Under the pieces are notes generated by a model. It did not search any database, had not been told where the DNA came from, and was given only the letters and a program-made list of their open reading frames with translations. The position numbers and the translations under genes are program-made. Shown piece by piece: positions 1-64,000 of a stretch of 64,000 bases of DNA (its first letter is position 1; every line of letters starts with the position of its first letter). The stretch comes from Onchidella celtica (Eukaryota; Mollusca; Gastropoda; Systellommatophora; Onchidiidae), in NCBI GenBank assembly GCA_963931925.1, contig OZ007572.1:21356460-21420459 (forward strand), written 5' to 3'.

Positions 1-1344
1 GGTCACCACTTGTCTTTGAGAGGCCATTTTTATCTTCTCTGCTAATCAGAGTACAGCAATACTCTTTTTGCCAAATGAAAGGGCTTTGAATAATCTATTT
101 GATGGTACTGATATCTCCATATCACCAAAATGCACAAAGTGTCTCATTTTGTCGGGCGGTTACACATATGTTTTGACACGCTGTGTTTCGACAAGACAAT
201 AAACAAAACCCCACGTTTCACAACTGAAACCTAAATTTTTATTTGCAGTAAAAAATTCCCTGACAGAGACAATATAAAAAAACACACCCCACTCGCTCGT
301 GAACTTTGCAAAGACGCCTGCTCAGCAGTTATTGTTGCTATTGTTGTTGTGTCTTGAATTCTGTTTAGAGAAATTAAAATAAGCGAATCAAAACTAACAA
401 AAAATAGTGGCACGGGGACTCCAGCACACATTACCCTACTTAGCTACACTAGGTGTGCCGTTTGACTATGTGGTTGCGAGAGCACTTTTCCCATGACATG
501 GACAATCCTAAGTCTAATAATACACTAAAGTACCAGTTGCCCCTTAAGATCTAAGGAAGTAGGTTCTAATCCGTATGTCTTGTCCGGCCTACCCCCGACC
601 AAACTCCACCCCAGCACTCAGTCCCTCAGCAGCGTCTTAGGGGAGGAAACTCGCCAGATCCCAGGCTATATTACAGGTTAGTTGGGCGAGTACCTTGGTC
701 GACCGTCGACCTCGACGCTACATGGAAGCAGGAGCCAGTGACCGCCCGGGTTTCCCCAAAGTGGCTGTTCTGTACTATAAATAAATTTGGGTTTTTCTTA
801 TATGACACAGAATCCATTCGTTGTCTGCCGTTATGGGTTTGACCTCATTATGCATAATCTCATATATTAAATCCATTCCTTTGTCAACACAGCTAAAAAC
901 ATATTGTTTTAATTCAAACGTTTATGCTTATAAATATTTCATAAGATAAATGTCTCTGGATCAGGCACAACTTCATAATTTTGCCTTCTCAAAAAGGCTA
1001 TACCGCTATCACATGATTATCGTCCTTTGCCCTTGACGTATTCTTCACTTTTATCTACAAACCAGAAGCAGAAGTGGGAATCCATTATAATAATATTCTC
1101 CTTAACGTGAATGTCAATACGGATTGAATACTTTTTCTTACTTTCTCGAACATGTGAAACTTTTCACTTGCATTTACAATAGGGTTTTTCTTTCCCTGGT
1201 TTACAAATTTGAATAAAAATAAAATAGGTCTAACAAAACATTAAAATGATTTCATAATAGATTCATGTCTGACATTATAAGAAAGACCCTATTTAGGATT
1301 CCAAATTCGATACCAAATAGACACATCCATTACAAAAGAGATGA
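1..1344. other. Non-coding stretch, no gene seen
   Basis: AT-rich sequence with no ORF that resembles a protein family. A somewhat more GC-rich patch at about 550-760 could be old repeat sequence, but I could not assign it to a family. Confidence 0.5.
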
Positions 1345-1600
1345 CCTCACCACCCTTAACATCAAAAATCCTATAACTTCTAAATTATGATATTCATTGT
1401 CGGTGTCGTGGCCAAACTGCCTGTCTCACGGAAACAAAATTTTACAAAAGAAGGGAAAAACTTGTCAGACTTGCCATACCTCACCATCTTTAACAACAAA
1501 AATCTTATAACCTCTAAATTATAATATATAACGTCGATGTCATGGTCAAACCACTTATCTCATGGAAACAAAGTTTTAAGAAAGGCTTGTCAGACTTGTT
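1345..1600 (+). repeat. Two-copy direct repeat (about 135 bp) at the left edge of the minisatellite
   Basis: A segment beginning cctcacca and containing taacatcaaaaatcctataa, ctaaatta and catggaaacaaa-type words occurs at about 1345-1478. It recurs, diverged, at about 1479-1600. Each copy ends in the word cttgtcagacttg, which is the core word of the array that follows. The array therefore seems to have grown out of the end of this duplicated unit. Confidence 0.65.
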
Positions 1601-2290
1601 GACTTTGTCGGTGTTGTCGGACTTGTGTGGTAGATTTGTCTGGCTCGTCCAGTGGACTAGTCATACTTGTCGAACCTGTGCTGCAGACTTCTTAGACTTG
1701 TCTGGCTCATCCAGTAGACTAGTCGTACATGTCGGACCTGTGCGGCAGACTTCTTGGACTTGTCAGACTTTTGCGGCAAACATGTCTGACTTGTTGTGCC
1801 ATCTTGTCAGACTTGTGCAGCGGACTTGTCAGCCTCGTCAGACTTGTGCCCCTGGCTAGTCAGACTTATGCGGCAGACCTGTTTGACTTGTGCTGCTGAT
1901 TTGTCGGACTTGATGGATGTCTGCAGTGGACTTATCAGATATGCTGGACTTGGCAGACTTGGCAGACTTTTTTCGAAAAAAAAAAAAGTAAAGCGAACCT
2001 CCTAAAATAAAGACCTCAAATCAAGCAGACTTTTTCGGCGAACTTTGTTGGACATGCGGTGGATTTGTCAGGTTTGTCATGATTGTGCAGCCTGCATGTC
2101 AGACATGTCAAAGTTGTGGGGTTTCTGCAGTGGACTTGTCGGACTTGTTGAACTTGAGCAGTGGATTTGTCAGACTTGTGTGGATGACTTGTTGGATTTG
2201 TCGTACTTGTCGAATCTACTTGGCCAACTTGCCGGACTTGTGCGGTGGACTTGTTAGACGTAATAAGCGAACTTGTCGAATCTGGACAAA
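1573..2290 (+). repeat. Short-period minisatellite built on the gacttgt word
   Basis: Irregular tandem repetition of short units such as cttgtcagacttgtgcggca, with a spacing of roughly 18-24 bp. The words gacttgt, tgcggcag and gtcggac recur throughout. It merges into the more regular 43-44 bp array at about 2285. ORFs across it, such as 1542-1859, reflect a scarcity of stop codons in the repeat and are not taken as genes. Confidence 0.75.
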
Positions 2291-5100
2291 AGACTTTTGA
2301 CCAACTTTTGGATGAGTCAAAATTTTTTGGTCCAAGGTGTCAGACTTGTGCATCAGACATGTGGTGTCAAAATTTTTGTGGGCAACTTTTCGGACTTGTG
2401 CGTTAGACTTGTCCGATTTTTGGCCAACTTGTTGGATATGTTCATCAGTCTTGTCAGATTTTTTGGCCAACTCGTCGGACTTATACATCAGACTTCTCTG
2501 ATTTTTTGGCCAATTTGTCGAACTTGTTCATCAGTCTTGTCAGATTTTTTGGCCAACTCGTCGGTCCTATGCATCAGACTTGTCGTAATTTTTCATTCAA
2601 TTTTGTGGACTTGCACGTCAGACTTGTCAGAATCTTTCGGCCAACTTGTCGGACCTGTCAAAATTTTTTGGCCAACTTGTCGGACTTGTGCATCAGGCTT
2701 GTTGCAATTTTTAGGCCAACTTGTAAGACTAGTGCATCGGACTCGTCAGAGTTTTTCAGCCAATTTGTTGGACTTGTGCGTCAGACTTATTGGATTTTTC
2801 AGCCAACTTGTTGGATTTGTGCGTTAGACTTGTCGTAATTTTTCGGCCAACTTGCTGGACTTGCGTGTTGGACTTGTCGGATTTTTTGGCCAACTTTTTT
2901 TACTTGTGCGTCAGACTTGTCAGAATTTCTTGGTGAACTTGTTGGGTTTCTGTGTCAGAGCTGTCGGATTTTTTGGCCATGCTCTCGGACTTGTGCATCA
3001 GACTTCTTATCATTTTTCAGCCACATTGTCAGATTCGTGCGTCATACGATGTCATAATTTTTCAGCCAACTTGTTGGATTTGTGCGTCAGACTTGCCGGA
3101 ATTTTTCGGCCAATTTGTCAGACTTGTCAAAATTGTTTTGGCCAACTTATTGGAGTTGTGCATCAGACTTGTCAGAATTTTTTGGCCAACTTGTTAGACT
3201 TGTGCGTCAGATTTATCAGATTTTTTGGCCAACTTGTCGGACTTGTGCGTCAGACTTGTCATAATTTTTTGGCCAACCCTTTGGACTTCCACATTAGACT
3301 TGTTGGATTTTTCGTCCAACTTGTTGGATTTGTTGGTCAGATTTGTCAGAATTTTTTGGTCAATTTGTTGCACTTGTGCATCAGACATGTCGGAATTTTT
3401 TGGTCAACTTGACAGACTAGTTAGAATCTTTGGGCCAACTTCTCGGACTTGTCAAAGTTTTTTTGGCCAACTTGTTGGACTTGTGGGTCAGACTTATCAG
3501 AATTTTTGGGCCAACTTGTTGGATTTGTGCCTCAGACTGGTCAAAATGTTTTGGCCAACTCATAGGACTTGTGCATCAGACTTGTCGGAATTTTTCAGCC
3601 AATTTGTCGGACTTGCATTTCGGACTTGTCGTACATCAGACTTATCGGCATTTGTCCGACAACATCTTGGACCTGTGCGTTGGACTTGTCAAAAGTTTTT
3701 GAGCGACTTGTCGGACTTCTGCGTCAGACTTGTCGGAATTATTCGGCCAACATGTTGGACTTGCATGCCGGGCTTGTCGGGTTTTTCGGCCAACTTTTCG
3801 GATTTGTGCATCAGACTTGTCGGAATTTTTTCCGGCAACATCTCAGACCTGTGCGTTGGACTTGTCAAAATTTTTTGAGCGACTTGTCGAATTTCTGTGT
3901 CAGACTTGTCGGAATTTTTCTGGCAACATCTCGGACTTGTGCGTCAGACTTGTCGGATATTTTGGCCATCTCAGACTTGCGCGTCAGACTTGTCAGAATT
4001 TTTTTGGTGAACTTGTTGGGTTTCTGCAACTTCTTGGACTTGTGTGTCAGACTTCTTAAAATTTTTCTGTCAACTTGTCAGACTTGTGCATCAGACAATG
4101 TCATAATTTTTTGGCCAACTTGTTGGATTTGTGCGTCAGACTTGCCGGAATTTTTCGATCAATTTGTCAGACTTGTCAAAATGGTTTTGGCCAACTTATT
4201 GGAGTTGTGCATCAGACTTGTCAGAATTTTCCAGCCAACTTGTCGGACTTGTGCGTCAGACTTGTCGTAGTTTTTTTGTCAACTTGTTGGACTTCCACCT
4301 TGGACTTGTTGGATTTTTTGTCCAACTTGTTGGATTTGTTGGTCAAACTTGTTAGAATTTTTCGGCCAATTTGTTGGACTTGTGCATCAGACATGTCGGA
4401 ATTTTTCGTCCAAACCATCAGACTTGTTAAAATTTTTAGGCCAACTTCTCGCACTTGTCAAAGTTTTTTGACTACCTTGTTGGACTTGTGCGTCAGACTT
4501 ATCAGAATTTTTAGGCCAACTTGTTGGATTTTGTGCCTCAGGCTGGTCAAAATGTTTTGGCCAACTCGTCAGACTTGTCGGATTTATTGGCCAACTTGTC
4601 CGACTTGCATATCGGACGTCGGATTTTTCCAGCCAACTTACTGGACTTGTACATCAGATTTGTAAGTTCTTTTTCATTCAAATTGTTTGATTTGTGCGTC
4701 AGACTTCTCAAATCTTTTTGGCCAACTTGTTGGACTTGTGCATCAAACTTATCGGAATTTTGGGGAAACCTTGTTGGATTTGTGTGTCAGGCGGGTCAGA
4801 ATGTTTTGGACAACCTGTCGGTCTTGTGCATCGGACTTGTCGGAAATTTTTTCTGCTAACTGGTCAGACTTGTGGGTCAGATTTGTCAAAATGCTTTGGC
4901 CAACTTGTCGGAATTTTCGGCCAACTAGTTAGACATGAACGTCGGACTTGTCAGACTTTTTTCTCCCAACTTATTGGATTTATGCATTGGACTTCTTTGA
5001 ATTTTTTGGCCAACTTGTTAGACTTGAGGGTCAGACTTGTCGGAATTTTTCCGCCAACTGGTTGGACTTGTGCATTAGGCTTGTCAGACTTGTGTGGCGG
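2285..5100 (+). repeat. 43-44 bp minisatellite, about 60-65 units, with higher-order repeats
   Basis: The unit is approximately ttttttggccaacttgtcgg followed by acttgtgcatcagacttgtcagaa, 44 bp in its commonest form. It is repeated head to tail for about 2.8 kb with substantial divergence. A second level exists: blocks at about 2930-3600 recur in order at about 4000-4570. Examples are the distinctive gacttgtcaaaattgttttg word at 3121 and again at 4170, and the cttccac word at 3286 and again at 4292. Overlapping ORFs of 100-233 codons occur in all three plus frames because the unit nearly lacks stops. Since 44 is not a multiple of three, these are repeat artefacts rather than one protein. Confidence 0.9.
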
Positions 5101-5112
5101 ATTTGTCGGGCT

Positions 5113-5415
5113 TATGCTAACATTAAAACAAGAACTTCTAATTCTAAAGGGTGACAAAGGGGCGTCTAAAATAGCTGTTTTGTGCATTAATTGTATGTGT
5201 GTGTGTTTGTATTTGTGTCCTGATTTTAGATCTAGTTCATCCAGTGGAAGGGTCTTTTGCTTTTAGGGATCTTTGACCAGTTGTACGTAATTAACATTTA
5301 TCCTAACACTCACCCTATTAAAAACTTGCAATTCTAATGGGTGGATAGGAGGCGTTTAAAATAGTTGGCTTTGTGCATTATTTGTGTGGAGGGATGTGTG
5401 TGTGTGTGTGTTTAA
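5113..5415 (+). repeat. Two-copy direct repeat, 190-bp spacing, each copy ending in a GT tract
   Basis: The segment attctaa(a/t)gggtg(a/g) ... ggcgt(c/t)taaaatag ... tttgtgcatta occurs at about 5141 and again at 5331. Each copy runs into a short (GT)n tract, at about 5193-5206 and 5395-5411. It sits immediately after the minisatellite. Confidence 0.7.
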
Positions 5416-6126
5416 TCCTCTGGTGTCCAAGATAAAATATAATTTGCATTGCGAAGGAACCTCAGAATCACAGGCGATAGCTCAACCTTTTTGAGAATCA
5501 GTGCCTGGTAAGTTACGATTTTTATTTGATGATGCGTTAGACGTGTATATTATGTATGTGCATTTAAACGTTCTGTGAAAGTAAAATCCCCTCATGGGAT
5601 AATAAAGTGATTCTGATCTTATCTTATGGAAATGAAAAAGACAGAAGAAAAAAAAGCTCAAAAAAAAATAGTGGTGGCTAATAATTAAAGACACATGTAA
5701 GAAATTTACAGTAAAACTACAGCTGGAAAATTATGTAATCCCCACCAATGACAACAAAGACACTTTAATATAAAATAAACAAATTAAAAAAATCAGATTG
5801 AAACGAAACGTGGACACTTTTATTTTTCACAAAGATCTTTTCACAAAAAAAAGGGTTAAGATTCCAGCTAGGTTCACTACTGTGGCTTTTTTGTGGAAGA
5901 CTAGCATCACGACGTCCACGACGACAACATCGTCCTCAACACCATCATCGTTGTCAGAGCTGCTGATAACACCAGCATTGGACTGGAGGTTGTTCTAAAG
6001 GCTGGGTTGAGGGAAGTCAGAGCTATTGGGAGAAGAAAAAAAAATGGGTTTGGAAAACAAACTTGCTGTAGGGGACAAAAAGAAAGCAGAGAAGTGTATG
6101 GGTAGGCAATGTGCATGTGATATTAC
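5416..6126. other. Non-coding stretch with a LINE/SINE-like tail
   Basis: No gene is seen. At about 5600-5630 the sequence ggataataaagtgattctga followed by tcttatctta resembles the simple 3' tail of many invertebrate LINE/SINE elements. The assignment is weak. Short ORFs on both strands have no recognisable features. Confidence 0.35.
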
Positions 6127-6555
6127 CAGTGGCGTGCAGAACATCCATTTCAGAGGGGGGGGGGGGGGAGGCATCATATCAAACAGTGAAACTGAAATTG
6201 TTTTTTTGAAATTATCACTGCAGAAGCTGCCTTTATACCAACTCGTTGTCTCACAAGCTGGTGTAAAGGTGGATCCGCATTTTAATGCCTGAGAGCGGAG
6301 TAGAGAACCTGTTAATGTAAATATTGTGCGTAATGCTGATTAAGATAATACAAAGTACCGGTAGCGACAAATCTATAAGCGCTGTAGAGTTCGCTTTAAT
6401 TCACACAGTCTACTTGGCACTCCACAAGTTTATTTCATCTATTTTTACATTATTTTAAATGTCCCCTTTTCGTAATTTCTCAGTACTAGGCCCTTGCGGC
6501 ATGCAATCAAGGAGCTGGCTCTATCCAGGCACCACCAAACCTCTGCACGCCACTG
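6127..6555. mobile_element. hAT-like MITE, 429 bp
   Basis: The terminal inverted repeats begin CAGTGGCGTGCAGA on both ends (6127-6140 and the complement of 6542-6555). This fits the CAGNGGCG-type ends of hAT elements. The flanking 8-bp segments gatattac (6119-6126) and gatatcag (6556-6563) match at 6 of 8 positions, consistent with an aged 8-bp hAT target duplication. The interior is AT-rich and non-coding, with a 14-bp poly(G) run at 6155-6168. It is non-autonomous. Confidence 0.72.
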
Positions 6556-7370
6556 GATATCAGGGCCATATATAGAAGATTGTGTATGCATGGACCGTGT
6601 GTTCAAGGACTTGCGTTCGTGTCCCGTTGGCCCCGCGAGTTACATATTATTAAGTTACAAAAGGTGACACAAACTATATTGTTACCACCATGGATGGAGA
6701 TGGCAGTAACTTGGTCTAAACGAAACCCTTTTCAAAACAAGAGAGTAAGAAGGAAGATCACAACAAATAAAATGTATTTTAAAATTATACAATATACTCA
6801 TTTGCACTCAATGAACCGGTGCTTTTTCGTCCGAAATTTATTGTATACATAAATCAATGTGCCAATTATTGTTAAGTTTACCAGCAACATTTGCATATAT
6901 ATGAATTCACACAAACATATTCACAAACACTGTTTGATGTCTACCACGCTAACAAATACAGCAGATCTGAACCTGTTATAAATAAACATGATAAGCCGAC
7001 ACCAACTGTTGGCTACATAATGATTTACTGCGACAATAGGTGGGGTATTCTTTGGTAAGCTGATTCAATTAATCGGGGATTTCAAAAGAATAAAAAGAAG
7101 ATCATGACGGATACAGACCTCTTGAGGTCTTATACTATTTCAAAAATGGATTAACTGCCATTCAGCACTTTGAATTTCTGGTATTGCGAGCCGCTTTGTC
7201 TGGAATTTTCATTGTTACTTCCCCTGCCTTGCAGTCTCAGTATTTCGTTTTCATCATTATGTCCCCTGTCACAAGAGGCAATACTATCACTCTTCCTGTC
7301 TTTGTCAGAGGAATCGCCATGGTCCTGTCAAACGTTCTTGTTTGTTGTTGGTGGTGGTAGCCAAGACCCA
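6556..7370. other. Non-coding stretch
   Basis: No gene, repeat or RNA could be supported here. The 90-codon ORF at 6580-6852 has no recognisable domain. Confidence 0.4.
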
Positions 7371-7439
7371 CTTGGGTGGTAGTAGTGGTGGTGGTGATGG
7401 TGGTGGTGGTGATGGTAGTGGTGGTGATGGTGGTGGTGA
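7371..7439 (+). repeat. (GGT)n trinucleotide microsatellite
   Basis: An imperfect run of ggt with occasional agt and gat triplets. ORFs that read it as poly-Val (plus) or poly-His (minus) are microsatellite artefacts. Confidence 0.85.
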
Positions 7440-7796
7440 GCGAGGAAGGTAGTAGAAAAATCATTAAATTTCGTCCACTTTCGCCTTTTTCTTGGCACAA
7501 ACACGAAAGTCCCGACTTTAACAGGAGGGAAATGTGGCGCGTGCACCATCCGAAACTGCTAGAGGATCCAATACTTACAACATTCAGAAAGCTCAAGCCT
7601 TTCTTTTTCATCGTCGGCAATCATTTTGAGCTGTTGATTAAAAAGAAAAGAAGTGTAGTACAATATTTTATCTGTTTCCATCTATTAGTTCATGCAACTG
7701 GCATAGTAAAACAACAATTAATCAGCATTAAAGCATTGAATAACAAATGACAGTATCACAGTATCAAAATATCTACGAACAACGTCTTCTTCGTCT

Positions 7797-8024
7797 AAAT
7801 CCGCGTTCACACCAGAGATCAGCTTTCGTTAACTTTCCTACTACTCACGAACGGACGAGGTTAATCTTTATAATCTTGTATATTATTAGTGTTCCCACCT
7901 AACTCTCGTATGTTCGTGAGAACACTTATACGATAGGCTTGATAATTATAAAGATTGACGCCTTCCATTCGTGAGTCGTACGAATGTTAACGAAAGCGGA
8001 TCTTTTGTCTGAACGCAGGGTTAG
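7797..8024. mobile_element. Foldback/MITE element with about 35-bp inverted repeats
   Basis: The left arm (from about 7797) contains ctaaatccgcgttcac ... agctttcgttaac, ending at 7833. The right arm (7986-8024) is its imperfect complement, gttaacgaaagcggat ... gaacgcagggttag. The arms pair over roughly 35 bp, and the innermost gttaac is itself palindromic. The interior also has inverted segments, such as taatctttataatc against taattataaagatt. It is about 228 bp and non-coding. The superfamily is not assigned. Confidence 0.68.
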
Positions 8025-8375
8025 TCTTCAGTCCTACATGAATATTTTGGTAATATGTTATTACTAATGTATTATATTGTGTTCAATTCCTCCCTGGAGG
8101 GGCCAGACAAGAACGACGTCATTCATATGTGCAAACTTGACAGCAATTCTATACGTCCGATTTCTGTAAGAACTGCTGGCTTGACACTAATTTGTCTCTT
8201 ACCTTTTCTCTGTCCACCTCACAGGATTCAGAATTCAAACGACATTCAGCAAAATCATCTAGATATCTAATAGAAGAAGCATGTAATAGAAACAGTTAGC
8301 ATTGTCTGAATCTGGGGGGAAGAAATATTCAAAACAAGGTTTTTGTTTTCACAATCCCCAAAATAATACTTCTTT

Positions 8376-8770
8376 TCTCTTGACATAATGAATTAAAAAT
8401 CCCACTGATTAATGTTCTCATTTCTCAAACTTCCAGAGGCTGTTTTGTCTTTAAGATCCCAAAAATAATATAATAAGAAGTTGTTATTCCTTCCTTTTTC
8501 TTAGCTTGATATAATGAATTAATAATCCCGCTGATTAATGTTATTATTTCTTAAATATCCGGACACTGTTTTGTCTTTAAGATCCAAAAAAAGATTATAA
8601 TCAGACATTGTTAATTCTTCTTCTCTGAACTAATTTAATCAGACATTGTTATTCTATATTAACTTAATAAGAGATAATGAATTTTCTAAAGTAACTTGAC
8701 AGATAATGAATTAATAACCTCGCTGATTAATGTTATTATTACGTAATATAATATCCAAGCACGAAGTGAC
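8376..8770 (+). repeat. Diverged AT-rich tandem repeat (about 135-bp units)
   Basis: The string ataatgaattaa(a/t)aatccc(a/g)ctgattaatgtt recurs at about 8385, 8514 and 8704. It is followed in the first two copies by ctgttttgtctttaagatcc and in all by AT-rich filler. The unit spacing is about 130 bp for the first pair and larger for the third. Confidence 0.7.
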
Positions 8771-9292
8771 TTACTGACAAAATAGAGTCTTGTTGGCCGT
8801 TTCAGACTGGCTTTCATGTGCCAATAAAAGATCTACATACGTGTAGGTGCAGTCTTCCGTGCTTCTCCTGCAGTCTGTGGAAGGATTAGCAGCATTACGT
8901 CCGCTTAGAATGGCAAGGTTCTATCTCCACTTTTTGGCTGAACTGAATTACACACGGTACACTACTTCTACAGGCCTTCTCCACTGTGTGTTAAAGTATC
9001 AAGCAGATTCGGTGTGTAATTTGTAAGTATTACTAAAGAAAAAAAAAATCTTTGCTCTAAAAGTTACGAGTGTATGAAACTTCAATCCTCGATTTCTCAG
9101 AAGTTGATGGAAGGGAGTTAGAACCTTGTCATTGCAAGGGGATGATTAATTAGTATGTAACGAATATAAAAGTAAATAGTACATGATATTCTAACGTAAT
9201 ATCTAAAGGGGGCTTTTATTGCTTAGTAAACTCTAAGCGGCATAAAGGAGAGGGTGGGGTGGGGTGGGGGGGGGGTGTGAGATAAAGTCAGA

Positions 9293-9382
9293 TGATAAAG
9301 AGAGGGGGAGAGTGAGAGAGGGGGACATTGGAAGAAAGACAGAGAGCGAGCGAGCGAGAGAGAGAGACAGAGGCAGAGAGAC

Positions 9383-9431
<49 letters not shown>
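9293..9431 (+). repeat. GA-rich microsatellite
   Basis: A purine-only tract: imperfect (GA)n with gaca and gcga interruptions, becoming pure (GA)n at about 9390-9431. It is preceded by g-rich sequence with a 10-bp poly(G) at 9266-9275. ORFs through it are artefacts of the dinucleotide repeat. Confidence 0.9.
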
Positions 9432-9436
<5 letters not shown>

Positions 9437-9706
9437 AGGAAGAATGATGACAAGTAACAATTATGTCACATCTTAATGGCACAAGGATGTCACAAGAAAG
9501 TAAAGTCTATCTCACATCCAGAGACCATCGCACACGAAAAAGACTTCTCTCTTGGCAGTCCGACATTGTGAGGGTAACAGACTTTGGATTTACTCTAGCT
9601 TAAAGATGCCCAATGTTACACTGACATGCAGCTTACCTATGCAGGATTAATTGGTCAGGAGTTTAATGGGCCTACAAAAATAGTGATGGGCCAAGACTCT
9701 ATGAAG

Positions 9707-9880
9707 CAGGGCTGTCTTAACTCATTGGCACACTAAGCAGTTGCCCAGGGCCCACAAAGGTTAAAAGGGCCCCATACATGCAAATTTACATTGGTGTTTG
9801 AAACAGCGGGAGCTGGAGGGGGGGGGGGGAGCAGCCTGTTGCTTTGCCCAGGGGCCCGTGATGATGTTAAGACAGCCCTG
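9707..9880 (+). mobile_element. hAT-like MITE, 174 bp (family member 1)
   Basis: The ends are perfect inverted repeats cagggctgtcttaac / gttaagacagccctg. The flanking 8-mers ctatgaag (9699-9706) and ttatgaag (9881-9888) match at 7 of 8 positions, as expected for a hAT 8-bp target duplication. The interior contains gggccccatacatgcaaatt. A related copy lies in the opposite orientation at 17258-17413. A 12-bp poly(G) run sits at 9818-9829. Confidence 0.8.
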
Positions 9881-9888
9881 TTATGAAG

Positions 9889-11140
9889 CCAGACCTCTGT
9901 GCAAGAACAGAACATCTTAAACGCTTTGTTAGAATATGTTAAGCTCGAGATGTTTCTTGTTGGCACAAGGTCACTTTAAAAGGTTCACAGTCATGAGGCT
10001 GTACGCAAAATACGTACCTTTTGACGATGCGGCATCTAGAGGAAAGAGTAGGCCTAATAAATAAACAGGACAATTATCTTATGAGTTATTTATAAATAAA
10101 CAACAACGACAACAACAAAGTTTCGTCTTCCGAGTACTCGTGCTTTTTAAAATAATTTTTTTTTAAATTTGGTATAACTGTCGTTGCAATTAGTATCTAT
10201 CTTCAGAAGCCAAATGGTAGCCTAGCATTAAACTATGAAGTATGATTTTAAATTAATAATGCAGTGGATATTAATTTAAAAATTACATAATTATTTTCTT
10301 AAATTGAAAAAAAAAGCCTGACAAATTTATTGGATATTAATTCAGTAATTACAAATTCCTTTTTCAAGCTGTGCCTATTAATAAAAGAATGGACTAACTC
10401 CACTTTTGTTAGAAACTGGGATAACTCTACAAGTGTATAATACGTAGGACTTTCCATATTTTCAATGGGATGAAGGTCTGCTTTCCCCCGAGATGAAATA
10501 AACACTTCACCAAGTGTCTTTTCTGTCAGCCTACTGTTTAAATGAGAGTAATAAAACAAATCAAACTCAGTTTTCTATTAAAAAAAAAAAAACATTAAAA
10601 ACTTCCTCCACTGCACATAATTATATTTGAAACAATTTGCAAAATTGTCCAATGTTTTATGTTTGGACCACTTTCTTATTTATCAAAAATAATTTTTCCC
10701 AAGATAATATTCACGTTTTTTTTTTATTTGTGTACCCTTTGACCATTTTATTTGTGAACTGATTGTCAGTGGTAGAATGGTTGTGAAGCGCTCAGAGCTT
10801 GTGTTACGGGATGAAGCGATGACGCGCTGTATAAGTGTTATGTAATATTTTATATAAAATCAATTTTGTAAGTCACAGACTGTTTGGACGAGACGATCTA
10901 CATTTGGACACTGGACGGTTGGAGTGGCGTAAGAGGTCTCTTTTTTCATGAGCACAATTAATTACGGAAAAAGTTTATGATATAAAAGTCATTAGCAATG
11001 GTTATTTCCTGAAGTGGGACAGGATCAGGATAAGGAGGGGGAAAATATAGTAAATGAAATGGTATTGGCTCATAGTACAGGCTATGACTGCCCTCAGACC
11101 GCCAGCAGAGCAGAGCAGATGATATATATGTTAAATTAGA
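9889..11140. other. Non-coding stretch
   Basis: AT-rich DNA without a supportable gene. The 86-codon minus ORF at 10299-10559 has no recognisable domain. Confidence 0.4.
10770..10860 (+). mobile_element. Possible LINE (CR1/L2-type) 3' tail relic
   Basis: The string ggttgtgaagcgctcagagc followed by gcgctgtataagtgttatgt resembles the 3' UTR ends of CR1/L2-type LINEs, which often carry gcgctatataag-like words. A similar word occurs near 16260. No coding remnant is seen here. Confidence 0.35.
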
Positions 11141-11142
11141 TG

Positions 11143-11370
11143 TAACGGAAGTGTTCAGACTGCGAGCAGAACGGAACAGAGCTTAAGAGGGCGGATAAAA
11201 TGTTACCCTTGATGTACAGTAGGCCTAACGGAAGTGTTCAGACTGCGAGGAGAACGGAGCAGAGCAGAAGAGGGCGGATAACATGTTACACTAGATGTAC
11301 CGTAACGGAAGTGTTCAGACTGCGAGGACAGGGCGGATAACATGTTACACTAGGTGTTCAGATTGCGAGT
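11143..11370 (+). repeat. About 80-bp tandem repeat (3-4 copies) with a nearby inverted copy of its core
   Basis: The word taacggaagtgttcagactg begins units at 11143, 11226 and 11303, with spacings of 83 and 77 bp. A shortened fourth unit (ggtgttcagattgcgag) lies at about 11354. Units carry agggcggataacatgttaca. At about 11499-11514 the inverted form cgcagtctgaacag appears, so the array could be part of a larger inverted-repeat element. Confidence 0.75.
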
Positions 11371-11819
11371 ATAGCAGTGCAGTAAGAAATTAACCGGCCT
11401 GCTCGATCTTCAAAGGGTGTGCAGGCCTACTCATCAACACTGCCGCCACATCAGTGGCACATTGGCGTAGTCCTGCTTGAGTAGGCCTACTCTGCTCCGG
11501 CCGCAGTCTGAACAGCCAAACTTTCTGTGCTCTGTCGTTGATAATCAGCTGGCAGTTTTGTTGAAATTGTTTGTAACCAAGATCAGAGGTGAGGAGAAGA
11601 TCTGACGATGATAAGCCTAGCGAAAGACTTGTAGACTGGGATGACATCAATAGTCACTGGGTGAGTAGTTACAAAAAAAAACGTTTATTTACCTTGTGGA
11701 AAGTACGTTCCAAGCTCTGAAATGTGCATCAATATTACATGTATTTATAAAGAAAGACAAAATTAAACATAGCATGTCATCATTCACTTGTTACACATTT
11801 TTTGGTCAATCAAATCATT

Positions 11820-12030
11820 ATCTATCTGTCTGTCCATCCATCCACCCATCCATCACCTTGTATGTACTTCTGCCCATCCATGCGTCCACCCCCCCCCCCC
11901 ATCGGTCCTCCGACCGTCCGTCTGTCTGCTCGTCCATCCATCCATCCAGCGGTCTTTGGCTCGTCCATCCATCCATCCACCCACCCACCCACTCCTCCAT
12001 CCATCCATCCATCCATCCACCCACCCACAA
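11820..12030 (+). repeat. (CCAT)n / (CCAC)n tetranucleotide microsatellite
   Basis: Interrupted runs of tccatccatccaccca and cctccatcca-type units. It includes a 10-bp poly(C) at about 11889-11899. Overlapping ORFs in several frames are artefacts. Confidence 0.9.
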
Positions 12031-12362
12031 TTGTTTACTTGTTGATTAGGGCAATAAATACATTGTTTCATCACCGGTGGATATCAATCATAATCACTAT
12101 CACAACTCAGACAGTTTATAAAGTGAACTCACCACACTGGTTCCCTAGACGACTAAGCCATGTCCGTGTGGTTCTGTAGGCCAGGCGCAAGAACATTTCA
12201 GACCGACAATCCAGGCCTTGGACACAAGACAACGAACTACGGGCTAATCTGCAGTTTAAAGGGATACATAACATATGCTAAGGGCCAGGTCACACCAAAC
12301 ATCTTCCAACACCCCATAACGTCATGTGTGAGTTTGTTTTTTTAAAAAATTTATTTATATAC

Positions 12363-12550
12363 TAAGGCTGGATTTCCATTTGTATGGAAACGGAGATGTC
12401 GAAACTCCTTCAAATAGTGAAATAGAGAGAATGTTTTCATGTGTATGGAAACGCCGTTTCCCACACATGGAAGCACTCTTTTACTACTTGATGGAGTTTC
12501 GACGTTTCCGTTGCCGTTTCCATTTCCTTACATATGAAAACACAGCTTTA
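12363..12550. mobile_element. Foldback MITE, about 188 bp, with nested palindromes
   Basis: The outer arms are imperfect complements. The left end is taaggctggatttcc ... tatggaaacgg; the right end read inward is taaagctgtgttttcata ... ggaaatggaaacgg. A second, perfect inverted pair, gtcgaaactcc (12398-12408) and ggagtttcgac (12493-12503), lies inside. The centre holds the palindrome-like ggaaacgccgtttcc. The whole unit would fold into a long hairpin. There is no ORF. The superfamily is unknown. Confidence 0.7.
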
Positions 12551-12558
12551 GGACTGAA

Positions 12559-12664
12559 TCACATTGAAAATCTTCCATCCTCCCATACTATATTTTTTGT
12601 TTGTTTGTTTGTTTAGATATGCAGGGGTTAATCACAATGAAAATTTTCCACCCTCCCATGTTTG
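12559..12664 (+). repeat. Direct repeat of about 34 bp flanking a (GTTT)n tract
   Basis: atcacattgaaaatcttcca with tcctcccata (about 12559-12590) recurs as atcacaatgaaaattttcca with ccctcccatg (about 12631-12661). A short (tttg)n tract lies between them. Confidence 0.6.
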
Positions 12665-12675
12665 TAATTGTGAAT

Positions 12676-12890
12676 AGCCAGCACAGGGGTCCAGTGATTA
12701 AAGCACTTGGCTCGGGAGCGAGATGTCCCAGGTTCGAATCCCACTCGGGATCTGGGTGCGGACCAACTTGACTAATTTCTCATTGTGTCTTTTGAGGCAT
12801 TACCTAAGCTAAGCCTCTTCTCTGATGTATTGTAAGCTTATTGAAATGCGTACATAAAACCGGGCACATGAGCAAATAAATCGAGGCTTA
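12676..12890 (+). mobile_element. tRNA-derived SINE
   Basis: The head contains a perfect RNA polymerase III box B, ggttcgaatcc (12731-12741). About 40 bp upstream is a degenerate box A region (ggtccagtgattaaagcact, about 12688-12707). This is tRNA-like spacing, but a full cloverleaf with paired acceptor arms is not evident. An unrelated body follows, to about 12890. I take it as a SINE rather than a functional tRNA gene. The body boundary is uncertain. Confidence 0.65.
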
Positions 12891-13909
12891 TCATCCAGAA
12901 TGCGTTATGTCCAGTTTTATTCGTTGCTCATAAAGTCCTATAGATATCCAAGACACAAAGTGTGTGACTTTATCTCATAACCAATAAAACTATTCACTTG
13001 ACCGAATTAACGTTATTGCAATTATTTGAATTTTTATTCAGATTATGAATTTGACCCCCCCCCCCAACCCCCCCCCCCTCCAAATTTGGCTATTTGGGAC
13101 ATAAAACATTATGGTTGCCAACCCTCGGAATACGCTTATAAAGGCAAAAAGAAGAAAAGAATTGCCATATATAACTGATTAAGTCTATGGCACTGTAAAT
13201 GTCAATAATAAAGTTAAAATATGGCAAAAACAAAAGGGATAAACGATTGTACGTCGCAAAGCCCCGGGTTCTAAACTAACAATAAAGAAATTATACAATA
13301 AATTAGGAAAGAATTAGAAAAAGAAGTGGAAAAAAAGACAAGCCTGTAGGCCACTAAAGACCTTCCTCAGGTCAAAAACATCGGTTTAACTGAAACAATA
13401 TTTGTAAAACAGCTACAGTAACAACAAGAAAAAGAAAGTGCCAAACTTTATTCCAAGCCCTGCAGGGCTCTTACAGATTTTCTATATTTAAAAAAAAAAA
13501 AAAAATTTGCCAACAATTACGCTAATGTAAAAACTATCCAAAACAAAAATCGCATGACATGACAGCATTAAAGAGACGACAACAGCAGCAGCAACAACAA
13601 CAGTGGCAAAGTCACCTACTGGCAAATCGTTCCGGTTGGTCTCTCTTGTTGCACTGCTCTTTGAAAATCCACCACACACGCGTCTGATTCTGTCTGGCAT
13701 TCTGGTAAGGACACATTGTCAAGTCTCAAAACAAGAGAAAATAGAATCGTTCAATTTATGCATTCAACATTTTGAATGTTCCTGAACACCTGGAGGTTTA
13801 GCTTCAGTTATTAAAATTACAAATCGTGGTTTGATACGGTAAATTACAGTAATTATTTGGATAACCAAGAGGGGAAGGGAAGCGCTATTACAGGGTGGTG
13901 TGCAAACAG
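12891..13909. other. Non-coding stretch with poly(C) and a LINE-like motif
   Basis: No gene is seen. Interrupted poly(C) lies at 13056-13078. At about 13355-13385 the complement reads as cctgaggaaggtct near a cgatgtttttgacc word, a combination common in the 3' ends of old invertebrate retroelements. Confidence 0.35.
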
Positions 13910-14150
13910 GTGACATACAGACAGACATTCATAACAGACACACACAGACAGACACATAGACATACAATCAAAGGACAGTTATATAGTTAAGATGTGTACA
14001 TAGTCAAATGCGATATACAGACAAACAGATAGACAAACAGACAGACGGATGGATGGACAGACAGACGGACTGGCAGATGGACGGATAGGTAGATGATAGA
14101 TAGACTGACGGACAGACAAACAGTCAGATAGACAGACAGACTTGCACATT
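13910..14150 (+). repeat. Compound (CAGA)n / (GATG)n microsatellite
   Basis: Interrupted runs of cagacaga, cagatagaca and ggatggatgg units with acacaca stretches. The pattern is typical of simple-sequence DNA. Confidence 0.85.
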
Positions 14151-15925
14151 CCTACTCGTTCTTACCTTTCGCTGTTAGTGCCTCAATGATTGGAAATGCT
14201 GATGATGAGACATGAAATGTAAGGGAAACTTAAATCGAGTAGCCTATTTGATGTAGAATGGCTGAATTATACGATATTTCATTTGTTCTTTGCTTCCCCT
14301 TAATTTCTACACTTACAGATTCAGAAAATTGTCCAGTAGAAGGCAAATTTTTGGCCTCATTTTCATATTGCCGCTGGATCTACTAATAAAAATTGTTGCA
14401 ATTTAATTGAATACAGATAAAAACAATAACATAAACAACTCTCATCTGCGGCCCTCTTCAAGTACAAGTTAAAAAAAAATAATTATTTATTATATCAGGA
14501 TACCTGTGACATTCATCTTTGCTGCTGATAGTTTTAGACCGGCGATTAAGATAAATCAACATAACAATGTAGAATATCAGTGTTCTGATCCACATATTAT
14601 TCACAAGTCCACTTACCTGTGAATAAAATTATGAATTTTACTACTATAGAAAAAATCTCCATTTTGGATGGTGAAAACCTGAAATTAAGCCACAGAGAAA
14701 ACTACCTCACTAAAGTAAATGCTACACTTTGCAGCTGCCGATTCTCAGTTTGAGGCTTGGACTGAGTGTTAGACGACGTTATTCATCCAGGACAGAAAAG
14801 TGTACTTTAACAGAGAAGCTGTATTTGAACTCTTTCCTCCCACCCGAGCATCAAGCTTAGCTGAGTCAACAAGACCTTTGCGTAGGGCTGAAAAATGCAG
14901 CGCGCTCGCTGCCCTCTCATTAAAAATTCTCAACTCAAGACTGCGGCGTGCACAGAATTGTACCAGTGTAGCTTTACTCAACCGACTGTCGAGATTCTAT
15001 AAATTTAAATGCACCTTGGTGTGCAATATGAGCGGAAATCTTAGTCATGGATCATGGATAGACAGAAAGGGGGGGGGGGGAGAACAAGACAAAACGAAAG
15101 ATAACTAATGTAGAAGACACGACCTTCAGACGCGAGTTTCGAAACAAAAACTTAAAAGAATCCCTTTCATCCCTCATTTCCAAACAGCCACACAGACATA
15201 TACACAACACAAAGTGTTCGAAAACCGCCACGGATACACTGTTTGGAATGTGAAAGCTGCAAAAGGCTTGTCACCTGGGCTGAAAACAAAAGACAAAACA
15301 AACAAACCCGAAACTAAAAACCTCCGCTGGTTTCGAATTCCCCAAGCTCTCATCCCCTTCTCTTTCCCCGATCCTGGACTGCGTGCGCTGGCTGCGTAAA
15401 AATAGTAAAATCATTAAATTATTGCCCTCAGCTAATATGTAAAATGTCATGTCTATTTTGAATTAGTCAATATTTATTTTTTCGCTGCTCAGCGCTGCTA
15501 ACTATTGACATATTCGTACTGCTATAATATTCATCATTGTATGTACTCTTTTCCACGCGAACGAATATAGTAATAATTGTCCTCTATAACTGCGTCAAAC
15601 ATGCGGCCGCTTCAGTTATCACTTAGTAACTTAAGAGTTAAAGGTGAAATCTGCCACTAGGAGCGGCGTATTCTTCACAACTAGGATAAAATTTGTTACC
15701 TCCCCTACATTGTTGTAATCAATAACTTGGTTAATGGTCAGAGTCATTTCTCACGTACATTATGAGATCTGCCGTTTCAAAATATTTAATTACAGAGTCA
15801 TTCGAGAGGGCAATTCCAGGTATGTTTTCTTTTCTTTTTAGAATACATGAATGGATCCAAATCATCCAGCTTCAGAAGGCGATTAATTTAGTGACACATT
15901 TCAAGATCAGTGGACGCGAAACTTC
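14151..15925. other. Non-coding stretch
   Basis: No supportable gene. The 102-codon plus ORF at 14800-15108 and the 70-codon minus ORF opposite it lack recognisable domains. A 12-bp poly(G) run is at 15069-15080. Confidence 0.4.
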
Positions 15926-16310
15926 GTGACATCCACTGTCAGATTGTCCCATAATGAAATGGCTTTATCTATAAACGAGCCTAAATTGTGTAACAACATT
16001 AGCGTTGCCACCTGGAAAAGTGAGAACCTCATACCAGTTAAAAATAGACTCAAAACAAAATTGTTTAAAACAGTTTTCTTTGAAACTGACAGATGTCCAT
16101 TTTGTTCTCCGAGGTTTGAGGATGAGTAGATTAAGATTTGTTAAAGTATCTGAGTGGGACCATGGTGAATTGATCTTATGATAATCCTAGCTGTTTCTAC
16201 TTTCAGTTCAGCGCCTTAAAGCACACCATTTTGTGTGACTGCATGTGGATTTGCGCGCTATACAAGCTGATAATCACATTACCGGTACATAACATTATAT
16301 TTTACACTGT
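15926..16310 (+). pseudogene. Possible LINE (CR1/L2-like) C-terminal relic and 3' UTR
   Basis: The ORF at 15926-16129 (67 codons) ends with a pattern like VKNRLKTKLFKTVFF. This resembles the FK-x-x-LKT-x-LF motif near the C-terminus of many CR1/L2-type reverse-transcriptase proteins. About 130-170 bp downstream comes agcgccttaaagcacac and then ttgcgcgctatacaag, similar to 3' UTR words of those LINEs. No RT core is present, so this would be a short 5'-truncated copy. The call is tentative. Confidence 0.38.
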
Positions 16311-17257
16311 AATACGTTGTATAATTATTATGTGCTATAAAGCTCTGCACAAACATTCTTACTCTCACCATCTCTGATAACAACGTTAATAGCAACAAGG
16401 ACAGTATGAACAACACTGGTCTGTATAACATTCAGAGACTGGATGAATGCTCAGACAGACCAGGATTTGTATTGTTGAATAAACAGTTTACCACCATAGT
16501 GTTTGAACATTGCATTACCGGTATTTTTGGAATTTATAAGACGGATTCTGGATTCTGCACATTCCCACTAACTGATAGAGAAATCGATAGAAAGCTGTAC
16601 AGTGCTCTTGTTGGCTATAAAATGTCGACTGCAGTAGTGTACATGATCGCCATAATAATTATAGCCTACAGTGTGCAATTTCTTTAATCCATTGTCACCA
16701 TGGCAATACAAGCACAGGCTGAAGTGAAAGCCAGCGATACAGAGAGATCTTAGCTCCTTTTCACCGTCGCATCCAGTGACGGATCAACTATGAAACGACT
16801 GCAGTTTAAGCCCTAATCCCGGAGAGTACCAACAATGTAGGTCTGCCACTGGTCGCATCATCGTCGACGCATGTTTGCTGGAATTTCACTTCGCTATAAT
16901 GTCAATACTGTGGAACTTTCAGCCCAGACATTAAAATTATCCCCGGTATAATATCGATTGCCACGTCATACATTAAAAAAGAATGAGTGGTATTAACTGA
17001 CCGGGTTATCAGTATATACTTGTAATGCCCATTCTCCTTGCATTGTGCAAAACATAATTTGAAAGGCTGGGTATTCCTCTTTAATCTACGTATCGTAATA
17101 GTCAGGCAGGAACTGGCTGCTTACATTCCTAGTTAGTTACATCTTAGCGCCATCACTCACAGTTCCCTGCCAAAGTTACCACTTGAATAATTTGTATTTA
17201 TAAATTTTTGGTTGAAAATTTTAATTTCGATTTTGAAGCATGTGTTTCCTTCCTGAC
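16311..17257. other. Non-coding stretch, one unassigned ORF
   Basis: The ORF at 16406-16687 (93 codons, plus) ends in a hydrophobic stretch (VVYMIAIIIIAYSVQFL). It has no recognisable family and no sign of splicing or a promoter. It is not called as a gene. Confidence 0.35.
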
Positions 17258-17413
17258 CAGGGCCATCCTGACATCATTATTGGCCCCCGGGGAATGGGCG
17301 GCATTTTCTTACCTGTTTCAAAAACCAACGTAAATTTGCATGCATGGGGCCCCTTAAATCCTTATGGCCTCTTGGGCAACTTCTCAGTGTGCTCATGCAT
17401 TGAGACGGCTCTG
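17258..17413 (-). mobile_element. hAT-like MITE, 156 bp (family member 2, inverted)
   Basis: Read on the minus strand it aligns along its length with the element at 9707-9880. Both have ends of the cagrgcygtctyaa type, the word gcacactgagaagttgccca, and the interior ggggccccatgcatgcaaat. The ends are cagggccatcctgaca on the plus strand and cagagccgtctcaatg on the minus strand. The flanking 8-mers ttcctgac / ttcccatt match only partly, suggesting age. Confidence 0.7.
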
Positions 17414-20400
17414 TTCCCATTATCTGGGTCAGCTGGGGAATGCCATAAAGTACCAGCACAAAACATGACTGTCTACTCGTCACTCTACTGCATCCAACAT
17501 GAAATCTAATTTTTTTAAATTATTTGCTGATTCAAGCGCAACGGAAATGGGAAATACCATAATATGACTGAATAAGTTTTCACCCTAGTCATTTGTCTAC
17601 AGAGCAATGTGCTATGTGGGCTTTATTAGCCTAACAAGAAGTCACTGAAGCCGCATTAACTTTTTCTGAAACTGATCACAAATTGGCCACAAAAACGCTT
17701 ATTCAGGGTACTTTTGGCAACATGGTCTAAATTAAAATGGTCACTGGCTAGTGCCTGTCAGGGCAATTAATATTATAATTATTATGGAAGTTTGTCATGA
17801 TAAAATCGTCCTAGCCAGCATCCCTATGTCAATCCAATGTAGATTTATTTTATTGGAGGATAAAGGAGGACTTCCTACATCAACACGACACTGGCCCCAT
17901 GTTGAAACCTGTGGATCTACGTGCGAGTGATGTCATTCCTATGGGCAAAACTCAGCGTCAATCCTATGCATCTGATTTCCGTCAGACTGCAGACGGGGGT
18001 ATTGATTCAATGAGTTTTCAACACGCAATTATCATCATGATCTTACTTCCGTCATGACCAATAATATTACCAACATGAAAGACAGCCATGTCATCACCAT
18101 CATCATTATGACCACCACATCTATACACACCAATAACAACACGTTTTCCAAGAACTTGACTCAACATTTGATTGTATCAAGGGCATATTATTCTTAAAAC
18201 ATTTATTGCACGTCAACAAATCCAAAGTCATTGTAGACTGTCCAAGAAAAAAATTGTTGCTGTTGTGTTGTTTGTCTGAGGACAAAGGGCAAAGGGGAGG
18301 TTAGGGGAGGAAAAAAATTCTGTGGAGATAGTGGGACAGGGAGATGAGGCAAGCCAAAATGACAGTAGTCACAAGTTATCAAAGTCGGATAAATCCAGTA
18401 GTCGCACAATATGAAGACGTACTCAGCATTTGAAACAAACAACCCCAAAAAAAACAAAAATAGTTCACAAACTTTCTTAATAATCACATGGTGTGTAGAC
18501 TGATGCAATGATACAAAATCTAATGCACTTAAAAAATATACACACATACCAAAGCAAACATGAGCCAGAGAGAGAACAAAAGCATTTTGTATCTCCAAAA
18601 AATTATAACTCATAGTTCACTCTATTCATCAAATGTAAGTTTTAGAGGCAAATAATAAAGCTTAATTTTAGCATTTTCAAAGAACGTTAAGGCTTGTCTT
18701 TATATATGATACCTGGGGTTTCAGTAGCTTTATCCTTCTACAAGATATGTCTACTGCCCTTGTCCTTGTCCACTTCTGGACCAAAAACTAAGCAAATTTA
18801 TTCCTCAACAGTCACTACTTGATTCAATGATCAGGGTCGTAAAGCTTTTGAGTGAAAATCATAAAATGAAGCTCCAAGATGATACATTCTATGGCAGTGA
18901 TCAAACACATTTTAAAGTAAGATGATACAACTAAACTTTTGCAAAACAAATTTTTTGCAGATGAGAGAATTCTTGAAGGAAATCAAATTGACAGTTAATT
19001 TACAGCAGGAAAAAAGTTTACAAAAACAAAATTAACTTCAAATAATATTGTGTAAAATGAATGTTAACTTTTCAGTCACCAGAAAGAGAAAAAATGAAAG
19101 TTCTCTCTTTTCTCCTACAAAACAAACCAAAATAAAAACAACAGAATATCAATAAAACATGGCTAGTGAGCCTTTTCTTCATATCACTGGTTAAAAATAC
19201 TCTGTAATTAATGGCAGGTATTTTATACTTTAAACAATTCATAAGCCTTTGAATTATAAACTAAAGTGTAAATTCATTGAATTATATCTATGGACAAAGC
19301 TATTATGACTCATATTTCAACTAATATGTCTTAAGAAAACTATGTGCATTCAATGGTTAAACTATCTGTTGTTAATAAATAACAGGCATGCCCGTAATTC
19401 ACATACGTAAATGTGTCACTTATAAAGAATGATTGCAGGACATGTTATGTCAATGGATATCATTGAAATAAACTAAATAAATATAACACACTAAATTTTT
19501 GGTAAAGTTGACATGGCATGGTCAAAATAGTGAAGGAAAGACCAATATTGTAATGATAATGTAAGTTATCACTCAACTCCAGTGACAATTTGTGAGTGGC
19601 TCTGGCAAAATCCATCTTAAGTGGAAAGACCAGATTCCTAAGGAAAGCCCTCCAAAGTGGTAAATATTTTCAATGGAAATTGAGATTTGCTCATAATATG
19701 AAAGATCAGCCATTTTTCTGCATTTAGCTAAAATATTTTAACTTGAAATCGTCTTAGAAATTAGAAATATTTTTCCTTCCATTTTTTGAAGATGTATAAA
19801 TTTTCGCCTCTAATGCGGTTTTGCCACATCCACCCACAATTTATCCATTTACTGTACTGCCGTCCTTTTCCTCAGCATGGCAGTATAGTGTGACAAGGCA
19901 ATTGCTAAAACTATGACCTGTGATTCAACATCATTCTACAAACACTCAACTGATGTGTGTTTTCTAAACATCAAAATGATTTGAATAGTAAAGCTAGACA
20001 ATTCTTCATTCACAATTTTTAGGCCAACAAATATTATGTTTTTAATTAACAAAGGTGAAACGGAGTGAAGGGGGAAGGAGTTTGGAAAATACTTCTATGT
20101 TTCTGGCTTTCATGACACAGTTGTGCAGTGAATTTCACACCTATTGCACTTGATTTTACATGGGGAAGAAAATCTTCTTGTAAAACAGTGTGATCCATAA
20201 ACAGGTCTGAATGAGCATTTTAATGACGGGAGTTTGTGTGAACACAAAAACTGCCACTCGTATAACTCACAATTAGTTTACACACAAATAAATAAATAAA
20301 TTACTGAATAAATTAATACACAAATCACTGCTATTATGACCCAGGTACATGTAAGATTCTTCAGTACTATTGCACAAAGGAAAATATTCACCTAATAAAT

Positions 20401-23400
20401 ATCTCATGTAGAAAAAATGTCAATAAAAAAGACAAAATAAACTAAAAAAAAAAAAATGACAATATCTGCAAAGCCATGGAAAATAACACAGACTTGACTG
20501 GTTGTAGAAAAAAAAAAAACAACAAAAAAACACCAGTATGCATTTAACCATAAATGAATATTGCACAGAGCATTCCTGTTCCATAAATTACAATGAATAA
20601 AGAAATACTGTTTGAGATTCTTCAGCTTAGTATGAGCTTTTTTATCAAATGCAGTTAATAAATAATGATGAAACTCCAGCATGAACACTATTTTACAAAA
20701 CTCGCACAAAGCTTTGCCACAGTATACATAGCAAGTTAGTTCTGTCATTCATGAAAAAAAAAAAAACATGTTTAAATTCTGGAAATAATAATTCAGCAAA
20801 GGTAACCTAATCAAATTATCTCACTCACAAAAACAAAGGTGTGTGACCCAGACACACATATACACAAAAAAAACATTTGCCATTGTGGTTTGACACTGGC
20901 AGGACAAAGTAGAGTGAGTGGATCTGGATATACTTTTAAACTTAAAAATGCAGGATTTGTGTTTGAACCATGCAGGTGAAATTACATTAAAGAGCATAAT
21001 ACTGAGATCTTATTCAAATTGACAGGTGACAGAAAACGTTAATTCTGGTTCTTTGATTTGGAAAGATAGTAGTCCACGATTATTCTGTTTTAACGACGAA
21101 GTTGAAAGGTGCGAATCACTCTTCTCTACGGTTTGGTACGGTTTCAAGACATAATATATACTGTTTGAATATCCTGACACATAGTATTATGAAATATGAC
21201 AAAAGAAAAAGATATCTGAATCCATATCTTTATTCAACAAACAAAAAATATGCACATCAGGCACAGTAAAACAAATGGTGAGGTACATTTTTCGTGTGAG
21301 CATTTGATCACCTCTTCAGGCTCCCCCCGCTCCAAATGCCACTCAAATAAGTTCAATCCGATGCTGAAAAAAGGTGACCTGTCATGTGACTTTGTGCTTG
21401 CAAAACTGTTACAAAACTTACAGCATGTGCTTAAATTCCACCCAGAAAACTCGAAACTACTTTGTCCCTCAGGTGTCAAAACTTGACGGCAATCTTAATT
21501 CGTTTGCGTCAAATGATCATTATTCGAAAAAAAAAAAAAGAAGAAGAAAAAGAACATTGTGACGGAGAACAACCATTGGTGATATCTAAATAGAAATGTG
21601 TATCATACATGATAATAGAAAAATCAAAGTGAAAACAGAACACCATGGATAGATTATAGATAAGGCACAGCCTCTTGCCAGGGTTCTGCTACAAAAGCTG
21701 CATTAAATCTCACGTCGATCATGATTTGACTAATGCATACATAAAGCTGGACAGCTTGAAATGTCACGTTTCTCAAAACACAAAAGTTCTACCGTCCATG
21801 TTTGTAAAAGATCTATTTTACTAATCAACAGTTTACATTTGTTCTCTATCTCCTAAGGAGCTCCTGCCAATTTTTACCAGCTCAGTTGGACCAGAGAACA
21901 AAGGGACTGATGAGTGTATTTGACAACTGATACTGATGATAGCAAAAATGCACTGACTGTGGCCATTACTTTGTTGAATAACTCTGATGTTGCTGTTTAT
22001 TTCAAGTAATAAAACCTTGGATTTTACAGGAGAGGGAAATTTACTCTTAGGAAGGACCTCACAACCTCAAACACAGACACTTTCTTGTGTTTCATAACTT
22101 TTTATAGGATTCTGAGATGGAAGATCTTGATGGTACATAACATGATTTTGACAGCCACGAACTTGACATTTCAAGCCACAAAATCAATTATAAGACAATT
22201 TGCCTAATTAAGAAATAATACATACTCGATGTTAGAAGGTTTACTGTTCTTCAAACTTTAAAAACCAACTTATGAATGCATTTGTCAAATCCTGGAGATT
22301 GTTACAGAGAAGACTCAGTTTCAAAAAGGGGGGGGGGGGGGGGGGGGGAAATAACTTGTCTGATAACAAAGTAAGTATGAAAAAGGAAATCTCACACATT
22401 GGGAAATTAATAAATAAAAAACTCAGAGTATTGCACAATCCATCATATGAAAAGATGAGGGGGAAACTATAGCAAATACAAAACATTAGTCGGCATTGAG
22501 TACAAATCATAGGCATTTCAAAAACCACTGTAACTTATTTACATGCTTTGACTAAGTTACTGTGGTTTCATCTGATGCCCTAATTATTATCTATGGACAA
22601 AAAGCAAAAATTACCAATACTGAAAAAAGTTAAACACATTGCAAATCTATGTATGACATAAATGTCAATAATTTCATACTCAAGTTTATAAGGAATAAAT
22701 TAAGGACAAATAAATCATGTTAGGGTTTAGTGTTAAGTCAACTAAGCTCCTAACAGACCAAAAACTTTCTTTCCAACTCCCTTTGTGTTACAACTGATGC
22801 ACAAACAAGGGAACCTGTTAGCCTGTTCAATTCCAAATACTCACTCTAATGCTTGACAATGGCCCACCCAAAACAAATAATCGGAAAAGCTGCTCAAATT
22901 TTTGGCCAAAATAATTCACACCAAAATAGTTTCTACATGCCATCTTGGTAGCCTGATCATTGATTTGGTGGTTGCGATGAAGCCTTCTATTACCTTTTTC
23001 TTGTTTTGAAATTGCCCTCCTCAAAAACGCAACCACAATTTGAAGAGTAGAAACACATGTATAAAAAAAATGTTTTCTGGCGATGACGTGTTTCTTGTTC
23101 ATACCTCTAACAACTCATTTTTATTGCAACTTTTCATAACAGGCCATTGCATGGCACAAACTGAACAACTGTGGCATGTTGCTGGTCAGACATGCTGTAC
23201 TTATAGTTCCAAACAGAACAGGAGAAAGCCGTGTTTAGACTACGTTTCATTTTGGAAATTATTTTCAAAGATTTTCAAATATGAAAAATTTTAATTTCTC
23301 TTCCATTTTTTTTTTTTTTCAAAAATAATTTGATGATGTTAAAAAAAGTTCCATGAGACATTCTGGCTTCTCCATATAATGTTGTTAAATGTAGCTTTCA

Positions 23401-24154
23401 GGGTCACAGAAAACAAAATTTGGTGAAGTGACAGACGGCAATTTTTGTCTACGCATCGCAAGACAGAACTTAATTTTCCAGATACGACAACTGAAGGAAG
23501 GGTTTACTTCAACCTGTTAAGAGAAAGATGACAAAAAAATTCAATTGATATTACAACTCCTTTTCTCACAGGCTGCTGGAGTCATACCACATTCACTATC
23601 CGCAACAGGTACAAAGGTTGGAGGTTGTAACCAGTGAGCTATTTGTCAAATACTGATGCAGGTCAGAACAGCTCCAGGGCAGATTCTGAAGTTCAAGACT
23701 TCAAAATTCCACAAGAAAATTGCTTGGCACGTACTTGCCTCAGGGTGTGGGCGACCAATTGGGGCAGGTCGGGATAAAGGAATATACAACTCAAGCTGTG
23801 CTGTTGTGTCATACCTGCGTAAGATGTAGGTGTCCAGAGGAATCAGAAAACATGTATAAAACAAGAAATATAACAACAGTAGCAAGTATTCTGTTTACCA
23901 AACTTTCTTCAAAAATAAATTATCACTGATCTTTCACCAACTTGTAGATGTTAACAAGCAAGAATGGATTGCAAAATGCAATCGTGCTGAAATTTTAAAC
24001 TGAATAAAAAAAGCAGAATGTTTCATCTATTCACACCACTGAAGAAACTGAAGTATTATTCAAAAGAACAGATTGTTTTGACATTCAAACAATCCAGTGT
24101 TTGTCACAACAATAAGAACACTTTAAAAAAAAAAAAGAACAAAAAACCTACACA
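17414..24154. other. Long AT-rich non-coding stretch
   Basis: About 6.7 kb without a convincing coding region. ORFs of 60-136 codons on both strands show no domains, and many read through poly(A) or poly(T). A 21-bp poly(G) run occurs at 22328-22348. Lying downstream of the minus-strand calcium-channel gene, it could include alternative 3' ends of that gene, but nothing in the sequence proves transcription. Confidence 0.4.
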
Positions 24155-24159
24155 CTAAT

Positions 24160-24454
24160 TGTAATTTGGTTTAAATAAGTGAGTCGAACTCAGAGAGAGA
24201 CAAGAATTTGGCATCCCCATGGTGATTGATTCACCACAGAATACGGGTATCCCCAATCTTAATCATTGCGCACCCTGAATAACATTGGTATTATTCACAT
24301 CCATCAGCGGTGCGAACGTTGTCAACCGCCAGTGTGGTCTGTCGTGATTAATTCGTGTGTGGATGCAGGGAGGGATTTCTGACGAGATGAAAACATGGTG
24401 AGAGAATAGTTCTTTTAGTGCTGAAATTTTCAAGTCCAGGACAGTAAAACTACA
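24160..24454 (+). repeat. 5' LTR (295 bp)
   Basis: Begins TGTAATTTGG and ends AAAACTACA. It appears identical to 28208-28502. Promoter and polyadenylation elements inside it could not be pinpointed. The following sequence (24455-24473) shows no clear tRNA-complementary primer binding site directly abutting the LTR. Confidence 0.95.
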
Positions 24455-24473
24455 AGCTATTTCGGCAAGGATC

Positions 24474-25241
24474 ATGGCGGCAGTGAGAGTGACTGCGGAG
24501 ATGTTGAAGTCCTTTGCTGGAGATGGGGATGTGGTGGCATGGATGCAAAAGGTGAAATTGGTAGCGAGGCTACAAGGAGTAAAGGACTTGGCAACATTTT
24601 TGCCTTTGTACTTAGAAGGAGATGCACTTGCCTTATTTTTGGAGCTAAGTGATGACGAACAGCTTGACATCAAAATAATTGAAAGAAAACTACTGGAGGC
24701 CTTTACCGATAGTCCATTCGTGGCATTTGCTAAATTATCACAGAAGAGATGGAACGGTGAGCAGGTTGACGTGTATGCCAATGAGTTGAGAAGGTTAGGC
24801 GGGTTAGCAGGTTTGAGTGGTGACAGTCTTGAGAGGGTAACCAAGCTTGCTTTTGTGAATGGGTTTCCAGATAGTGTGTCGTGCGAATTACAACAGATTG
24901 AGAGAGTATTCGAGATGAAAATGAGTGATGTGATTGGGAGAGCGAGAGTGCTTACGACAGCAACGAAGGGAGAAACAGTGGTTGCCTCTGCTACAACTTC
25001 ACGGATGATCAGGCGAGTGGAAAAGGACGGCGGAGGAGATGATGGTCGGCAGTTCAAGGGATCATGCTACCGATGTGGAGGACCGCACATGGCAAAGTAC
25101 TGCAATACCAGAATGAAACGCAGAGATATAATCTGCTATCGCTGCGACCAGGTCGGACACATTGCAAGCCAATGCAATCAGAATCAGGGAAACGAGCGAC
25201 GGGTGGCTGGTGCGCCAGCAGCCACTCTTCAACAGGAATGA
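24474..25241 (+). CDS. gag: Gag-like nucleocapsid protein, 255 aa
   Basis: Starts at ATG 24474, only 20 bp after the 5' LTR, and ends at TGA 25239-25241. The first ~180 residues are helix-rich and charged, as in retrotransposon capsid proteins, with no named motif that I can fix. Two zinc knuckles lie near the C-terminus. The first, at residue ~198, has spacing CX2CX3HX4C, one residue shorter than usual. The second, at residue ~221, is a standard CX2CX4HX4C. They would bind element RNA during particle assembly. The protein is short for a gag. A slippery heptamer with a downstream hairpin lies in its last 20 codons, and its stop overlaps the first in-frame pol ATG. A 264-codon antisense ORF is a shadow. 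Confidence 0.9.
   Translation: MAAVRVTAEMLKSFAGDGDVVAWMQKVKLVARLQGVKDLATFLPLYLEGDALALFLELSDDEQLDIKIIERKLLEAFTDSPFVAFAKLSQKRWNGEQVDVYANELRRLGGLAGLSGDSLERVTKLAFVNGFPDSVSCELQQIERVFEMKMSDVIGRARVLTTATKGETVVASATTSRMIRRVEKDGGGDDGRQFKGSCYRCGGPHMAKYCNTRMKRRDIICYRCDQVGHIASQCNQNQGNERRVAGAPAATLQQE
25187..25225 (+). promoter_or_regulatory. Predicted -1 ribosomal frameshift signal (GGGAAAC plus hairpin)
   Basis: The heptamer G GGA AAC (25187-25193) lies in the gag frame as X XXY YYZ, a classic -1 slippery sequence. A 9-nt spacer follows. Then comes a GC-rich inverted repeat, gtggctg (25203-25209) with cagccac (25219-25225), able to form a hairpin of 7 pairs or an alternative inner stem. Slipping back one base joins gag at Gln-Gly-Lys to the open pol frame, which reads through protease. 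The gag stop would otherwise end translation 46 nt later. Confidence 0.72.
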
Positions 25242-28144
25242 TGGCGCAGTTGTTACCCGTGATAGATGTTGTGTTGGGGGGACGAGTGGTGAAGGCGTTA
25301 GTAGATACCGGCTGCGATACTACTGTTGTTAGCTCGAAGGCTGTCGGAAGTTGTGATGGTGAGACCTTCATGGTGGCCTTTGATGGATCAAAAGTAAGGT
25401 GCCAGGGAAAGCAATTGCTCCGGATAGAGGTACGGGGAATTGAAGTAGAGAGTCATGCCATAGTATCGGATTCAGTCTTTGGAGATATAACTATCGTCTT
25501 GGGAATGGATTTGATTGAGAAAATGAAAGGCGTCACTGTCCGAAATGGAACTGTTAGGTTTGGTTTTGAGAGTTGTTCTGTGGCGAAAGAGGCACCGGGC
25601 AGTGATGAGAATTTGGGTGAGAAACCAACCTACATGGAAGACAAGTCTGTTAGTGGGATGGGACATAGAGTTAAAGATGGATCATGCAGTTCAATTGAAG
25701 ATGTCGATTTTACAGCTGAGTTTGATGGAGAAAAGTGGATTGTTAAGTGGAAGTGGAAATCATCTCCTCCGGTGTTAATGAACAGAGTAGGCTGTTACGA
25801 CAGAAATCTTCAGGGTGAAGTGGGGGATGGCTTTCATAACGAAGTTCAGCGGTGGATTGATGAGGGAATTTTGGTACCATGGGGAGAGACTGTTAAGAGT
25901 GGCATTATCCCACTGATGGCCGTGCAACAACCTACAAAGAACAAAGTGCGACCGGTTCTTGACTTTCGAGAACTCAACTTGCATATAAGTTGTCATACAG
26001 GCGACGATGTAACAGACGTGTGCAGTGAAACTCTGCGGGAATGGAGACAAACAGACGCCGGAACAATTGTTGATTTGAAGTCCGCTTACTTACAAATCCA
26101 CATGGATAAGGAGCTTTGGAAGTATCAGCTCGTAAATTACAAGGGCAAGACCTACTGTTTAACAAGACTTGGCTTTGGGTTAAATTCAGCGCCACGTATA
26201 ATGTCGAAAATATTGAAGACGGTTCTCGCAAAATCAGAAAAGGTGAAGGCTGGGACGAAATCATATATTGACGACATATTGGTTGATGAGAACCAGGTGA
26301 CACCCGATGAGCTGATCAGTCATCTTAACAGATATGGACTTGTGACAAAACCCCCTGAATCACTGGAGGGCGGCGCGGCTCTTGGATTGCGATTGAAAAC
26401 CAATGACTGTGGCGTCCTGGTTTTTACCAGAGGGAACGAACTGCCTGAAGAGGTGACGTGTCTTACCAAGAGAGAACTATTTTCGATCTGCGGAAAGCTC
26501 GTTGGGCATTATCCTGTGGCTGGATGGCTGAGAGTGGCAGCAAGTTACATCAAGAGAAAGGCAGGTTGTATAGGATGGGAGGAGCAGGTGGCTGAAGATG
26601 TTATTTGTATGTTACAAGATGTCCTGAAAAGGGTGAAAGAGAATGACCCGGTGACCGGAATATGGCAGGTTCATGAGAAAGTGAAAGGGATTGTATGGTG
26701 TGATGCGAGCAACATTGCACTTGGAGCATGTTTGGAAATTGGCAACAGTGTTGTGGAAGATGCAGCGTGGCTCCGAAAACCTTCCGATGTTAGCCATATC
26801 AATGTTGCAGAACTGGAAGCTGTGATGAAAGGCGTAAATATGGCTATAAAATGGGGACTAACGGAAATCGAGATTGTAACAGACTCCGCCACAGTTAGCG
26901 CATGGATAAAAACTATTCTCACCGCTGAGAGACGGGTTCACACCAAAGGGGCCGCTGAGTTGCTAGTGAAGCGACGGTTGAGAGTTTTGGAGAGTCTGAT
27001 TGATGAGTTCAACATCAGCGTTACCGTGACGTTGGTCTCAACTTCCAAGAATAAGGCCGATGTTCTTACAAGAGTGAAGAAGGAATGGATTAACAGACCA
27101 ATTAGTAAGATGAGCCAAGATGATTCAAGTATTTGTGCGGCAGGATATGTAAACCTGCGTACGCTTCATGAGATGCACCATATGGGCGTCGATCGCACTC
27201 TGTTCCTGGCAAGAAAGTCAATGCCAAACGTAAGTCGAGAGGCTGTGAAAAATGTCGTGAGAAGCTGCTCAAGGTGCCAATCAATAGATCCTGCTCCACG
27301 TGTTCACGAAAGAGGTCAATTGAGTATTTATGAAAATTGGAGAAGACTGGCGATTGATGTTACACATTATCATGGAATTCCGTATCTCTCAATCATAGAT
27401 TGTGGCCCCGGAAGGTTTGCAATATGGCGAAAATTGAACCGTGAGACTGGTGAGGCCGTAGCAGAAATCATGGAAGAAGTGTTTCTGGAGAGAGGACCGG
27501 TGTTGGAGGTTCTTATGGATAACGGACTGGCGTTTCACTCTGAAGTTGTGACAAACCTGTTGAACAGATGGAACGTTGTTGGGTTCTTTAGGGCGGCTTA
27601 TCGGCCAAGCGGGAACGGGATCATTGAGCGGAATCACCGGTTTATCAAAGCTGTTGCAGAACGATGTTCCATTTCTCCACAAGAGGCGGTCTTTTGGTAT
27701 AACTCTACTCCAAGGTATGGGACTGATTCAAATTCCGTGCCGTTCCAAGCAGTTTACCAATATGATTGGGGTAATCCCGCCCGCATTGAACAGGAGGATG
27801 AATCTCTCGTGAAAAGTGGATGCGTTAAGATTGGTGATGAGGTATGGGTCAAACCACCTAACAATCGTTGCACAACACAGTGGAAGAAGGGAACGGTGAC
27901 TGGAATTAACTCTGTGAACAATGTGGTGGTAGACGGTACGCCTCGGCACATCCTTGACATTAGGAGAGTGATAGAACAAGAACAAGAAACAGAAGCCGAT
28001 CGAGTTGAAGAGAACAACGATGGACCACAAGGATCTGAAGCTGAAAACGAGGAGCTAGTGCGTGACCAGCCTGATGAACAACGGCGGAACCCGAGACGGC
28101 TAAGGCGGCCTCCAGCATGGCTCTCGGATTATGATATTGAATAG
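25238..28144 (+). CDS. pol: Pol polyprotein: protease, reverse transcriptase, RNase H, integrase (968 aa from the overlapping ATG)
   Basis: The frame is open from 25064. The first ATG after gag is at 25238, in an ATGA overlap with the gag stop; frameshifting at 25187 is the likelier entry. Numbered from 25238: aspartic protease with DTG at residue 23; RT with the palm Asp in the VDLKSAYLQI segment and YIDD at about 343; RNase H with WCDAS (Asp ~489), VAELEAV, TDSATV and NKADVL giving D-E-D-D; integrase with an HHCC zinc finger starting at about 644 and catalytic D707, D761, E797, i.e. D,D(35)E. The C-terminus has a basic and acidic tail. No internal stop or frameshift is seen, so the gene may be functional. 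The RT diverges from common Ty3/Gypsy types. Several shadow ORFs lie on both strands. Confidence 0.93.
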   Translation: MMAQLLPVIDVVLGGRVVKALVDTGCDTTVVSSKAVGSCDGETFMVAFDGSKVRCQGKQLLRIEVRGIEVESHAIVSDSVFGDITIVLGMDLIEKMKGVTVRNGTVRFGFESCSVAKEAPGSDENLGEKPTYMEDKSVSGMGHRVKDGSCSSIEDVDFTAEFDGEKWIVKWKWKSSPPVLMNRVGCYDRNLQGEVGDGFHNEVQRWIDEGILVPWGETVKSGIIPLMAVQQPTKNKVRPVLDFRELNLHISCHTGDDVTDVCSETLREWRQTDAGTIVDLKSAYLQIHMDKELWKYQLVNYKGKTYCLTRLGFGLNSAPRIMSKILKTVLAKSEKVKAGTKSYIDDILVDENQVTPDELISHLNRYGLVTKPPESLEGGAALGLRLKTNDCGVLVFTRGNELPEEVTCLTKRELFSICGKLVGHYPVAGWLRVAASYIKRKAGCIGWEEQVAEDVICMLQDVLKRVKENDPVTGIWQVHEKVKGIVWCDASNIALGACLEIGNSVVEDAAWLRKPSDVSHINVAELEAVMKGVNMAIKWGLTEIEIVTDSATVSAWIKTILTAERRVHTKGAAELLVKRRLRVLESLIDEFNISVTVTLVSTSKNKADVLTRVKKEWINRPISKMSQDDSSICAAGYVNLRTLHEMHHMGVDRTLFLARKSMPNVSREAVKNVVRSCSRCQSIDPAPRVHERGQLSIYENWRRLAIDVTHYHGIPYLSIIDCGPGRFAIWRKLNRETGEAVAEIMEEVFLERGPVLEVLMDNGLAFHSEVVTNLLNRWNVVGFFRAAYRPSGNGIIERNHRFIKAVAERCSISPQEAVFWYNSTPRYGTDSNSVPFQAVYQYDWGNPARIEQEDESLVKSGCVKIGDEVWVKPPNNRCTTQWKKGTVTGINSVNNVVVDGTPRHILDIRRVIEQEQETEADRVEENNDGPQGSEAENEELVRDQPDEQRRNPRRLRRPPAWLSDYDIE

Positions 28145-28193
28145 AAGCAGGGAATTTGTACATATGTAATATATTGATCTGGAGTTAATCTTA

Positions 28194-28207
28194 AGATCAA
28201 GGGGGCA
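28194..28207 (+). other. Polypurine tract before the 3' LTR
   Basis: agatcaagggggca abuts the 3' LTR start at 28208. The position and the purine run aaggggg fit the plus-strand primer of LTR elements. The two interrupting pyrimidines (tc) leave a short core. Confidence 0.7.
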
Positions 28208-28502
28208 TGTAATTTGGTTTAAATAAGTGAGTCGAACTCAGAGAGAGACAAGAATTTGGCATCCCCATGGTGATTGATTCACCACAGAATACGGGTATCC
28301 CCAATCTTAATCATTGCGCACCCTGAATAACATTGGTATTATTCACATCCATCAGCGGTGCGAACGTTGTCAACCGCCAGTGTGGTCTGTCGTGATTAAT
28401 TCGTGTGTGGATGCAGGGAGGGATTTCTGACGAGATGAAAACATGGTGAGAGAATAGTTCTTTTAGTGCTGAAATTTTCAAGTCCAGGACAGTAAAACTA
28501 CA
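28208..28502 (+). repeat. 3' LTR (295 bp)
   Basis: Matches the 5' LTR over its full length in a base-by-base reading. It is followed directly by the second ctaat target copy. Confidence 0.95.
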
Positions 28503-28507
28503 CTAAT

Positions 28508-29961
28508 TACACATATTTTCTGGAAAAAGGCACATTTCAGAATATATAAATATCACAATAAACAGGTAAAGATATGTACAATGAAAATTGTGCTGTAAGA
28601 AACAGTGCGTCTCAGAGTTTCATTAATCACTCACCTTGATGCCAGTCTATTAAAATTAATGTTCTACGCTTGAATACTTTAAATATGAATCCAATTATCT
28701 ACTATTTACTACAAAATATGCATGTTTGGTGATGCATTTCCTAGTCATTTATATCTGTTGACTGTTTTCACATTTTAACTGGGATCTTTTCCATTATACA
28801 TATTTACACCATAATATATTTATCTTTTCTGTTTTATGGCTATTCTTTCTTCGTAATTATTTCCATTATACATACCAATACCTTGCTAAGTGAATTTATA
28901 ATAAATATATAAACAAATCAATTCCATTCACCCTGCTTTTTTTCTCAACTTCCCAGCTGTGCATGATTTTTTCATTATTCACTTACCATTCGTGTCTATA
29001 TTTCTGTTCTCTTTTCAATATCACATGTTCTGGGGTGCAAGGAGTTTTCAAGTAATTAGTAAAATTGGGAAAAAAACAACAACAAACAAACTGATAGAAC
29101 CGATCATTAAGCACAGCATACAGGTTTGGGTTATCTGTTGGCAGTTCATGCAGATAAATCACATGTAAGGTCATGTTCTACACGATCTGGAGTGAATTCA
29201 TTAAAAAAAATCTGACTAGGTCAAAAAGAATGAAGATATTTTAATTTCGGCTCTTCTCATTTGTTTCACATTTGATGATGTATGCCGAAAACCCTAGTAC
29301 AAACCCTCTAAATTGAGTTATGTTGACAACCAAGTCTGAAATGCTGTCGTGAGACAGTGAAAAAATTTGAAAACTTGCTCAAGAAACTCTCCACAACTAC
29401 GGAACAAAGTTTCAATAATGAAAAATACTGCCTTAAATTATTAAGTTTCTGGCTGGCTAAAACAAAACTGATATTGTAAGATCCACTACTTACAAAAGAA
29501 TAAAATGAACTGATTCAGGTAATTTGAAGAACAACCATTCCCATCTGCAACTGAAAAGGTCAGTCTAAAAACCTTACAGCTAGCTCTGCCAATTCAACTT
29601 CAACTGCTGTGAACACAAAATGTTTGTAAAGACATGACCATATTATTCCCAATGATAAAAAATCTCCACCATCTGAAAAACTGACATCCAAATGGTACTA
29701 ACAAACTGCTGAAATCTATGAATGTTGATCCATGTAGAAGTCAAAGCTAATTTACCTTACATTTGATTGCACTGGACTTATTGATATTTTGAAAAAGATA
29801 TTCAAACAATTTCTGCAGATGTTAATGAAACTAAATAGCATTTTATCAAGAGGAAAAGGAAAAACTAACCCCTTGCTTGCCATTTGTTTATTCCAACTAT
29901 AAAAAAAAACAGGTACTATTTTGCTCAGATATCAGGTGTTGGTTGATGATATCTAATACTT
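28508..29961. other. AT-rich non-coding stretch
   Basis: No gene or structured repeat is seen. Short ORFs have no features. Confidence 0.4.
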
Positions 29962-30733
29962 TTAACCCTCACCCTGCGCGGGGCGGCAATAGTCGGTATT
30001 GACTTGCAAGCTCTCACGCCGCACTTTTGCCGCCCAGGTCAAGCTGACCGCGCCACGCGCAAGCCCTATTTTCAGGCGTCGGGTCACTGACCTTTTTGAG
30101 ACGTAACCACCGTGTTATTGTTCATTGTATCTCTTCTAAATCAAAGACATTGTGACATGGACATGTTAACCAGTGAACCACTGGTCGGAATCACAAAGAC
30201 TAAGCTTTCAAAGGCTCTCCCCACACTTTCAAAAGATGTAACATCGACATGCGAACTGTTGCTTAACAAATTTGCAATATTATCTGATTTTCTCACAAGC
30301 TGACCACCATCTGGAGTTGTCTGTATCTAAGAACCAATCAGAAACAAGCTCTGAAATAATCTTTGCCCCAAATGCCCACATTGGTTTATTAGTATGTGTC
30401 AATCCGGATGAAACCATTTGTGTAGGGCTTGGGAGGGCGTGGCTAGTTATCATGCTTCGTTCTCACGAAAACTACAGCTGTCAGTTTGGAATCATAAGTC
30501 AGATCATTGGTTAGAGACTGACAGACTAAGGTTTTGCTGGTTAATTCATTATCAAGCGTGATAAGGCATAGCAGCGAATGTTTTCATACCGATCAATAAA
30601 AACCAAACCACGTGGACAGCGTATGTGGTCATCGTCTAGCGGCACGGGTCAGTGACCCCAGATAAGATTCTCCGTGAGTAAGGTCACTGACGGGGCAGCG
30701 GGCTTTACGGGTAACGCACAGGGTGAGTGTTAA
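29962..30733. mobile_element. TTAA-flanked (piggyBac-like) non-autonomous element, 772 bp
   Basis: TTAA sits at both ends (29962-29965 and 30730-30733). Just inside are inverted ends ccctcaccctgcgcg (left) and, read inward from the right, cactcaccctgtgcg. TTAA target duplications plus short CCC-type inverted ends are the piggyBac hallmark. The subterminal parts are GC-rich (gcggggcggcaatagtcgg; cgggtcactgacc) against an AT-rich neighbourhood. There is no transposase. Its ends resemble those at 48576-49669. Confidence 0.75.
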
Positions 30734-33700
30734 GACCTGTCTCTACTGGCGCCTGAAAGCAAAGTCTTGTTCCTAAAATTTGCACAACAGTGACCAATTC
30801 ACAACACCTAAACTGAAATCAAATCCAAAACTGAATCAAAAATGGATGAAGATTTCATGTGAGTTGCCTCACAGTAAAAACAACTGACACCATAAACCAG
30901 TCTCAAAGACTACAGATAATTGGTAGGTGCCTTCAGCAACTAACTGGTACCAGTCTCCTCCGGATATGTGGTTTCGTAAACCAAATTATAGTAAATCAAA
31001 TGAGGACATTATTATACAGATACCACATTAATGGTATGGTCTAACTTTCTTCACGCCATGCTGCTGAAATGTGATGCATCCCAACAAAATCACACAAAGG
31101 CACAAAGTGGAATTATATTTCAGCTAAAATAAATAAGCACTTCTGAGTCTCAGAACAAATACAAGGTGTGTCCAACATCCAAAGCAAGAGGCTCTGTAGT
31201 TCAAAATACTTTACACTCAAGGTCTCAAAATTTTCACGATTTCCAACTATATATTCCTCACAATCAATACAGTTTCGTTCTTTGGTGCCATTCGTCAAGG
31301 GCTTGACAATAGTCAATTTCAGGTAAAGCCTGCTACTCTAAATTTGTCTTTTGAGGAGACTTGGATGCGTCTCTACTTTCTTCTTGGCCAATGCATTTCA
31401 AGGCTTTGGAAAGAAAAAATTTACAATGTTTTTGGGTTGGGGGAGTTGAGTGGATATATTTCATTTTAATTTCCTCATGAAAGTGACAAGGGGTTCTCAG
31501 TTTTTAAGGCCTTATGTAATCCTAATGCAAAAATGATCTTGGAAGTCCTCAGAGTGTTTTCATGATTTTCTGTGGATAATGTAACTGTCCACAATAGTGT
31601 CTGCACAAAATGTTTCACTGCCTAAGATAGTAACCTGGAGTAGAATAGCCCTGATTCTGATGACTGTGAAGATCTGATTCACTTGCATTATATACCGAAT
31701 GTCTCCTGTAAAGATCATTATGTTTTACAGTTTGTTCTTTACTCTGAGTTTATGCATGCTGAGGCTTGCATATTACGAGACTGTTTACTAAACTATAATC
31801 TATGAGTGTTCTGTTAGAGGTTAACAATCAAAAAAGATATTTTTTTTCCCGTTACACTAAATTATATGATTTTCACAATTATATTTCTTCGCTTTTTTAT
31901 ATTTCATTAAGATTTTGTATAAAACTGATTAACTTCTGAAAGTATGACATTATTTACATGGTGATGCATCACATACAGCAGTACAAGTAATGAAAAACTA
32001 CTGGTGCACATATTTCATTCAATGCCACGTAAGAAAAAATCAGTTAACTCTTAAATCCATTCATAATGGCAACCACAAAGCGATGCAGCAGAGAAATCAA
32101 ACCAATCATGAATTCACATATTTTTCAGGCCTCCATAAATGTCCAGACCAGCTGGCAGAGGTAAGTCTTGAATCAAATCCATATTAGTGAAAACTGAACA
32201 ATGTTGACAATTCATATATGAAGAAGAAAACAAACAAATATCATGATCGGTTTACCACAGAAATGTGAGACAGAGCCCGAAACAATAGAAAAATCTTTCT
32301 CTCATCTTAGTACAATTCAAACTGATGCAAAATAAGTTCTGTGAAGTAACTCAAAGGCCAGTATGTTCTCACCATAATAGACTTGTCTTTCTCAGTTTTT
32401 CAGATTGAAAGAAGTCTTATCATCATGTTTACAAATAAACGACAATGTCATGAACACAATTAATAATGGAGGCTTCAAATTCGTTTTAAAAAAAAATGAT
32501 GTAAAAATTAGCCCATCATTTTCTTTTTTCATTGTAAATTTATAGTCACTGGCTGAGTCTTGCCATTATCTGTTGTGCACCGAACCCAAGCATGAATAAA
32601 GTATGGTGAAGTCAAACCTGCAAGATCTTGTTCTGACAGATGTGACCAATTAATCTAGTAGTGTCAAAATACAAGCAAGTCAAACACTAGACAATGCACA
32701 CATGCAGATCATGGTTATGAAATTAATTTTAAGCCATAGAGACAAATTCAGGCCCAAAACAGGTGAACATCAGTGTCAGTAATGCAGTTTTCTTTATGCT
32801 GTTATGAAGATAAATTCAAGTACAAATGTACATATGCTTTGGTTTCTTGGATTTATTTATAAAAAATATATATATATATATATACACAAGTCAGTTTCAC
32901 GTCTTCATAATTTTACATAAAAGAGACAAATTCTCTTTCTTATAAAATTTAAACGGTAAATGTATGACACTGTCCACTGTACAAAAGAATATGACTGTTC
33001 AGGACAGTGTGCTCCGCTATGTCAATGTCTTTGCACTGACATTTGCAACAAGACAAAAAGTTTGGAATCTGCTGTATGTAATAAAACCAACTGTCCAATA
33101 TTTACACTGCAACTTATGTACATTTCATATATGTGTAACAAAGAAAGCAACTACTTCAAAATCTGAGAAACAGATCGTGTTCAGAATGAATAGTAAAGAA
33201 AAAATCTTTGTGATCAAGCAATCCAATGCCAGTGTAGTGTTTATTATATCCTCCCTCCCCTTTTTCAAATACTTAACAACCTGATTTTATTTCAAATCTA
33301 GTGACCTTAAAACATTCAAGTTTAAACATTCTGGTGGCAGGGCTTTTTTTTTACCTGTCGTAGTTATTTGGCATGCAAATTTTGTGAACCAATAATGAGT
33401 ATTTTCGACAAGCCTTACATAAAACTAAATACTTCAGTGACCCCTAATTCCTACTGTAACGTTGGTGAAACATCCTAATAATATGCATTTAAGCTTGCCT
33501 TTCAGTGAATGAACAATCACAGAGACGAATGTGCAGTTAAGTTACCCCATCAGACAGTTTTGAAAAACAAATGACCCCAGCTTCAAATCAGCTCTTAAGA
33601 ATGAAACGTTTCAACTGCGCATGTTCCAAACCATATTTCAGAGGTCTTATTTCTTAGCTACCATGTCTATTATATTCACTACTTTTGGCGGAAGTTGCTT

Positions 33701-35172
33701 TATCTTTGTCATCCATTTGTGCCCAGTGTGAGCATTTTGTTCATGAACTTTACACTGAGGCACCAAATGTATATAATTGTGCGCCATTGAACCAACAGGT
33801 ACATAGGAAAGCAAATGAAATCTAAAAAAAAGACAAAAAAAACAAAACAACAGACATCAGTCAGGTGAAAACTCTGATTCAGGACTTTCTGAAGTTCTGA
33901 TACACCAACACATTATTCTTTCAGCTGCTCTCATCTCTGGAGCGCTTACATACTTCACTGTCTACTGAAATCTAAATTATGGTGGCCTCAAAAAACAACT
34001 GCATGACAGTCCATCCACTCTAAGGAAGGTTGAAAATTAGTGAAAAATCTTGAAATTAATAATAAATTCTCAGTTCTGATCCATTACATTTTCACAGCAC
34101 TATCATGGTTTCAATAGCCTTTATTTTTTTTACTCATGAATGGTGCCCTCATTCTGTCCAGAGCAATGAATTCAACTAGTGAACCTGATCTTAATTTCTT
34201 TGCTGTTCACTGAAAGAGACTGAGTACCTTTCAAGCACTAAAAATCTTGATTGCTGGATCTACAGAAACATGCAAAATGAGAATATGGGATATATTAGAA
34301 CATGCATCTATATTTAAAATCCCATAACATTAACCCGTTGTTTACATTATTTTGGCATCTTTGATCTTAAATATGCATTCTACTGATCAGGTTGAGGTCA
34401 TGGCATACAGCAGGTATAAATGCTTTGACATATCAACAGCAGTTGTTAGTCAACTATTTTTCTCTCTTCACATGCAAGGCAGGTGTTCTCATCACAAATT
34501 CAACACTTTCTTGATTTCAACATGTGTTTTCAACTGGCCCCAAAGCTTAAGACTGTGAAACTGCAATTGTATGAACACTCAGACTTTACAAAGCCATTCA
34601 CTTACTCTTGTACGATTCCATTTAGCATCTCTCCATCTCCAAACCAATTCTAATCTATCTGTCTTCAAACCGATCCTCGAAACAGATAATGAACAATATT
34701 GTATCTGTTTATATGAAAATGTGAAAGCCTATCACAAAAAATTATGAAAACATTTTAAAATGAACAATGTGTCACAAGAATATCACTTCTTCACATCATT
34801 AACGCGACAATGGTAATATCCATCATGATAACACATCTTGAAAGGAGAACCCCAACGGTTGTTGACTCAACGATGAGTGTGTTAAAAGGTTAACAGTTAA
34901 GTAGGTACAAGACCAGGCATGTATCCTTCACAGCAAACTGTTCTGTTTCAGCCAATCACAAGTCAGAAAATCCACAATTATGACGACCCTGCATGCATTA
35001 ATTTAAAATTGCCTCATCAAGCCTCAAGTAAATAAACAAACATAAGTCATCTCTGTATAGGCATGTCAACATACTGGGATCCTGCACAGCTCAGAAAGAA
35101 GACTCCAGATCACTTCTGAAGACTAATATACAAAATTTCGTATCACACTGGCACAACCCATCACTTGTTAGT
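30734..35172. other. AT-rich non-coding stretch with a (TA)n tract
   Basis: No gene is seen. A (TA)n microsatellite is at about 32867-32884. The ORFs at 32960-33166 and 32964-33284 overlap in different frames and have no domain support. The region may contain further 3' UTR of the minus-strand channel gene. Confidence 0.4.
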
Positions 35173-35178
35173 TTTATT
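35173..35178 (-). terminator. Candidate polyadenylation signal (AATAAA) for CaV1
   Basis: On the minus strand AATAAA lies about 240 nt beyond the stop codon at 35419. A GT-rich stretch (gggttgtgccagtgtg) follows 15-30 nt further on, as expected of a cleavage site. Other AATAAA words occur further downstream, so the 3' end is not settled. Confidence 0.35.
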
Positions 35179-35418
35179 ATCACACAGAGGCCACAAAACC
35201 ATTCCATCTCCACTCTCTAATAAAAGAAGTTATCACTCACTTTTGTTGTAAACAACCTGTAGGATGTAGGCACAAGTTAGTCTGAAGCTATCACATGCAG
35301 GGGACACTGCAGGGATTACAAAAAAAAAGGGAGAACAATCCGTGGACTTCATCAAACACAAATTGTGCTTTGTTAACGTCATCCAGGCTCTACCACATGC
35401 CTAGTCTGTCAGCCAATG

Positions 35419-35724
35419 CTATAAAGTGGTGACATTTACCAGTGAATGTTTATCTGAGGAGTCGGAGGAGTACCGAGTCCGCTCCTGCATTTCGTGTTGC
35501 TGTTGATTTGAGGAGAGAGGTCTATGCCGGGCAGTAGTGTCCGATGTAGGAGCACTTGAAGGGTTGTCGTTGTCATGGTAACCAGGCTCCAAATTGCGGG
35601 ATTGCCTAATTATCTCTCTAGCAGCTAGATTCATTTGTTCTGGTGTCATATTGGTAGCTTCAGCAATCTCCCGCTGCAAGCATTGGGCATCCACCCATCT
35701 GTTCAAACCTTCATCTTGAAGCAC
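35419..35724 (-). CDS. CaV1: CaV1 terminal exon with PDZ-ligand end
   Basis: 101 codons and stop. It begins [12 protein letters not shown], then [20 protein letters not shown], matching the conserved helix near the end of vertebrate CaV1.2 (EGLGQF ... ELADACDMTIEEM). This helix belongs to the distal autoregulatory domain. It ends in VTTL, a class I PDZ-binding motif; in CaV1.3 the equivalent ITTL binds Shank. Acceptor atacacag. Confidence 0.93.
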   Translation of the reverse strand: MLQDEGLNRWVDAQCLQREIAEATNMTPEQMNLAAREIIRQSRNLEPGYHDNDNPSSAPTSDTTARHRPLSSNQQQHEMQERTRYSSDSSDKHSLVNVTTL

Positions 35725-38700
35725 CTGTGTATATGAGCAAATTATTTAATGGCTGGAGAAATTACAGCTATCAGGTATGACCTAAAACCACCTTTCTAGG
35801 AGACACATCTAGCCCCATCCCCTTAAAATAAAAAAAAAACATTCCCCCCCCCACCCCCCCCCCCTTGTTTTTGAATCTGAAAGTAAATCATGAACTGTTT
35901 GACAAAACATAAATAAAAACATGGAAAATCTGTGGGGTCTGAAAATCCAAGTCTTGAACTCACAACTCTGCTACAGTTTTTTTTATTGGTTCAATTTTGT
36001 TATTTGTTCAATTTTCTAACCTGTTATATTGTTCTTTCTCTGATGAACATCAATCGATCGAAAGCTTGATTTGTCTTTCCTTCTCCTCTGTGTTTTATTG
36101 TGTCATTTCTGGACTATTTCTTACGTGAGGCTTTGCCGCATACAACTTTTTCTTTTTGCCAAATGTTGAATCAACTATTTGAGCCATTCTCAAATCCACC
36201 ACCATTCCGGAGTTCCACTAAAGTAAGGACTATAACCTGCCACAGGAACATTTGACTCTATGGAATGGCTCACTAGAACTTTCATGTCCAGCAAAGGAAC
36301 AAGCTGTAAAACTAAGAGCAATTATTTCTTCAACTGTTGGTCATAAGCTGCCCTGATTTCGGCAAAATCTGGACAGCTTATATTGTTCCATCGTTTTTTT
36401 TACCAAAGTTTCAAAATGTGCATCTACAATTTACAACACACATAGTGTGTAAATTTCATATAATTGCTTTAGCAGACCTTGCTAAACATCTCACCTCTTT
36501 ACATAAAATTAGATGCAATTCACATCTCATCACTGCACTACAATAATGGCCTACGTCAGACTTATGCCAAAAGGCAAATGATGATTCATTGCATTCCTGA
36601 GTATGAAAGCTATCAGATTATATCATACAAAAAGAAATGCCCCAATAGGGAGATGTAATAATCGAATAGAATCATTATGGCAAAAGTCACCAAATGTCAC
36701 AAAAAGAAACAGTTTTTTCATAATATCTCAAAAGTGTCAAAAATGACCTATGTCATTATTGTAGAGCAGTGACGATCTGTTCATGTAAATTTAATTTATT
36801 TTGACAACTGTTAAATATAAAATGATGATGTTCACGTTGAAGGCTACAGATGACTATGAGTTTTTACCTTGGCAACAAGTGTTTCAGCACTACTTCTCCT
36901 GTGTTGTAGCTGTCGTGGTATCAACTGCTGTTGTTGTAGTTGTTGCTGTTGCTGCTGCTGCTGCTGGACGGCATTTGGGATAATGAGTGGGCGACGGTCA
37001 AGTGACCTGTGGAGGTGGCCTAATTCTGGGAGTGTAGAGTCGCTGTGACGATGCTGCATGCGGGGTTCATCAGGGCCTGTAACAGTGAGAATAGGGTGAA
37101 TTATTTCATCTATTTCCACAGATTTATCCTTATATACCTCCTTATAATGTATTCTCACTGTGACTTCTGATCTATCATTAAGAATTCTGTCCCAATTGAA
37201 CTAAACATATTTATTGTTTGCATCCTTCATTTTTTATGTTGTTTTTTTTTTCTTTCTACTTAAATGCATCACTGTCTTTGATATAATAAGTCAAACAGTT
37301 CATAAAATTCCCACTTCTTTTAGGAATGTGGGAGGTGGAATGATACAAAATATTTCTATGTGAAATTAGATGTGATCCATGCATGAGAAATATTAAGTTT
37401 TATGAGCTGAATCATGGATATCCATTACCCCCCCCCCCCCCCCCCTACCCCATTTACAAAAAAATATAAATCACACAAAGTGTTCAGTTCAGTCCCATAT
37501 ATTGCTCTCACAAACACATCAAAATGCAGCTAAAATATTAAGAGCACATTTCCACAATGGACTGCACAGTCAAATAACCATTCACTGCAGCTGTCATCTT
37601 CTAACCAAAACTGTCTGATCAACTGATGAAATCTGATCTTTTGAAAAGTTTCAAGTCAAACAATATTAGCATCACAGAAAGTCAGATGTTTCCTGTCGTG
37701 AAAAAACTCTCAAACATATTCCATCAATCTTACATCTCTTGTGATTCTCAAAAGACAAACGTATTTTGAAGTGACAGAAAAACAACTGCTCCCTCAGGTT
37801 AGTTCCTCGTCCCTTAATTCACAGAGGACTATCAATTTGACCCCATGATGTTCCATCTTGCAATTCTAGTCATATCTTGCATTTTTATACCTTCCACTCT
37901 TTATCTTCAGTTTAGCATTGGCAGAATAAAAACATGTTTCTAGAATTGCCTTTGAATGATTGGTCTTGTCACAATTCCTGTTCTCTATGAATTTTGCATA
38001 ATATACCTGAATTGAATGTGGAAAATCTATGTGACTTCCCATTGCATATGCATGAGGCATTAGTAACAAAAAAAGAAACCATGACATCTCCTCTCCTATG
38101 TTTTTAGCAAATTATAAAGGTAAAACACATTAACTCCATGTCACTAAATTTTTTGTGGACGAATCTGATTGGTGGCTTAAAGTCCTTTTCCACCAGGAAA
38201 TTAAAAGTAAGAAATGGTGGAAAGGCTTAACGTTTCTATGATTTAAACTTTACAACAAGTTTTGGAATTTGAAACCTGGAATCATTTATATTAATATTCT
38301 TTAAAAAAAAAATATATCCTTAGACAAGAATCTTGTGCATGTACTGTCTAAACATGCCACAATCTTATAATCTGGTAATCTGATAAAAAGCATCTTTTAC
38401 GACAATGGCCCTTGTTCCTCGCACTGTTTGACACTCAACTATTTTGACGACAGCCTCTCACCACTCAACTTGAAATAACGGGATAAGTCTTCAACAACAA
38501 AAGTTACAGATTCATTAAAATTTACTGTAAGTGAGTGAAAGTAACAGACACAGCTTTCTCTGGTGAAGAACTGGGGGGGTTGCCCAATCTGCCAATACTT
38601 CACAAACAATAAAAAACAATAACTGTTGTTTCATGATTAAATATCATACCGGTAAATATCTATACTTGGTATAGCCATAAAATATATATCAGGGTAGCAT

Positions 38701-41700
38701 TTTCCCACTCTGTGAACCACAGTACTGCCTTTTGATAAATAATTCTCTCCCACCACCATGCATTTGGGGTAAAAAAAATAAAATAAAGAAGCTTTATATG
38801 AGCTGTATAAAAACAAAGTAAAAGTATAACAAAAAAACATATGAGGTAATATCTATCCAACTCAAACACTTTTCACAAAGAGTAACAAAAACTGCAAAAC
38901 ATATGACACAAATAGATTTGTGCAAAATAAAGAATAAAACTGCAATAAAAATGATACAGAAGCGAAATGTGATGACGTCTTATATTATGAAGTGAAAGGT
39001 GGTAAGGTACAAAGAGACCAGAAACAGGGATGACAATGGTGACATCAAATTGTTTCATAATGTCTTTTCCTTCAATACACCTTGCACATTTACGAACAAA
39101 ACAATTTGGGCAGACATATATGGGGCATGATATATAAGTAGTTATCACTATCAGTGTGGAGCACAAAAATTCAAGACAGCTCCATTCTTCGCATAACTTC
39201 TCTACAGGAGTGGAACTGTGCTAATTGCTTTGTCTGAAATTTGAGTGGCTATTTTCTGCTAAAGAGACATATCGATACTACAGTTTCTGGAACCAAGACA
39301 GTAACACAGATATCAATTCCTTTCTCAGCAGTAAATTAGTCTGTTGGGACATAGACTTGAGAATACACTAAATGAACAAGCCTCAAAAAAACTGTATGAA
39401 CTACAATTTCTACAGTTCACAAGAAATCCAAAGTCGACGCTGTTCACTCTATGGAATAAATTACAGCCTGAGACACTGAGAACATACTGTGAGTACCTTC
39501 ACTAATGAAAAAGAGAGTAATGACTGATTGCCTGTACCGAACAGAGAGTGCCAAAATTCCATCTAAACAAGTACAGCATGACATAGCACACCTTATCATA
39601 CTATTTATAATGGTCACATAATAAAGATCATAAAAAGTTGGACAAGAAGGAAAAACAATGACTCAATAAACAGTTACAGGAGAAAACACCAAATCTGTGG
39701 CCTTTCTGCTCTGCCCGCCTTGCCCCCCCCCCCCCCCCCTTCCTCTGTTTTGTTTGTTTGTTTTAATTTAAAAGAAATGCTTTTCTCTGAAAGTATTCCA
39801 AACTTTATGCTATTCTTTCTTTTTGGAAGTAATTGTTGTCTGTTCTTATGCTACATTCTATAAACCAATGTCACCACTGCATTGACAACTGATGAACTGT
39901 GACATGGAAAGGAAATCAGCTGCTCTGGAAGATCAATGGTAAAAATACAAGTTGGATAAATATGGACAAGACTGGAGAATGCCAAAAACACAAATTTCAC
40001 AATGGTAGCACAAATTTGTCCATAACAGCACTGTTTTGTCATGCATTTCCAGAAGGGTTGAAATGGGACAATCAATCTTTTCTCACTGTTGTATTCAAAG
40101 GCTAGCACAGTAACATCCACCAAGTTTCAAGTTCTAGAGAAACTACTACCATGGCTTTCAAGGAGAATCAACTACGTTTACATATGCCATCAGCACTTGT
40201 TGAAATATACATGTACATGAGTATGGTCTTTCTAATTACATGCACATCTACTGATGCATTCCCTGAAACAAACAGACAGGCACCATGACCAACGCAGACA
40301 CATCTGAGCATTCTGAACAACACCCAAACTGACAAATACATGTTTCAGTACCAGATCCTATACCTAAAGGATACCCCAAGGCACATGAAATTTTCTTAAA
40401 ATTTTTAATGGAAAACTCTGTATCTCATCATTTGTGACCTTGTGAGCAGTCTCAAGTTTTCAGAGACACAAAAACACTACTAGCATTGAGGGAAAGAAAT
40501 GCATAAATTAAGATAAGACATGCCACTCTGAATATGCGAATGCCAAGGGGATTTGTTCCTCGTGTTAAGAGACCATGATTATGATTATATGACTTACTTA
40601 GACATAACAAAAAGAAGGTAAGGTGCATGTTTAAATTTGCTCAAACAGAAACGAAACTGAAATACATGGAGGGAATAGCCAGGTAAAATACTCTGCAAAT
40701 TTTGGGAGGAATTTTCTACTGTGAATATTTAAAAAGTCTTGCCCATTGATCTTGCCATTGTATAATACACAGGTGGCTATACAAGAGAACTTACTAATCT
40801 ATGAAGATGCCATTCATGGTCAAGGCAGAAGCACACAACAGTGGATATCTGACCATTACGATAGACATTGACATGGGACATGACAATATTGGACCACGAC
40901 AATAAACAGCATTATAATGGAAAAGTTGACGCTGGACAAGCAAAGAGAACAGTGCGAGTGCTGGAAGAGTGCACTGAGAGTGCAAGAGTCATGGCAAGTG
41001 TCTGGCAATAGCAGTATCAGTCACTATATTTTTCCTACATCGCACCACAGAAAAGCCCCAGTTGCTATCACCAGTAGACATGGTCTCAAATGCAGGATAG
41101 GATACGCTTCCTCCTCACATTCATAGTTAGATACTCACTCTAAGTTTCCTGGATGGGTTTATAATTATATTTGAATAAAATTTTGATAACATCAAGTTTG
41201 GAAAGGGCAGAATCATACTTGTCTTTTGATTTTGTATCAGAAGATAGTAATTTTTTTTGTTTTTGTTTTAAAGTTGTTTTCTCCAAAGATTCAATTAACT
41301 ATTTATGATTATGGACAGTGCTCGGTGTAACTAATTCTTCATCAGCTAAACCAATTTCATGGTAAGTTTGGAGCTATCTCACTATGTTAAGTCTAAGGTG
41401 GTACTAAGATGTTAGAAATGACTACCACAAAGAGAAGTAATTTATGATGTTATAGATGACTTCAAATGTTCAAACTAAAGTTAGGTAAGAACTATAATCA
41501 TGTCACAAAATACTCATTCCTGTCATTCCAGAAATATGAATGGCTATGTTGAATGAGTATTGAGTTTTAGCTTTATGATAATGGAATTATACTGTTAATA
41601 ATGAAGTTGGATATTTGCAAAAACCTAACATAACAGAAAATGCACTGTCACTCTGATGCCCAAAATCAAGAAATACTCTCAGAGTGAGTGCTACATCTAA

Positions 41701-44700
41701 ACAGCACAACGTGACAGATGTAAGATATAAGCCATGATAAATATAAGGGAGAAAAAGAGCTCCACACATTGCTTGGTGCAACAGAATGAATAGAGGCAAA
41801 CACAGGGAATCTACTGTGATATGATGGTACCTCTGTCTCGTCTGCGACCTAGACTGCGCAGGAAATTGACCAATCGACTGCCTGTATGTTTGTATTTTAT
41901 GAACAAAAATTAATTAAATATAAAATTTCAGCTGTTCAGTGTGCAATGAAATTGACAACCAAGTAAGCATATAAATAAAAATATCTAATAATAAAAAAAA
42001 AAAACATACAGTGTGTAAATCAAATCTGAAACTACTAATTTGGGAAATAAAAATTTGAAACGACAATTCATAGCCAGTTCAATGTTATTGCTTATTCTGT
42101 TCAATATGCAATTTTCACTCCTACCCCTGAGACTTCTGTATGCAAATATTAAGTATTTTCAATTGCACTACTTAGAAATATAACATATTACTCATTCCCA
42201 TACAGCTCGGTAGGAATTTAATAAAATATGAAAGTCAATTTTTTTCAATTCCTTCCATTTGGGAAAAAAAAAAAGTTTTATGGTAATATTGAGGAGACTA
42301 AAAATACTGACGGAATTAATTTGTATGCTGGTCTGTAATTAAATACATTTTACAATCTTAGGTGAAACTGGATGAATGAGGTACTATATTGTGTGCAAAA
42401 GCACTTGAATGAATATCTTTACAGTCGCCCTATTCAACTTCGTTGGATTTGAATTTCCCTTACTGGATACCTATCCATAATGAAAGTATTTTATCAATGA
42501 AAGTTTCCTTTATTACATGAAATATTTACACAGTACTAAGAATCTGGGACTGGAAAACCATAGTGTAAAACAGTTTTGTCATTCCCTGTAACTTTGAGGT
42601 TATAAGCTGGTAGAATGAGATGATTTGTGTTTCCGAGAAGGCCAAGAATTGATCATTAAAATTCTATAGTGTGTTTACCACAAGCTTTTTGTTATTTGAT
42701 TCATTTCTTTTTTTTTTTTAAGCCCATCCCTTCAGTTTTACCATCATTTGGGGATATTCAAACTGTATAATGGCAAAAAAATATTAAAACATATACTTTT
42801 TTTATTTCATAAATATTTCCTTATGTTCAGGCCCATGCCTTGTATCTTTTTATAGGTGAAAAAAATTTCACATATTATCACTGCATGTCATTCCTGACCT
42901 GGTGAGAGGTGTGTCCTGGACGGCTGAGGGGAGGATCGAGGCATCTGTGAGGCTGAGGGGAAACTACTGGCTCTGTCAGGCACTGTCGGTGGTGCCAAGC
43001 CCTGAGGTGGGTAAGTTCAAAAAAATGAAAACACCATTACTCAAAAGCTTCAACAAATGAACATTTAAATTATCTGATCTAAATAAGCCATATACAATTG
43101 CTTTTCTTCCATTAGAAGATATACAAATTAGAAGTGGCATTTAAAAAATAACCTATTTTTGCCCTACAATGCATAGTTTAGGCTATTTTGAGGGTTAAGC
43201 AGACAAACAGAACTGGAATTTTTATATGGTCTAGTTCTACATATTCACATAAGAATTCTAAAAAAATCTGACCAAATTTTTTTGGGTCCCATCATAAGAA
43301 TTCAGTTTGTATCTCGGAATAGTGAATGTCCTAGCAAAATCTCTTCCCGACAAAATTCCTGTCATCATCATGGAAGTCTTTAGATGTAACATGTACAACA
43401 CTGCACAACTCACTTGACTGACTTGTCAAACATGCAAAATTAATTGAGCAAAATAATGGTAATTACTATACTGGGAATAGAGAAAATGTGAATATGTGAT
43501 GATTTCCTTTACGGCATTCTTTTTCTATACAACCACAAATGCTTCAGGAAGAAAGATATTCTATATTCATGTCAAACAGAATTGAATTTGGATTTAATTG
43601 GCATGATTAACGGCCACTTTGCACCTTTCATGGTTCTTTAGGTACTTTACTCTAGTTTGATTTTCAGAGCTGGATCAAGTTTTATGACATATCCCACCTG
43701 GTTATTATGGTGACCAGGGACCCGTAAAGGTTGGCCAGGCCTCCTCATCAATGGGTTCTCATCACTGCCTTGTTTCCCTATACATCCCAGTTTGAAGGAC
43801 GCCCCTTTCCTGCTCAGCCGTCGGGGAGGTGGAGTGGGCGGAGTTTGTTCTCGCTCAAAATCACTGTCCTCCTGGGGGAGGCTGAAAAAAAGATTCGGCA
43901 ATTTTTGAAAGACAAGGACACTTGTGTGAAAAAACGTATAAATCTGCCGATTTGTATTTTGTATACTTCTTTAATCCCATTTGGGAAATTTGCTTTAGCG
44001 TCATCGCAGCTCAGTTACAACTGGAGCAGATATGTCGTCACCACAGTGCAGCGCTGGTCAGCCGGTTTTTTTAGGAGGTGGGGGGGGGGGGGGGGGGGGA
44101 GAGGTAGTGGTAGGGATATATTTAAAAACATTTCTTTGCCTGGGCAGCGGCCTGCTTGGCCTGCTCTTCTTGATTTCCAACTGTCAAGGTATCTTACCGG
44201 AGAAGACAAGGTTGTTTATCCTACCTTACCAAAGGATCAGGGGCAGGAAAATATGAGAAATATCCCAAAATTCAAACATGCCCGCACCGACCGGGATTTG
44301 AACCAGGTACCTTCAGCATGAGAGGCGAGCACTTTGCCTCTAGACCACTGTGTCCCCCCCTTTTGATATCAAAGAGATACAGTGAATTTGATCAAACTCT
44401 CCACAGTTACAGAGTGAAATTGATCAAAGTCTCCACTAAGTTACAGAATATTAACATGATTATTGATGAAATCATTAAAAAGCTATATAAGGGCCTATCC
44501 ACACGAAACAGGAATATCATTCACCTTAGTTATAAATTCTCTTTAGACACAGATATCACATTGTGCTTATAACTGTGAAGCAAAAATGACTTATGCCCTG
44601 TACAACATAATTTCTCATCTCACTGCCAGTAAAAAGTACTTTCCAACAGCTTTTACTGGTATGAATGACAGCTGACAGAGATCCTAAGTTCAGTAGTATA

Positions 44701-47700
44701 CTCCCCTAAACAATTAATAATACTCTATGAACATTAAGGGGGGGGGGGGGGGGCAGGTCCTGAAATCGAGTTTTTGGCTCAATTCTTACTTTTGTCGATT
44801 TTCGGAAGGTTCAACCATGTCTATTTACGTTTTTGAGACTCATTTGACCTAGCTAAGCGTTTTTTCATTAAAAAAACACAAGACTTTCATGGGAGAGGGT
44901 CGAGTAAAATATGCGCTTCTAATCGAAGAAAATACGTTATAATTGCCAGTTCAAGACACAATGAAACGCCATTTCTGGCTGATTTGTGGTATAGGGACCT
45001 TTATATTGGAATCTCCCACTTGTATGAATGATCCAGAACGGCCAGGAATGTATTGATACATTTGGTAAACATCCAGACACTTTTTTCAGCCAAAAAACCT
45101 TTGCAAATTTTCAAACGCGTTTTTCTCAAAACTTACTTTTTTTACGTTAATTTCCTAACTCCTTTTTTTACATTTTGTTGGATTTCGCTGAAAATTGGAC
45201 TATAGCATCATTATATTGTATACTAAAAAAGTTAGTATCCACGTTTGAGTATCATTTATAGTTTACGAGAAATCTATCATTTTTGTGGTGAAAAATCAAG
45301 AAAAATGCATATGCGCTATATACAATTTTCAGAATTTCTTAGAAAAACATCTATCAAAGATATCCAAATAAAAATATTAAAATATCTTTATTATATATTG
45401 AAATATAAGCATACAAAATTTCAAGATCATTTGTTGAAAAATGACGGAGCCTTTAGGTTTTGAAAATAGCTGTTTACATGGAGGCGAAATTCAAGATGGC
45501 GGCGTTACCATGGTAACCATAAGTCCAAGTATTTTGTTTATACTTTTCTCCCCTAATTTGGACATGCTGAATTCAAATACGGAAGTTAAAATTGCCAACT
45601 CTATGGAGGCGAAATTCAAGATGGCGGCGTTACCATGGTAACCAATAAGTCCAAGTATTTTGTTTATACTTTTCTCCCCTAATTTGGACATGCTGAATTC
45701 AAATACGGAAGTTAAAATTGCCTACTCTGTGTTGTTTAGAATATCACTCTCAGGACCCCCCCTTAAACTCCTTGTTATTTGCAACTCAAGACAGACAAAT
45801 TACTTCCTGCCCATGGAACATAGCAGGAACCTGTACAATATTTACACAGAGCTCCAAGCTCTTCTATATTCTTGTCGGGAAGGTTCATGCTCATTATAAA
45901 TGTACAAAACCACAAATCTATTAAAATGCACATAGAAAATTATCTACTATCTGTAAAAATGAATCTCATTTTTCTTGGATCTAAATAATCAAATAACTTA
46001 CCCTCTGTAAACAAATCACGATCCCAAATCTCTTGGATCTGAATACTCAAAAGTACTTACTCCTTGTAAACATAGATTCCACATTTCTTGAATGTGAATA
46101 TACAAGAAAGAACTTACTCCCTGTAAATACAGATCCCACATTTCTTGAATGTGAATATTCAAAAGAACTTACTCCCTGTAAACACAGATCCCACATTTCT
46201 TGAATGTGAATATTCAAAAGAACTTACTCCCTGTAAACATAGATAACACATTTCTTGAATGTGAATATTCAAAAGAACTTACTCCCTGTAAACATAGATC
46301 CCATGTTTCTTGGTACTAGGACTGGCATTGGGGTTGGCTGGAATGGTGGGCTGGGCAAGTGGACCATCGCCTTTCTGGCGTTCTGGACTGAGGGAGTTTG
46401 TCACAACAGAGTCCAGCTCTACCTCTCCCTTCCTTTCACTTTCTTCTTCTTCCACCTCTGCCTCTTCTTCTTCCTCCTCCTCCTCTTCTTCTTCTTCTCC
46501 TTCTCCCACTTCCTCTTCTTTCTCTTCATCCACCAACTCCTGCTCTTCATCATCTGCAGGTTCCTCTGCATCATGGAAGCTCTGCTCATCTGGTTCTATT
46601 CGAATATGGGTCTCACTGAATAGGAAATCATAAAGCAGTATTTCATGTGACAAAGATGAACCTGTTTGACAGTAATTGTCTTTCTCTACTACGGGCGGGC
46701 AGAGGGGGGTGGTGGTGTGTGTGTGTGTGTGTGCGCACATGCATTTGTGTGTGTTTGTTTGTTTTTTCACTCTTTCTCCACAAGTAAACTGATTTCATGC
46801 AAATAAAAAAATATGCATCAAAATGAAAGCCTCTGTTCCCGTAAATAATTTATGTTATGTGAAACAACTTTGTGTTGGAAAAAATGTGAACTGATCACAC
46901 AGCTCATCCATGAAACATTGCCCATCAGCTGCAGTATAACTGCAAAGTCAAAATTGGGCAAAAAGAAAAGGTTGTATGTTGCAAAGCCCCGCATATAACT
47001 GCAGATTACAAAGTCTTGTTTCTTAATTTCAGCCCTTGACGGTATTCTTTACTGGTTGACAAATTGTGTGAGAAAAACAAGAGTTTAGCAACACCTGAGT
47101 TCTTCTTTGTTATCACCTACATGATTATAATCATTGCAAGAGCTTTTAAATCTCAAGCAACGCATAAACAAATCCATCCGTAGGCTGGAAATGCCACATG
47201 TGATAAGTCAATTTTTTCCCATTTTCTTTGCAAGATTTGCATGTAGTGAAGACAGTGTGATTTGTAACCACTGCTTCTCTTACCTGGCTTTACTAGGTCT
47301 CCTGGATTCGTCTTTATCAGTGGGTGTGACCAAGTTCTGAGGGAGGATTGGAGCATGGTTCATTGCACTGTAATCTTGATTCAAATGATTACATGAGCCT
47401 GTGCCGATATTGCCATTCATCTGAAAAGGCAATGAATGAAATACATGTTAATTAGAAACAAAATACTTTTGTATGACCAAGCATTCTTCCCTTCCAGACT
47501 ATTTCTCTGTCTTTTTTGATAATGTTGTTCATATCTTTGAGAAAAATAACAATTAGAACAATGATGATTTTTTAAATGATGAATTTGCTCTGAAATGTCC
47601 CAACCTGGACGGTTCTAATATAAAGCCAAAGATTTTACAATCTAATAATATTTATTTTGAAATGCATCTACTGAAATTGAAATGATGAAGACTGAAAAGA

Positions 47701-50700
47701 TTTCAAAATCAATGGAAAAACAACAATACTTCTGTAACTCTCTTTCTGTACATCATTTGTGGGCACTGCATTAATTGCACGAGTTTGATATCAATTTGTT
47801 ATTTAACTATGGCCTATTTGATGATTCATCGATAATAATATAGACATATTTCCTTCCTCATGATCTAGCTATATTGTGGGTGCAAAGAAAACCTGTACAC
47901 ACTATCAGGCTTATGTGAACAGTCCCAGTATAAAACTATTCTATGATTTGAGGAAAGAAAGAGCTAAACAGTACATAATGAAATATGTTAGCTGAGCAGA
48001 AAAGCTATCTACTTTACAGGCAGCATAATCTGTGATCCATGACACATGATCAGACATTTGTAATTGACATCCGGGTAACAGCAAATATTTTATATACCTC
48101 AGGGACTCCTAGCATTTTGTAAACACTTGCTTTTAAGTACTTCATTTCTGTTTCATCCATTATTTTTCTAACTTATTCACTTGTTTTTAAGTACTTAATT
48201 TCTGTTACATTCAAGACTTCATGAAGTTCTAAATGAAAAGACTGATAGAACCAATCTTCATTTCCAGTTTTATTGATATAAAAGTTTAAGCTGTGGTAAC
48301 AATCTGATCATTCATTCATAATGATCATTTCAGGATATCCGTTTAATTTTGAAATCAAATGACTAATTCTTGAAACAGATACAATCCTTTACTGGATCTC
48401 TCAGTCTGACAGGCCTACTTGTTACAGAATCTAAGAGAATGCAGAAAAAGCTTATTCTATAGCTAAATGTCACTGCCCGCACCACACAGTTCTCACTGAA
48501 TCTCACAGCCCTATTAGACTACTTGCTATTACAGGTCCACATTCCCTTCTCCAAATTCCTTGGGTTCAAAAGTACTTAACCCTCGTCCCGCGTTGAGTGA
48601 ACTCGTCCATGTAACGCCCGTGCGGGGATAGCCAGCGGCCAGACAGCCGATCATTCGCGTGTTGCCGATAACCTCGGCGGTCGGGTCAATCGGGTCTTTG
48701 TGAGCACGTGTATCACATTTACTTTAGGACACAATAACAACAATAGTGGTGGATAAATCATAAGGTACCCCTATGATATTTGTATAAAGATTTTATTGTG
48801 AAATGGAAGGCCCAAATCAAGACTTTTCTGCATTTACATGCCGTTTAACACACGTTTTATCATTTCCCCAAGACCTCTGCCCTTTTTCTGTCCCTAAGTC
48901 AGGCCATTCAGGTGAACAAATTATTTTTTAAGCCATTCGCTTAATTTACTAACCACATGTATCGTGACATTGCCTTCTCCCTCCTCTACTATGTAAAGCG
49001 TCCACGTACTATGATGTTAGTTTTAGCGAGAGATTGGATTTCCAGTTCCAGGTCGTAGAGCACATACATGTACTGAAAAGCGGTTTAACCAAAGGAACAC
49101 AATATCTCTCTAATTACCACATCAAATAAAGACAACGATCAACAACAAAGTCGGTCATTTTCTCCCAGTTTTCCCTGATGAAAAACCTACTGACAGACAC
49201 CCTTATGCAGTATGCCCTAATATTACATCGGAATTCATAATTACAGACGTAGAACAGCGTCTCAAATACGCACATGGTCCCTTTCTTCTCATTTCACATG
49301 TAGATGACAACCAGTATCAAAGTAAAAGTTTCCCCAAGATTTTCCCCAGTTCAAACTTCAGACCGTCAGTACTATTACACGAGTATGACGAATAGTTGCA
49401 TCGTAATAAACGTAATCGGACGATACTATTTTGTTAGATATAGTAGGGGTGACAGGATAGATAAACACGCGAAAATAGTGTGGAAAAAAACACAACAACG
49501 ACAGCCTTGGCAACCGAATAAACAAAGCGCGAAGCACACTGTTGCTATACAAAAATGTGGCCTCACGCAGGACCCGTGGTTAAGCGTGTCGGACAAAATA
49601 ATGGCCTCCCGTGTCTCGCGTGTTGCGCGCGGAGGCCGATATAGTGGCCTCCCGCAGGACTAGGGTTAAGAATTCTGAATTGTCAGGATTAGGGAAAAAC
49701 AGAATAATGTAAGCTTGCAATAGTGCAACACTCAGCTGAGTCTTAGCAAACACATTAATATTTCTGCTGCAAAATTTGAACGAGTCGCACAATTAGGTGA
49801 AATCCCATGCAAAAAAAAACAACAATTTTTTTCAGACCTTTTCAAATTTCCGAATATGGATATGGAATTGTGGGCCTGTGTCAGAGAGAATGATAAAGAT
49901 GCTACATCTACAGCAAAACTACATTGTACACAAGAAATAATCTTGACTGGATCTAAAGCATCAGTGGTCAAAGCTCTAGTGAATCAGAGAGAATTACTGA
50001 AGCTGTTGGATCTACAGCTAACCTACTATTTGCAAGACAGCCCTTACCTTCCCTGGGCAGAGATCAGTAACCCAAGTATAACCCAAATTTCTAATTGTCT
50101 TTTCAGTGGGTCAACATATCACTGACCATTTGCACTGACAAGTGCATACACTACAGTGCAGTAGCACAATTATGTAATACTACTTAATTTGTGTGCCTGT
50201 GCTTTTCTAGAGGCACAAATGTGTAAAAACTACTTTATGTGCTCTCCCAGGAGCATAAATCTAGAATTTCTTGTTAAATGAACTTTGAAATTTAAAAAAA
50301 ACAGGCTGCAAAGTTTTCACTGCCAAGTTCAACAAAAAATTGACGGCAACAGTTTCAGGAGATTCAAGTATTTCTGTTGCAGTCTAATTTAGAATTATTT
50401 AACACTTTGCAGCTTGCACTGCCTATTGATACATAGTTCTACGTCACTGATTCACTGATGCAAGCTGTAGACTATTCAGCATCTGATCCCTGTACAAAAA
50501 CGGCATCTTTCCACAAGAAGGTAAAAATACACACCCCAAGCATCTTGGTAGCAGCCGTGCTTACTGCAATGATTGGTGTCATGGTAGCTGTCTGGTGTCC
50601 CTTGGTGCCCTTCAAGGACTGGGTTCGATTCAGGAATGGAAGGATGGGGCGCACGCCAGCCATAGCGCTGACTACACTGCCAAACAAGGAGTGGTTTCTC

Positions 50701-53700
50701 TGGGGAAGATCAATCATGAACATGACAAAGGGAAGTGAAATTTCTAAAATGAGCAAAGAAATGTTACAAAACTGACAGTAAGATCAATCAATAAGAGGTT
50801 TCATTGAAAACCAGCAGACAATTTGAATATGTAGAGAAAGTGGGATTGCCAACAAAATTAAATGATGACGAGACTGGAGGAGAAGATAGGGAGAGTGGTT
50901 TTGGGATTTGACAGCAGGCGAAGTGGAGGTAGTTATGCAACATTAAAGTTTGTGAACACTTGCCATGAGTATAAGAACAGATACTGAAGTGTCCAAAAAG
51001 AGGCTAAACTCTTTCTGTCCTGATCAGCACATGGTGCATTGATCACCGATTGCCTAGATGCCCGACCAACACACCATGCATCATTGTCATAATTTCACCT
51101 CTTGTGTTTGAAAAAATCTTGGCCAAAGCAGCAGACACCACACGGAATTGTACATAACATAAAACTTCTGCTTTTTCCCATCAGTATGGTATATAACAAC
51201 ATGAACTTTGTGTATGTTTTACTCTTGTTTTTGCTATTTGAAAATGTACACCTTAGTAGAGTTACGGCCTGTATTGTGTCCTTTGGGCACCTGGTGCTAA
51301 ATGGCCTGGGACAGAAGAGTTAGGATTTAAGGAGATCCTACACAATCTGATTTGAAATATAAAATGTCAGAAGTATATCCTTTGTCCGGCCAGCGTCTTA
51401 AAAAAAAGCCACATTCTTGTGGCCGTACCGTATAAAAGCGTAATGTACTACCACAGCCAGTGTTTACATTATGGAACGGGGTGTCGTTTGGCCGGCCGAT
51501 TTGTCTGTTTTGCACTTTTTCTGAACGCTGTAACAGAACGATTGTTCCTTCAATCAGCACGAAATTCACACGAGGCACTCATTAATACATGTTCTAAGTG
51601 CATGCTTAATTTTATGAATGTAAGTTTCATAGAAACTGATGTGCGAAGACTCAAAGTATCCGTGTTGAAGCTTTTCCTGCGTTCCACTGCATGTTGTGCA
51701 AATGGTAGGATTTGAAAACTATTTCTTGTTGCGTTCCTTTTCAATGAATTTGTTTAGAACTCTGTGTATGCATTAAAAAGTGGTTGGTAACACCTGGTTT
51801 TAAATTTAAAGACAGTGTCTGTACCCTGAATGTGGTTATTAACTTTTAAAGAGGGATAAAAAAATCCGCTTTGTTACGCTCTGGCCGTTTTTATCTCCGC
51901 CATTTTATACATGTCTCATTTGGCCAGACCGTACTAAAGCGTATCGCCACCATAGCCTCCCCGCCCGTGAAGGCTGTTCGAGTGCCCGGGCAGCCTGTAG
52001 GCTTAATGGTGACACATCGGGGTGTAACATTTCTTAAATATTACCATACAGATTCTGTTTGGAGGAGAGATTTGTAAAGACACGAAGACTACAGGATTAT
52101 ACTTATAGATTCCACTCCAGACTAGTAGACGGAGCACTAAAAATATGTGTTTTCTTGTTTAAAAGCGCCATACAAAGTACTATAGACTGTTAGCCGACTG
52201 GGAGTGATAAAAATGTTTTAGACATGTTCCAGTAAGGCAGTGTTAAGATCGCCAGCCTTTTCACACATAGAGTCTAGATATAGATGTACATAAAAACATA
52301 TAAGACAAACATTCTTAAACAAATAATATTAAAGGCTGCTTTTATTTTAAATGAATGTGTCCAGGTAACTCTTCGTCAAAAATTGATGCAATACACCAAG
52401 TTTCATTTTTTATGTCGTAGTCGTGAAGTTTAGCTGCTTACATGTTCAACCTCTAGCTCAATTATAGTATAAGTTAACAGACAGCTAGATGCAATCAATC
52501 ATTGCCACCCTGGGCACCCTTTCTCAACGTACTGCTGTTGGTAGGAATGAGTTTCCATAGTTTTTTTCTAAGCACTTGTGGGCTTAATCACAGACAAGTA
52601 AGATTACCTGTCAAGTCTACAAGAAAAAAAAAAACTGCAGAGAATTACAAGTATTCAACTCTTATTACTCTTAAGATGATTTCTAAGAGACAACAGGGTC
52701 GTTTTTTATTTTAGCCCTAAAAATGAGAAAATACCCTTAAAATGCATGTGTACGACTTTTAAGGAAATCATAATCAGGTAGAAAGTTTGTCAAAGAAAAA
52801 ACACTGTATAGGTGAATAACCAGTCGTAGTCAAACATCAATGGAAAGAACTGAGTGAAGAAAACAAAATCAACTTGATTTGACTGATTGTCTTCCAATAT
52901 TAAAAAGCACAATCACTGTTCTATAGCCAGTGCTAGTACTGGGCATCGCGAGTGATTTTTAGCTTTCGAGGTGATCTGCATAAACGGGCCGATGTTGTCA
53001 CAACAGGCTGGCGTGAAAATGGCGTGGAAGAACGTGCTGTCTCTGCAATGGCATTGTCCGTTTGGGTGAAACTAAGGCGTCACGTTTGGCAACAAGATTT
53101 GAAGAGGATGAGATCTTGCACGCTTTTTCGTGGTACATTGTATGTACTGCCAGAAACAGTCCTTGTGCAAATGAATCTGGCACTGTAGACACCCATCCCT
53201 CGTTTCTTTTGCTTTGTCGCTTCTTGACCTTATCTTGTGCTTCATGCAGAGGCGACATGCCCTTGGTCTGCCCGAAAAGACAGTTTTTTGGTGTCCACGT
53301 CATCATCAGTTTCCCAGGTGCAGGAATCATTCTGTGTGCATGTATCTAAATTTTTTTTCAGGGGGATATCATCATCTGTTTCCCAGGTGGAGGAAGTAAT
53401 CTGCGCCCAGGTATCCTGTTTTAAAATCAGTTTTCAGTCTCTTTAAAGGCACGAGGCAATCACCCCATTCATTGTCAACGACTGGCAAATGCACTGGTTC
53501 CAGCACTGTAAATGTCTTCTCAAATATTTCCTCGTCTGAATCCAAGGGCACGTCCCTTACTAATGGCACAAAGTGATTTGGTTCGAAGACACCTGCAAAA
53601 TCTGTGCATAATCTGGACCACAAATCATAATAATTACATCATCCAGATTTGAATTTTCTGAGAAGAGAGAGTTCTGTTATACAGTAACTGCAGCGTTAAG

Positions 53701-56700
53701 CATAATCCTTTTGTGTTTGGGTAAACAGACGCAAGTCGACGCCCAATGACATTTGCAAGCGCAATGAAGTGTAGCAATCTGCTCCAGTAACCACTGCAAG
53801 CTGTTTTCAAAGCAAGTTGTTGTTGTGCTTTGATATCACCATGCTCATGCCAGCATTTTTCAATGTCATCATCGCTGATGATCATAGCCACAGTCAGTCA
53901 TGGACAGATTGTCACTGATGACAGGATCTTTGAAGTAGTTGTAGTCTCTTCTTAGTTCTTCCTAATTCTATTGATGTCAGGATTTGAAGCGACTGAGCGA
54001 GATAGTCTGAGCCAATCAGTGCAATGGAAACAGCACTGAAGAGACAATTTCCATCTCCTACCGTTGCCAGGGGTCGACGTTCGGAAAAGGATGCTGGAAT
54101 GATCTTCTGTTCTTCACTGTCAGTAGGCAATAGTTCGTATTGTGGTACATGTACTGCGCTTGTAAGTGTTGACTGGAGGAAGTGACTATAGTTTCTTCTG
54201 AGCTGCTCCGTCACATTTTCTTGTTTTGTTGACAGCGCTTCCCTCAGGGTGTCAAGATCGGTTGGTGTTATCTGGAGAAACAGGGCATACATTGTTATTA
54301 CTCGTGATGGTAGCAGAAATGAATTACGTAGGTCCTCTCTCTCCCACTTACTCACCAACTCACTCACTCACTCACTCAATCATGCAGTCACTTGCACATT
54401 AAACAAAACCATTAGCTAAAACACAAAGAAAAGTTGCTATGAGGCTCACAACTGAATGAAAGCAAACCTAACGTGTTTGGGAATTTTGTTTGGTTACACA
54501 GTTGATAATTCATCAACACTGGTGGTTTTTTTTTTTTTTAATTACTGAATAAAAAACAAGAAAAAACAAGCAAGTCTTACCTGATAACTTGGATCTATGA
54601 TTCTTGCACAGGATACGCCTATCTTAAAAAAGAAGTCAAGTGATGGTAGACTTGGAACGAAAGCCCAGTCAGGCCGCACCGTATTTAAGCGGAAATCAAC
54701 GACCACCCGCAAAACGGCCATTCCGTAATAAATTGCAACACAGCCTTGCGGAGGAGCAGCCAGACCGTATCATAGCGTGCATTTATATAGGAAATTACGC
54801 TTTCTTACGGTACGGCTATAAACAACCGGCAGAAAAGGATTACGTTTTATTCCGGTTTGGCTAAAGTATGATACTTGTGTTACCAAACACCGACCAATTA
54901 ACGACCTATACGCTTTTTTCCGGTGCGGCTGGTCATAGGATATATCATACATTTTGCAAGAAATGCAAATGGTTATTGCAATTCTGGACCAAGTACTTCT
55001 AGTTTATTTTTTGGCGAGAGGTGCACACACTCATGCACAAATATTACAATTTTGATCTAGACATCCTCTAGGTTTGAGACAAATAGCAAGTTTTATCTTC
55101 AAAAAATGTTTATTTTAATTTCACCACCACAACTTACTCTGTGCATAGGTTCCTCAACATCCTTATCCATCATATCCTCTTCATCCAAATTACCAGAAAT
55201 AGCTCTTCTGATCTCCGGCCCAAGGTCATGCACTGCTCGCAGGCCCGCCTGAATGAGAGATGTAAGTCGATAAATACATTACCTTGGCTCTATATAAAGT
55301 ATTGTGCAATAACAAAAAGTTCTGATTGAATCCTTGGCTTTTCTTGATCACAAAAGTAGTCAGTAGTTTGTTATACTGGAGTAAAAAAGCATTACTCTAT
55401 TCATGTTGTATCCATCTCATTAAATTTACTCACATGGAAATATCTTAGTGTACACCATGAAACACATTCCAATAAATTTGACATAGAAAATGTAAACATG
55501 TCCACGTAAAGCTAACAACCAAAACACAGAATACCAAGACAGGTCTTCTTGCCAAATTTAGTCCATCATGCTCCATCCCAAAATGTAGCAGGGTATCATA
55601 CTAAGCATGTTAACATCACAGCCAGCAAAATATACACTAAAGAAATAATGGCAGATGCTGACTTTGTCTCATCAGGCCTAATATGATAGAGTCTTCCTCA
55701 ATTTACTATGAAAATATAGGAAATTATGGCTAACACTTCTTGACTGCCAGTAGCTAACGTGCTGTTCCAGGCTTAGAATGATACTGCCCTAAGTCCATTG
55801 AGCTGAGTGCTTTATGACAATGCTAACACTGCCACAATGTGTGCCTCATCCCTTCATAATATGATGAAAAATAACTAGCATTCACCACACAACTCAGCAA
55901 CATTTATGTGCACATTTTATGGACATGTACTGAGAGAGCGAAGGGTTTGTCTCATTATTCTGTGTCTTGGGTATCATCTTTACTGAAGCAATTTGTTAGA
56001 CTGGGATGACAGTCTCTAAATGTAAAGCAGCACATCCGCGTATTTTTTTTTTTCAAAAATGGCATTTCAATTCCTGAAAAAGATGTTCATTTTGTGCAAA
56101 ACCCACCGGGAATGATATAACCATACCTGCAGAGCATTGGTGTGCTCTTGACCCTTCTGAATTTTCACCATTTGCTCCTTTCTTTTCTTGAATCGGCGGA
56201 AATAGTCCTGGATGAGAAAAGTGGCATAGAACTTGCCAACTGTCACATCATCGTCTCCTGCAAAAGTTTGTTGAATTTCATCAGTTTATGGTCTCTGCGC
56301 TTTTCAGTCTTTTGAAATTCTCAGAAAAAAAACAACAAATTTACCACAATGCTTTCCCCTCTTTTCATACCTTTCTCAGTAATTCATAGGTATAACACTT
56401 GATAACAGGGTAGGCAATGTAAAATCAAGATACTGTGAAAGACATTTATTCATGGCTCTACCACATCCTTGCTTGCGAATATCTATAGGTGACATTTGGC
56501 TGACACAGAAAGTAGCTGCAAGGATCCACTGCTCGCATATTAAAAGCAGTCTCCCTAATTAGTTGAGAAATGCAATATATGGTTGTTAATAGTTCACAGT
56601 GTCAGAAATTAAAGCTATTTTGATATTAATCCACAAATCTGTTCTTTTAAAGTTTTGCTGATATCTAATTTGAGCTCCTTTCTCCGTTCCATTTCCAAAT

Positions 56701-59700
56701 GATGTAAAGGCTTTTGCTCTGGTATTTTTTCAGTTGAATGTTATTATGTAGGAAGTGGCAAGTCCATAAATAAGGTATGTCAGGTCATGAAAATGGAGGA
56801 AGACAATAAAAGACACTCAGCAAAATTTATATTGTGATACTTCTAAATTGACTGTCATTCCATATGAGTAAAACTATTATGAATGTATTCTTTCCTGAGT
56901 TCAGTAAAATGTAAAAATGTTCTTATAACTATCTTTCATGAGTTCAGTAGCCAGTCTTCATAAAGTGAAAAAAAAGTCTGTACAAATTTAGCAAATTCTT
57001 GTTTTCCAGCAATGCTCACAGATTAAAAAAAATCCAGGCTTACTCTAGCAGTTAGTGAATTTTCAACTCACTAAGGCAACAAATTCTAGATGTAGCAGTA
57101 TTGAGAGTTATATCTTGAAAAAAAAAAAAAGTTCATGCATTGCAATCGTGTAAGATCGTACAGTATAATCTGATCTACTGTATAACATGGGCCGAGCAAA
57201 GATATACATCTCATAAATATATACGTATATATTATAATAAAACATATGTTAGTTATAAAAGAAATGACACTATTTGACGTAAGTAATAAAAATTCATTTT
57301 TCATTGTGCGATCTACTAGTGAACTTAACTGAAAATAATCAATGAGAGCATGGAAATAATAATAATCAGTGAAGACGATTTTTCTCCATTTTACTTTTGT
57401 TCTGGAGATTGTAAACAAGCAACATCAAATCATCTAACATATTATTTTAACATACTGAAATAACCAAAGATGAAATAATGAAAATGGTGCAGTCGGACTT
57501 TGCAGGTGCGGAAAACTTCAATTTTACAATTAAATGAAAATGACAATAGAAAATCTCTTATTCATTGTTCACATACAAATTAATGCAGCCAATCGCTTAG
57601 CACTATGTTGGTAAAATGGTGAGAATTAGGGACACACCTGCTACACACTACATCATGGAAAAACTCAGGTGCAAATGTATAACCACACAATTGTCAATGG
57701 AAAAGAAACCACAACAACCAAAGTCAACCAAGATTACGTTAAGAAAAAAACCCACAAAAATCAATCAAATTTCTCTAAATCCACAGATTTCTAGATGAAA
57801 AATAAGACACTCCATTCCTGCATTTCAGTGACTAAAAATGATGAAGTGAAAGTTCTGTTGATTTTTGTTCCTGGAAAAGGTTCTCAACTAAAGTTGAGCA
57901 GGACACAGATACACATCATGGTACCCAGGGATACATGGTGCCAACGACGTGTCTTTCTGTGGGATTCTTTGTGTTAATGGGGACGCAAATTTTTGTGTCA
58001 CACAACTACGCTACTTCGAGAAAACACTACAATCAAACAAGGAAGAAATTTGTGAAGGAAATTGATTCTTTCTGCTTCTTTTTTTCTTTTTTTCAAGGAT
58101 GGTGAAAAAGGCGGGCAAAAAGAAGGAGGGGAAATTTTCCTACAAACTACTTGGTGTTAAAATCTCAAACCCTTTTCAGCTTAATTTAGGAAACCAACCT
58201 AGTTGAGAGAAGGAAAAGAAAACAAATATGTCAATGGTGTAACAAAGGTAATATTTTCAACATCAGGGTTCCTGCCCTAGGCAGTTTTCAAGGAGATTTT
58301 TGTCACATTCAAGGAGGGTATAACATATTCTCCCAAACGGTCAGATTACCGACTATACCCAACAGTTACCACTGAAAGACAAAAACTGACCTGTATTGTT
58401 AATTCCTAGCATTCATGTGTTTGTTATTAAGTGAGGGTCCCAAGGACTTTTCAAGGAGATTTCTTTGGGAGGGAGGCTCCCAATGATTTTTCAAGATTTC
58501 TCTAAAGGGTCTAAATTCGAAGAATCTTGAAGGACTCCTCGAATTTAAGAAGGTCACAGGAACCCTGTTTTATGGACATTATTTTCAGCATTTACCCTAC
58601 CATATCATAAATACTGGATACTACACAAAGAATATCCAACATAGCAACTATAAAAATAATCATGTGACAGACTCCTCGGTGGGTATCAAACATCAATATT
58701 GTCCCAGCTTATTCAAACTGGTTTTAGTGTCTGATTAGTGTTATCATTTAACACAACCAGTGCAGTCACAATTCACATGTGCATAACAGCTTGGTAGAAA
58801 TGGAATGATTTAACCAATGAGTTTTTAGTGATAAGGAAGCGCAAAAACCAGCAGTATAATGATAATTCTGTACTTTTTTATGTTTTATTTACAGCCAAAC
58901 AAAAAGGCACACGTGACTGAGGGTTTATTGGTGTCCTGTATACTTTGGCAATGAAGTATTATTCTGCATAAAATTTTCACAATTGGATCAATAAGAATGA
59001 CAGGCTTGGAGTTACAGAAATACAGCCAGGCAGGCCTTAGTCTAAGAGCATGAAATAATGCATATCGTCACCACTCCACACTAATTGCATCGGTCATTTT
59101 TGACACTTTTGAGATATTAAGAAAAAAACATTCTTTTCCTGTCACTTAGCGACTTATGCCATTATGATTCAATGCGATTATTACATTTTTATTATTTTAT
59201 TATTTCTTTTTCTACAATACTATCTGATAGCCCTCATGCTCAGGAATGCAATAAACCATCACCTGCCTTTTTGGCATAAGTCTGACTTATGCCATTATCA
59301 CAGAGCAGTGATGCTGCTGAACTTTCATTGGGCACATTGCTGGTTTCTTAGACCCAGGTAACAGCGATTTTGAATTTATTAGTAATTCAATAAGAAACAA
59401 AAACAAGTCAGAAGCTCTCAAGGCACATAACTGAAATAGCGCCCTTTTTTTTTTTTTTTATATCACACTGACAAGTCTCATATCTGAATATGACAGTAAT
59501 CAGTTATAATGGTCACTGATATATGCCAACAAGCTTGTTGGATCTCAATTTGGAGTAAAATTTTAAAGAGGTAGTAAAATGCTGAACTTCCACCAAGGCA
59601 CAATCATTCTAATTTGTGAAATTTGCATATAGTTTGTTGGAAAAATTCATATTTTCTCTCTAAGCTACTCAAAATCTCAATTCTATATTTAGTCTCCATT

Positions 59701-60521
59701 CATTGACATATTTAATTGAACAATAAACTATTTCACACTTGTTGTAAACGGTATTGTTCGCATCCACCGACATTACAATTTTACAATTAAAAAAATATGT
59801 TTTAATTTGATTTTAGTTGGAGTACAATGGAGTGACCGAACACAAGGCAATTTAACTGTCCCAAATGTGATGAAGGTAATGCTAATTAATCAGTCTGAAA
59901 GACAATGCTCAATTTGAATTCTCCACTAGTTTTAACATATTATTATTCAGGAGTAACTGCTACGACTAAGAAAAACAAAGCTGCTGCATATTTGCCACTG
60001 AGAGTTTTTTTCAGATGTGTAACTATTATTTGCATGAGGACATTCAGTGATGGATAACGTGTAGCACACTGAAGAATTAGTGGTCTCACATTCAAGAATA
60101 ACAATATTGAATTGGTTTGTTCAGTAAATTCATCCACATATAACATGAGTCCAAAAAAAGATTCACCATAGTGTCAACAGCTAGGAATTTGGCAGTTGCA
60201 CATCCACAAGTTTCACATGATCAAACAGAAACATGGACAAAAAAACCCTGAGCAGTCCCCAATATTGATAGATATCTATGATGGTTCCAGGCTGGCCAAG
60301 CGCTGGAGATACTTACTACCTGCTGGAGGAACCACTTGGTCCAGCAACTTTGGACTGGTTCTTTTCCAAATCTTTTTGATTACAGCTCTCAGTTCCTCGT
60401 TGGCAGTGTCTATGTTGCCCTCCGTTTTGATTTTCAAGGATGTACGCACCAGTGCAAACAGTGTTGCATTGAACATGACTGTGCCATCACTATTTAAAGG
60501 CATGTTCATGCTGACAAGTCG
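35419..60521 (-). CDS. CaV1: L-type voltage-gated calcium channel alpha-1 subunit (CaV1), C-terminal 616 residues
   Basis: Ten exons join as complement(60521..60320, 56257..56127, 55248..55138, 50699..50565, 47420..47284, 46615..46283, 43881..43698, 43001..42899, 37076..36868, 35724..35419), 1851 nt in one frame. All introns are GT-AG and all phases agree. The product is the intracellular C-terminus of the pore subunit: pre-IQ region, calmodulin-binding IQ motif, proline/acidic/polyglutamine linkers, a distal conserved helix region, and a terminal VTTL that fits a class I PDZ ligand, like the ITTL end of vertebrate CaV1.3. Pore repeats I-IV and the EF-hand must lie on earlier exons, probably beyond 64000. 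The first three exons match vertebrate CaV1.2 almost residue by residue, so family assignment is secure. Confidence 0.93.
35725..36530 (-). other. Last CaV1 intron, non-coding
   Basis: Contains interrupted poly(C) at 35844-35864. At about 36030-36150 there is a repeat-like segment (gatgaacatcaatcgatcga near ctttgccgcatacaac), probably the 3' end of an old retroelement. Confidence 0.4.
36531..36771 (+). mobile_element. MITE, 241 bp (family A, copy 1), inside a CaV1 intron
   Basis: The inverted ends are cactgcactacaataatgg (left) and, read inward from the right, cactgctctacaataatgac. A second copy in the opposite orientation is at 59072-59310. The two agree along their length, including attgcattcctgag, gtaataatcg, aatatctcaaaagtgtcaaa and cagacttatgcc. 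There is no ORF. The superfamily is not certain. Confidence 0.78.
36868..37076 (-). CDS. CaV1: CaV1 exon: His-rich and polyglutamine linker
   Basis: 69 codons plus two bases, [19 protein letters not shown] then a run of nine and one of four Gln, ending [11 protein letters not shown]. The CAG/CAA repeat is mixed, which usually limits slippage. Acceptor tgttacag; donor gtaaaa. Confidence 0.88.
37077..42898 (-). other. 5.8-kb CaV1 intron, no internal gene
   Basis: AT-rich, with poly(C) at 37428-37445 and 39723-39739. Short ORFs have no domain support. A 23-bp acceptor/donor-flanked segment near 41843 was tested as an exon and fails (a stop in phase). Confidence 0.55.
42899..43001 (-). CDS. CaV1: CaV1 exon: Pro/Ser linker
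   Basis: 34 codons, [19 protein letters not shown] and on to RTHLSP, then one base of a split Gly. Acceptor acccacctcag; donor gtcagg is weak but is the only one that joins the next exon in frame. Confidence 0.75.
43698..43881 (-). CDS. CaV1: CaV1 exon: conserved SFKLGCIG region
   Basis: 61 codons after a split Asp. It contains [20 protein letters not shown] followed by CIGKQ, a conserved basic/serine patch (RRLSRKGAS, a possible basophilic kinase site) found in the distal CaV1 tail. The acceptor ttttttcag is the one that keeps frame; a second cag ten bases on would not. Donor gtggga. Confidence 0.85.
44080..44360 (-). mobile_element. tRNA-derived SINE
   Basis: On the minus strand a tRNA-like head (about 44357-44280) reads ggacacagtggtctagaggc, which includes a box A-like tggtctagagg. 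It ends with a box B ggttcaaatcc (44304-44294). The acceptor halves do not pair, so it is not a functional tRNA. The body probably extends toward 44100. A 20-bp poly(G) run (plus strand, 44080-44099) marks the far side. Confidence 0.6.
44734..45766. mobile_element. TTAA-flanked (piggyBac-like) non-autonomous element, 1033 bp, with poly(G) ends
   Basis: TTAA lies at 44734-44737 and 45763-45766. Directly inside, the left end is sixteen G then caggtcctgaaa. The right end read inward is seven G then tcctgagagt. Both ends thus have a G-run and the word ggtcctga in inverted orientation. The interior is AT-rich with no transposase. It ends with a two-copy 125-bp tandem repeat. Confidence 0.68.
45478..45727 (+). 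repeat. 125-bp tandem duplication inside the TTAA element
   Basis: Two nearly identical copies begin atggaggcgaaattcaagat at 45478 and 45603. They differ by a single-base insertion and a few changes at the end. Each contains the 14-bp perfect palindrome gttaccatggtaac. The near identity suggests a recent duplication. Confidence 0.9.
45990..46310 (-). repeat. Six-copy tandem repeat of a CaV1 5' splice site
   Basis: On the minus strand the unit is about 26 nt of exon end (through atctatgtttacaggga) followed by gtaagttcttttgaatattc and acatt, with a period of 55 bp. Donor GTs lie at 46282 (the in-frame exon end), 46227, 46172, 46117, 46060 and 46001. The last two units are more diverged (spacings 57 and 59). 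The copies nearest the exon are the most similar. Confidence 0.88.
46283..46615 (-). CDS. CaV1: CaV1 exon: acidic linker with polyglutamate run
   Basis: 111 codons. After [11 protein letters not shown] comes a strongly acidic region with about 12 consecutive Glu, then a Ser/Pro-rich end reaching KKHGIYVYR. The purine-rich codons form a (GAA/GAG)n tract that could be length-polymorphic. Acceptor ctattcag; donor GGGA|gtaagt at 46282. The last ~26 nt of this exon and its donor are repeated five more times in the following intron (45990-46282). Confidence 0.85.
46714..46733 (+). repeat. (GT)n microsatellite in a CaV1 intron
   Basis: A run of ten GT dinucleotides preceded by ggtggtg. Confidence 0.85.
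47284..47420 (-). CDS. CaV1: CaV1 exon: variable linker
   Basis: About 45 residues rich in Asn, starting [15 protein letters not shown] and ending SRRPSKA. Acceptor ccttttcag, donor gtaaga. It ends with two bases (AG) completed to Ser by the next exon. No domain; a low-complexity tail region, supported by phase and splice sites. Confidence 0.8.
47421..48575 (-). other. CaV1 intron, non-coding
   Basis: AT-rich. A local duplication of the words gtaaacacttgcttttaagt / ttcacttgtttttaagtact is seen at about 48118-48200. Nothing else is supportable. Confidence 0.4.
48576..49669. mobile_element. TTAA-flanked (piggyBac-like) non-autonomous element, 1094 bp
   Basis: TTAA lies at 48576-48579 and 49666-49669. 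The inverted ends are ccctcgtcccgcg (left) and ccctagtcctgcg (right, read inward), 11 of 13 identical. The subterminal DNA is GC-rich (gtgcggggatagccagcgg; ggcggtcgggtcaatcggg). It resembles the element at 29962-30733 in both ends and composition. There is no transposase ORF; the 119-codon ORF at 49304-49663 runs into the right end and has no domain. Confidence 0.75.
49670..50564 (-). other. CaV1 intron segment, non-coding
   Basis: AT-rich. The 89-codon plus ORF at 49856-50125 has no recognisable feature. Inverted short words around 50140-50290 (ttgtgtgcctgtgcttttct against ctcccaggagcataaatcta) hint at another decayed insertion, but the boundaries are unclear. Confidence 0.35.
50565..50699 (-). 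CDS. CaV1: CaV1 exon: distal C-terminus
   Basis: 45 codons, [13 protein letters not shown] through a proline-containing region to TPIIA. The RxxLFGxxVS pattern occupies the same place in other CaV1 tails. Acceptor cttccccag, donor gtaagc, phase 0. The 3' intron end is strong. The previous intron carries the OTU-bearing element. Confidence 0.85.
51003..51323. mobile_element. Possible decayed TTAA-type MITE, about 320 bp
   Basis: The left end ctaaactctttctgtcct and the right end read inward cctaactcttctgtccca are similar inverted repeats, further matched by agcacatggtgc against agcaccaggtgc. The flanks are taa-like but not intact TTAA. It could be an old piggyBac-type copy. Confidence 0.45.
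53372..54367 (-). pseudogene. Broken OTU-domain (vertnin-like/transposon-associated) protein gene
   Basis: Three ORFs in successive frames make one diverged OTU cysteine-protease-like domain. The first (54367-53912) has [20 protein letters not shown], where the Asp-Gly-Asn-Cys string holds the OTU catalytic Cys and its Asp, followed by a helix ending SIEL. The second (53891-53634) has [20 protein letters not shown], the central OTU segment. The third (53623-53372) has PNHFVPLV, the catalytic His motif, then an acidic tail. Between the first and second, a short stretch in the third frame ([13 protein letters not shown]) looks like the missing link. At least two or three frameshifts separate the pieces, so it is a pseudogene. 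OTU proteases cleave ubiquitin linkages; related copies occur in invertebrate repeats. Confidence 0.7.
54659..54929. repeat. Right-end cluster of the ACCGTAWWAAAGCG motif
   Basis: Five recognisable copies: direct at 54672 (ggccgcaccgtatttaagcg) and 54759 (gccagaccgtatcatagcg), inverted at 54795 (ttacgctttcttacggtacg), 54841 (tacgttttattccggtttgg) and 54908 (tacgcttttttccggtgcgg). A further weak copy lies near 54713 (ggccattccgtaataaattg). The direct-then-inverted order makes the segment able to fold back. Confidence 0.8.
55138..55248 (-). CDS. CaV1: CaV1 exon: post-IQ segment
   Basis: 37 codons: [20 protein letters not shown] followed by an acidic stretch ending EEPMHR. The [18 protein letters not shown] string is a CaV1 signature directly after the IQ exon. 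Phase 0 on both sides; acceptor ctcattcag, donor gtaagt. Confidence 0.95.
55249..56126 (-). other. CaV1 intron, non-coding
   Basis: AT-rich sequence between the IQ and post-IQ exons. Nothing further is seen. Confidence 0.5.
56127..56257 (-). CDS. CaV1: CaV1 exon: IQ motif
   Basis: Codes for 43 residues after completing a split glycine. It contains [20 protein letters not shown], the IQ motif with the key Ile-Gln pair and its flanking aromatic anchors. In CaV1 channels this binds calmodulin and mediates calcium-dependent inactivation and facilitation. The acceptor is cttttgcag and the donor is gtatgg. The downstream [15 protein letters not shown] part differs from vertebrates. Confidence 0.96.
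56258..58263 (-). other. CaV1 intron segment, non-coding
   Basis: AT-rich. The 110-codon minus ORF at 57086-57418 is hydrophobic and Ile/Tyr-rich but has no recognisable family. It is treated as chance. Confidence 0.45.
58264..58567. mobile_element. hAT-like MITE, 304 bp
   Basis: The ends cagggttcctgccc (left) and cagggttcctgtga (right, read inward) share the first 11 bases. The interior repeats ttttcaaggagattt at about 58285 and 58448, with a shorter ttcaagattt near 58487. A clear 8-bp target duplication is not visible, so age or a different family is possible. Confidence 0.58.
59072..59310 (-). mobile_element. MITE, 239 bp (family A, copy 2), inside a CaV1 intron
   Basis: Inverted relative to 36531-36771 and similar along its full length. 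The end read from the right is cactgctctgtgataatgg. The tail tcatttttgacacttttgag and the word gcataagtctgacttatgcc are shared. It lies in the intron between the pre-IQ and IQ exons. Confidence 0.78.
59311..60319 (-). other. CaV1 intron segment, non-coding
   Basis: AT-rich, with a poly(T) run near 59445-59459. No gene is seen. Confidence 0.45.
60320..60521 (-). CDS. CaV1: CaV1 exon: pre-IQ region
   Basis: Codes for 67 residues starting [13 protein letters not shown], through [14 protein letters not shown], to LLDQVVPPA plus the first base of the next codon. The acceptor is tttccacag on the minus strand and the donor is gtagta. This segment, which follows the EF-hand in CaV1 channels and leads into the IQ motif, is among the most conserved of the cytoplasmic tail and takes part in calmodulin-dependent regulation. 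A splice at the following gtaagt, 4 bases on, would break the frame. Confidence 0.95.
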
Positions 60522-61139
60522 CTGTGGAAACATGAAGGGCAACAGACTATTACTCTTCGCAATATTTCTTGACTGGATCACTTGTCTTTCTTTCTTCTTC
60601 CACTCCTGCTTTTCTAAGCACTTACTAGATTTACGCTTCGTAACAACTCTCGTTTCATAAATCAATTTTCCCAGTGCTATGTCTTCCCCAAGCTTCCGCT
60701 TACTAACTACTCGAAACCATCACTGAAAGCATAATAATGTATTGTATTACGGCATGAGAAGGCAATACCAAAGAAAGTGACAAGAACCAGAACCAAATTG
60801 ACAATACAATCACCAAGAAAATATGCACCATGACAAACCCAGCATTTTTCAGTTTTGACCATCTGCACTAAAATGCTTCTGTAAAGAAATTTATATCTAT
60901 CTCAAGTAAGAGTTACCATCCCAGTATTATCGAGAATAATATCAAAGCAAACAAAGACATAGAAGATAATTTCTACCATCTGTAATTCCTCTCTATAACA
61001 TATTCTACCAGATCTGTGACATATTTCATTAAGGCTCCATGCCATGTCTCTTCATGTAATTTGTCTGTTACTGAGTTTTGCCACGTTCATATATATCGTC
61101 GTTATTGTCAGGCCAGAGTTTTCTGCTATTGTATGACAG
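60522..61139. other. Upstream CaV1 intron (presumed), non-coding
   Basis: I looked on the minus strand for the preceding channel exon (EF-hand region) and found no candidate. The sequence is AT-rich. It runs into the LINE 5' region. Confidence 0.45.
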
Positions 61140-64000
61140 TACACAATACAGCCTGCTACTGTCACCCCCACTGTCTTGTGGGTCATCTCGGGAGAGAGGA
61201 AGACTAGGGGAAGGTAACCCTGAATACAAATACCACACTGCCTTGTGTGTTGCTATGATAGCAAAGGCTATGGGAGTAAACCCAGACAGAAAATCAGGAG
61301 TGGAGACCCGAAGGTGGTTGTCAGGGAGAACTGCATCAAACTGGCTTCCAGCATCTCCTGCAGCCGGACTAGTTCCAAATGTATTGACCTGGTCTCTCCC
61401 TTGGGTTTAACTAGAATGGCAGAGAGAGGGGTGGTGCCTCTGGGCAAAGCACCATCTCTTAAAAATAGCCCAGGCAAGGCAGCAAAACGAGGAGGCGTTT
61501 GCTCGGGCTTGGCAAGCGTCTGTCTCTCCTCTATAAGCCCACCCATTTCCGATTTGGAGAGGACACTCCAGCCATCGGTTACGGATGGGCACAACACGGG
61601 AGGTGGCAGTTACCGGTGATAAGCTCAATCCATTTGGCGTACGGATGAGCGCCAGGGGTCCCCTCTGTCGGTGGGAGCGGCTTTTCAGCTGCATTGATCA
61701 ACTACCGCCCGCCGTAACCTGGGCAGCCCCCAGGCAGTTGGGTGTTGTTCCGCCACGTCAGCCTGCTTCATAAGGTGGTTGGAGCTAGACCAAAAGTCAA
61801 AAAGCTGACGTAAAGTGTGCACCTGGCAAAAACAGAAAAATACTAAAACTTGGTACCTGGAAGGTCAGAACAATGCGCCCAGGCTTGCAACAGCAAGATC
61901 TCACTAATATTGACTCCATCAGGAAATCCCAAATTATTGATCGAGAACTTCAGCTACTAAACATCGACATCGCTGCCCTTCAAGAAACTCGACTTCCCGA
62001 CTCCGGGTCAGTCAAAGAAGAAAACTACACCTTCTTCTGGCAGGGCCTTAGCAGCGAACAGCCGAGAATCCACGGCGTGGGCTTCGCCGTAAAAAACTCC
62101 CTTATCAATTCGATCGCAACTCCAATTGGAGTGTCAGAACGCATCATGACACTCAGACTGAACACCCGGTCTGGTTTTACCAACATTATCTGTGTCTATG
62201 CCCCAACACTTACCTCCTCTGACGAAACCAAAGACATTTTCTACGAGGCATTGCAGAGGACTCTCCACAACATCCCTCTCACCGAAGGCCTGCTAATTCT
62301 GGGTGACTTTAACGCTCGAGTGGGAGCAGATCACTCCGCATGGCCAAAGTGCATTGGGCACTTCGGCATTGGCAACATCAACGAAAACGGGCAGCGCCTT
62401 CTGGAGCTATGCTCCGTAAACTCATTATGTGTTACAAACACGTACTTTGACCTTAAGAGATGCCAAAGAACATCATGGCGCCATCCCAGGTCTGGCCATT
62501 GGCATCAATTAGATCTAATTCTCTCAAGGAGGAAGAGTTTGGGCTGTATAAAAATAACTCGTTCCCTCCACAGTGCTGACTGTGACACCGACCATGCACT
62601 GGTAGTCAGCAAAATCAAAATTTCGGCCAAGAAAATATACAGATCAAAAGCCCCTTCAATCCCTAAGATCAATGTAACAGCAATTAGAGATGAATCAAAT
62701 AGAAAGTCATTTGAAAAGTTATTTGCTGAAAGCATGGATAATGTCACCCAATGTGACTCGGTAGATGAAACATGGAACACTCTCAGTTCAAAAATTCATG
62801 ACTGTGCCATCAAGTCTTTTGGACAGCATAAAGTTTCAAACAACGACTGGGTAGCCCAGAACAGCGAAATTCTCCTACCTCTCATTGAGCAAAAGAAATC
62901 TGCTTTCAATGAGTATAACAAAAATTGCAATCAGAGTACAAAAACTTGTTTGAAAAATGCAAAAGCTAAACTTCAGCTGGAGGTAAGACGTTGCGCCAAC
63001 AAATACTGGACAGACTTGTGTAACAGCATACAAGAGGCAAATGAAAAGGGAGATATGAAAACTGCCTTTAGTCAGATGAAAGTAGCTCTTGGGCCAATCA
63101 TCACCAAAAGCGCCCCACTTAAGTCTGTAAATGGTGAACCCATCACAGATAAAAATGAACAACTGAATAGGTGGGTAGAGCATTACTCTCTGTTGTATTC
63201 AACTGAGAAAAATATTCCACCAGATTTTGAGGAACACCTCCAAAAACTGCCAATAATGGCCGAACTTGACGCTGAACCTTCCTTAGTCGAGCTTTCCAAT
63301 GCAATCGACCACCTGTCTGCTGGAAAAGCCACAGGAAGTGACAACATTCCTGCAGAGGTATTAAAAGACCTAAAAGGCCCATTATTACCACACCTGTATA
63401 ATCTGTTACTGCAGTGTTGGAAAGAAGGCGTGATACCACATGATATGAGAGACGCCAAAATTGTCACACTTTACAAGAACAAAGGAGACAAAGGCGACTG
63501 CAACAACTATCGAGGCATATCCCTCCTCAGCATTACTGGAAAGGCTTTTGCTCGCGTCATCCTCTGCCGCCTTCAACAACTGGCGGAAAAAGTCTTACCA
63601 GAAACACAATGTGGCTTTCGAAGCAAACGATCAACTATTGACATGATATTTGCACTTCGGCAAATCCAAGAAAAATGTAAAGAACAAAACAGGCCGCTTA
63701 TAACATGCTTTGTGGACCTAACAAAGGCTTTCGACACCGTAAGCCGATCTGGCCTGTATGCAGTCCTTAAATCCATAGGCTGTCCACCAACATTGCTAAA
63801 ACTTATTGCATCCTTCCACACTGACATGAGGGCATGTGTCAACTTTGAGGGCTGCACATCCAATTCATTTGCTGTAAACAGCGGTGTGAAGCAGGGATGT
63901 GTTCTTGCTCCTACCTTATTTGGTATATATTTTGCAGCCCTACTCAAGAATGCCTTTGGTCAATGTTCAGGTGGAGTACTTATTAACACCAGAGTGGACG
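61140..64000 (+). mobile_element. RTE-like non-LTR retrotransposon, 5' part, running off the window
   Basis: A GC-richer block starts at about 61140-61200 and leads into an endonuclease/reverse-transcriptase frame from 61789. The stretch before it (to about 61788) has ORFs in several frames without domains and is read as 5' UTR. The left boundary is uncertain. The element is antisense to CaV1 and lies upstream of its pre-IQ exon, so probably in an intron. Confidence 0.75.
61789..64000 (+). CDS. Endonuclease / reverse transcriptase of an RTE-like LINE (partial, 3' end outside window)
   Basis: One uninterrupted frame of 737 codons, with no stop to the window edge. The first ATG is 61873, but homology begins upstream at GTWKVRTM, so the true start is unclear. 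An exonuclease-endonuclease-phosphatase domain comes first (about 230 residues): ALQETR (catalytic Glu), VYAPT, GDFNARVG (Asp/Asn) and SADCDTDHALV (Asp/His). The usual Asn in TW-N-VRT is Lys here, which could impair nicking. A linker follows, then the RT: NYRGISLLSITGKAFARVI, CGFRSKRSTIDMI, FVDLTKAFD (first palm Asp, codon at 63715) and SGVKQGCVLAPTLF. The YxDD box lies beyond 64000. The order and motifs fit RTE-type elements, which reverse-transcribe at nicked target DNA. Antisense ORFs here are shadows. Confidence 0.88.

Follow-up and report, generated by a model that had tools for sequence, protein, structure and literature searches.

The stretch of Onchidella celtica DNA analysed here (64,000 nucleotides, referred to as the window) contains a complete and apparently young LTR retrotransposon of about 4.3 kb on its plus strand, at positions 24160–28502, and the question raised by this locus is how the element makes its Pol protein when pol lies in the -1 frame relative to gag. 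A preliminary description of the sequence had proposed a -1 frameshift signal ahead of the gag stop and, as a second possible route, reinitiation at an overlapping start codon. Our analysis strongly supports the frameshift, as the phase of the slippery heptamer, the open -1 frame, the potential for downstream structure and the conservation among relatives all point to it; from these observations we infer the slippage, its efficiency and the folding of a pseudoknot in the cell. The most probable reading (probability about 0.91) is an ordinary -1 programmed ribosomal frameshift signal, through which this recently inserted LTR retrotransposon would produce its Gag-Pol fusion.

The features of the element are collected in Table 1. 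Paired LTRs, a target-site duplication, gag and the protease, reverse transcriptase (RT), RNase H and integrase domains are all present, as is typical of an LTR retrotransposon. One of the two gag zinc knuckles passes Pfam while the other was read by eye, and the pol domains come from Pfam matches to segments of Pol, of which some score below the cut-off set by Pfam. The two LTRs are identical and the element has been inserted recently. Only 19 nt (24455–24473) separate the 5′ LTR from the gag ATG, and the first bases of this stretch are not TGG. Read as the reverse complement, the stretch includes GCCGAAATAGCT, which we take to be the 5′ end of a eukaryotic tRNA-Phe; if that is truly so, the primer arrangement would be unusual. 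Elsewhere in the window, related repeats belonging to 244-nt and 185-nt families form a block with several overlapping ORFs at 2273–5266, and there is a short tandem array with units of about 55 nt at 45995–46312.

Table 1. Positions in the window of the element, its genes and the parts of the predicted frameshift signal.
Feature	Position	Strand	Evidence
Target-site duplication CTAAT	5′ copy 24155–24159; 3′ copy 28503–28507	+	read directly
5′ LTR, 295 nt, TG...CA	24160–24454	+	100% identity to 3′ LTR
gag, 255 aa, two C-terminal zinc knuckles	24474–25241; stop TGA 25239–25241	+	ORF list, Pfam, homologues
pol frame, -1 relative to gag	25043–28144; first ATG 25064	+	protease, RT with DUF7047, RNase H, integrase
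Slippery heptamer G_GGA_AAC	25187–25193	+	sequence; conservation of Gag Gly-Asn and Pol Gly-Lys
Spacer between heptamer and pseudoknot, 7 nt	25194–25200	+	pseudoknot scan
Stem 1 (S1) 5′ arm, 9 bp with 25219–25227	25201–25209	+	fold, scan, deduced relatives
Stem 2 (S2) 5′ arm UGCGCCA	25211–25217	+	scan, deduced relatives
S1 3′ arm	25219–25227	+	fold, scan, deduced relatives
Loop 3 (L3), 14 nt, containing gag stop and first ATG of ATGATG	25228–25241	+	scan
ATGATG, a pair of in-frame pol ATGs of which the first overlaps gag TGA	25238–25243	+	sequence; not conserved
S2 3′ arm UGGCGCA	25242–25248	+	scan; core 25243–25247 matches S2-compatible site in relatives
3′ LTR, 295 nt	28208–28502	+	identical to 5′ LTR

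Counting from the gag start, position 25187 is the third base of a codon and the sequence reads CA G_GGA_AAC (Gln-Gly-Asn), which agrees with the earlier claim that GGGAAAC occupies the gag frame as X XXY YYZ. Slippage was also said to give an open pol frame, and the -1 frame is indeed free of stops across the heptamer and into pol. According to PMC5009743, G_GGA_AAC is among the shiftiest heptamers on mammalian ribosomes. A strict in-phase heptamer occurs in the overlap in 14.7% of 20,000 gag codon shuffles; by itself the heptamer is weak evidence and could be chance. The locus combines a zero-frame X_XXY_YYZ, an open -1 frame, a predicted downstream structure and conservation of the heptamer and S1 (of S2 in part), and the strongest evidence for the putative signal is the conservation among homologues.

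The best H-type pseudoknot 3′ of the heptamer consists of a 9-bp S1, a 1-nt L1, a 7-bp S2, a 1-nt L2 and a 14-nt L3. Its summed stacking is -34.5 kcal/mol, which is a score and not a free energy, as the scan sums stacking only and has no loop terms. Of 1000 dinucleotide shuffles, 221 form any H-type pseudoknot and not one scores equally well, nor does any of 231 other in-frame gag windows. The predicted downstream structure, unlike the heptamer alone, is more than chance. The preliminary description had a 7-bp stem after a 9-nt spacer. That stem (GUGGCUG/CAGCCAC at 25203–25209/25219–25225) is present, but it extends to 9 bp and the spacer therefore shortens to 7 nt. The downstream hairpin likewise exists in the form of S1, but the stimulator is probably an H-type pseudoknot rather than a simple hairpin, with an S2 arm that lies beyond the gag stop and beyond the interval to which the signal had been assigned. 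When 25187–25260 is folded, as had been suggested as a check for a hairpin or pseudoknot, the nested minimum fold pairs 25199–25207 with 25252–25260 and breaks S1, which speaks against the pseudoknot. The minimum fold of 25194–25300 restores S1.

These folds bear on the alternative that survives best, namely that frameshifting is stimulated by a plain hairpin (S1 only) or by a longer nested stem, and that the S2 complementarity is a by-product of coding. In its favour, S1 is stable on its own and the nested fold is the minimum for the 74 nt; against it, S2 pairs 7/7 in the window and the shuffles never score as well. With the evidence from relatives described below, which also cuts both ways, we consider this alternative unlikely, with perhaps one chance in a few.

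The host genome (1,140,862,475 bases in 43 contigs) was searched with the 151-nt cassette at 25150–25300, which gave 40 scored places out of 43 candidates, the window included; 33 of them are identical to it and seven, which were inspected base by base, are at 99%. The comparison with other copies that the preliminary description had called for comes out in favour of the signal, as the heptamer is kept in all 43 genomic places (the 40 cassette matches and the loci L046, L047 and L048; window included). Since 40 of these places were found with the cassette itself, a search with the gag protein is a fairer test. Its best candidates include 40 family rows with near-complete gag; all 40 keep the heptamer and all are among the 43 places, so that the intact copies without a heptamer that would have spoken against the signal did not appear among them. 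The fragment L050 does not contain the cassette. Changes in the pseudoknot arms are seen in single copies (L010 and L011 in S2; L012 and L014 in S1), and in L047 the gag TGA is gone, which also removes the second ATG; the arm changes and the loss in L047 look like decay of individual copies. In one region of the genome (G000 C7:26070106–26091599) four copies of the cassette follow one another at intervals of about 7.1 kb, as would be expected of a tandem duplication.

Relatives were available as proteins only: 106 homologues of Gag and, for Pol, the best 120 of 867 homologues from a search that scored only the 7993 candidates sharing most words. The last knuckle is recognisable in 101 of 107 Gags (window included), the other six not being judgeable, and what follows it is Gly-Asn in 86, Glu-Asn in 14 (one of which, P0094, is an in-frame fusion) and neither in one. 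When 34 of the 107 Gags are aligned, the only invariant residue past the last knuckle is Asn240, which is decoded in the A-site of the heptamer. In the -1 frame, Gly-Lys is found 35–40 residues upstream of the protease motif in 16 of the 19 Pols that have at least 42 residues before this motif, among the best 120 of 867. The exceptions are P0184, P0208 and P0214; the last two carry zinc knuckles in the pol frame and look like in-frame elements. Gly-Asn in Gag (GGN AAY) and Gly-Lys in Pol (GGN AAR) lie one base apart, and therefore the bases are fixed as GGGAAA followed by C or T. The Glu-Asn Gags other than P0094 (13, for example P0038, P0039, P0064 and P0083), in 10 of which the stop lies within one codon, would need G_GAA_AAC if slipping takes place at the same position. 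With the N-terminal 62 residues of P0163 as the query, a protein search recovered P0163 alone. Profiles of gag and pol, applied to viral contigs and prokaryote genomes to obtain DNA from relatives, matched some stretches, none of which was confirmed.

The DNA of some relatives can be deduced from their proteins by asking which Gag tail and which Pol N-terminus are readable from one DNA in both frames. Among 98 tails and 120 Pols, four gag/pol pairs are compatible over at least nine codons, and no pair is compatible in any of 10 shuffled sets. Source records of equal length gave 21 candidate pairs, of which three were solved (3988, 4166 and 4288 nt), 17 overlap by less than three codons (in most of these the Pol on record begins at or past the gag stop) and one has no knuckle. 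The pair P0043/P0206 has equal lengths and yet the two are clearly different elements, and thus equal record length is no proof of a shared source. The fourth compatible pair, P0033/P0146, comes from records of unequal length (4107 versus 4305).

The deduced DNA of P0003/P0108 has the exact heptamer and an S1 that pairs 9/9; overall the heptamer is fully fixed in one of the four deduced relatives and merely compatible in three. P0033 and P0041 have a 10-bp S1 with one bulged A, and P0074 has nine of those 10 pairs. Covariation is seen at the S1 pair 25205–25223, which is G-C in the window, G-U in two relatives and A-U in two. The five core pairs of S2 (25212–25216/25243–25247) are possible in all four relatives at identical columns, in a comparison that rests on proteins, with a partly degenerate S2 3′ arm and both frames under coding constraint; of the outer pairs, 25211–25248 is kept in two of the four and 25217–25242 in none. 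In P0003 the gag stop is located nine bases further upstream and the S2-compatible site still stays at columns 25243–25247, which argues against S2 being a coding by-product of a plain hairpin or nested stem. From the 120 Pols, 32 were hand-picked because they extend to the slip site or to the Cys-Ala next to it. In 14 of the 32, codon offset 19 is compatible with G-GYN-C (a pattern chosen after inspecting the sequences), compared with 0–2 at each of 18 other offsets; the stricter G-GCN-C fits at offset 19 in 11 of the 32. The 14 fitting Pols vary in the residues on both sides (Q, K, E, R, M, T, A or S before; H, L, R, P or Q after) with codons that can all supply the G and C, again unlike a by-product of coding. 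In the plain hairpin's favour, however, the other 18 of the 32 Pols leave S2 unsupported at the exact register, the site being different or absent. More generally, where protein databases are the sole resource, pairing proteins from the gag and pol frames can still yield nucleotide-level evidence on a recoding site.

The second route suggested earlier was that Pol is made by termination and reinitiation at the overlap of gag TGA with an in-frame pol ATGATG. The overlap was correctly seen, with pol ATGs at 25238 and 25241. The second of these has A at -3 and G at +4, which is a good start context, and 10 of the 120 Pols examined (the best 120 of 867) begin with MKA, consistent with the same arrangement, so that the ATGA overlap probably recurs in some relatives. 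However, it fails as a conserved feature: a stop-start overlap kept among relatives was found in none of the four deduced ones, which have no ATG at the gag stop, it is impossible in 28 of 98 Gag homologues whose last codon is unable to supply the A of ATGA, and it is broken in the copy L047. Reinitiation would moreover yield Pol without Gag and leaves the conserved heptamer unexplained. That Pol is made mainly in this way is very improbable, and there is no need for a second route to Pol. Both arrangements do occur within one short interval, as had been pointed out, but the coincidence looks like a by-product: the ATGA may follow simply from the placement of the gag TGA just before the second pseudoknot arm.

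Weaker still, and hardly credible, is a chance heptamer in a dead overlap, with no Pol made or with Pol made by some other route such as splicing, as the probability of about 0.15 for an in-phase heptamer in the overlap would allow; against it stand the conservation across Gag and Pol homologues and the recent activity with Pol supplied that is indicated by the identical LTRs and the many near-identical copies.

In the favoured reading of a -1 programmed frameshift, ribosomes translating gag would arrive at G_GGA_AAC and, with the heptamer occupied by tRNA-Gly and tRNA-Asn, would be held there by the H-type pseudoknot that lies 7 nt further on. Some of them would slip back by one base, re-pair on GGG AAA and, now in the pol frame, bypass the gag stop to give Gag-Pol, while the others would end at the TGA and release Gag. 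Most likely, the signal keeps the enzymes of the element at a low and fixed proportion relative to its shell protein.

The Gag homologue P0030, used as a query, finds two further related families in the same genome. Fourteen of their loci were fetched (L051–L064), and 10 of them (L051–L056, L059 and L062–L064) encode the last knuckle in the same frame as the protease motif; L057, L058, L060 and L061 are broken or incomplete. In the 10 readable loci the linker is 201–210 nt long, without a stop and without an in-phase strict heptamer, a single out-of-phase heptamer being present in L062. The signal is thus absent from the loci in which gag and pol are in the same frame, and these two families that fuse gag and pol serve as natural controls within the same genome. 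Their linkers hold Cys-Ala-Gly- or Ser-Ala-Gly-like stretches that resemble the -1 frame peptide of the frameshift elements, and these stretches may be a remnant.

As for the placement of the element, the domain order of protease, RT, RNase H and integrase is that of Ty3/gypsy (Metaviridae), but it is common to other groups and not decisive. DUF7047 adjoins the RT in 24 of 24 aligned Pol rows (25901–26863 in the window pol), and in the same 24 rows, window piece included, the Y and DD of the RT motif are invariant. To our knowledge, none of the 11 Pfam families found in the Pol rows is specific to gypsy. The element is not filed in Ty3/gypsy, and its clade could not be placed. PMC12440569 and PMC11673190 describe Troyka and Kuafuorterviruses, animal LTR elements outside the classical groups, the former with a 3-bp target-site duplication, CG...CG ends and a CX2CX8-10HX4C knuckle, the latter mostly 5–6 kb long with IADD, VADD or LADD in place of YXDD. 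On these descriptions, membership in Troyka is ruled out by the 5-bp duplication CTAAT and the TG...CA termini of the window element, whose last knuckle is CX2CX4HX4C, and membership in Kuafuorterviruses by its YxDD motif with invariant Y and DD; its length of 4.3 kb also differs.

In an RT tree of 88 rows, 25 frameshift-labelled and six in-frame-labelled rows fall on two sides of one branch, the labels having been set by motif rules that leave 57 of the 88 rows unlabelled. Addition of two family-C rows from the host genome (with the family-B row left out) gives two changes without firm support, and no direction of change between the frameshift and in-frame states is claimed. The Gag and Pol searches together returned four species-named homologues, from crustaceans and molluscs. 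Titles and the openings of abstracts in the openly licensed literature on frameshifting or on new lineages in such elements gave no description of this clade's signal. It is possible, if somewhat doubtful, that these elements form a large unplaced LTR clade with a dual-coded frameshift signal, its pseudoknot written in both frames, in which one branch uses a non-standard slip site (the Glu-Asn Gags with G_GAA_AAC, where P-site re-pairing would go through a middle-position G-U) and other branches fuse gag and pol in-frame, so that both strategies occur in one genome. Of the leads that emerge, the most interesting are the Gags with Glu-Asn and the occurrence side by side of frameshifting and fused families.

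Frameshifting of this kind is a well-known mechanism. Retroviral gag-pro/pol signals consist of an X_XXY_YYZ heptamer, a short spacer and a GC-rich H-type pseudoknot. The window element has the same layout, but its S2 closes only after the gag stop, and the overlap doubles as coding sequence for the beginning of Pol. Among animal LTR elements, a 2003 survey cited by PMC5009743 found pol in the -1 frame in 28 of 51, many with classical heptamers; the passages of PMC5009743 available to us do not describe the clade of the window element. The closest likeness is to PEG10, for which PMC4598141 reports a G GGA AAC heptamer with a pseudoknot and PMC2800197 two products made via -1 frameshifting. The arrangement in the window is PEG10-like in both heptamer and pseudoknot; the relationship claimed between the two goes no further than the LTR-element character of the window element. 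PEG10 is a single mammalian host gene derived from a retrotransposon, whereas here a well-supported and easily testable predicted frameshift signal is carried by a mobile, multi-copy and recently active element family.
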